A stretch of 36,427 nucleotides of DNA. Origin: a virus. Location: positions 1 to 36,427 of the IMG/VR virus record IMGVR_UViG_3300020438_000117; one strand, given 5' to 3'. The position numbers and the translations under genes were made by a program. Positions 1 to 36,427 of the stretch are shown here, one piece after another; the first letter of the stretch is position 1, and every line of letters starts with the position of its first letter. The notes below the pieces were generated by a model that was not told where the DNA came from, made no database searches, and saw only the letters and a list, made by a program, of their open reading frames with translations.

Positions 1-3000
1 CTATTACAGCAACCTTACTTGTTCCTGCTACATAATCATCTCCAGTATTTTTAACAGCAGTTGCTAAATCTTCTATTACAACGGTGGTATAAATTGAATC
101 TAGACCAACCTTACCAGAACTAGCTCCTAATCCAGTACTATTAGTACCACCCACTGTATATCCATCTAAACTATATTGTTCAATTTTAAGATAAGTATTA
201 CCAGTAAAAGTTAAAGAAGCAACATCTCCGAATGTTTCAGCAACTGTAACACTATCATTCTGGTGAGAATAACCTGAAGATCCTATAATATAATTATTAT
301 CGGATGAAAAATCAGATTGGCTAGAATAATGTAACCTACTAGTAAAACGATCACAATTATAAGCAGGAGCTCTCCATCTAATACTATAAGTACCTGCAGG
401 AACAGTGACTATATTTCCACTAATACTCAGACCAATACTCTGTGGATCACTTAGTGTGTTTAAATTTCTATGAATCCATGTATCAGCAGTAAATGATCCT
501 CCATTTTCATTATATGCTTTTACATCTTTTACTGTTGCAACTTTAGTTGTTCCTGTATTAGCACCAGATCCATTTGTAGCCGCAGTAATTCTTCCTTGTG
601 CATCAACTGTAATATTTGCATTAGTATATGATGCTGCAGTGACAGCAGTGTTTTCTAAATTTAAGGTTACGTCACCTGAAGTTCCACCACCAGATAGTGC
701 TGTTCCAGCAGTAACTCCTGTGATATCTCCACCACCACCAGAAATAGAAACATTGCTAATTCCAGTAATCTTACCAGCACTATCAACAACAATTTGTGCT
801 ACATTAGATGCATCACCATAAGTAGCTGCAGATGCACCAGTAGCAGGAGCCCATTTAAGACCAGTGGATTCACCTGAATCAGCAGTTAAAACATAATTAT
901 TAGTACCTACAGCTAATCTTCCAATAGTGTTGTCTGCTGTAGCTGCAAGTATATCACCTTTAGCATCTACGGTAGATTTAGGTAAAGCAGCATCAGCAGT
1001 ATCCTTCGCAGTTTTCACAGAATTAGGAGTAGCAGCCTTAGTTGTTGAAGTTGAAGTTGTACTATCTTCTAGTTGAACAGCACCTTTTTGAGATGTTGTA
1101 GCATCTTTAATTGAAATTGCTGGTGTATTTCCACCTGATGACTCAATAGGATCAGTACCTGTAACACTAGTAACTGTTCCAGTAGCTTGAGCTACCCAAT
1201 CAAGATTACCAGATCCATCCGTTTTCAAAACTTCACCAGTATCTCCATCATCATTTGGAAGAGTTAATGTATAACTTGCTGCTGCACTATGAGGTGGTCC
1301 CTTTATTATTATACCGTGACTATTATTCTCACAATTAAGTTTAAATTGACCAGAACCTTTAGTAGCGTTTCCTTTGAATACAACCTTACCTGAACCATTA
1401 GGATCTAACTCAATATCACCATTAGAAGTAGAAACAATATCCTTACCATTAACATCTAAGTTACCACCTAATTCTGGTGTAGTATCATCAACAACAGCAC
1501 TTATACCTCCACCTCCACCAGCTGGAGTTGCCCAAGTGTTATCACCACGTAAAAAAGTACTACCACTTGGAGAACCAGTAGCAGATAACTCAGCAATACC
1601 TATAGCATCATCAGCTACTTTTACGTTTGTTACTGCATCAGTAGCAATCATATCAGTATCAACCTGAACTTCCGAAATATTTCCCGAAGCAGTTCCACCC
1701 AGAACACGATTACCAGTAGCAAGATTCTGCATCTTGGCATAGGTTACTACATCAGCATCAATATTCCATGTAGAGCCACTACTGGAGACTGTTATATCAC
1801 CTTTATCACCATCTGTTACTCCACCTCCACCAGACTGTGCAACCCAACTTAATACACCACTTCCATCTGTTTTAAGAACTTCATCAGCGGCCCCATCATC
1901 TGCAGGTAGAGTCAGTGTATAATCTGCTGCTAATGCATTAGGAGATTTTATATTAATCTTATTAGTTCCATTTCCACTTCCTTCATAAAATAAAATGCCA
2001 GCACCTACACTACCACCCCCATATATTGATATTCCTTCATCCTGTGTTTCTATTTTTTTACTATTATTATAATAAGCCTCTACTGCACCTTGATAAGTTA
2101 CCTTAAGTCCAGTATGACTACCACCAGGTTCAAGTTTAATATGTTGACTACTATTAGTTGATGTTAAACGAAGATATAAATCAGTTCCTGCAGAATCAAT
2201 ATAAGATCTATTATTTGTATATAATTTTAAAGTTTTACTAGCATCTGCTGGTGTGTTTCCATCATCAAATACTACTCCACCCGTGGTTGAATCATATTTA
2301 AAATGATCTGCTCCACCAAAGGAACTACTCTCATTAAATTGAAATGAGTTGAGTGGAGTATCAGGAGTTCCACCACCACCACTACCAGAAGTTGCTAAGT
2401 CTACTATTCTTACTTCAGCATAAATGTTTTTTCCTGTAGTATAACGATCTGGTGAAAAATTAGTATTATCCACTTGCGAACCAAATCCTTCAGGATCATC
2501 AATACCAGAAATATGTAAAACCTTAAAGTATGTGGTTTGAGTGATAGTTATAACTTTTGTTCCTTTTGACCATGTACCTGTCCATGTAGTTTGTCCTTCG
2601 TGAGTAACATTTTCACTTGAACCAAAACATTCATTAGTACCAAATCTACTTGTTTGATCTGGGGGATTATCAGCAGTATTATTATTAGAACCAGAACTCC
2701 ATGTCATATCTGATTCAGTAGTACTCCATACCAATCTAGTTTGATGACGATTGACATCACCACCAAACGCACCCCATTGTATTTCATAAGTTCCTGCTGG
2801 TAGTGACCAATAACCAGGAGTTTTTCCAGCACTTTCCGTAGTCTGACCATTCGTAGTAGGAACAAAAGTAACAAAACTTTGTGGGTCTTCTATTACGGTT
2901 AAATCCCTATCTCTCCAATAATCTCCATAAAAGTGACCACCACCTTTATCATAATTCTTCTGATCTCTTAATACAGCAACTTTAGTAGTTCCTGACACAC

Positions 3001-3616
3001 CACTACCAGAAATTGTAATTGTTTTTTCTGCTCCTGTTCCACTAGCAACTACACCAGATCCAACAAAATTTAAAGTCGTGGCAATAGTTGATAGTGCAGT
3101 ACCTTCATCCTCAATTGTTATACCACCACCACTTCCACCTGTCGATGATGTATCATACCAAATATCTCCATCACAAACAGATGTTCCAGTAGGTTCACTG
3201 TCTTGAACATATTTGGCACCGAAAGCATTACTATTATCAGGAATATTAATTTGTTTTGTTCCTGTTGATGGTGCACTTATTGTGATTGGCATCGCACAGG
3301 GTGCATTCCTACCAGTATAATCAACAGTTATATTAGTAAGTCCATTACCACCACTAATATTTCCATCAAAAGTACCATAGATATAATTAGCGGTTATAAT
3401 ACCACAATTAAGAGTAGTTACATTATCAGGATCTGCATTAGCTTTAGTTTCCAACCAAGCAGTCAACCCTGTGGTTCCAATACCAACAGTATGTCCAATA
3501 CCACCTGGACCTTGACCAGCTACTCGAATATTTAAACCAGCCTTACTCTCTACAAGAGGTATTCCAGTAGCACCTAAAATATCTAATTGTTTGATCCCAA
3601 AGCCCTTGTCTGCCAT
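1..3616 (-). CDS. Large tail-fibre/adhesin-like structural protein, 3' end cut by the window edge
   Basis: The minus-strand frame opens at an ATG (begins MADKGFGIKQLDILGATG) and stays open for about 1205 codons to the left edge, so the C-terminus is missing. It is a Gly/Ser/Thr-rich, beta-type modular protein like phage fibres. Residues about 209-409 and 1020-1186 are two copies of a module that starts GTTKVA, contains DPQS and ends near (I/V)xDLAT; a third copy starts at the edge (GTSKVAVI). Two copies of a shorter motif, EVLKTDGSGxLxWVAQ, lie near 1830-1925 and 1195-1280. A GIITANYIYGTFDG segment near the N-terminus matches a module repeated in the 1701-residue fibre upstream. It is the last visible gene of the virion block and has its own late-promoter-like CTAAATA 15 bases before the ATG. 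A role in attachment is inferred from composition and context; no specific receptor or fold can be named. Confidence 0.8.
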   Translation of the reverse strand, partial: MADKGFGIKQLDILGATGIPLVESKAGLNIRVAGQGPGGIGHTVGIGTTGLTAWLETKANADPDNVTTLNCGIITANYIYGTFDGNISGGNGLTNITVDYTGRNAPCAMPITISAPSTGTKQINIPDNSNAFGAKYVQDSEPTGTSVCDGDIWYDTSSTGGSGGGITIEDEGTALSTIATTLNFVGSGVVASGTGAEKTITISGSGVSGTTKVAVLRDQKNYDKGGGHFYGDYWRDRDLTVIEDPQSFVTFVPTTNGQTTESAGKTPGYWSLPAGTYEIQWGAFGGDVNRHQTRLVWSTTESDMTWSSGSNNNTADNPPDQTSRFGTNECFGSSENVTHEGQTTWTGTWSKGTKVITITQTTYFKVLHISGIDDPEGFGSQVDNTNFSPDRYTTGKNIYAEVRIVDLATSGSGGGGTPDTPLNSFQFNESSSFGGADHFKYDSTTGGVVFDDGNTPADASKTLKLYTNNRSYIDSAGTDLYLRLTSTNSSQHIKLEPGGSHTGLKVTYQGAVEAYYNNSKKIETQDEGISIYGGGSVGAGILFYEGSGNGTNKINIKSPNALAADYTLTLPADDGAADEVLKTDGSGVLSWVAQSGGGGVTDGDKGDITVSSSGSTWNIDADVVTYAKMQNLATGNRVLGGTASGNISEVQVDTDMIATDAVTNVKVADDAIGIAELSATGSPSGSTFLRGDNTWATPAGGGGGISAVVDDTTPELGGNLDVNGKDIVSTSNGDIELDPNGSGKVVFKGNATKGSGQFKLNCENNSHGIIIKGPPHSAAASYTLTLPNDDGDTGEVLKTDGSGNLDWVAQATGTVTSVTGTDPIESSGGNTPAISIKDATTSQKGAVQLEDSTTSTSTTKAATPNSVKTAKDTADAALPKSTVDAKGDILAATADNTIGRLAVGTNNYVLTADSGESTGLKWAPATGASAATYGDASNVAQIVVDSAGKITGISNVSISGGGGDITGVTAGTALSGGGTSGDVTLNLENTAVTAASYTNANITVDAQGRITAATNGSGANTGTTKVATVKDVKAYNENGGSFTADTWIHRNLNTLSDPQSIGLSISGNIVTVPAGTYSIRWRAPAYNCDRFTSRLHYSSQSDFSSDNNYIIGSSGYSHQNDSVTVAETFGDVASLTFTGNTYLKIEQYSLDGYTVGGTNSTGLGASSGKVGLDSIYTTVVIEDLATAVKNTGDDYVAGTSKVAVI

Positions 3617-3625
3617 TTTATATTT

Positions 3626-5845
3626 TTAGTTATTTAGACTTATAGATAGGGGTTCGCTACCCCCATAAATGAACAACTGCCCAGAAGATATGGCAAATTG
3701 TGCATCAGAAGACACTGGAGATGGTGCTGGACCTGGTTCATTACCAGTTAACACATCCCAAATAACCTTGGGTTCTGCTCCCTGAAGATTATCATAATCA
3801 CTCCAATTACTATCAGTTGCTGTAGTTGCCTCTGTTCCTGTATAGAGATAAGTAGAACTCAAATTAGTAACACTAGTGCTTAACCAACTTTTAACATCAG
3901 CATATGTCCAAGTTCTATTGTACTGTAACTTTGTTGCAATTATACCTGCAGCAATAGGACATGCAGAACTAGTTCCATTGAATAGTGCATCATATGATAG
4001 AATAGATTGTGTTGAACCAATATTATAATAAGAATCATTTCTATAATATCCAGCACCACCTCCACCAGCAGCTCCTAATGTGTAATCTGCAGCAGCAAAA
4101 CAATCAACTTCATCACCCATATTACTATAATTTACCTTTCTTTCTTTTCCATCTGAGGGTCTATTATCATTATCCAGTGCACCAATAGAAATAGTTTTAT
4201 ATGTATAAGGAGTGGTTGTTTTATCAACAGCCATTTGTCCAGGATAACCTTTTCTATTTTGACTATTATACGTTGCAGCATATCCCATCGTTGAATATAT
4301 ACTATTTGTTTTTGCATCAACGAAATCAACACTCGAACCAGATGCAACATAATTATTATAATCAGGATGATTACTCTTCACCATTTTCTGATTATTATTA
4401 CCAGCAGAACAAATAAAAATAATACCAGCATCAATCATTTCTCCACCAGCAACTATTGCTGCATGAGTATCAACATATTCCATTGATCTTCTATTTGATT
4501 GATCACCAGTATAAAAATTAATAAAATTAGGATAACTACTATAACTTACACCAGTACCACCACTAGCTCCTTGTCTAAAATAGTAATATCCAGAAGTTGC
4601 AGGTGCTTGTCTATGACCCCAACTATTACTTGATATTGTTGGATTTTTTGTATTATCCGAACTTCTATTTGGTTTATTTTGATGAAATATTTTTAACAAA
4701 TCAAAACAATTTTCCCACCCAATATTTCCACTACCATAAAGATTAAAAAACCATTTATTACAATTATATGCCCATCCAAATTGTCTTCCATATGCCTGTG
4801 ATGCACAAGGTGTTCCGTGAGTCTCACCACCAGTATTATATGCAGTATTAGTTCCATTACATCTAGCTCTGGTATAAAGTGTCATGGAACTAGATGGAAT
4901 TGTACCAACACTAGAAAAAGCAGCAGATCTTTTACTGGCATCAGACCACCATTCTCGTGCAACAGATTCTTTGGGAACAGTGGTTCCATCCCAACGAGCT
5001 TCTAATCTATTAGTAGTATCTGCTTCAAACCATGCAGGATCAATATAATAAGGCCCTTCCAATAATACATCCAATACTCCACAAGTTCCAGTAGTAGCAG
5101 ATGTTGCAAATCCACTTTTTAATAGATTAGTTCCAACATAATTACTAGGTCCAGATGTAGTAGTTGCAGTGGTATTATCACCTTGTTTAATAGTTGTTAT
5201 CGAACTAGGATTTTGAAATTCAATATGACCGAACCACATATCAGTATCACATACAATTACATCAATATCTACTCCAGTTCCATACTGTTCTATTTTATTA
5301 TTAATTATTGTATTATCATTAATACCATACCAAGGATCAATTTTTTGGATATGTCTCATTAATTGCCATGATCCCTTATTAATTAAATCATTATTTTGTG
5401 GAGGAGCAGCAAAATAATCACTTGAATTATCAAACATATCTCTCTTATGCTTTACAGTAGCAGAATATCTTTCAGTTTTACTAAAAGATGCACTGATCAT
5501 ATTAGGATCATCCATATATGTTCCTGGATATGCCATAGCATGAATATGAACATACTTAACTCTTGGATGATTCTTAAGATCATTAACCTCAGTATCAGTT
5601 AATAAATACATTCCTCGAACTTCACTCTGTAAACAATCATTGCAACAATCACAAGATTCTGTTGGTATATTATCTTCTAAAGAACCATCCTTTTTCAATT
5701 CTTCATGAATAAATTCCCAATCTTCTTTGGAGTAACATCCAACCCAATATTCTTTTTTTACATCACCAGTCGGTTCTTTTTGTAAACTATTTTTATGTTC
5801 TGTAAAAGATACAACAGAACCACTGACATTTGAAGTACTAATCAT
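3626..5845 (-). CDS. Subtilisin-like (S8) serine protease, probable virion protein
   Basis: A 739-residue protein with the subtilase catalytic set in order: Asp200 in DVIVCDTD, His343 in ETHGTPCA, oxyanion Asn483 in CSAGNNN and Ser626 in NGTSSACP. The Asp-His interval (about 143 residues) is long for the family and implies an insertion. Residues about 34-108, with LLTDTEVNDLKNHPRVKYV, look like the I9-type propeptide/chaperone of secreted subtilases. A cysteine cluster, CDCCNDC (65-71), lies within that segment and could bind metal. There is no signal peptide. The ATG at 5845 follows the stop of the upstream fibre gene (TAAATG), so it is translated with the fibre genes. Serine protease identity is secure from the motifs. 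That it is carried in the particle or matures fibres is inferred from position. Confidence 0.9.
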   Translation of the reverse strand: MISTSNVSGSVVSFTEHKNSLQKEPTGDVKKEYWVGCYSKEDWEFIHEELKKDGSLEDNIPTESCDCCNDCLQSEVRGMYLLTDTEVNDLKNHPRVKYVHIHAMAYPGTYMDDPNMISASFSKTERYSATVKHKRDMFDNSSDYFAAPPQNNDLINKGSWQLMRHIQKIDPWYGINDNTIINNKIEQYGTGVDIDVIVCDTDMWFGHIEFQNPSSITTIKQGDNTTATTTSGPSNYVGTNLLKSGFATSATTGTCGVLDVLLEGPYYIDPAWFEADTTNRLEARWDGTTVPKESVAREWWSDASKRSAAFSSVGTIPSSSMTLYTRARCNGTNTAYNTGGETHGTPCASQAYGRQFGWAYNCNKWFFNLYGSGNIGWENCFDLLKIFHQNKPNRSSDNTKNPTISSNSWGHRQAPATSGYYYFRQGASGGTGVSYSSYPNFINFYTGDQSNRRSMEYVDTHAAIVAGGEMIDAGIIFICSAGNNNQKMVKSNHPDYNNYVASGSSVDFVDAKTNSIYSTMGYAATYNSQNRKGYPGQMAVDKTTTPYTYKTISIGALDNDNRPSDGKERKVNYSNMGDEVDCFAAADYTLGAAGGGGAGYYRNDSYYNIGSTQSILSYDALFNGTSSACPIAAGIIATKLQYNRTWTYADVKSWLSTSVTNLSSTYLYTGTEATTATDSNWSDYDNLQGAEPKVIWDVLTGNEPGPAPSPVSSDAQFAISSGQLFIYGGSEPLSISLNN
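3631..3637 (-). promoter_or_regulatory. Late-promoter-like motif CTAAATA
   Basis: CTAAATA on the minus strand lies inside the last codons of the protease gene and 15 bases before the ATG of the fibre gene at 3616. It resembles the T4 late consensus TATAAATA and the CTAAATA form I recall for cyanomyoviruses. A chance match in AT-rich DNA is possible, but the same motif recurs at other gene starts in this window. Confidence 0.5.
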
Positions 5846-8800
5846 TTATAAAAGAGTTCTTGACCATGTATAATTTGTAGCACCACTCACTCCTGCTAAT
5901 GGTGTTGCCTTTAATTTAATATTACTTCCATCAACATCAACACTAATATTAACTATCTGAGAAGTATTATACATTAAAGCATATTCATTTGAAAATGCAG
6001 TAGTATTATCATCCATAACTAATACTTTCTGGGACTGAATATTACTACCATTAGAGAAATATATGGTATATTCTGCAGCATCATAACTAGATTTAGCAAA
6101 AGTATCTATACCTACTGCAACTCCAGCACTAGCAGTAAATGAAGATGAAAATGTAGAAAGAGTAACACCGTCTATATCACCTTCAAAACTACCATAAACT
6201 TTATTAGCAGTTACTATACCAACACTTAATATTCGAGTATTACTAACATGAGCTTCATCAGTAGGAACATAAGTACCTATTCCAACATTGAAACTACCAT
6301 CACCTTGAATCCAAACACCACCTGGATTTCCAATTGCCAATCTACTATTATCATTAGTTGTGGGTGGAGGAGTTACTACAGAAGAACCAATTATAACATT
6401 ACAACATCCTGCAGTTTGATCATGTCCTGCCTTATATCCTATATGAACATTATGACATCCAGATACTAAGGTACATCCAGAACTAGATCCAAAGAATGTA
6501 TTATATACTCCTGTTGCAAGTCTTCCTGAACAACGACCTATAAAGATGTTATCATTTCCTGAACCTAAACAACATCCAGCTCTATCACCAAAAGCTATAT
6601 TATATGCTCCTCCAACATTCTTAGATCCAGAATAACATCCTAAGAAAATATTATAACTTCCACTAGTAGTATTATTTCCTGCAGAATGACCTAAGAAAAT
6701 ATTAGAATCACCAGTATCTACACTCGAACCAGAATTTTCTCCAGCAAAAATATTATAAACAGAATTTGTTGTTAAACATTTTCCCGCATCCAAACCAGCA
6801 GTTAAGTTACCTTGTGCATCTTGGTTCCAATCACCACCCGAAACACCAGTTATATTCGATCCATCACCATAGAGTTTATAAGCAGTTACAATACCAACTG
6901 CTAATACAGCTTCGTTCCCAACATCAACTTTAACATAAGGATTTGTAGTTCCTATACCCACATGACCTTCTTTTGTGATGCGAAGTCTTTCTAGTGGATT
7001 AGTACTACCAGAAGGAGATGTTTTGAATATTAATCTACCTGGTGCATGACCGTTTGGGACTGGATCACCATTTAATCCATCAACTAGAGCATGGATTGCA
7101 GCAAAGTTATTATAATTACCAGTACCATCAGAACCAGTGAAATCTATTTGTCCTAGAGTATCATCACCTTTAACAGCACCATCTGAACCTACAGCAGTTC
7201 CTCTTGACTTACCAAAATTAAGGTATGCTGGATGTTCATCATCACTATTTCTTGTAATTGCGATACTTGCAGTTGATGCATTTATTCCTTCTACTTGCAA
7301 TGCATTATCAAATCCACCAGTTTTTGATTGAGAACTTGTTGTTCCACTTCTTAATAATAATCTACCATCTTTATCGAGGCGAAGTCTTTCCGTTCCGTTT
7401 GTTATTACCTTGAAGTGCCCATCAATTCCACTATCAACTACTTCTGCAGATGTATCAAGTTCCACAATTTTATCTGTTGCTATTTCAACACTAGAATCAA
7501 TAGTTCCTTTAAAAGTACCATAGTATTCCTTAGCAGTAACAATACCGACAGCTAAAACATTATTATTAATCTGAAGACTAGCAGCAATATTGTCGGCAAT
7601 TGGATTTGTGGTTCCTATACCAACGTCACCTGTTGGTGTGATGCGAAATCTTTCTGTTAAATTATTATTTGTTCCTCTATCTACAAATGGTTGATGGTTT
7701 ATTGCAAAATGATTTCCAGTAGTTAATTGGAATCCTGCCCCATTATCACCAGCATCCATCTGAATGTGTTTTGAATTATTATAATTTGATATGATTGCTG
7801 GAACACCATTCTTTTGAACCTCAAGCATTCCAGATGGACCATTAGTTCCTATACCAAATTTTCCATCTTTATAAACCAATCCTGTACTATCTACTTCAAC
7901 ACCATCATAACCACTAGTCTCACTACCAAAATGAATATAATGTGTACCTGAACCTGTTGTATCATCAGTTATGTTTATATTAAGAGCATTTGTTATTGGT
8001 ACTCCAGGATCAATATCACCTTTAAAAGTACCATAATAATCACCACCTCTAAATGTATGTGCAGTTACTATTCCTGCTGCCAATATTCCTGTATTAGCAA
8101 CACCAACTTCAACATCAACATCAGTAGTTCCTATTCCAACATTACCTAAAACATGTGTTATATAAGATCTATTATCAATTGTAAACCAAGTATTACCAGC
8201 ACCAACTCCACGGAATTCATCTATATTATTTTCAGTTCTATAAAAATCAAAAAGATTTCCACCACCAGAACCATCACCATTATTATTAGTAGAATCATCA
8301 ATTGCTTGAAATCTAAGATGTCTATTAAGATTGGCAGATATGTTCCAATTCGTTTCATTTGCTCCTGCATTAGCATCTGTAAATCTTAATATTGGACCAT
8401 TAGAATATAAATGCAATAAAGCTCTGGGACGAGTAGTTCCAACACCAACACGATTTTGTAATACATCATATACTAATTCATTACTATTATACAAATATTC
8501 ATTTTCTCTAGCATTATGGGGGTTATTATCCTGAACAAAATTAAGATAATAAGTTCCAATACCAGCTGCTCCAAATTCTGAGGTTAAATTAATATTAGTG
8601 CTACCAATACCAACTTTAGATGCATTTTCTACTGTTAAATCATTACGATTAACCCAATTTATTTCTGTACCAGTTGATTCTAGTAGTTGACCATTAGTAC
8701 CTAATTCACCATCTTTATCTAAAAGTCCTCCATATATTGAAACACCAGTTCCAGTAGTTGCAAATCTTCTAGTAGAACCATGAAATAATTCTGTCTCATA

Positions 8801-10951
8801 ACTACCAGTATTATTAAAACGAAGACTTAAATTTACTGCATTTTCATCGGTTATTTCAACTCTTTGATTACTCTTCAAATATAATGCTGAAGCAGAAGAA
8901 TTACTATGCTCAATAATACTATTAGGTTCTGCACCATCACTATCATGATATATTTCTAAGTCACTACCATCTCCAAATATTAATTTGGAATTATCAACAA
9001 ATTTAAAATTATTATCAGACTTATCCCAATAAGCAGATGTAACACCAGCATTTACACCCTGAAAATTTACATCTCCATCATGAGTTGCACCATCATCAGT
9101 TACAGTTCCAGTAACTTCAACACCAAGATTAGTGGTTTTGAATTTTGAGGCTCCATTAAAATTAAGAAAAACTGCATCATCTGTATTGAAAGTAGCACTT
9201 ATAGTACTACCATCTCTCTTACCAATATTAACATCATTATCATTTTGAATTAGTAAATTTCCATTTACTGATTCTATATAATTATTACTATCACTACTTT
9301 TATGATAAATTCTTAAATCATGACCTGCACCAAAAATTGTTCCAGCATCATCTGAGAAGAAAGCACTTGTACCAAATCCAACAGTAGCACCAGTTCCTAC
9401 AAAAATATTATCCGCAAATGTAGAAATACCAGTAACATCGAGATGAGACTTTGCAACAATAGGTCCATGGAATGTTGATACACCAGGATTTACAATAAGT
9501 CTCTGGAAATTACCCTCATCAAATACTACATCATCCTCTACATATAAATCTCCACCAATATATAAATCACCACCAGTAGTTGTTATACCACCCAAAGCAC
9601 ATAAAGTAACTCCAACTCCTGTAGGATCAGTTGGCCCACTAACTGAAAGTGCAGTACCTACATTAACATTTTTATCAAAGGAGGCACCACCCTGAACTAT
9701 TAAAGCTCCTGTTGCAAAATTAATAGAATCATCAGTACTTGTTATATAAACAGAATCATCAATCTGTACTAATCCTGCAGCAGAATCTAATACAAGATTA
9801 CCAGTAGTAGTATTTACTTTTTGACCACTTATTTTAACATTACCTATCGTACCAACACCCGAAACTGCTAAATTAGTAGAATTAACAGTACCAGTAACAC
9901 TAACAGTACTCCCGTCAAATGTTAAATTAGAACTATCCACTAAAGTACTTCCTGTTCCAACAAAAACGAGTCTAGTATCTGTTAATTTATTAAATGTAGA
10001 AACTCCAGTTACTCTTAGACTCTCAATTGTAGAGATTCCAATAGTAGCAATTCCAGCATGAATATTTGAAAAAGAAGCTACTCCAACCACATCCATTAAA
10101 AGATTGTTTCTTGGTTGAGTACTTCCAATACCAACTCTGTTTAATTGACCTTCTGCTGTTTTAATGTATACAAAATTATCTGCACCATCAACCAATCCTG
10201 CTGCACCATGAAATTGCATTTCAGTTAATGTTCCACCAGCACCAGATCTAACAGAACTATTCGTAGTCCATTCTACACCATAAGCAGTTCTTAATAATAT
10301 ATCACTCGGACTACCACCTAGATTATTATGATCATATATTGTACCAGTTAATCTAATATTTCCTTGTACATGTAAATTTTGTGTGGCTTCTACTGTACCA
10401 ACACCAACCATTGATGATGTACCAACACCAACAGCATTTAAAACAGTACTACCAATTCCTACATTTAAACCTTTACCTACAGTAAGAATACCAACATTAC
10501 TATTAAATACTAAATCACTAGATGTTGCAAAATCATCTGATGCTTTAAATAAAACACTACCATTAGCACCTGGTGGTCTAACTGTAATTGTTACTGCAAC
10601 ACCAGGATTAGGTTGACCAGTATTACTTCCTACTGCGGCAACTCCAAGTCCTCTGACATCCAACTGTGTGGTACTGCTTACACCACCAACAAGAGTTCCT
10701 TCATCAAATACACTAAGAGATCCAGGTATTATTCCACCACCTACAGGAATCCAATATCGATTTACTTCATTATCATCACCAATAATAGATATTACTTGAT
10801 ATTGATCTCCTATAGGAATATCAGGACTTCCTCCAAGTGGAGGAATACCTAAATTTGGTTCTGCTTGGTCTAATGCAAGATATCGATACCTATCAGCAGA
10901 TAAGTTAGATTGATCTCTTAATTTAACCCTTCCACTTAAATACTTAGGCAT
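5846..10951 (-). CDS. Giant repetitive tail fibre/adhesin protein (1701 aa)
   Basis: A 1701-residue Gly/Thr/Ser/Asn-rich protein with no catalytic motif. The N-terminal 150 residues (MPKYLSGRVKLRDQSNLSAD...) probably attach it to the particle. The middle is dominated by VGIGT-type beta repeats. A module of the form (V/I)LxxGIVTA followed by YGxFxGxID occurs four times (near DNA 8090, 7560, 6905 and 6235). Residues about 1397-1522 are seven tandem 16-17-residue units of the form NIFxGxxSGxxxxxGxx, several with cysteines, suggesting a beta-roll or solenoid. A C-terminal domain ending TWSRTLL resembles trimerisation ends of other cyanophage fibres as I remember them. Its ATG overlaps the stop of the upstream gene by 8 bases (ATGCCTAA), so the two are translationally coupled. 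Attachment function is an inference from fibre-like architecture. Confidence 0.85.
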   Translation of the reverse strand: MPKYLSGRVKLRDQSNLSADRYRYLALDQAEPNLGIPPLGGSPDIPIGDQYQVISIIGDDNEVNRYWIPVGGGIIPGSLSVFDEGTLVGGVSSTTQLDVRGLGVAAVGSNTGQPNPGVAVTITVRPPGANGSVLFKASDDFATSSDLVFNSNVGILTVGKGLNVGIGSTVLNAVGVGTSSMVGVGTVEATQNLHVQGNIRLTGTIYDHNNLGGSPSDILLRTAYGVEWTTNSSVRSGAGGTLTEMQFHGAAGLVDGADNFVYIKTAEGQLNRVGIGSTQPRNNLLMDVVGVASFSNIHAGIATIGISTIESLRVTGVSTFNKLTDTRLVFVGTGSTLVDSSNLTFDGSTVSVTGTVNSTNLAVSGVGTIGNVKISGQKVNTTTGNLVLDSAAGLVQIDDSVYITSTDDSINFATGALIVQGGASFDKNVNVGTALSVSGPTDPTGVGVTLCALGGITTTGGDLYIGGDLYVEDDVVFDEGNFQRLIVNPGVSTFHGPIVAKSHLDVTGISTFADNIFVGTGATVGFGTSAFFSDDAGTIFGAGHDLRIYHKSSDSNNYIESVNGNLLIQNDNDVNIGKRDGSTISATFNTDDAVFLNFNGASKFKTTNLGVEVTGTVTDDGATHDGDVNFQGVNAGVTSAYWDKSDNNFKFVDNSKLIFGDGSDLEIYHDSDGAEPNSIIEHSNSSASALYLKSNQRVEITDENAVNLSLRFNNTGSYETELFHGSTRRFATTGTGVSIYGGLLDKDGELGTNGQLLESTGTEINWVNRNDLTVENASKVGIGSTNINLTSEFGAAGIGTYYLNFVQDNNPHNARENEYLYNSNELVYDVLQNRVGVGTTRPRALLHLYSNGPILRFTDANAGANETNWNISANLNRHLRFQAIDDSTNNNGDGSGGGNLFDFYRTENNIDEFRGVGAGNTWFTIDNRSYITHVLGNVGIGTTDVDVEVGVANTGILAAGIVTAHTFRGGDYYGTFKGDIDPGVPITNALNINITDDTTGSGTHYIHFGSETSGYDGVEVDSTGLVYKDGKFGIGTNGPSGMLEVQKNGVPAIISNYNNSKHIQMDAGDNGAGFQLTTGNHFAINHQPFVDRGTNNNLTERFRITPTGDVGIGTTNPIADNIAASLQINNNVLAVGIVTAKEYYGTFKGTIDSSVEIATDKIVELDTSAEVVDSGIDGHFKVITNGTERLRLDKDGRLLLRSGTTSSQSKTGGFDNALQVEGINASTASIAITRNSDDEHPAYLNFGKSRGTAVGSDGAVKGDDTLGQIDFTGSDGTGNYNNFAAIHALVDGLNGDPVPNGHAPGRLIFKTSPSGSTNPLERLRITKEGHVGIGTTNPYVKVDVGNEAVLAVGIVTAYKLYGDGSNITGVSGGDWNQDAQGNLTAGLDAGKCLTTNSVYNIFAGENSGSSVDTGDSNIFLGHSAGNNTTSGSYNIFLGCYSGSKNVGGAYNIAFGDRAGCCLGSGNDNIFIGRCSGRLATGVYNTFFGSSSGCTLVSGCHNVHIGYKAGHDQTAGCCNVIIGSSVVTPPPTTNDNSRLAIGNPGGVWIQGDGSFNVGIGTYVPTDEAHVSNTRILSVGIVTANKVYGSFEGDIDGVTLSTFSSSFTASAGVAVGIDTFAKSSYDAAEYTIYFSNGSNIQSQKVLVMDDNTTAFSNEYALMYNTSQIVNISVDVDGSNIKLKATPLAGVSGATNYTWSRTLL
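6380..6760 (-). repeat. Seven tandem ~51-bp coding repeats (NIFxGxxSG units)
   Basis: Within the 1701-residue fibre, consecutive units begin NIFAGENSG, NIFLGHSAG, NIFLGCYSG, NIAFGDRAG, NIFIGRCSG, NTFFGSSSG and NVHIGYKAG, each 16 or 17 residues. The period at the DNA level is about 51 bases, but the DNA copies have diverged while the protein pattern is kept, so selection is on the protein. Five of the units contain cysteines. Confidence 0.85.
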
Positions 10952-12881
10952 TACTGTTCTCTAGAATACTTGCAAGAAATTCCATTTGTAATGGAGATAC
11001 TTGTCCACCAGCAGAAGATATTCCAACGTTTGCACTAATTGTATTATAATCTGCTTCTGTTATTGCTACGGCAGTATTATGTGCTGGATCTGAAGTACGA
11101 GGATATGCGTGTTCAGTTTGATTATTATCCATAGTGCAAGTAAATATTATAGATTCAGTTGCAATTCCAATTGTATTAGTAGATCTTAACATACTACCTG
11201 ATACCGTAGAAGCCCATTCGTGTGAATATGCTCCACCTGTCTTAACAACACTTCTAGTCACTGACTCAGCAGTTGCAGATACAAAAGTATGAGGAGATAA
11301 ATCTGGTGATGCACCAACATTAACCGTAAAGTTATTTGCATCAACATATGTAACTTCTAACCATGTATCACTTGCAGGATCTTTTGCTGTTCTTGGGTAT
11401 GACTTATAAGAAGCAACACCAACATAACCACCATAATCACAACTGAATGTTATTGATCCATCATCAATCTTTATGGCATCTCCATTTTCAATCTTATGAT
11501 TTGCAATAGTAAGTTGCATAACTCCAGTAGATGGATTATATGTTCCAGAAGTTGGTGTTAATTTAGTAGCTGGTACAAATGTATGTGCAGTAGTATTTGA
11601 TGATGTTCCTACATCTAAACTTATTGTTGTCTCAGTTGTTGAAGTAACACCAACAGAATCATCGTATGCAGGGTCATCAGAACTTGCACCACCTTGACCA
11701 TTTGCACGAGGATAAAGCTTTGTGCCTGAACCTGCAGTACAAGTAAATCCTAATGATTGAGGTGCTAATCTAACACTAGTAATACCTGCTACAAGATTAT
11801 GAGTTCCTATAGTTACTGTTGCAATTCCAGCAACAGGATCATATAAAGCATCTGATACAGTATAATAATCAAACTTTGTTGTACCAACATCAACTTCAAA
11901 TTTACTTGCACTTATTTTAGTAACTGCTTTCCATCTACCACTCATCTGGTCTCTACCACGACGAGGATAATAATGGATAGTGGCTTTATTATCCAATGTA
12001 CACTTAAATCCTAAAGATCTATCATCAAATTTTACTAGATTACCATTAACATAAGGATGACCTGATAAAGTAACAGTCAATATACCAACTCTTCCATCAT
12101 AATCTGCACCTGTTGAAGTATATGTAGATCCATCATCAGTAATCATTTGATGATCAGGAATAGTAAATGTTACAATTCCAGTTGAACCTCTATATGCTGC
12201 ATTAGTTACATTATACTTATTAGCATTAGAAAGATTGGTAAATGAAACCGCATCAGGTTTTGCACGAACAAAATTATGTATTGCCGTATTATAAACGTGC
12301 TTATATCCCTTTGCACCACCAACAATAGATGTGAATGTTCTAGAAGTTCCAACAACATCTACAATACTATCTACAATATAAGATTTTTGTGGATCGGGAA
12401 ATATAGTAGTTGTTATACCAGCAGTATTATCAGGACATGTAAAAGCAATACCTGCTAAAGTAATTTGATTTCCTACAGTAAATCCATGAGTTCCTGCACA
12501 AGATACGGTAGCAACTCCAGTTGGTTCGTCATAAGTAACATTATTAATTGTTGTTATTCCTGTTTGAGTTCCTCTTATATACAAACTATCTACAACAAGA
12601 GCAGTCTTTTCTAATACTAATCTACCATCAATTAGAATTAGTGCATCATTAGGAGGTACCTCTACATCTTTTATAACTCTTATATCTCTAGTAAGTCCTG
12701 TGCTTCTGGTCTGTCTTCTCTGAATGAAAGTAACTGTTGGATATGTTCCTATCCCAACATTAGATACCTGTGCATACAACAATAATGCAGAAGTTCCTGT
12801 TGGTACTTCATACAGTTTATTCTCTCCTGGTGCAACAGGAACAGCAACTGATATAAACTTATTTACTGGTGCTATTGCCAT
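10944..12881 (-). CDS. Virion structural protein with about five repeated beta domains (645 aa)
   Basis: The first ~100 residues (MAIAPVNKFISVAVPVAPG...) form a distinct domain containing IGTYPTVTFIQRR. After it come about five diverged repeats of 80-95 residues. Each runs from a GVATVTI-like strand and a G(D/N)xIxxxxxxFTC strand, through a YPR motif (YPRRGR, YPRANG, YPRTAK, YPRTSD), to an HTFV-like strand. The Cys in FTC/FKC/FSC is conserved between repeats. No enzyme motif is visible. It lies between two fibre-like genes, one base downstream of the 1211-residue gene, and overlaps the giant fibre gene by 8 bases. I recognise the type from cyanomyovirus virion proteins but cannot assign a T4 counterpart; a fibre or fibre-attachment role is the best inference. 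Confidence 0.75.
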   Translation of the reverse strand: MAIAPVNKFISVAVPVAPGENKLYEVPTGTSALLLYAQVSNVGIGTYPTVTFIQRRQTRSTGLTRDIRVIKDVEVPPNDALILIDGRLVLEKTALVVDSLYIRGTQTGITTINNVTYDEPTGVATVSCAGTHGFTVGNQITLAGIAFTCPDNTAGITTTIFPDPQKSYIVDSIVDVVGTSRTFTSIVGGAKGYKHVYNTAIHNFVRAKPDAVSFTNLSNANKYNVTNAAYRGSTGIVTFTIPDHQMITDDGSTYTSTGADYDGRVGILTVTLSGHPYVNGNLVKFDDRSLGFKCTLDNKATIHYYPRRGRDQMSGRWKAVTKISASKFEVDVGTTKFDYYTVSDALYDPVAGIATVTIGTHNLVAGITSVRLAPQSLGFTCTAGSGTKLYPRANGQGGASSDDPAYDDSVGVTSTTETTISLDVGTSSNTTAHTFVPATKLTPTSGTYNPSTGVMQLTIANHKIENGDAIKIDDGSITFSCDYGGYVGVASYKSYPRTAKDPASDTWLEVTYVDANNFTVNVGASPDLSPHTFVSATAESVTRSVVKTGGAYSHEWASTVSGSMLRSTNTIGIATESIIFTCTMDNNQTEHAYPRTSDPAHNTAVAITEADYNTISANVGISSAGGQVSPLQMEFLASILENSNA

Positions 12882-12882
12882 A

Positions 12883-15800
12883 TTATCTCAATGCTAGTAT
12901 TAATGGTGTTAATTGTGCTTGAATTGCTCTATTAAAGTCTCTTCCTCTAATAGTTGATGTAGTTTGATCAATGGTAAGACCATCACCAATTCTAAAATTA
13001 CCTTTTTGATCCGTACTTGTAAATGGAACTTGTCCTCCATTTATAGCAACAATTTCATTTTCGGGTATGGGTTCACCACCCTGGAAGGGGTTTGCTATAT
13101 TTAGGTCAGTACCAGCACCGACATATTCAAAAGAATGTGAACTGGTAATGATACGACTCAACCTTACAAATTCAGTAGTTACTGCTACACCTACATTATA
13201 AGGTATAAACTCGTTAAAGGTCACAGTAGATAGTCCAGTATTAGTAACCTCTGTAGCAGTATCAACAGTGAATAAAATTGGATCTGTATTAACAGTAGCA
13301 GTTGCATTTCCACTAGAAAAAGTAACGGTAAGTTCTTGACTTGGGAGGAAATTTCTACCACTTGCGATCACATCAATAGACCTAATTGTTCCTGCTGCAC
13401 TTACATTTGCAGAAAATTCAGGAAGAATTGATTCAGGCCCTTGTGGTGCTTGAATGGTGACATTTGGTGGAGCACCTACATTATATCCAGTTCCACCATC
13501 AATAACATCAATACTTCTAATAAAATTAAGTGGTTGAGTCACAATACCACTGGCAGGACTATCAGGATAATCATCCATATTGATATGGAAATATCCTCCC
13601 TGACCATCAAAAGGTTTTCTAGGATTTAATGCAACATCCCTTACCCCATCAAAAACAAAAGTATCTTGACCCGCAATAGAACTAGTATCTGTAGTAGCAA
13701 TAAATTCAACATCGCCAATACCATCAGCAAAAAGTCCAAAATTACCAAATGATGAGTTAGAGTTTGTTAAATCACACTGACCACCACTACCAGCAAAAAT
13801 AGCAATATCACATCCAATCGTAAAGATGGAAACTAACTGGGCATAAGCATTATTTGTGAGTGATACACCAATACCATTTTCATTGTATTGGGTGAATGAA
13901 TCACACACCATAGATTTTAAATCTTGTCCTATATCATTAGTTCCTGTAAATGCAGCATTAACATAATCACCATTAATTTTCATTCCAATACTACCAGTCA
14001 TAAAGTTAGTACAGTTTCTTACATAAGGACTTCTATATCTTCCACTAGGCCCTTCATTTGCAGGACCAAGTGAAGTATATCCAGTAACTGCCTGAAAATC
14101 TGTTCCACCTGAAACACCTGCTGTAGTCGGAGGGAATGCCACTGCACCACACCCAACATGATCTGTAGAACTACTTGAACCTGCAAAGTTCATATTTTGG
14201 ATCAAACATCCTCTTCTTACTTGGAATACATCTTTATTTTTACTATCGGGAACAACGGTTACAAGTCTCAAATCTTCTCCAGAAACTGTAACGTCAGTCC
14301 TAAGACCAATTGGATTATTTTCATTATAAACTCCTGAACGAACAATAATAGTATCTCCAGACTCTGCTATTGCTGCAGCTGATCCAATTGTTCTTTTAGA
14401 ATCTCCTTCTAACAATCCACTATTATTATCATTACCATTTATAGAAACCCATATAGTATTCTTTGTCTGAACACCAGATGGTCTCCATGATACACCAGTA
14501 CCAACAGATGCCAAACGATAATCAGTTTGAGCAGCACCTACACCATCATCATCATTTTGATCTATAAGAGATGAGTCTAATTCTAATAATCCATGAAGTG
14601 TGGTAGCTCCTCCAACTGTGGCACCTCCACCAACATTTAAATTTTTATTAATGGCAGCACCACCTGCAACTTGAAATGCACCAGTACCTAAATCAAGAGA
14701 ATCATCAGTGCTACCTACAAGTAATTTTTTACCAATACCAACACCACCAGTAATAACAACACCAGCAACAGTGGTACTACTTGCATCAACAGTGCTACCT
14801 ACATATAATTTCTTACCAATAGCAGTTCCACCAACAACCTGTAATGCTGCTGCAGCATTAGAAGCAGTTGCCTCAGTACCAGATTCTATTTTAGTATCTT
14901 TACCAACAAATAATTTACCAACAATACCAGTTCCACCATCTACCGTTAATGCACCACCATTAGCAGAATTACTTGCCTCTGTAGTATCATTAAAATTTAC
15001 TACTCCATCAATATCTAAAGTTCCATACCCATAAGCATTACCTGTAGCAGATGCAATTGTAAATTTATTAGTTTCATCATCTTTCTGAATAATAAATTGT
15101 TTATTATCTGCATTAAGAACTATATTATCTTGAAATGTTGCCTCACCCTCTACATCTAAAGTTCCATAAACATGAGTATTACCAGTTTCAGACTTTACCG
15201 TAAATTTATCAGTTCCATCTTCTTTCTCAATAGTAAAGGTCTTATTATCTGCAGTAATATTTACATCATCGTTAAATGTAGAGACACCAGTTACATTTAA
15301 AGTCTGATTTAATTTAGTATGACCTACAACATCTAATGCAGTTCCAATACCAGTTTGAGATATGTTTACTAAAATATTTGTAGAGGATCCAGTAAATATT
15401 CCAGCAACACCAGTAGTACCAGCACTAACAACATGCAATCCAACATTACTAGCTGGAATACTTGTACCAATACCAACATTTGTAAGTCTATAAATTGAAG
15501 CATCATCACCTTGACCATCAAATCCCCATAAGTCAAATGTGGTAATACTTGCTATTCCACTATATTGATACTCACCAATATCAAAATTAATAGTTTGTGT
15601 TCCCAACTTATTGTCATTGGAAAGTGCAATAGTACCAACTCCAATTGAAGTAATACCAGTATTAGCATCAAGAACAGTTGTAGGATCTGCAATATCAGGA
15701 ATAATGATTTGACCAACAATAATACCTGCTGTAGAGATAGATACTACATTAGTTCCAGCATTAATAGTACCACTTCGATTACTAATTGCTTCTTGCCAGG

Positions 15801-16518
15801 TTGCTGGTGCGGTTGTAGGTATAAGAGTATCAGTACCAATACCAAGACTATTTCCCTGTTTGAAATTTAAAGTATCAAATGTTTGAGCAATACCTGCAAG
15901 AGGTATAAACTCACCTTCATCCTGAACTTTAATTCCTTGTTGATTTGCACTAGGGGGTATTGGTTGCCATCTAATTCCAACTTCATCTCGTTTCAAGAAA
16001 TAATTATTTTGTCCAGGAGAACCAACACGATCATAAATGTTTCTAGAAATATGAGCACTACCCTCAACATCAAGTTTTAATGGTCCTTCTTTTGCATCAC
16101 TATATTCACTATTATCAACAGTCCAACCTCCATATGGTTGTGTTGTTCCAATACCAACAGTACCACCAGCACTAACTACAAATCCTTGTGTACCAACTCC
16201 AACTTGAAATTTTTGTATAGGCCCTGCTGTTCCAACACCAACATTAGACCCAAAATTATCAGCATTTGCGGTAAATACTGTACCACCAAGACCAACATCA
16301 AATTCTTTATTTACAGTTAAGAAGTCAAGAAATAATTGACCTTCTATAATTACATCATCTTTAAACGTTGCAATTCCACCAAACAACGATTCCTTATTTA
16401 CTACTAATCTTTCAGTATTAATAGTATCAAACTCATGATCTAACTCACCATAGATATAAACATTTTCAAATATTGAATTTCCATCTTGAGAGAAGTCTGC
16501 GTTAATTCTTCCTGACAT
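12883..16518 (-). CDS. Fibre-like structural protein with a beta-helix domain (1211 aa)
   Basis: The N-terminal ~680 residues are repetitive. Two ~50-residue copies run from TIEKEDGTDKFTVKSETGN to YGTLDVEGEATF and its diverged partner. They are followed by four or five ~32-residue copies of the form GGxxIxKKLxVGS (DNA about 14600-14980). From about residue 684 (NTIWVSINGNDNNSG, then GDTIIVRSGVYNENNPI) the sequence looks like a right-handed parallel beta-helix of the pectate-lyase type, common in phage adhesins and depolymerases. No catalytic residues could be identified, so it may only bind. A GGTGY motif near residue 1005 matches PGxGY motifs in the 722-residue protein upstream. A strong Shine-Dalgarno (GGGAGGT) precedes the ATG. 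Structural identity is well supported; enzymatic activity is not. Confidence 0.8.
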   Translation of the reverse strand: MSGRINADFSQDGNSIFENVYIYGELDHEFDTINTERLVVNKESLFGGIATFKDDVIIEGQLFLDFLTVNKEFDVGLGGTVFTANADNFGSNVGVGTAGPIQKFQVGVGTQGFVVSAGGTVGIGTTQPYGGWTVDNSEYSDAKEGPLKLDVEGSAHISRNIYDRVGSPGQNNYFLKRDEVGIRWQPIPPSANQQGIKVQDEGEFIPLAGIAQTFDTLNFKQGNSLGIGTDTLIPTTAPATWQEAISNRSGTINAGTNVVSISTAGIIVGQIIIPDIADPTTVLDANTGITSIGVGTIALSNDNKLGTQTINFDIGEYQYSGIASITTFDLWGFDGQGDDASIYRLTNVGIGTSIPASNVGLHVVSAGTTGVAGIFTGSSTNILVNISQTGIGTALDVVGHTKLNQTLNVTGVSTFNDDVNITADNKTFTIEKEDGTDKFTVKSETGNTHVYGTLDVEGEATFQDNIVLNADNKQFIIQKDDETNKFTIASATGNAYGYGTLDIDGVVNFNDTTEASNSANGGALTVDGGTGIVGKLFVGKDTKIESGTEATASNAAAALQVVGGTAIGKKLYVGSTVDASSTTVAGVVITGGVGIGKKLLVGSTDDSLDLGTGAFQVAGGAAINKNLNVGGGATVGGATTLHGLLELDSSLIDQNDDDGVGAAQTDYRLASVGTGVSWRPSGVQTKNTIWVSINGNDNNSGLLEGDSKRTIGSAAAIAESGDTIIVRSGVYNENNPIGLRTDVTVSGEDLRLVTVVPDSKNKDVFQVRRGCLIQNMNFAGSSSSTDHVGCGAVAFPPTTAGVSGGTDFQAVTGYTSLGPANEGPSGRYRSPYVRNCTNFMTGSIGMKINGDYVNAAFTGTNDIGQDLKSMVCDSFTQYNENGIGVSLTNNAYAQLVSIFTIGCDIAIFAGSGGQCDLTNSNSSFGNFGLFADGIGDVEFIATTDTSSIAGQDTFVFDGVRDVALNPRKPFDGQGGYFHINMDDYPDSPASGIVTQPLNFIRSIDVIDGGTGYNVGAPPNVTIQAPQGPESILPEFSANVSAAGTIRSIDVIASGRNFLPSQELTVTFSSGNATATVNTDPILFTVDTATEVTNTGLSTVTFNEFIPYNVGVAVTTEFVRLSRIITSSHSFEYVGAGTDLNIANPFQGGEPIPENEIVAINGGQVPFTSTDQKGNFRIGDGLTIDQTTSTIRGRDFNRAIQAQLTPLILALR

Positions 16519-16520
16519 AT

Positions 16521-17063
16521 CTACCTCCCAAAGAACTTCTTAGCTACTGCTGCACCAACAAAAGCACCAGGTCCAAATGCAATCATAGCACCATATCCTA
16601 TACCCAATGCAAAGGGAAGATTACCCAACTTTCCTTCAACATGTATTCTAGTTGCATTTAATGTCATATCTCTTGCTGGTACACTTTGAGAACCAAGTTG
16701 AATTGATTCTTTAGCTTTAAGTACAATATGAGTAGCATCTAAAGTAATAGTACCAGCTGCTTTTATACGAACATCATCTTGTGCAGAATTTAAATCTAAA
16801 TCACCACCCCAAGCTTCTATAATAAGAGGACCACTATGATTTGCTTCTTTCTTAACTCCAGCTTCTATTAATAATCCACCTTCAGCATGTATCCTACTCT
16901 GATCATTTTCATGATGAGATATTAAAAAATTTGTCTGATTATCATTAGTTCCTTTTAGACTAAAAGATTCTCCACCAAAATTATCAGGTTCTGGATCATT
17001 TACATTAATAATAAATTTAGGTCCAAACTTGTCCCATGTATGAGAATCTTGATTATTTGCCAT
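16521..17063 (-). CDS. Small needle/spike-like baseplate protein (180 aa)
   Basis: A 180-residue protein. Residues about 70-145 contain short repeated strands (LLIEAGV, LIIEAWG, DVRIKAAGTITLDA, HIVLKAKESIQLGS, MTLNATRIHVEGK), the pattern of the triple-stranded beta-helix that ends T4 gp5 and VgrG-type spikes. The C-terminus (about 150-180) is hydrophobic and Gly/Ala-rich. It sits two genes downstream of the gp5-like OB protein, so the spike parts that are fused in T4 gp5 may be separate polypeptides here. The assignment as needle is by strand pattern and neighbourhood, not by a recognised family signature; a fibre accessory role is the alternative. Confidence 0.6.
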   Translation of the reverse strand: MANNQDSHTWDKFGPKFIINVNDPEPDNFGGESFSLKGTNDNQTNFLISHHENDQSRIHAEGGLLIEAGVKKEANHSGPLIIEAWGGDLDLNSAQDDVRIKAAGTITLDATHIVLKAKESIQLGSQSVPARDMTLNATRIHVEGKLGNLPFALGIGYGAMIAFGPGAFVGAAVAKKFFGR

Positions 17064-17067
17064 AATA

Positions 17068-19236
17068 TTAACTCACACAATCAATTACTTTAACAATTTC
17101 ACCTTGAGGTCTTCTCTTGGACATTACAGGTCTCAAAATTGCACCTACTCCAGTTTCACTATCTATATTTAGTTCTGGTAAATCATCGTATGCAATTTGA
17201 TTTACCAAACTACCACTAACAATTTGACCATTAATTATATTCAAATCAAAATTATCTAAAGTATCTGTATTTTCATATCCATTTCCAGGATCTTGAATAA
17301 TGACTCTATCAATGAATAACTCAGTTTCTTCCTCTTGAGCAGGATAATTTACACCAGGAGTAATCATTGTAAAACTAGTAATCTGACCATATGTGGGAGA
17401 ATTTGGATTCTTATCTACATGAGCTTGAGCATATGCACCACGACCTTGATCACATTCATCATCAATTGTTACTATGGGGTCGCTAGTATATCCACTACCA
17501 GGATTTGTGACTTCTACACCAACAATACTTGCAGTTCTTTGAATTTCACCGAATAAATCATCCTTATCAAATTTTCTAATAAAATTGCCAAGAACAGCTC
17601 TACCTGATCCTCCAATTCCATCTCCACCAAAAATTTCAATAAAAGCACCACCACAACTAGTAGGATTTCCTGTATTACAAGGATTAGCATTAGATGCGTT
17701 TGCAAGAGGACTTCCAAAAACTTCCCAAGAACCATATTCTTTTTCAAAATCTGTTGCCTTATTTGCTACTGCTTGAGTAAGTGCTGTTCCACTAAAAACT
17801 TTATCAAAATTCTTTTTAGCTTTTGAAACAGAAGATCCCTTTTGTATACCCTTACCAATAACAAACTTATTGCTTGGAGGGCATTTAGGTCCAGAAGCAC
17901 AATTTATCAAAGAACCAAATTTAGAAAGAATGTTGATGCCACCACTTAAGAAACTCTTGGCACTGAATGCAAATCCCAATACTTTAGTAACAGGGCCTAA
18001 AAGTGATCCTGTAACAGAATCAATCATGTTGATAACTTTATTATTAATTGCTCCTATTATTTGTTGTACTGCACATGGAACAGGATTTGTTATCTTTGGA
18101 ATTGCTGCAGAAATTAAATCACTAATTACACCACCCATAGCACCAATAATTTTCTTTCCAACACAAAAAATACCATCCAATAATGCACTAACTGGGCCCA
18201 TAAGACCTTCTTGAATCTTTGTAACCTTAGAAAGTGCTGCACTATATGGAAATGCTTTAGTAACCTGTGCAAAAATACCTGATGATAATTTGGACATTCC
18301 CTTACTAATTAATCCTTGTAATTTATCATTAACTGCACCTGTCATTTTATTGACAAATCCACTCATAGTTCCACTCATTATATTAGAAATATTTTTTATT
18401 TCATTAGACATATTAAGAATGGCATTTCCAGGTCCAGTAATTTTACTGAAAAAATTCTCCAATTGAGCCTGCATTTCATCAAAAGTATTATCCTTACATG
18501 GATCTGCGAGCATTATTGTTCTTCCTACAGTAATACTATCTGGTTTTTCACATGCCTCAATTGATGCAATAAGTTTATCTCTTTTTTCCTTTTCTTTAGG
18601 AGTAAGTTCATCATTTTTTACAGATTCTACATCCTTTAACTCTTCAGGATATTTTTCTTTAAGAGTTTTAATTTGTTCTTGTGCTTTTTCTCCTGGAGGA
18701 TTTGCTTTTATCAAATCTTTTGCAGTATCTACCTGTTCATCACTTAAGTTTGGAGGAGCAGGTGTTTTCTCTACTTCAACTACTCTAGATAAATCTACAT
18801 CTTGGTCTTCAGTTACTCCTCTATTCGCTTGGTCTTCAGTTGCTTTACTAAGAATATTATTAAGTTCCGATGCAGCATTCTCACTCTCCATCTGTGCTCT
18901 AAGAGCCTTACCATCAACTTTTACCGACCCATATGCAACCTGTCCATCCTTTAAATTAACTCTTGAAGGATTCTCATCAACAACCCTTGTCTGAGTATTT
19001 TGTGTATTATTAGTTGTAGTTTTAGTTTGTACTACTGCATTAGAGTTTCCAACTGCTTGATCCCTTGAACCACCTGGTTTATATACATCAGCATATCCTT
19101 GTGAACCAGGAGCATATGTGCTTTCAGTACCATCAGTATTAACTACAGTAATTGGAACTCCTGTTCCACCATACCTTAGTTGATTTCTAAGTTGTTGTTT
19201 CTTTTTTTCAAATTCCTCTTTTCTACTACTTGTCAT
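17068..19236 (-). CDS. Cysteine-rich virion/baseplate protein of unknown function (722 aa)
   Basis: I do not recognise a named family. The N-terminal ~240 residues are highly charged and Gln/Lys/Glu-rich, with probable disorder and coiled coil. Residues about 260-480 are a chain of amphipathic and hydrophobic helices rich in Gly, Ser, Ile and Leu, with no clear membrane topology. The C-terminal ~200 residues contain beta motifs NPGSGYTSDP, TPGVNYPAQ and DPGNGYENTD. At least a dozen cysteines are spread along the protein, including LINCASGPKC, NPCNTGNPTSC and a near-terminal DCVS. A clear ribosome site (AGGAG) precedes the ATG. Its place between the OB-fold hub protein and the needle-like protein suggests a central baseplate component. 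Similar large genes exist in cyanomyoviruses as I remember them, annotated only as structural. Confidence 0.6.
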   Translation of the reverse strand: MTSSRKEEFEKKKQQLRNQLRYGGTGVPITVVNTDGTESTYAPGSQGYADVYKPGGSRDQAVGNSNAVVQTKTTTNNTQNTQTRVVDENPSRVNLKDGQVAYGSVKVDGKALRAQMESENAASELNNILSKATEDQANRGVTEDQDVDLSRVVEVEKTPAPPNLSDEQVDTAKDLIKANPPGEKAQEQIKTLKEKYPEELKDVESVKNDELTPKEKEKRDKLIASIEACEKPDSITVGRTIMLADPCKDNTFDEMQAQLENFFSKITGPGNAILNMSNEIKNISNIMSGTMSGFVNKMTGAVNDKLQGLISKGMSKLSSGIFAQVTKAFPYSAALSKVTKIQEGLMGPVSALLDGIFCVGKKIIGAMGGVISDLISAAIPKITNPVPCAVQQIIGAINNKVINMIDSVTGSLLGPVTKVLGFAFSAKSFLSGGINILSKFGSLINCASGPKCPPSNKFVIGKGIQKGSSVSKAKKNFDKVFSGTALTQAVANKATDFEKEYGSWEVFGSPLANASNANPCNTGNPTSCGGAFIEIFGGDGIGGSGRAVLGNFIRKFDKDDLFGEIQRTASIVGVEVTNPGSGYTSDPIVTIDDECDQGRGAYAQAHVDKNPNSPTYGQITSFTMITPGVNYPAQEEETELFIDRVIIQDPGNGYENTDTLDNFDLNIINGQIVSGSLVNQIAYDDLPELNIDSETGVGAILRPVMSKRRPQGEIVKVIDCVS

Positions 19237-19261
19237 AATATTCTCCTACTTTTATTATTTA

Positions 19262-20248
19262 TCACTGAAGTTCAAAACTGTCCATAATTTCTTCTCTAGA
19301 TGCATTCATTGCATCTTCCCACGCAGCATCAGAAGTTAAATCTTCTGTAGGTGATGGTTTTGAGGAGGGAAATTGTTTAACGATTTCAGTATTATTTGCT
19401 TCAGTTATTGGTTTCCTCTCTCCAGAACGAACTATATCATCTGATATATCTACTTTATCTCCAACTTGAGGCCCTGCAGCCTCTCTTGCGGCAGTTCTTG
19501 CTCTCAACTCTGCTAATGTTAAATTAGTTGTTGATGCAGGAAGTCCATTTGCTTCTTCTCTCAACTCCTCATCAACCTCAGTTATAGCTTCCGATTTAGC
19601 CTCATCTCCATCCAATCCTTCTTCAACTTTTTCTTTAACTTTTTCATCAATTCTTTTCTGTGCTTCTTCATCTATTGGTGGTTCTTTCAAAGTATCTTTT
19701 TCAGGCTCAGTAGATACTCCACTTTTTTCTGTTTGCCCAGTTGCGTCTACTCTATCTTGTTTTGAAGTGGCATTTATTGCTAATGGAAAACATGAGGGAT
19801 TATCTCCTGTTGATTCATCAGTAGCAGTAAGAGGTAATTTCTTATCTGATCCTCCAGAATATCCACTTTTTATATCAAATCTACCTTTCCCATATTTAAT
19901 ACCTTTAGTTCTACCCAATACCCCCGTAATCATTGGTTCTTGCTTTGCATCATCCAGAAATATACCAACAACTACATCTCCTTGTGCTATTTTAATTTTT
20001 CTATCCCTATTTGCTGCACCAGTACCGTCAGTCACACCTAACATAACAAGTGCAAATACAATATTACTATCCTTTATTTCTTGACTAGAAGGATGATGGC
20101 CCATAATCGCCACTCTTCTTCGGTATCCAAATCCTCCTTGACCTTTGAATTGTTGTTCTTGAGAATCAAAAGGTAAAACTATACCAAGCCAATTTTTCCC
20201 ACCTCCGAAGAACTTTGTATCTATATCTTTGTCGTATAATGTTGCCAT
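19262..20248 (-). CDS. gp5-like baseplate hub OB-fold protein lacking a lysozyme domain
   Basis: Residues about 19-125 (KNWLGIVLPFDSQEQQ..., RVAIMGHHP..., VVGIFLDDAKQEPMITGVLG) match the OB-fold N-terminal domain of T4 gp5, including the GxHP turn and the closing VLG strand. T4 gp5 then carries a lysozyme domain and a beta-helix; here residues about 140-328 are instead a Glu/Lys/Ala-rich segment, probably helical or disordered (KVKEKVEEGLDGDEAKSEAI), with no lysozyme motif. It follows the gp27-like gene, the partner of gp5 in T4. No strong Shine-Dalgarno is seen before the ATG at 20248. Role inferred: the hub connector of the spike. The OB-fold call is fairly secure; peptidoglycan cleavage must lie elsewhere. 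Confidence 0.7.
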   Translation of the reverse strand: MATLYDKDIDTKFFGGGKNWLGIVLPFDSQEQQFKGQGGFGYRRRVAIMGHHPSSQEIKDSNIVFALVMLGVTDGTGAANRDRKIKIAQGDVVVGIFLDDAKQEPMITGVLGRTKGIKYGKGRFDIKSGYSGGSDKKLPLTATDESTGDNPSCFPLAINATSKQDRVDATGQTEKSGVSTEPEKDTLKEPPIDEEAQKRIDEKVKEKVEEGLDGDEAKSEAITEVDEELREEANGLPASTTNLTLAELRARTAAREAAGPQVGDKVDISDDIVRSGERKPITEANNTEIVKQFPSSKPSPTEDLTSDAAWEDAMNASREEIMDSFELQ

Positions 20249-20260
20249 TTTAATTAATTT

Positions 20261-21748
20261 CTATTTTAAATAAGGCAGAAACTTATCGTCTGTAATAGCA
20301 TTCAGATGCTGTTGTTCTTCAGATACTATATCATTAAAAGATCCACTCATAAGCAAAGAATCTGAAACATCACCTGATCCATCTACAGAGAATGAATCTG
20401 ATGTTCCATAAGAATCACGAATCAATTCAAGTGAAGTAACAGAACGACTATCATCAAGATAATGACATAGTGCCTGAATGATATATTGACCAGATGTTCT
20501 TTCATCAGGACCATCTATTCCTGAACAATATGCCACATTTTCTGTTTCTAATATAATTTTCATACCAACTTCCAAATTAGTATTACATGGAACAGTAATT
20601 GCAATTTTTTGAGAGAATAATATATTATATCTAGTGGATCCAGCAGCATACCAAAATTCAGGATTATTTTCTATAGAATCTGGGTCATCTCTATTTACCA
20701 TACCATCATCTGATAATGGTTTAACACTCATCACAGTAGTTTGAATTCTATGTGCAACTTGACCACTCTTTAAACCATCTTCGACAACTTCAGGTGTAGT
20801 AATCTCATCTTTTTTACCTAAAGGAGTAAAATCTTTATCTTTAATTAACCTATCTTTTTCAACACTAATATCTATTTCAGTGAATTTATATGAAGCAGGA
20901 TTAAAAAAGAAATTCTTACTAGCATAAACACCAGACTCAATTTGTTTTATAAGATTTTGATCTCTTAGTATATCAAATCTAGCAACTTTATATAAATTTT
21001 CACTAGAATCAATATCTGGAGTCTTACCATTATAATGATATGTTTCAGGAAAAGGTTTAGAACTTACCATTGAACTTATAGATTTGAATTTAAATCCACT
21101 ATTTGTTTGATAGAAAAAATATCCAGGATTTGCCTTACCTTTATTAGTAGCAGGAATAGATTGTCTTGCAAGTATACCTAATAATTCAAATGGAGTTTTT
21201 TGCATCCCATTTAACCTCATGGTATTCATAGTAGAATCCACTACATAGTCATCTTCTTTCATTTTAAATTTATTTTTCAAGATAACATCTTCCACAATGG
21301 ATGAAATTTTACCCTCAAGTTTTTCACCAACTTTTCCCATTTTATCTTGAAGTGCAACTACCGAATTAAATCTAATTTGAACCAATTCTTTAGTAGATTT
21401 TCTCTCTATTACCTGAACTTCATTAACAATAAGTTTTTTATGAATATTTTCATCTGATGCAAAATTTAATCCAGGACCAAGAGAAGTTTCTACTTGCATT
21501 CTAATTGTAGATCCAGCTTCTATTGGTAGTTGTCTAATAGTACCCAAAATACCTTTTTCACTAACACCCTCAACCGAACCAGTAGATAAAAGAGTTGCAA
21601 CTCCAGTTATATAAGGAGATAATAAATTTTCATAAAAATATATGCTAGTTATAGCTATTGAATTAGTTTTTATAACGTCCAATTCTTTCTTGTTTTTACC
21701 AGAAGATGTTATTATAAATTGTTTAACTGGTGATGCTTGTACTAACAT
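20261..21748 (-). CDS. gp27-like baseplate hub protein
   Basis: A 495-residue soluble protein with alternating beta strands and few cysteines, beginning MLVQASPVKQFIITSSGKNK. The N-terminal part (TSIYFYENLLSPYITGVATL) and the segment around 150-200 (ISSIVEDVILKNKF..., MQKTPFELLGILARQ) resemble T4 gp27 / GpD-type hub proteins, which form the ring on which the spike sits. The gene is 5 bases downstream of a tape-measure-like gene and immediately upstream of the gp5-like OB protein, the order expected for hub then spike. A GGGGGA ribosome site inside the upstream stop region precedes the ATG. The assignment leans on order and overall pattern; sequence identity to T4 gp27 is low by eye. Confidence 0.6.
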   Translation of the reverse strand: MLVQASPVKQFIITSSGKNKKELDVIKTNSIAITSIYFYENLLSPYITGVATLLSTGSVEGVSEKGILGTIRQLPIEAGSTIRMQVETSLGPGLNFASDENIHKKLIVNEVQVIERKSTKELVQIRFNSVVALQDKMGKVGEKLEGKISSIVEDVILKNKFKMKEDDYVVDSTMNTMRLNGMQKTPFELLGILARQSIPATNKGKANPGYFFYQTNSGFKFKSISSMVSSKPFPETYHYNGKTPDIDSSENLYKVARFDILRDQNLIKQIESGVYASKNFFFNPASYKFTEIDISVEKDRLIKDKDFTPLGKKDEITTPEVVEDGLKSGQVAHRIQTTVMSVKPLSDDGMVNRDDPDSIENNPEFWYAAGSTRYNILFSQKIAITVPCNTNLEVGMKIILETENVAYCSGIDGPDERTSGQYIIQALCHYLDDSRSVTSLELIRDSYGTSDSFSVDGSGDVSDSLLMSGSFNDIVSEEQQHLNAITDDKFLPYLK

Positions 21749-21753
21749 TTATT

Positions 21754-22782
21754 TTATCCCCCGTATACTCTTGGTTCTATAATTGATGGTGTCCTTCTGG
21801 TAGAAAATTGACTGCCCGAAGATTTAGATGCCATTTGAATAGGTACAATAATAGTCTGAGATGTATTATCCATATCCATAGAAGTATTTAATACATTATT
21901 AGGAGTCACATTTTTAGACATATTCTTATTCATATTCATCGAAGGAAGAGAAACTTTAGGAACCATGGATTTTGGTTTTGTAGATACATCTGCATCACTA
22001 GTATTATAATCTAAAGGATCGATTGGAATGCCAAATAAATTAGAAGTATCTGCAATCATTTCTTCTCTTGCACCAGGTCTTAGTACAGATTCATCTTTTA
22101 ATACTTCTGCAAGACCAGTTTTCCTAACGACTCCACCCATATGAAACTTAGGAATTGTTGATTCTTGATTCTCTACAATAACATTTAATGTATTAGATTT
22201 AGATGTATTTTGTGAAATATCAGGAACACTTTCAGTTTCAGATTTATCCTCAGAAGATGGTTCAATATCCAAATTAACATTAGTAGAATCAATCTGCTTA
22301 TTAAGAATATTCAAATCTTTTGATGCTTTATTTAAATCGTTGTTTATATTTTTAACTCCAAAAAGACCACCAACAGCATTATACAATCCCGTCATTCCAT
22401 TTGTTATAAATCGGAAAGTTTTAACAACTCCAGTCCAAATAGATTTAATCTTATTAAAGATATTTGTAATAGTTCTAATAATTTCAGGAAGTTTATTAGC
22501 TAGAAATCCTAACAATAAGTATCCAAAGAAATTTAATAATCTATCCTTTAAACTTGCAACAACACCACCAACTTTTCCAAATATACTATTAATAATTGGA
22601 ACTTTTATTTTTCCCTTCTTTTCAACATTTGCTTCCAAATTCTTTCTTTCTATCTTCTTTCTTTCATTATCAATTAAATTAGATTTTTTATACTCTAATT
22701 TTTTCAATTTCTTATTAGAAGTAACCAAATAACTTTTAATATTGGTTACATTTATTTTTAACTTTCGTACTTGAGTTTCCAT
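21754..22782 (-). CDS. Tape-measure-like tail protein, shorter paralogue (342 aa)
   Basis: It begins with Lys-rich helical segments (KLKINVTNIKS at 8-17, then a coiled coil). A hydrophobic helix with RLLNFFGYLLLGFLANK follows at 81-97, then more amphipathic helices to about residue 150 (FGVKNINNDLNKASKDL). The second half is polar with HMGGVVRKTGLAEVLKDES and a Met/Asn-rich tail. Hydrophobic helices with an MGGVV-type motif are usual in phage tail tape measures. The N-terminal third is clearly related to the gene immediately upstream: both have VTNIKS and RLLxFFGxxxxGFLANK. Three bases separate the two genes. A tape-measure or hub-chaperone function (the job of T4 gp29/gp28) is inferred from position after gp26/gp51. 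Confidence 0.55.
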   Translation of the reverse strand: METQVRKLKINVTNIKSYLVTSNKKLKKLEYKKSNLIDNERKKIERKNLEANVEKKGKIKVPIINSIFGKVGGVVASLKDRLLNFFGYLLLGFLANKLPEIIRTITNIFNKIKSIWTGVVKTFRFITNGMTGLYNAVGGLFGVKNINNDLNKASKDLNILNKQIDSTNVNLDIEPSSEDKSETESVPDISQNTSKSNTLNVIVENQESTIPKFHMGGVVRKTGLAEVLKDESVLRPGAREEMIADTSNLFGIPIDPLDYNTSDADVSTKPKSMVPKVSLPSMNMNKNMSKNVTPNNVLNTSMDMDNTSQTIIVPIQMASKSSGSQFSTRRTPSIIEPRVYGG

Positions 22783-22785
22783 ATC

Positions 22786-24282
22786 TTATACAAATATCCC
22801 CAACATACCAGAAACTCTCATAACGTCCTCATTACTAGGATCAACAGCACTTACATAAGGTAATGATTCACCATTTAGAGGTGGATTTGACATTGTTCCT
22901 TCACTTATACCTTTACCTTCAAGCACTGGTGGCATTACTTTAACACTACCATCCTTCATTCTATTTACTGTACCACCACCTTGCAACTGACTAACAACTG
23001 TTCCTTTATCCAGATTTACTTTATTTGCACCTGTAAGTTTATCAACTATACTACTACCACCCATATATCCACCAAGACCCAAAATACCAAGACCGATAGA
23101 ACCTATTAGAGTTGATCCTAGTTCTGGAAATAATACCATACCAACTAAAGTACTTACTAATGCAGAACCAGCAAGACCACCACCAATACCAGCACCAGTC
23201 TGAAAATTACTCTGTCCCATTTTTTTTCTATTAAAAGCATCCAATCCCATTCCAAGAGTACCAAGTAATCTACCACTACCTCTAAAACCCTTAATCCTAC
23301 TAAGACCCTTCATACCTCCAGTTCCTGTTGGTGTTTTTGGAATAGATGCTGTAGTAGTCTTAGCAGCTTTTGTCATAAAAGAAGGAAGTTTACCTGCTTG
23401 ACCTTTACCAAATCCCTGATTAAAAAATCCACTGACTCCTATATTACCTCTTCTGAATAATCTTAATTTATCACCAAAATTTGCCTTTCCTGCTATAAAT
23501 CTAGAATTAGAATCATTTAATTTACTTAAAGCTGTTCTACCTTTCGTAGTGTCCCACCACGGTTTTCCAACTTTTCCTAAACCTGTAGTACTCTGTTCAG
23601 TTGTACCCGAACCTCCAGTAGTCTTCTTACCACCAAAAAGACGACCAAGACCTATTGCCGATGCCAGTCCACGAATAGATTTGAATAAAAGATATAAATC
23701 TGCTACAGTCTTGAGAATTATACCTCCTACTACTAAACCAGCAATTAACTTCCAGTTCTTAGTTATAGTATCAAAAAACTTCCCAACTTTATCTGTATTC
23801 TTACTTAACCAATCTAATCCTTTATTAGCTAAAAATCCTGCACCTATCCAACCAAAGAATCCTAATAACCTACCAAAGATACCTTTAATAGGTGAAACAA
23901 CTTTATCAAATGTCTTACCTATTACAGATCCTAATTTTTTACCCTCTACATTACGCTCAGCTTCTGCTTGCTTTGCTTTCTTAGAAGATACTCTTATCTT
24001 GTTTATTTCTTCACTTTCTTTTGTAATTCTATTGGCAAAGTCTAATGCTAACTGATTCTGAATTTCTACAAGAATTCTATTAGTTTCAATTAGACTCTCT
24101 CCTAATGAATTATTAGGACTTTGATCTATAGCAGTATCGGGAGTAGACTTACGAAATATAGACGACAAAGACCGCATAGGTCGAAAAGACCCAATACCAC
24201 TAGAGAGTTTACCAATAGGACTCTTTATATTGGTTACTGTTAATTTTGGTCTTTTAGATGTCTGTAAGTTAATAAGTGCCAC
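22786..24282 (-). CDS. Tape-measure-like tail protein, longer paralogue (498 aa)
   Basis: The start is GTG at 24282, which overlaps the end of the gp51 reading frame by 14 bases, so the two are coupled. Residues 60-115 form a charged coiled coil. Residues 138-154 (RLLGFFGWIGAGFLANK) and 170-200 (a NWKLIAGLVVGGIILK helix) are hydrophobic. Residues about 365-415 are a second Gly-rich hydrophobic stretch (STLVGMVLFPELGSTLIG). In most tailed phages the tape-measure gene directly follows the frameshifted tail chaperone pair, and this is the gene in that slot. It shares VTNIKS and RLLxFFG with the next gene. At about 1.5 angstrom per residue, 498 residues would be short for a cyanomyovirus tail, so both paralogues together may be needed; that is speculation. 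Confidence 0.55.
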   Translation of the reverse strand: MALINLQTSKRPKLTVTNIKSPIGKLSSGIGSFRPMRSLSSIFRKSTPDTAIDQSPNNSLGESLIETNRILVEIQNQLALDFANRITKESEEINKIRVSSKKAKQAEAERNVEGKKLGSVIGKTFDKVVSPIKGIFGRLLGFFGWIGAGFLANKGLDWLSKNTDKVGKFFDTITKNWKLIAGLVVGGIILKTVADLYLLFKSIRGLASAIGLGRLFGGKKTTGGSGTTEQSTTGLGKVGKPWWDTTKGRTALSKLNDSNSRFIAGKANFGDKLRLFRRGNIGVSGFFNQGFGKGQAGKLPSFMTKAAKTTTASIPKTPTGTGGMKGLSRIKGFRGSGRLLGTLGMGLDAFNRKKMGQSNFQTGAGIGGGLAGSALVSTLVGMVLFPELGSTLIGSIGLGILGLGGYMGGSSIVDKLTGANKVNLDKGTVVSQLQGGGTVNRMKDGSVKVMPPVLEGKGISEGTMSNPPLNGESLPYVSAVDPSNEDVMRVSGMLGIFV

Positions 24283-24460
24283 TCTTTTGCTGTTGCTTTA
24301 AGTTTTCTTCTTCAATATATTGCTGGAGAAGTGAAACATATATTTCTCTTTCCCACGGAATCATATTTTCAAGTTCTGTTAAGCTATATTTATGGTGTTG
24401 CATCAGAGCAAAATTTGTCCGATAGTAATTCTCTAGACTCTCATGAGCTAGAGCTAACTG
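24269..24460 (-). CDS. 51: gp51-like C-terminal extension of gp26, reached by -1 frameshift
   Basis: In the frame -1 to gp26, an open stretch of 63 codons runs from the frameshift point to a TAA at 24269. It has no ATG or plausible ribosome site at its start; the first internal ATG is at codon 20. The product reads QLALAHESLENYYRTNFALM..., then LTELENMIPWEREIYVSLLQ..., the pattern I associate with gp51, the T4 baseplate-hub assembly catalyst, and with GT-type tail chaperones. Frameshifting at 24460-24466 would give a 302-residue gp26-51 fusion (239 + 63). The TAA overlaps the GTG start of the tape-measure-like gene. The reading frame and motif are directly visible; the fusion mechanism is inferred from the slip site. 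The alternative is independent initiation at the internal ATG, giving about 44 residues. Confidence 0.75.
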   Translation of the reverse strand, partial: QLALAHESLENYYRTNFALMQHHKYSLTELENMIPWEREIYVSLLQQYIEEENLKQQQKSGTY

Positions 24461-24466
24461 AAAAAA
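24431..24466 (-). promoter_or_regulatory. Programmed -1 ribosomal frameshift site with downstream hairpin
   Basis: On the minus strand the heptamer T TTT TTC (24466-24460) is in the gp26 zero frame and fits X XXY YYZ. gp26 terminates two codons later. Six bases after the heptamer, CTCTAG (24453-24448) pairs with CTAGAG (24436-24431) around an 11-base loop. The slip places ribosomes in the open gp51 frame. This is the arrangement known for tail-chaperone genes G/GT of lambda-type phages. Confidence 0.8.
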
Positions 24467-25176
24467 GATGCTAGACCCTCTATCGTCACGTCACTTTTTA
24501 CTTTAGTATTGGGATTAGTAACGTTAAGAGTATGAGCTAACTTAGGCATAGTATTAAAAAATTCTTCAACTTGTTTGAATTGTTTAGAGTTCATTTGTTC
24601 AACAAAATCTTTCAATTCCTTTTTACTACAATCAGTCGCATCCCATGCCTCCTCATTACTATATACTTGCTTAATACAAGACATAATAACATTAAGAGAT
24701 TGTTCGACCTCACTCTTCTCTCCACCCACTTCAAAATTAGTTTCAATAAATTGATTCAAAGATGGATAATTCATTTGTAATGATAAATCACTATCCAATT
24801 GAATAATATCAGAATGAGTATCAGATTTCTGAACTTTAATCGAATCAATATCTATTTCAACCTGAACCTGTGTTTCATTATCATCAGGACAAGTAATGTT
24901 AACTTCCACTGTTTCTCCAACTGATTTAGCACGAACATTTAGAAACAGATATTCAATATCAAATGTTGCCAATTTTTCAATTTTTATACCTCTACTTAAA
25001 ATACAATCACTAAGAACATCTTTAATTGCATTTGTAATTTGTTTAGAATCTTCTGATTCTAAAGCCATGATTAAGATTTTTTCTTCTTTAACTAAGAAAG
25101 GTCTATATTTAATCTTTTTTCCACTAGAAGGTAGAACCAATTCATATGTCGGTGTATTAATTTTTGGTAAAGGCAT
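24454..25176 (-). CDS. 26: gp26-like baseplate hub assembly chaperone
   Basis: A 240-residue soluble protein (MPLPKINTPTYELVLPSSGK...) with the T4 gp26 pattern: an N-terminal LPSSGKKIKYRPFLVKEEK strand region, a helix MALESEDSKQI, a beta segment VEVNITCPDDNE at about 88-105, and C-terminal helices FVEQMNSKQFKQVEEFF. T4 gp26 is 208 residues and is needed for hub assembly without being abundant in the particle. The gene ends at a -1 frameshift site that extends it into gp51. An upstream TATAAATA (25199-25206) and a TTAGGA ribosome site precede the ATG at 25176. As a frameshift chaperone pair, gp26 and gp26-51 would act on the tape measure encoded next. Confidence 0.8.
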   Translation of the reverse strand: MPLPKINTPTYELVLPSSGKKIKYRPFLVKEEKILIMALESEDSKQITNAIKDVLSDCILSRGIKIEKLATFDIEYLFLNVRAKSVGETVEVNITCPDDNETQVQVEIDIDSIKVQKSDTHSDIIQLDSDLSLQMNYPSLNQFIETNFEVGGEKSEVEQSLNVIMSCIKQVYSNEEAWDATDCSKKELKDFVEQMNSKQFKQVEEFFNTMPKLAHTLNVTNPNTKVKSDVTIEGLASFFS

Positions 25177-25198
25177 AATATCCTAATAACAATTCATA

Positions 25199-25206
25199 TA
25201 TTTATA
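25199..25206 (-). promoter_or_regulatory. T4-type late promoter TATAAATA upstream of gp26
   Basis: An exact TATAAATA on the minus strand, ending 22 bases before the gp26 ATG and lying between genes. It matches the T4 late consensus and is well placed to drive the hub/fibre block to its left. Confidence 0.7.
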
Positions 25207-25216
25207 TAGCAGGGTT

Positions 25217-25855
25217 TTAACCAAGAATATATCGATCATAAGCAAACTGAACTGTTATCTTAACCAGATCAGCTGCACCATATTGAACAGGAATAGATAT
25301 CATTCCTTTTGGAAAGGCATTAATAAATTCATACATTATAGCATCATCACTATTTAAATCTTTATTAAATTTTACGATTGATAATGACCCACACTTATAT
25401 CCAATTTTATTATCTTGTCTCATAGGATAATTAAATCTTCTATAATAACTTAAATTATCCTTCTTATTAATACCCAAATAATTATCATCTCCAGAAATAT
25501 AATCCATCCACCCCTCAAAGAATTTTAATGTATTATATTTTGTATCAACATAAAAACTAAAATCACTATCAACATATAATCTGTTATGTGCAAACTGTTG
25601 ATTTATACCATGAAAATTATCTTTAACTTCTGCTGTAGCAAATGAACTTGTTGGAAGTGTAGCCTCTGAGCACATTATTCCAATTCCAGAACCAGTAGCA
25701 TAACTTCTGGGTATATCATAATACTGACGCAAATATCTTTCTAAATCTGCAGTTATACCAGAGATATTTACTTGATATTGATTATTCAAAGAAACCTTAC
25801 TAATGTCCATCTTAGTAAGAGCACCCATCTTATATTTTGAAATAATCCCTGCCAC
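25217..25855 (-). CDS. Tail-tube-fold structural protein, probable gp54-type tube initiator
   Basis: A 212-residue protein with a GTG start at 25855 preceded by AAGG. The middle has LPTSSFATAEV..., an FSFYVDTKY strand and an FFEGWMDYISG helix. The end, EFINAFPKGMISIPVQYGAADLVKITVQFAYDRYIL, has the strand-helix-strand ending of phage tail-tube proteins (T4 gp19, gp48, gp54 share this fold). In T4, gp48 and gp54 join the baseplate to the tube. gp48 is encoded just across the divergent promoter region, so this protein is likely gp54 or a hub-tube adaptor. T4 gp54 is 320 residues, much longer, so the exact equivalence is uncertain; another tube-like baseplate component is possible. Confidence 0.6.
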   Translation of the reverse strand: MAGIISKYKMGALTKMDISKVSLNNQYQVNISGITADLERYLRQYYDIPRSYATGSGIGIMCSEATLPTSSFATAEVKDNFHGINQQFAHNRLYVDSDFSFYVDTKYNTLKFFEGWMDYISGDDNYLGINKKDNLSYYRRFNYPMRQDNKIGYKCGSLSIVKFNKDLNSDDAIMYEFINAFPKGMISIPVQYGAADLVKITVQFAYDRYILG

Positions 25856-25856
25856 T

Positions 25857-25891
25857 CTAAATACCTTATATTAATATTATTAAGTATTTAG
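25857..25891. promoter_or_regulatory. Divergent late-promoter palindrome
   Basis: CTAAATAC (25857-25864) on the plus strand and its exact inverse GTATTTAG (25884-25891) are separated by 19 AT-rich bases. The plus-strand copy points to gp4 (ATG 25892) and the minus-strand copy points to the tube-fold gene (GTG 25855). Each motif is about 28 bases from the start codon it faces. Confidence 0.65.
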
Positions 25892-26332
25892 ATGTCTTAT
25901 AAAGGAAGATATCAACCGAATAACCCCTTAAAGTATAAAGGTAACTTTCGGAACATCATTTATCGTTCTCTATGGGAACTCAAGTTCATGAAATATTGTG
26001 ATAGTAATCAGAATATTTTAGAATGGGGTAGTGAAGAATTTTGTCTTCCTTATAGATCTCCATTAGATAATAGGGTTCATAGATACTTCCCAGACTTTTA
26101 CATTAAGGTAAAAGAAAAGACTGGAAAGATTAAAAAGTATGTAATTGAAATAAAACCTCAAAAACAGTGTATCGAACCTAAAAAACAAAAAAAGAAAACT
26201 AAAAGTTATATTTACGAAGTCCGTCAATATGTACAGAATCAAGCAAAATGGAAAGCTGCAAAGGATTATTGTCTTGATAGAGGATTAGAATTTAAAGTAT
26301 TAACAGAGAACGAATTAGGAATAACCCGATGA
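25892..26332 (+). CDS. 4: gp4-like head completion protein with PD-(D/E)XK nuclease fold
   Basis: A 146-residue protein close in length and pattern to T4 gp4 (about 150 residues), which completes DNA-filled heads before tail joining. Visible hallmarks are KYKGNFRNIIYRSLWELKF near the N-terminus, LEWGSEEFCLPYRS, then HRYFPDFYI (Asp68) and YVIEIKPQ (Glu86, Lys88), the PD...ExK signature of restriction-type nucleases. The C-terminal helix (YVQNQAKWKAAKDYC) is also family-typical. It is the first gene of the only plus-strand cluster and its stop overlaps the next start (ATGA). No strong ribosome site precedes the ATG, and the leader from the late motif would be about 20 bases. Confidence 0.85.
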   Translation: MSYKGRYQPNNPLKYKGNFRNIIYRSLWELKFMKYCDSNQNILEWGSEEFCLPYRSPLDNRVHRYFPDFYIKVKEKTGKIKKYVIEIKPQKQCIEPKKQKKKTKSYIYEVRQYVQNQAKWKAAKDYCLDRGLEFKVLTENELGITR

Positions 26333-26709
26333 CAAATAGTTACCCCACAGACGATAAACATAATAGAATTCGTAGTGTTGTTAATAATTTAATAGGAACA
26401 GAGGATTCTGAAGATTTAATGTTAGAACTAATGGATGCATTAAGCGATTCAGTTTCAGCAATACCAGACGCTGGAAAATATTATACTTTCTTATATGCAC
26501 CCAAAACTTCCAATTTACAATATGATGCACATCCATTAGTTGCAGTTACTGACATACTTCGATGGGGTTTTAAAGGATTCAATTATCATTGGGGTGAAAT
26601 GAGGCAATATACATGGCAAGAGATAGTTGGCCAAGTGTATGAAATCTATCCAGAGGAACTTCCTGATGCCAGAGAAATACCTTTTCAGAATATTCGTCTA
26701 AATAGTTAA
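26329..26709 (+). CDS. Conserved cyanomyovirus protein of unknown function (126 aa)
   Basis: A 126-residue acidic protein. Residues 20-45 form a helix (EDSEDLMLELMDALSDSVS). The second half has aromatic-rich motifs ILRWGFKGFNYHWGEMRQYTW and QVYEIYPEELPDAR. I recall similar proteins in cyanomyoviruses without a function. Its ATG overlaps the gp4 stop by four bases, and a CTAAATA motif for gp48 lies inside its last codons. No enzyme motif is apparent. Context suggests a role in head completion or baseplate assembly, but nothing in the sequence proves it. Confidence 0.65.
   Translation: MTNSYPTDDKHNRIRSVVNNLIGTEDSEDLMLELMDALSDSVSAIPDAGKYYTFLYAPKTSNLQYDAHPLVAVTDILRWGFKGFNYHWGEMRQYTWQEIVGQVYEIYPEELPDAREIPFQNIRLNS
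26698..26704 (+). promoter_or_regulatory. Late-promoter-like CTAAATA upstream of gp48
   Basis: CTAAATA on the plus strand overlaps the last codons of the 126-residue gene and lies 27 bases before the gp48 ATG, which has an AAGG ribosome site. It has the same motif and spacing class as the other late motifs in the window. Confidence 0.5.
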
Positions 26710-26730
26710 AATTAATACATAAGGTCGATA

Positions 26731-27912
26731 ATGCCACCAAGATTAACAGGAGCACAAAGAAGAGCTGAAAGAGAAAGAAAAAGAAAGTTAAGAAATCAAC
26801 CAGCATTAACTAATAATATGTCTTTAACTGAAGAAGACAAACAAGATGCTGCTGATGAGGAAGCACTCACTCAAATTTTATCCAATAGTGACAATTATAG
26901 AAAAGTTACTGATCAGGATGGTAAGGTCGCTATAATGGAAGGAGGTGGTCCAAATTTAAAGGTAAAATCTCTAGTAGGAACAAATAAAGAAGTACAAAAG
27001 AATATAAGAGAAGGAGTTCCAGATGTACCAAAAGCAGAAATATTAAGTAAAAAGGAGAAAGTTAACAAACCAACTGTACCAGATAAATTTGCTGATGTCA
27101 GATATCCTTATAGTGCAATAACCAACACTATGGATTTTATGAAATTCTCAGTATATAAGTATGTCAGAGGTGGTGGTACAGTAACTTCAAGAAATGAAGA
27201 AAGTTTATTAAAAAAAGATAGACTTGGAGCAGTATTTCTTCCAATTCCATCACAATTAGTTGATTCAAATACAACAGACTATGGACAAGGTTCTCTGAAT
27301 TTTATTCAAGAAGCAGGAATAGAAGGTGGAAGTGCTCTTATTGGAGGTGATACTGAAGGGGCAAAAAAAGCAATTAACAGTCTGGTTGCAGGAGTAACAG
27401 GAAATAAAGATTTGGTTTCAAATTATGCTGCAACCCAAGCAGTTAATTCTTTATTAGGGGGAAGTTTACCATTCAGTGAAGTAATGGCTAGAAGTAGTGC
27501 AAATGTATTGAATCCTAATATGGAATTATTATTCAAAGGTCCAACCTTAAGAAATTTTAATTTCCAATTCAAATTTACACCAAGATTTCAAAAAGAAGCA
27601 GAAACAGTAAGAACCATAATAAAAATATTCAAAAGAAATATGGCTCCACGTACACAGAATGCACAATTATTAAAAACACCAAATATTTTTGAAATTCAAT
27701 ATATTGGAAAAGCACGAGATTATTTAAATAGAATGAAATTATGTGCTCTAAGAAATGTTACCATGAATTATACAGGTGAAGGAAACTTTACAACATATAA
27801 TGATGGATCCCCAATTTCAATGATTATGACACTTTCATTCACAGAATTAACACCAATATATAATGAAGATTATGCTGCATATGATAATACATCAGATGGA
27901 GTAGGTTACTAA
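26731..27912 (+). CDS. 48: gp48-like baseplate tail-tube cap protein
   Basis: A 393-residue protein (T4 gp48: 364) with a basic N-terminal tail (RRAERERKRKLRNQ), a variable charged region to about residue 110, and a conserved C-terminal half. The half contains PNMELLFKGPTLRNFNFQFKFTPR, RTIIKIFKRNMAP, IFEIQYIGKARDYLNRMK and MTLSFTELTPIY, which match the T4 gp48 / tail-tube fold. T4 gp48 caps the baseplate hub and nucleates the tail tube with gp54. AAGG precedes the ATG. One base separates its stop from gp53. The assignment is secure from the C-terminal motifs; the long low-complexity N-terminus differs from T4. Confidence 0.85.
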   Translation: MPPRLTGAQRRAERERKRKLRNQPALTNNMSLTEEDKQDAADEEALTQILSNSDNYRKVTDQDGKVAIMEGGGPNLKVKSLVGTNKEVQKNIREGVPDVPKAEILSKKEKVNKPTVPDKFADVRYPYSAITNTMDFMKFSVYKYVRGGGTVTSRNEESLLKKDRLGAVFLPIPSQLVDSNTTDYGQGSLNFIQEAGIEGGSALIGGDTEGAKKAINSLVAGVTGNKDLVSNYAATQAVNSLLGGSLPFSEVMARSSANVLNPNMELLFKGPTLRNFNFQFKFTPRFQKEAETVRTIIKIFKRNMAPRTQNAQLLKTPNIFEIQYIGKARDYLNRMKLCALRNVTMNYTGEGNFTTYNDGSPISMIMTLSFTELTPIYNEDYAAYDNTSDGVGY

Positions 27913-27913
27913 A

Positions 27914-28582
27914 ATGGGATATTTCAGAGAACTACCAAATTTAGAATATCAGAATTTTTTATCTGATGCTATATCATCTCAAAGTTACTTATTAGTTAAA
28001 AACTTATTCAGAAGAAATAAATTACGTGATGACCTACAAAATGTTTTCACAATTTTTAATAAGTATGAGATAGTAGAAGGTGCCCGACCAGATACCATTG
28101 CAGAAGAATATTATAACAATTCAGAATTTGATTGGGTGGTATTATTAACTGCTGGTATTATAAATGTGAGAAATGAATGGCCATTATCAAACAAAGATTT
28201 ATATAACTATGCAGAAGAAGTTTATGGTACTAAATTGAATAATGTTCATCACTATGAAACCATAGAAGTTAAAGATTCTTCAGGTAGATTAATAATGCCA
28301 GCAGGTAAAATTGTAGATGAAGATTTTACAATTCCTGATCCAGCAGACTCATTATCAGAAAGTGAAGGTACTCTTAGTGGAAGTAAAATTAGAAAAGAAA
28401 TTAGTAATTATGAATATGAAACAATTAAAAATGAAAAGAAAAGTTCAATATATCTTCTCAAAAAAACTTATTTGCAACAATTCTTGAATGATATGAGAAA
28501 TATCATGAGATATAAAGACTCTTCACAAAAAATTAATTCTAGTCTAATACGAACAGAAAATACTAATGTTGTAGCCAAATAA
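27914..28582 (+). CDS. 53: gp53-like baseplate wedge protein
   Basis: A 222-residue protein, close to T4 gp53 (196). The opening (MGYFRELPNLEYQNFL), LFRRNKLRDDLQNVFTIFNKYEI, RPDTIAEEYYNNSEFDWVVLL and NEWPLSNKDLYNYAEE are family-typical. gp53 joins six wedges into the baseplate around the hub. It is the last gene of the plus-strand cluster, follows gp48 by one base, and is closed by a strong hairpin terminator whose first bases overlap its stop codon. The C-terminal ~70 residues are Lys/Ser-rich and helical. Confidence 0.88.
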   Translation: MGYFRELPNLEYQNFLSDAISSQSYLLVKNLFRRNKLRDDLQNVFTIFNKYEIVEGARPDTIAEEYYNNSEFDWVVLLTAGIINVRNEWPLSNKDLYNYAEEVYGTKLNNVHHYETIEVKDSSGRLIMPAGKIVDEDFTIPDPADSLSESEGTLSGSKIRKEISNYEYETIKNEKKSSIYLLKKTYLQQFLNDMRNIMRYKDSSQKINSSLIRTENTNVVAK

Positions 28583-28608
28583 AAAGGGGGTCAAAAGACC
28601 CCCTTTTT
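28581..28608. terminator. Bidirectional intrinsic terminator between gp53 and gp32
   Basis: A perfect 12-bp stem, AAAAAGGGGGTC (28581-28592) with GACCCCCTTTTT (28597-28608), closes an AAAA loop. The A/T arms give a U-tract on both strands, so it can end gp53 transcripts (plus) and gp32 transcripts (minus), which converge here. Confidence 0.9.
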
Positions 28609-28614
28609 AATGTT

Positions 28615-29505
28615 TTATGATTCTGCTAGTTTAGCAAAATACGATAGTGGATCTTCTTCTTCAGAGGAAGTAGGAGTTGGTGCAGCAACAGCAGCACTAA
28701 CTAGTTCTTCTGCAGAACCACGATCATTATCCTCATCAACAGTTTCTACATCTTGACGAACTGTAGTCTTATTGCCAAGAACATAACCAAGACGCTTCTT
28801 CAAATCTTCATAAGACTTGAACTGATCAGCACCGACAAACTCTTGAAGAGAACTTTCTTTCTTCCATAGTCCTTCTAGTGCGTCGTCATCATCCAATACT
28901 GGAGTGACAGCAGTAAACTCAGAAGAGTCGTAGTTACGATAACCAGCAACGTTCTTTGCCTTCAACTTGAAGTTAGCACCTTGCCAGAAATCAAATGGAT
29001 CAATTGCTTCTTCATCCTCAAACTCAGGTTGCATTGCTGCAGTTAGTTTGTCAAAGATTTTCTTACCATACTTGTATAAGAATACTTTACCTTCGTTCTC
29101 AGGATTTGTTGGATCCTTCACAACATAGATGTTACTGATATATGTAAGTTTACGCTTCTGCTTACGAGCAGCATCTTTACCAGCATCTGTGCCATTGTTC
29201 CAGAGTGTAGTATTAAACTCAGAAACAGGATCCTTTTGACCAAGAGTAGTCAAAGAATTTTCGATGTACCAACCACCAGGCCCTTGAAAGGCATGAGAGT
29301 ATAGTTTTACAAATGGTAGATCCTCACCATCGGGAGCAGGTAGGAAACGAATGACGGCATATCCATTACCTGATTTATCACATTCTAATTTCCATAAACG
29401 GTCATCACCTGATGAACCATTGTTATTCATTTTTTCGACTTCCTTCACAAGTTTTTGTGTAAGAGAGCCCAGTTTTGATTGCTTTTTAAGATTAGCAAAC
29501 GACAT
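28615..29505 (-). CDS. 32: gp32 single-stranded DNA-binding protein
   Basis: A 296-residue protein (T4 gp32: 301). The N-terminal basic region (NLKKQSKLGSLTQKLVKEVEKM) matches the self-interaction domain. The core has DDRLWKLECDKSGNGYAVIRFLP, SHAFQGPGGWYIENS, VFLYKYGKKIFDKL and FDFWQGANFKLKAK, the gp32 OB fold. The C-terminus is acidic (EEEDPLSYFAKLAES), the tail that recruits gp59 and other partners in T4. Of the T4 zinc ligands only the His (His71) remains; the three Cys positions are not cysteine (only Cys42 occurs in the core), so zinc binding as in T4 is unlikely. A GAGG ribosome site and a dedicated sigma70 promoter precede it; it is the last gene of the replication operon. Confidence 0.95.
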   Translation of the reverse strand: MSFANLKKQSKLGSLTQKLVKEVEKMNNNGSSGDDRLWKLECDKSGNGYAVIRFLPAPDGEDLPFVKLYSHAFQGPGGWYIENSLTTLGQKDPVSEFNTTLWNNGTDAGKDAARKQKRKLTYISNIYVVKDPTNPENEGKVFLYKYGKKIFDKLTAAMQPEFEDEEAIDPFDFWQGANFKLKAKNVAGYRNYDSSEFTAVTPVLDDDDALEGLWKKESSLQEFVGADQFKSYEDLKKRLGYVLGNKTTVRQDVETVDEDNDRGSAEELVSAAVAAPTPTSSEEEDPLSYFAKLAES

Positions 29506-29546
29506 TTAGTTACCTCGGATTTAATTGGATTTGTTGGATTGGTTTT

Positions 29547-29575
29547 ATTATAACAAAGAATTGATTTTTAGTCAA
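29547..29575 (-). promoter_or_regulatory. Sigma70-type promoter for gp32
   Basis: On the minus strand TTGACT (29575-29570) and TATAAT (29552-29547) are separated by exactly 17 bases. The -10 is a perfect consensus. The -35 overlaps the stop of the upstream FFDSEIV gene. gp32 can therefore be transcribed by host polymerase independently of the operon. Confidence 0.85.
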
Positions 29576-29897
29576 CAGCATTTTTCATTTTATCAATAGT
29601 TTTTTTCATAGTATCAAATAAAATATTAACATCAGTTCCATGGGGAAAACCCAGTGAAGAAACTGACTGTATCAAATTCTCTTTCATTTTAACTGCTTCA
29701 GGATCATCAGAAAGTGACAATCTTGTATACATGATACGCTGTTTATCTAACAGTTCTGATAGATCATCAATATGTTCCAATTGCTTGTCACGAGATAATG
29801 ATCCAAAAGAAAAAACACTTCCGTATATTTCCTCTTGTAATTTATTAATTTCCGTTAGTTCTTCACGAACTATTTCAGAATCAAAAAATTCACTCAT
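29568..29897 (-). CDS. FFDSEIV protein resembling a cyanobacterial DUF1825-like family (109 aa)
   Basis: A 109-residue helical protein: SEFFDSEIVREELTEINKLQ, then LDKQRIMYTRLSLSDDPEAV, and FDTMKKTIDKMKN near the end. As I remember it, the cyanobacterial DUF1825 family has the same order (FFDSEIVQQE, RYRIFMKR-ELSED, MF-QM) and length. It lies between gp59 and gp32, overlapping the gp59 start side by 8 bases, so it is co-translated with the replication genes. No DNA-binding motif is visible. The gp33 coactivator is an alternative label for a gene in this position, but the gp33-like motif is in a different gene of the operon (31103-31363). Function unknown; host-derived origin is an inference. 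Confidence 0.6.
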   Translation of the reverse strand: MSEFFDSEIVREELTEINKLQEEIYGSVFSFGSLSRDKQLEHIDDLSELLDKQRIMYTRLSLSDDPEAVKMKENLIQSVSSLGFPHGTDVNILFDTMKKTIDKMKNAVD

Positions 29898-30486
29898 CGA
29901 TTAACTCCCTCAAAATTTTTTTATATTGGAACACATTAATATTTAGGAAAGGAATATATTTTTTTATCTTTAAACTGACGGATTCCCACACTGGATCATT
30001 TAATTTCTTATCAAAATTTTTTACGAAAGAAAAGACTTTTTCCAGTATCGTAACTGTCTCTAGCGAAATCTCTCCACCCAGATATTTTTTTAATAATAGA
30101 GGATGGCCTTTCGAGCAATCGAATACTGTTTGTAATTCGTTCTCCAATAGAAGTTTCTCTGACTCCTCCTTGAAAATATAAGTCATACTCTGTCTCCGTC
30201 TCATCCACTCTGCGTAGGTTCTTTCTCCAGAATTGATAATTTCTCCGATCCATAGGTTTTGTGGGTTGTCTGTTATTGTAAAATTTGCTAATAAAAAATC
30301 TACTATTTCTTGATTAGAGTACTTTCTTGAAGTTTTCTCAAACCAATACTTATCCTTTCGTTTATTAAAGGATGTCATGGTTGCTCTCGACTTACCACCA
30401 TATTTTATAAAGTCATACTTAGGATTAGTAAAATGACTTTTCATAGAAAGATAAGTTCTATAAGTCTCAAATGGTGTCACTTTCAT
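29890..30486 (-). CDS. 59: gp59-like loader of replicative helicase
   Basis: A 198-residue basic protein (T4 gp59: 217). It matches at YRTYLSMKSHFTNPKYDFIKY, FNKRKDKYWFEKTSRKYSNQEI, then DFLLANF, LWIGEI and the C-terminal DPVWESVSLKIKKYIPFL. In T4, gp59 binds forked DNA and gp32 and loads the gp41 helicase. The gene overlaps the stop of the 2OG oxygenase by four bases at its start and the FFDSEIV gene at its end. Its neighbour gp32 is its binding partner in T4. Confidence 0.85.
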   Translation of the reverse strand: MKVTPFETYRTYLSMKSHFTNPKYDFIKYGGKSRATMTSFNKRKDKYWFEKTSRKYSNQEIVDFLLANFTITDNPQNLWIGEIINSGERTYAEWMRRRQSMTYIFKEESEKLLLENELQTVFDCSKGHPLLLKKYLGGEISLETVTILEKVFSFVKNFDKKLNDPVWESVSLKIKKYIPFLNINVFQYKKILRELIDE

Positions 30487-31103
30487 TTACTCTTAGATCC
30501 AAAAAAACTGGAGATACAATATCTTCCATATCCATCATAATAATCAGAATCATTTATACTTACTTGTCTTACACCATGTGTAACCCAACCTGGTAATATA
30601 ATTATAGAATTATTATCACAGGAATATTCATAATTATAATCAGGAAAATATACTTCACCACCACTAAACTTTTTAGGTTCTTTATAAAAATAAGAAAATG
30701 CTAAAAACTGAAATGTTTTATCACAATGTGGTTCATAATATTCACCATCATGATAATATCTTACTTTTGTAATATCCCAATTAGATTCGGTAGCAATACA
30801 ACAACAATCATGAATTTTAGAAAATAAATGCAATGCTTCACACGTAAAAAGTTTTCTATTTACAGTTAAAATATTAGATAGATTTCTATGTTTTTTAGTA
30901 TAAACACCATCTAATTCTAATGCATGAGAATTTGTTTTATCTACAACTCCACCAAAGTCTTTAGCTTCTAACAGTTTTCCTGGTTTAGTGTAAAATTTAA
31001 GTTCTTCCCATACCAATTCAAGTTCCTTTTCATTATAAAAATCTTCAACGATTAAATGTGGAAAAGGTTCTTCTAAGGCATATCCTGTAAGTACCTCACC
31101 CAT
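30483..31103 (-). CDS. 2-oxoglutarate/Fe(II)-dependent oxygenase (prolyl-hydroxylase type)
   Basis: A 206-residue protein with the iron facial triad His126-x-Asp128 (in EPHCDK) and His176 (in WVTHGV), and the 2OG-binding Arg194 in GYGRYCISSFFG. The strands FLAFSYFYKEPKKFSGGE and NSIIILPGWVTHG are characteristic of the P4H-like double-stranded beta-helix. Such oxygenases are frequent in marine T4-like phages; the substrate is unknown. It begins with a one-base overlap (TAATG) after the gp33-like gene and has no ribosome site of its own, so it should be translated by reinitiation. Two consecutive cysteines plus one (CCC at 100-102) are unusual but not part of the active site. Confidence 0.88.
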   Translation of the reverse strand: MGEVLTGYALEEPFPHLIVEDFYNEKELELVWEELKFYTKPGKLLEAKDFGGVVDKTNSHALELDGVYTKKHRNLSNILTVNRKLFTCEALHLFSKIHDCCCIATESNWDITKVRYYHDGEYYEPHCDKTFQFLAFSYFYKEPKKFSGGEVYFPDYNYEYSCDNNSIIILPGWVTHGVRQVSINDSDYYDGYGRYCISSFFGSKSK

Positions 31104-31363
31104 TATAATGGCAATTTAGCTCTAGAAGTTTTTTTCATAAAGTTAAGTTCTTGAGCATCATATTTTAATTTCTCTTTAAGAGGTTTAGAAACAAGTTTAG
31201 TCACTGATTCTATTTCTAAATTATTAATCTCACAATAATAACATATTGCATCAATATAATTCATTTCTTCTTTAGAAACAATTGATTCAATTTCTATAGC
31301 AAATTTTTGAGGAGTTAAAAATTTACTCTCAATTGCCTTTTCAAGTTCTTTATTCTTTTCCAT
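31103..31363 (-). CDS. 33: gp33-like late-transcription coactivator (86 aa)
   Basis: The frame is open from 31468, but I start it at the ATG at 31363 because a GGAG ribosome site precedes that codon and the overlap with the exonuclease gene falls from 119 to 14 bases. The 86-residue product has EIESIVSKEEMNYIDAICYYCEINNLEIESVTKLVSKPLKEKL, which parallels T4 gp33 (EEFGMSYLEATTAFLEEN... then IPSGIIEKI). T4 gp33 bridges gp45 clamp and RNA polymerase at late promoters with gp55. The late-promoter motifs in this window would be its targets. T4 gp33 is 112 residues with a hydrophobic C-terminus; here the end is AKLPL. The identification is by motif memory only. Confidence 0.6.
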   Translation of the reverse strand: MEKNKELEKAIESKFLTPQKFAIEIESIVSKEEMNYIDAICYYCEINNLEIESVTKLVSKPLKEKLKYDAQELNFMKKTSRAKLPL

Positions 31364-32033
31364 AGAGCTCCAATTTATCTCCAACAAACTTTCTAATATA
31401 TTTGTCGAGAAGTTTGATGTACTTTGATTTGTCTGATTCTTCATAGACGACACATTCTCCATTTTCACAAGCCATGATAATTACAAGTTTTTTTATTGAG
31501 ATGTTTTTCATCTCATATAGCATACATCCGTATGCCATTGCCTGAACAAAATAATGTTCAATCCACTCTCGTGGTTTAGGTTTTTTAGATGTCTTAAAAT
31601 CTATTATTGCCAGATCACCATCATATTCTGCAATACAATCAACGGTTCCAGCAATTCCTAGTTGTTTACTATATAGCGGCCCTTCCAGAGCATAGATATT
31701 ATCTATTTTATTAAGTGTACCCTTTGCTATCTTAAATAAGAAATCAGATATGGGTGGAACTTTAGGAAGGACTTCATCATTCTTTAAGTAATGTTCAGTC
31801 AGAGTATGCATATCAGTTCCACGGGTTGTAGCCGCTTTCGTGATCTTATCTGCTGTCTCATTACCTACCTTCTTTCTCCAATTAATAAAGATTTCTTTAT
31901 TAAAATGACTAGTAACAGAAGTAATAGATACTAACTTAAGTAATTCTTCCTCTTCTGGAATAGAATAATAACGAACACTATCTATAGTCTCTCTTTTGAG
32001 AGGTTCTAGATTCAAATCAACATGATTAAACAT
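31350..32033 (-). CDS. PD-(D/E)XK exonuclease, RecB/Cas4-like
   Basis: A 227-residue nuclease with the RecB-like motif set: RGTDMH (His76), GTVDCIAEYDGD (Asp132), IDFKTSKK (Asp145, Lys147) and YFVQAMAYG (Gln164). It lacks the Cas4 C-terminal cysteine cluster. Such genes occur in cyanomyoviruses next to phoH and probably act in recombination or degradation of host DNA; the exact substrate is unknown. Its start follows the phoH stop with a one-base overlap. Its end overlaps the gp33-like gene. Confidence 0.85.
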   Translation of the reverse strand: MFNHVDLNLEPLKRETIDSVRYYSIPEEEELLKLVSITSVTSHFNKEIFINWRKKVGNETADKITKAATTRGTDMHTLTEHYLKNDEVLPKVPPISDFLFKIAKGTLNKIDNIYALEGPLYSKQLGIAGTVDCIAEYDGDLAIIDFKTSKKPKPREWIEHYFVQAMAYGCMLYEMKNISIKKLVIIMACENGECVVYEESDKSKYIKLLDKYIRKFVGDKLELYGKE

Positions 32034-32791
32034 TAAAGTCCTATTTCAATTTTAGCAGTAAGGTATTCTTTGACTAATCCAGAACGAACGATATCATCAA
32101 TACCAAATTCTATTATATCAAAAGATGGCATTTTACGCAAGATGTTCATAAAGTCTACAATACCATTACGATCATTAGTTTTAACTAAATCTGATTGGCT
32201 GGAATCACCACAGAAAATAATTCTAGTATTTTCACCAACTCTGGTAATAATACTGTCTAATTCATGGAAGTTTAAGTTTTGAAACTCATCTACAATCACA
32301 ATAGAATTATCTAATGTAGTTCCACGAAGGAATGATGTACTCCAAAACTTAATTGTATCCTGTGCTTTAAGATTACCATATAGCATCTCAAAATCAGCAT
32401 CAGAGGGCATTTGAAACATATACTTAACCATATTCTTATAAGGAATTTGGTAAATATCTGCCTTATCCTCATGATCACCAGGTAAGAAACCAATCTCTCT
32501 TGTGGCTACCAATGAACGAACCAAATAAATCTGTTCATAAGGTGTAGTATCACTCAGAACATCAGACATTGCATTATAAAGACTGATAAAGGTTTTACCA
32601 GTACCTGCCACACCATAAGCAACTAAATGTTTTCCACCTTTATAGGATTTAAACAATCGTTTTTGATTATCGTTAAGTGGTTCTATATCTACCAAATACC
32701 CAGAACCAAGAGGTTTTTTCCTCTTCATCTGCTTTGCTGTTAGACCAACTCCAATGGGTTGATCTGCAGATGCTCTCTTTCTTCTTGCCAT
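32033..32791 (-). CDS. phoH: PhoH-like P-loop ATPase
   Basis: A 252-residue protein with Walker A GVAGTGKT (60-67) and Walker B IVIVDEF (Asp168, Glu169), and the PhoH features LNDNQKRLF, YLVRSLVATREIGFLPGD and NTRIIFCGDSSQSDL. PhoH is widespread in marine phages and often linked to phosphate stress or RNA metabolism in the literature, but its role in infection is not settled; it is named only by homology. It overlaps the 83-residue gene by one base and the exonuclease by one base. No Pho-box could be identified by eye upstream. Confidence 0.95.
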   Translation of the reverse strand: MARRKRASADQPIGVGLTAKQMKRKKPLGSGYLVDIEPLNDNQKRLFKSYKGGKHLVAYGVAGTGKTFISLYNAMSDVLSDTTPYEQIYLVRSLVATREIGFLPGDHEDKADIYQIPYKNMVKYMFQMPSDADFEMLYGNLKAQDTIKFWSTSFLRGTTLDNSIVIVDEFQNLNFHELDSIITRVGENTRIIFCGDSSQSDLVKTNDRNGIVDFMNILRKMPSFDIIEFGIDDIVRSGLVKEYLTAKIEIGL

Positions 32792-33042
32792 TATGTAATC
32801 TTTAAATTTTTGGCACCAGGTGCTGTTGATGCTTTTGCTAAAACTTCATTCCAACCTGGTTTGGATTTAATTAATTTATTACGCCAATCTCCAACTTCTG
32901 TAGCCATTGGACATGTTGAGGGATCACTCCAATCTCTAGTCCAATCGGGATTGTCATCACTCCACTTATTCCATTCATGAACACTCATAACAATTTCTTT
33001 CTGTTCACCAGTTTCCTTATTTACAATAGGATATGTTGCCAT
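32791..33042 (-). CDS. Conserved small cyanophage protein upstream of phoH (83 aa)
   Basis: An 83-residue protein: MATYPIVNKETGEQKEIVMS at the N-terminus, then WNKWSDDNPDWTRDWSDPS, and a basic tail (GAKNLKIT). The N-terminal strand pattern with TGEQKE resembles FmdB-like regulatory peptides, but the CxxC pairs of that family are absent (one Cys only). I recall it as a conserved hypothetical in cyanomyoviruses. A CTAAATA motif that overlaps the thyX stop lies 22 bases before its ATG, so it may head a late transcript with phoH. Function unknown. Confidence 0.65.
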   Translation of the reverse strand: MATYPIVNKETGEQKEIVMSVHEWNKWSDDNPDWTRDWSDPSTCPMATEVGDWRNKLIKSKPGWNEVLAKASTAPGAKNLKIT

Positions 33043-33063
33043 AATTATAAAAGTAATGTAATT

Positions 33064-33070
33064 TATTTAG
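33064..33070 (-). promoter_or_regulatory. Late-promoter-like CTAAATA overlapping the thyX stop
   Basis: CTAAATA on the minus strand includes the TAA of thyX and lies 22 bases before the next ATG (33042). It may allow late expression of phoH and the genes after it. Confidence 0.45.
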
Positions 33071-33699
33071 ACCCACTCAAGGGCTTCTGAGACTGCAGGG
33101 AACTGTTCGGTAAATACCTTTCTACATGCATCTGCAATGACCATATGTTCCTTCTGAGTGCCGTGTGCAGATCTTAGATTTATATAATGTATCCAAGAAC
33201 GACAAGAACCAGTCATATAGATTCTGGTAGGAGTACAGAGTGGTAATACCATTCTAGCACACTCTTTAGCAACACCTTGCTTTAACATAGACTCATACAA
33301 TGCTTTAGAAGAACTAAACAATGTAATCATCTGACGTTCAAATTTATCAGCTATCTCAGGATCTAAATCATCAGTAGAGTTTTGACGATTCTTTGCATCC
33401 TGTCTACGAAGTTCTGGTAATTCTATATCACCTAGAGATGTAGTCTGTGCATACCTTTGGGAAAACTCCTGAAATGTAAAACTCCTATGTCTTAAGATTT
33501 GTGCCGCAATAGCACGTGTAGTCTCTATTTCCAAAGTCATTGAAGATTGCTCAAAAACACTCCAATGATTATGCTTGATGCAATACTTCAATAGTCCTGC
33601 ATATTTTTCATTATCTTGATTTGACGGATTAGACACTCTGGCAATATATGCCATCATCTGCTCTGCGTCAGGAGTTATGCTTATAAGTTTTACAGTCAT
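33067..33699 (-). CDS. thyX: Flavin-dependent thymidylate synthase ThyX
   Basis: A 210-residue protein with the ThyX signature RHRx7SxR (Arg70-His71-Arg72, Ser80, Arg82: RHRSFTFQEFSQR) and the C-terminal TGSCRSWIHYINLRSAHGTQ. ThyX makes dTMP from dUMP using FAD, NAD(P)H and methylene-THF, supplying thymidine for phage DNA. The length is typical (200-250). Its ATG overlaps the stop of the 51-residue gene (ATGA). It is grouped with replication genes, fitting a nucleotide-supply role. Confidence 0.95.
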   Translation of the reverse strand: MTVKLISITPDAEQMMAYIARVSNPSNQDNEKYAGLLKYCIKHNHWSVFEQSSMTLEIETTRAIAAQILRHRSFTFQEFSQRYAQTTSLGDIELPELRRQDAKNRQNSTDDLDPEIADKFERQMITLFSSSKALYESMLKQGVAKECARMVLPLCTPTRIYMTGSCRSWIHYINLRSAHGTQKEHMVIADACRKVFTEQFPAVSEALEWV

Positions 33700-33851
33700 T
33701 TACCAAATCCTTCAGGTTTATTGCGTGTTTTTAGAAAATCTTCTTCCAATGCTTTAAGTTGCTTTTTCATAAAAATTAATTCTTCTTCATTATACAAATA
33801 ATCTTGTTTAATTGCTTTTTTAAGATTTTTCATTAATTGCTTAGATCTCAT
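33696..33851 (-). CDS. Small basic helical protein (51 aa) between thyX and a 59-residue gene
   Basis: A 51-codon gene that overlaps its neighbours by four bases on both sides: its ATG shares ATGA with the upstream stop and its TGA shares ATGA with the thyX start. The product reads MRSKQLMKNLKKAIKQDYLY, then NEEELIFMKKQLKALEED, and ends KPEGFGK, a Lys-rich coiled coil. I recall similar short genes next to thyX in cyanomyoviruses. The double overlap is strong evidence that it is translated. No function can be assigned. Confidence 0.75.
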   Translation of the reverse strand: MRSKQLMKNLKKAIKQDYLYNEEELIFMKKQLKALEEDFLKTRNKPEGFGK

Positions 33852-34027
33852 CCGTCATCATCCTCGAAGATTTCATCATAATCAGTGTATCCTGGTAATC
33901 TGGAAGTATCTACTGATGTATCTGTAGAATAAGCATCTACATCAGAATACACCTCTGCTTTAAGAGCATCTACCAATAGTTCCAAATTACGAACGATAAG
34001 TTTTAGTTTTTCTCTTTCTGGTTCCAT
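33848..34027 (-). CDS. Small acidic protein (59 aa), first gene of the thyX-phoH-gp32 operon
   Basis: The frame is open upstream to 34078, but that ATG lies inside the preceding terminator hairpin, so the ATG at 34027 is chosen (MEPEREKLKLIVRNLELLVD...). The product has an N-terminal helix, then an acidic tail ending YDEIFEDDDG. No Shine-Dalgarno is seen. The region just upstream contains TATAAATA and a possible sigma70 pair, so the gene probably heads the operon. Its stop overlaps the next start. Function unknown. Confidence 0.65.
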   Translation of the reverse strand: MEPEREKLKLIVRNLELLVDALKAEVYSDVDAYSTDTSVDTSRLPGYTDYDEIFEDDDG

Positions 34028-34031
34028 AATT

Positions 34032-34060
34032 TTTATATGGTATTTATATATTTTACACAA
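34032..34060 (-). promoter_or_regulatory. Promoter region of the thyX-phoH operon (ambiguous type)
   Basis: The minus strand holds TATAAATA (34048-34041), the T4 late consensus. It also holds TTGTGT (34060-34055) and TATAAA (34037-34032) at 17-base spacing, a weak sigma70 pair. The latter would start transcripts almost at the ATG (34027), so the late motif, or TATAAATA used as a -10, is the better fit. It follows a terminator directly. Confidence 0.5.
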
Positions 34061-34092
34061 AAAAAGAGGGCCTGTCAAGAGACCCTCTTTAT
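34059..34092 (-). terminator. Intrinsic terminator after the YRG gene
   Basis: On the minus strand AAAGAGGGTC (34090-34081) pairs with GGCCCTCTTT (34072-34063), ten pairs with one T-G, around an 8-base loop, followed by a run of seven T. It closes the riboswitch-controlled unit. Confidence 0.85.
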
Positions 34093-34108
34093 TTAAGTTT
34101 TTTTTAAC

Positions 34109-34252
34109 TTAACTGCAAGGAATTGCCTTGCTTGTAACCTTGAGTCCACGATACATTAAATCGTGTCTGTTACGCTTTGCTGCTTCTTCAAGCACTGCTG
34201 CGTTGTACTCTTCAGTGTCATACTCGACACCACGGTAAGTGACTTTTGCCAT
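34109..34252 (-). CDS. YRG-motif protein resembling DUF4278 (47 aa)
   Basis: A 47-codon gene with ATG at 34252 and a well-placed GGAG. The product begins MAKVTYRGVEYDTEEYNAAV and contains a second motif MYRGLKV near residue 33. Paired YRG motifs with a following Tyr are the hallmark of the small cyanobacterial family I know as DUF4278, whose function is unknown. Presence in a phage supports a cyanobacterial host. It is the second gene of a short unit, 39 bases after the 52-residue gene, and is followed by a terminator. Base composition looks less AT-rich than in the structural genes. Confidence 0.75.
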   Translation of the reverse strand: MAKVTYRGVEYDTEEYNAAVLEEAAKRNRHDLMYRGLKVTSKAIPCS

Positions 34253-34291
34253 TGGGTTTCTCCAAAGTAGTAGGGATTTTACTCCGTTCCT

Positions 34292-34450
34292 TTAGTCAAC
34301 TTTTACGTCCTCAAAGCATCCTTTCTCAGTACTCTGTTCCACGATCTGAACTAATTCAGATTTTGGAGTGTTAGTATGCTGCTGATATATTGCGTTAACA
34401 AGACCAGTAGCATACTCACAACTTAAAAGACTAGCAAGAATTAATTCCAT
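34292..34450 (-). CDS. Peptide downstream of the glutamine-type riboswitch (52 aa)
   Basis: A 52-codon gene with ATG at 34450 directly after the second copy of a leader repeat. The product begins MELILASLLSCEYATGLVNA, with a hydrophobic start and a Cys at 11, then a polar region and a C-terminus EKGCFEDVKVD. The N-terminus could be read as a weak signal or lipoprotein-like segment, but there is no Lys/Arg n-region. Peptides of 17-100 residues following this leader class gave the RNA its name (Downstream-peptide motif). No function is known. No strong Shine-Dalgarno is visible, which suggests that initiation depends on the leader structure. Confidence 0.75.
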   Translation of the reverse strand: MELILASLLSCEYATGLVNAIYQQHTNTPKSELVQIVEQSTEKGCFEDVKVD

Positions 34451-34517
34451 GAGGATGAACGATTCCGTTCCGAGTCGGCTTACTTGCGTCCTCCAGTCGA
34501 AGGGAGGATGAACGATT
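34451..34517 (-). ncRNA. Candidate glutamine riboswitch (Downstream-peptide / glnA type)
   Basis: The minus-strand leader starts near the predicted transcription start with CGTTC (34514-34510), which pairs with GAACG (34470-34466) as P1. Inside, TCCTCC (34508-34503) pairs with GGAGGA (34494-34489) over an 8-base loop. Next comes GACGCAAGTAAG, the conserved junction sequence of these aptamers as I remember it (GACGSAAGUAGG). The CGTTCATCC opening is likewise typical. Glutamine binding is established for the family; for this copy it is inferred. A duplicate of the 5' strand (34464-34451) lies against the ATG and can compete for GAACG. Confidence 0.75.
34451..34517 (-). repeat. 14-bp direct repeat flanking the riboswitch core
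   Basis: AATCGTTCATCCTC occurs on the minus strand at 34517-34504 and again at 34464-34451. The first copy forms the 5' strands of the aptamer stems; the second abuts the start codon. Confidence 0.9.
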
Positions 34518-34523
34518 GTGTTA

Positions 34524-34552
34524 ATAATAACACAGTTATATTATATAGTCAA
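34524..34552 (-). promoter_or_regulatory. Sigma70-type promoter of the riboswitch unit
   Basis: On the minus strand TTGACT (34552-34547) and TATTAT (34529-34524) are 17 bases apart. The expected transcription start, about 34517, coincides with the first base of the riboswitch repeat. Confidence 0.8.
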
Positions 34553-34578
34553 GTATGTATGTAAAAAACCCTACAGAC

Positions 34579-34610
34579 CAAAAAAATACCCCGATTTTTT
34601 GTCGGGATAT
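34579..34610 (-). terminator. Intrinsic terminator upstream of the riboswitch unit
   Basis: On the minus strand ATATCCCGA (34610-34602) pairs with TCGGGGTAT (34594-34586), nine pairs with one T-G, over loop CAAAAAA, followed by a T-run. It ends transcription of the 113-residue gene to the right. Confidence 0.85.
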
Positions 34611-34638
34611 ATTGGAATTAAAAGTTGATTTTGGTGGC

Positions 34639-34980
34639 CTAACCCTTTCTCTTCTTCTTGGTTGGTGTGGGTGACTGATAACCCCACAGATATGGCCTAA
34701 TCGTACCATTACCATAACCAATAGATTTTAAATTACCTTTAAATTTATCCCAATACATATCAAACAAAGTAATTTTGCTACCCCGTGAAAGGTCATAATG
34801 AACTTGATCATCACACACATACTTTATGATATAACAATCAGTAGGTGCTTTTTTAGTAGAAACATCTTGTAAAGAACCATTCTCTACTAGAATTTCAGTT
34901 CCATATTTGGTTCTTAAGTTATCAAGTTCTTCTGTTGTCCAAAAAGACTTTTTCTTTTCTGGTTTGGTTGCAGTTGTCAT
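34639..34980 (-). CDS. Conserved phage protein of unknown function (113 aa)
   Basis: A 113-residue protein with Lys-rich ends (KPEKKKSFWTTEELDNLRTK at the start, TPTKKKRKG at the end). The central part is a small alpha-beta domain (DCYIIKYVCDDQVHYDLSRG, ITLFDMYWDKF, LKSIGYGNGTIRPYLWGY). I do not recognise a family. The basic ends suggest nucleic-acid contact, which is only a guess. The ATG overlaps the stop of the preceding gene (ATGA) and a strong terminator follows 29 bases after its stop. Confidence 0.65.
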   Translation of the reverse strand: MTTATKPEKKKSFWTTEELDNLRTKYGTEILVENGSLQDVSTKKAPTDCYIIKYVCDDQVHYDLSRGSKITLFDMYWDKFKGNLKSIGYGNGTIRPYLWGYQSPTPTKKKRKG

Positions 34981-35579
34981 TTACCATCTCTCCATATAAC
35001 ATCAGGGTATGCCTCTGTAACATTTTCTCTTGTTATTTTATACTTATCATACAAATTTCCATCCTTTACAAGACAAATAATTTCTGCTTCTAATGGATGC
35101 AATCCCTGTAAAATATTAATAAACATAGACTCTCTACGAATATTATTCAATCCATCATTACCACCTTTTACAAACTGATAAAAATGTTTTGATTCACGAC
35201 GAATAGTGGTGTGTCCTTGTTGATCACTAACTCCTAAAGAAAAGTTTCCTTTAGAATGCATTGAACGAACTTCTTCATTCAATCTTGTAGTAAGAGTTCC
35301 ACTATAAGATACTTGATCCTCTGGATCAGCATAAGGAACTTCACCAACAGGAACAGCTGATTTTATAGAGTCATCAAAATTCCATATAAGAAGTCTTCTT
35401 ATATGTTGTTCATCATACTTCCTAAGAACTTCTATTTTCTTAGTTTTAGATCTTTGCCTAGAAGCCAAATCAAAAACCTCAAATACAAAAGGTTGATTAG
35501 GTAAATCTATATTTGTTTTAGGTTTAACAGTAAGAGTTTTTCTCTTAGTTGTTGTCGTCTTCGTCGTCTTCGTCGTCAT
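34977..35579 (-). CDS. Conserved phage protein of unknown function (200 aa)
   Basis: I choose the ATG at 35579, which begins a Thr/Lys-rich tail (MTTKTTKTTTTKRKTLTVK); an in-frame ATG at 35600 would add seven residues. The body has FVFEVFDLASRQRSKTKKIEVLRKYDEQH, GLHPLEAEIICLVKDG and KITRENVTEAYPDV, compatible with a small structured protein. I recall this type as a conserved hypothetical in cyanomyoviruses. The first 35 bases overlap the acidic end of the upstream membrane-peptide gene in another frame. It is translationally coupled on both sides. Function unknown. Confidence 0.65.
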   Translation of the reverse strand: MTTKTTKTTTTKRKTLTVKPKTNIDLPNQPFVFEVFDLASRQRSKTKKIEVLRKYDEQHIRRLLIWNFDDSIKSAVPVGEVPYADPEDQVSYSGTLTTRLNEEVRSMHSKGNFSLGVSDQQGHTTIRRESKHFYQFVKGGNDGLNNIRRESMFINILQGLHPLEAEIICLVKDGNLYDKYKITRENVTEAYPDVIWRDGK

Positions 35580-35772
35580 AATTTTCAAATCTGAATGCAA
35601 TTACCTCATCGGGAACTAAATTTCCCATTTCATCAAACATCTCAGGGTGAGGTCTTGGTATTTCCTGATAGTTCATCATGTAGTCTCGTGCAATCCAGCC
35701 ACCTAGTGCTCCTGCACAAAATAATAAAAAGGATATGGGTAACACTAAGACTAGTATTGTTTCTATGGTCAT
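35545..35772 (-). CDS. Small single-pass membrane protein with acidic tail (75 aa)
   Basis: Residues 6-27 (ILVLVLPISFLLFCAGALGG) form one transmembrane helix, followed by WIARDY, then a cytoplasmic-type polar region ending in a run of Asp/Glu (DDEDDEDDNN). A near-perfect Shine-Dalgarno (AAGGAGGTAA) precedes the ATG at 35772. Its end overlaps the start of the 200-residue gene. The role is unknown; small membrane peptides in phages may act in lysis or envelope modification, but no holin signature (two or more helices) is present. Confidence 0.7.
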   Translation of the reverse strand: MTIETILVLVLPISFLLFCAGALGGWIARDYMMNYQEIPRPHPEMFDEMGNLVPDEVIAFRFENYDDEDDEDDNN

Positions 35773-35962
35773 TTGTTACCTCCTTAAGAATTATTTTTTT
35801 CTCTTCATTGATAAAGAGAATTCAAAATAGATGTCTATTTCTGTATTAAAAAAACAAACTATCTTATTTAATAAAATATGAAATGATTTTTTTTGTTTTG
35901 TCTTACCTCCGTTAAGAATAAGTTCAACACCACGATTTTTGTAAGTATTGATCTTATTTATC

Positions 35963-36205
35963 TTATGATTCAATAATTTGTTGTTCTTTGAGGTATTTGA
36001 TTGTGTCAATGCAACCTCCTAGTTTTTTACCATCTACAACTACTTGAGGAAAAGTAGTTCCTTTCCCAAACTCACCATGAAAAGCATCTTTATCAAAGTG
36101 CTGATCTAAATTATACACCACAAACTTACTTTCTGTCAACTGCAATACCTCTTTTACTTTGTCACAATATGGACACCCATCTTTAGTATAGACTGCAAAA
36201 TTCAT
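35963..36205 (-). CDS. Glutaredoxin
   Basis: An 80-residue glutaredoxin with active site CPYC (11-14), the cis-Pro motif TTFPQV (Pro53) and the glutathione-binding GGC (63-65). This size and motif set is typical. Phage glutaredoxins/NrdC supply electrons to ribonucleotide reductase; no reductase gene is in the window, so that link is by family knowledge. The gene lies 15 bases after the carbamoyltransferase stop and has an AAAGG upstream. A TATAAATA motif (36239-36232) sits in the end of the upstream gene, 26 bases before the ATG, and could be a promoter or chance. Confidence 0.93.
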   Translation of the reverse strand: MNFAVYTKDGCPYCDKVKEVLQLTESKFVVYNLDQHFDKDAFHGEFGKGTTFPQVVVDGKKLGGCIDTIKYLKEQQIIES

Positions 36206-36220
36206 GTCTTTTTTAAACCT

Positions 36221-36427
36221 TTAGGAATTTTTATTTATAATGTAACTACCGATACATAAGTAATCTAAGTCAATATTATTGAAGGTATCGATTGCTTGTT
36301 GTGGTGTCTCAACAATTGGTTGGCCATTATCATTAAAAGATGTATTGAGAAGAATAGGACATTTAGTTTCGTCTCTATATTTTTGTAGAAGTGTGGTGAC
36401 TTCTGGATGTAAATCCTTATTCACCGT
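36221..36427 (-). CDS. Carbamoyltransferase (NodU/CmcH-type), 3' fragment at the window edge
   Basis: An open frame continues past the right edge; only the C-terminal 68 residues are seen. CPILLNTSFNDNGQPIVETP followed by QAIDTFNNIDLDYLCIGSYI is the C-terminal signature of the NodU/CmcH carbamoyltransferase family, which transfers a carbamoyl group from carbamoyl phosphate. The gene is common in cyanomyoviruses; the substrate is unknown. The protein is incomplete because of the window boundary, not by decay. Confidence 0.85.
   Translation of the reverse strand, partial: TVNKDLHPEVTTLLQKYRDETKCPILLNTSFNDNGQPIVETPQQAIDTFNNIDLDYLCIGSYIINKNS

Follow-up and report, generated by a model that had tools for sequence, protein, structure and literature searches.

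In E. coli dnaX, a Shine-Dalgarno-like (SD-like) element, a slippery heptamer, a short spacer and a hairpin follow each other in this order, and the same order is found at the end of gene 26 in the T4-like phage DNA described here, the two cassettes differing in the gene concerned, in the slippery run (A in dnaX, T here) and in the product, as it is the longer protein to which the shift would lead here. For T4-like phages, the tail-assembly chaperone (TAC) genes were reportedly identified by Vladimirov, Gautam and Davidson in 2022 (Virology 566:9-15), who are said to have named genes 26 and 51 and to have found frameshifting conserved in several T4-like groups. The gp26/gp51 frameshift was thus already proposed in 2022, and the biology is sound, not new; our additions to this prior work may be an SD-like element upstream, hairpins rebuilt by clade and a start codon placed in a stem. 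Two later papers cite Vladimirov et al. 2022, one for some T4-like phages that do not frameshift but have two genes, a short one and a long one (PMC10885494), the other for slippery sequences of the poly-T kind in TAC-N of T4-like phages (PMC12846349); as far as can be told from these papers, the TAC-N/TAC-NC proposal is the same as the one made here, with the frameshift in some groups and a short plus a long gene in others. PMC12846349 also describes a TAC locus of Vandenendeviridae/Andersonviridae with a conserved -1 frameshift, a poly-T motif and a separately annotated C-terminal part, which resembles our locus in its frameshift layout and differs in its motif, GTTTTT. Phage lambda likewise obtains two chaperones, the shorter gpG and the longer gpGT (summarised along with their roles in PMC5009743), by a -1 frameshift close to where the shorter one ends, the genes on either side being a tail-tube and a tape-measure-like one; T_TTT_TTC stands here in place of the lambda heptamer, and comparison of sequence and fold to lambda G/GT gave no significant link. 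For T4 itself, both gp26 and gp51 are listed among the hub assembly chaperones, and gp51 as absent from the particle (PMC3004832).

The window analysed here is the whole of a 36.4-kb uncultivated virus record (36,427 nucleotides) containing T4-like tail genes, and the features of interest are collected in Table 1. Judging from sequence comparison, we assign a probability of about 0.93 to the reading that a single gene, comprising gp26 and gp51, gives rise to both a short and a long tail-assembly chaperone through a dnaX-style programmed -1 frameshift.

Table 1. Features of the gp26/gp51 locus and its neighbours in the window
Feature	Coordinates	Strand	Remark
Tail-tube-family gene, directly upstream	25217..25855	-	PF23849 Phage_TTP_2 E=8.6e-18; phrog_45 tail tube E=8.2e-27
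gp26, short tail-assembly chaperone (TAC-N)	24454..25176	-	240 aa
GAGGG, SD-like, candidate stimulator	24476..24480	-	9 nt upstream of heptamer
Slippery heptamer T_TTT_TTC, phase X_XXY_YYZ of gp26 frame	24460..24466	-	
gp26 stop TAG, ends short form	24454..24456	-	
Candidate stimulatory hairpin, 6-nt spacer	24431..24453	-	-11.3 kcal/mol
gp51 region, -1 frame, TAC-C, C-terminal domain of long form	24269..24460	-	63 codons
498-aa gene, directly downstream	22786..24282	-	14-nt overlap with gp51

The product of gp26 matches the full PF12322 domain (E=1e-72, aligned over 2-218 of 219) as well as phrog_150 (E=1.7e-78), with matches in 693 phage records. Its last codons read GCA TCT TTT TTC AGT TAG, and the -1 frame is open on the minus strand from 24490 to 24269, the reading after a slip being QLALAHESLENYYRTNFALMQHHKYSLTELENMIPWEREIYVSLLQQYIEEENLKQQQKSGTY. 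This product matches phrog_634, 'baseplate hub assembly catalyst' (E=9.8e-32), and the region also matches the C-terminus of phrog_150. The predicted gp26-gp51 fusion would comprise 239 + 63 = 302 aa, with the junction peptide SDVTIEGLASFFQLALAHESLENYYR in the window, ENEVVLEGLQSFFR in P-SSM2 and SDVVLEGLASFFR in syn9. The first-pass annotation of this DNA, made from the letters alone, had thus correctly described an in-phase heptamer, a 6-base spacer and a CTCTAG/CTAGAG hairpin at the end of gp26, followed by 63 gp51-like codons without a start signal at their beginning; indeed, the first part of the -1 frame in the window holds neither ATG nor GTG nor TTG, and its first ATG lies at 24403, 63 nt past the start of the heptamer. 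It had also placed the pair directly upstream of a tape-measure-like gene. The adjacency holds, whereas the label is given by position and hydrophobic segments only (around residues 178-201 and 366-401), the 498-aa downstream protein having no Pfam match and no significant PHROG match; the gene is a variable one. A 68-aa stretch is common to this gene and the next one (22782-21754), at 40% identity, as though one tape-measure-like gene and its neighbour had come to share a duplicated region.

From two scans of viral contigs, named phages and further scans, 214 distinct loci with a recognisable gp26 and gp51 were assembled, two of which contain T4-type in-frame genes. In all 212 non-fused loci with a detectable gp51, it lies in the -1 frame. 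The alignment of relatives that the first-pass annotation had named as a check shows the in-phase T_TTT_TTN together with the -1 frame in 211 of these 212 distinct loci (last base C in 191, T in 18, A in one and G in one), against in-frame genes of the T4 type; the sole exception (L275) had been fetched as a T4-type gp51 locus. Four further loci with gp26, in which gp51 was undetected (L058, L071, L169, L253), stand outside this count. The distance from the start of the heptamer to the gp26 stop is mostly 10 nt, while it amounts to 7, 13 or 31 nt in other relatives, and the heptamer is therefore not tied to the stop codon. In Pelagibacter phage Mosig (L173) and its relatives, gp26 runs several codons beyond the slippery codons and the heptamer is retained, its distance to the stop being 31 nt in 16 loci. 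The -1 arrangement of gp51 is common to cyano-, pelagi-, methylo-, rhizo-, caulo-, stenotropho-, aeromonas- and vibriophages; the gp26 sequences of Aeromonas 65 and Rhizobium P10VF, used as queries against viral contigs, returned few loci.

Codon choice at the site was analysed in 68 representatives sharing less than 70% protein identity. The codon preceding the TTT of the heptamer ends in T in 68/68, and the first Phe is TTT in 68/68 (75% elsewhere in gp26), while the second is TTC in 53/66 as compared to 25% elsewhere (p=9e-21). The chance of finding T followed by TTT in all 68 by independent synonymous choice is in the order of 10^-25, an approximate exponent, as the representatives are taken as independent. 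Constraint on the synonymous codons of the slippery site thus goes far beyond codon usage. A similar preference is seen at the upstream element, where Glu codons are GAG in 24/32 cases (29% elsewhere, p=1.3e-7) and Gly codons GGG in 13/67 (8% elsewhere, p=0.001) in the same representatives. The 4-mers resembling an SD are most frequent at 15-12 nt upstream of the heptamer, with a value of 0.62 versus 0.35 in synonymous shuffles (sd 0.054), none of 300 shuffles reaching as high. An SD-like GAGG is present in relatives about 9-10 nt upstream of the heptamer, and the stimulatory SD of E. coli dnaX sits at about this position, which is too far upstream for use by an ATG beyond the gp26 stop.

In the window, the hairpin stem CTCTAG (24453-24448)/CTAGAG (24436-24431) is lengthened by three inner base pairs, CTC/GAG, beyond those first noted, and its folding z is about -4.2. 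Across the 68 representatives, compared with synonymous shuffles, the folding z right after the heptamer averages -1.69 +/- 0.20, versus -0.17 to -0.51 in control windows of gp26 and about -0.3 to -0.9 deeper in gp51, so that the signal is strongest exactly after the heptamer. The stem itself differs between clades: besides the window type, whose 6-bp stem occurs in register in only 14 distinct sequences, there are a GCCTC(T)/AGAGGC type and an 11-bp AGTATGGCTCA/TGAGTCATACT type. When all downstream sequences were put into one gap-free alignment, RNAalifold detected no structure common to them; as the hairpin registers differ between clades, counts were made per clade. Searches of Rfam and NCBIfam returned nothing relevant. 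It should also be noted that picking the register per sequence inflates pairing, so the weight lies on the synonymous-shuffle energies and on a class of 78 distinct sequences with an ATG at +15, selected without regard to pairing. In this class the 11-bp register is paired to 85%, as compared to 25-48% in registers slid by up to 5; two-sided changes in the stem (24 cells) are similarly frequent in two of the slid registers, and the weight therefore rests on the paired fraction. This is the largest ATG class, and its ATG forms part of the 5' arm of the conserved hairpin, a placement that supplies a structural reason for the conservation of the ATG.

Whether gp51 could instead be a separate protein, started just past the gp26 stop through translational coupling (for example at TAATG or TAAGTATG), depends largely on such start codons. 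A -1-frame ATG within 24 nt of the heptamer is found in 98/211 loci, several annotations begin gp51 right after the gp26 stop, and two Vibrio phages without the heptamer, discussed below, have a TAATG. However, an SD match at a usable distance accompanies only one of the 98 ATGs, the ATG of the largest class belongs to a hairpin arm, and 112 distinct loci, the window among them, lack a -1-frame ATG for at least 48 nt; the fixed synonymous choices in T_TTT_TTC would be left unexplained as well. We consider a separately started gp51 very unlikely, and the conserved gp51 start with a ribosome site that the first-pass annotation had set against its own proposal does not appear. Starting a truncated gp51 at the internal ATG at 24403, with the -1 frame upstream of it untranslated, would agree with the first ATG lying at +63 in 67/211 loci and with the annotations of syn9, Melnitz and ACG-2014a, which use internal starts tens of nucleotides downstream. 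The 18 codons preceding this ATG, on the other hand, are conserved in the -1 frame, with L, H, L, E, N and F near fixed, and in the 112 ATG-less sequences the stretch is free of stops, with substitutions distributed over the codon positions as 140/78/312. This pattern, by which the -1 reading frame is under protein-level selection, leaves an internal start hardly credible.

If a fusion is made, slippage of RNA polymerase on the T run, with no involvement of the ribosome, might produce it too, and a run of at least six T is indeed present in 211/212 loci. Six T are short for transcriptional slippage, though, the run is closed by C in 191/211 in spite of Phe being mostly TTT elsewhere, and both an SD-like element and a hairpin belong to ribosomal slippage, which makes the polymerase a most improbable agent. 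An AT-rich genome with many TTT codons might also be expected to yield a heptamer and an open -1 frame by chance, or an assembly error might imitate them; the recurrence in 211 distinct loci on separate contigs and genomes and the synonymous retention calculated above, again with representatives taken as independent, refute this. What the locus presents is an in-phase heptamer, a selected -1 reading frame and, by their presence, candidate stimulators, as expected of a programmed frameshift, and the first-pass proposal of a -1 frameshift comparable to lambda G/GT gains support from the conservation of slippery site, frame relation, SD-like element and hairpin, and from the lack of conserved start codons.

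Public records have treated this region unevenly, as had been suspected from the window: apart from the scattered starts mentioned, gp51 is omitted from the annotation of S-CAM1 and AsFcp_2, and Aeromonas 65 has just a short hypothetical ORF there. For many marine myoviruses, in which the gp51 start has been guessed or gp51 left out, the annotation can thus be corrected and the tail-assembly chaperone identified.

T4 has the same two protein forms, a gp26-like one and a gp26-like one with a C-terminal helical domain, but encodes them in two separate, divergent genes. In its gp51 (249 aa), residues 1-201 align with PF12322 (E=3.9e-52) and the end is made up of a gp51 domain (phrog_634, E=1.2e-23), with phrog_150 covering nearly the whole length, gp51-like tail included; similarity to gp26 by BLAST is weak (E=2e-6). 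In a predicted model of a T4-type gp51, the elements come in a gp26-like order, with helices added at the C-terminus, and a Foldseek search with this model found nothing. The coding layout of the window provides for a short form and a long form made of the short one plus a C-terminal part, with T4 gp51 as the in-frame long form. The first-pass claim that gp51 is a frameshift domain therefore holds for marine T4-like phages but not for T4 itself, where gp51 is a separate gene with its own gp26-like N-terminal part. In phage RB43 (L282, 2501-3794) a long (gp51-type) and a short (gp26-type) paralogue stand in tandem on one strand, which suggests that duplication came before the divergent gene order seen in T4. 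One branch (95/93) of an unrooted tree splits the gp26 proteins of the frameshift type from the T4-type short and long forms, so that a single change between frameshifting and duplication would be enough, the unrooted tree giving no direction. The group thus offers a comparative case, in which one protein pair is obtained by frameshifting in most phages and from two paralogous genes in T4, and this contrast helps to explain the long-unclear role of T4 gp51.

Relatives lacking the heptamer with both frames intact, which the first-pass annotation had named as evidence against a frameshift, do occur: in Vibrio phages K393 (L169) and D510 (L279) the heptamer is lost (CTTTTCAAG directly before TAA, with CTTTTC at the site), while the gp51 frame stays open from an overlapping TAATG start. 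Since K393 is placed within the frameshift side of the tree, this looks like a secondary loss of the slippery site in a lineage that left frameshifting, and a separate gp51 can be workable in at least this one lineage. Altogether it seems probable that T4-like phages have, in gp26/gp51, a complete frameshift cassette of the dnaX type, in which the hairpin was rebuilt several times, by clade, at the same position and the apparent gp51 starts are only parts of the stem, that frameshifting and duplication have been exchanged once with respect to the T4 group, and that one Vibrio group has lost the slippery site.

In the proposed mechanism, most ribosomes would stop at the TAG of gp26 and release the short chaperone, whereas a minority would slip back by one base on T_TTT_TTC, by tandem slippage of two tRNA-Phe, held by the SD-like GAGGG upstream and the hairpin 6 nt downstream, and would complete the fusion. 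We infer the occurrence and the efficiency of this shift, as well as the separate role of each signal, from the signals themselves and their conservation. If the analogy to lambda gpG/gpGT holds, the short form would cover the tape-measure protein in many copies, while the long form, present in a few copies, would use its C-terminal helical domain to bring in tail-tube subunits, and neither would remain in the virion. This proposed chaperone role of gp26/gp51 is well argued. When the gp26 model was compared to the PDB by Foldseek, the HK97 tail chaperone 2OB9 ranked 2 and 6 with probabilities of 0.75 and 0.57, at non-significant E-values of 0.78 and 1.5; PDB sequence searches with gp26 and T4-type gp51 profiles returned nothing relevant.

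Elsewhere in the window, a 739-aa protein adjoining the tail fibre genes (5845-3626) contains a subtilase (Peptidase_S8) domain (E=1.2e-13), and the region beyond the tail genes (28615-33699) encodes gp32, gp59, a 2OG-Fe(II) oxygenase-like gene, PhoH and ThyX. A T4 gp4-like head-closure gene lies on the plus strand at 25892-26329 (phrog_218, E=1.4e-59), and it also matches the TnsA-like endonuclease N-terminal domain, PF08722 (E=1.9e-23).
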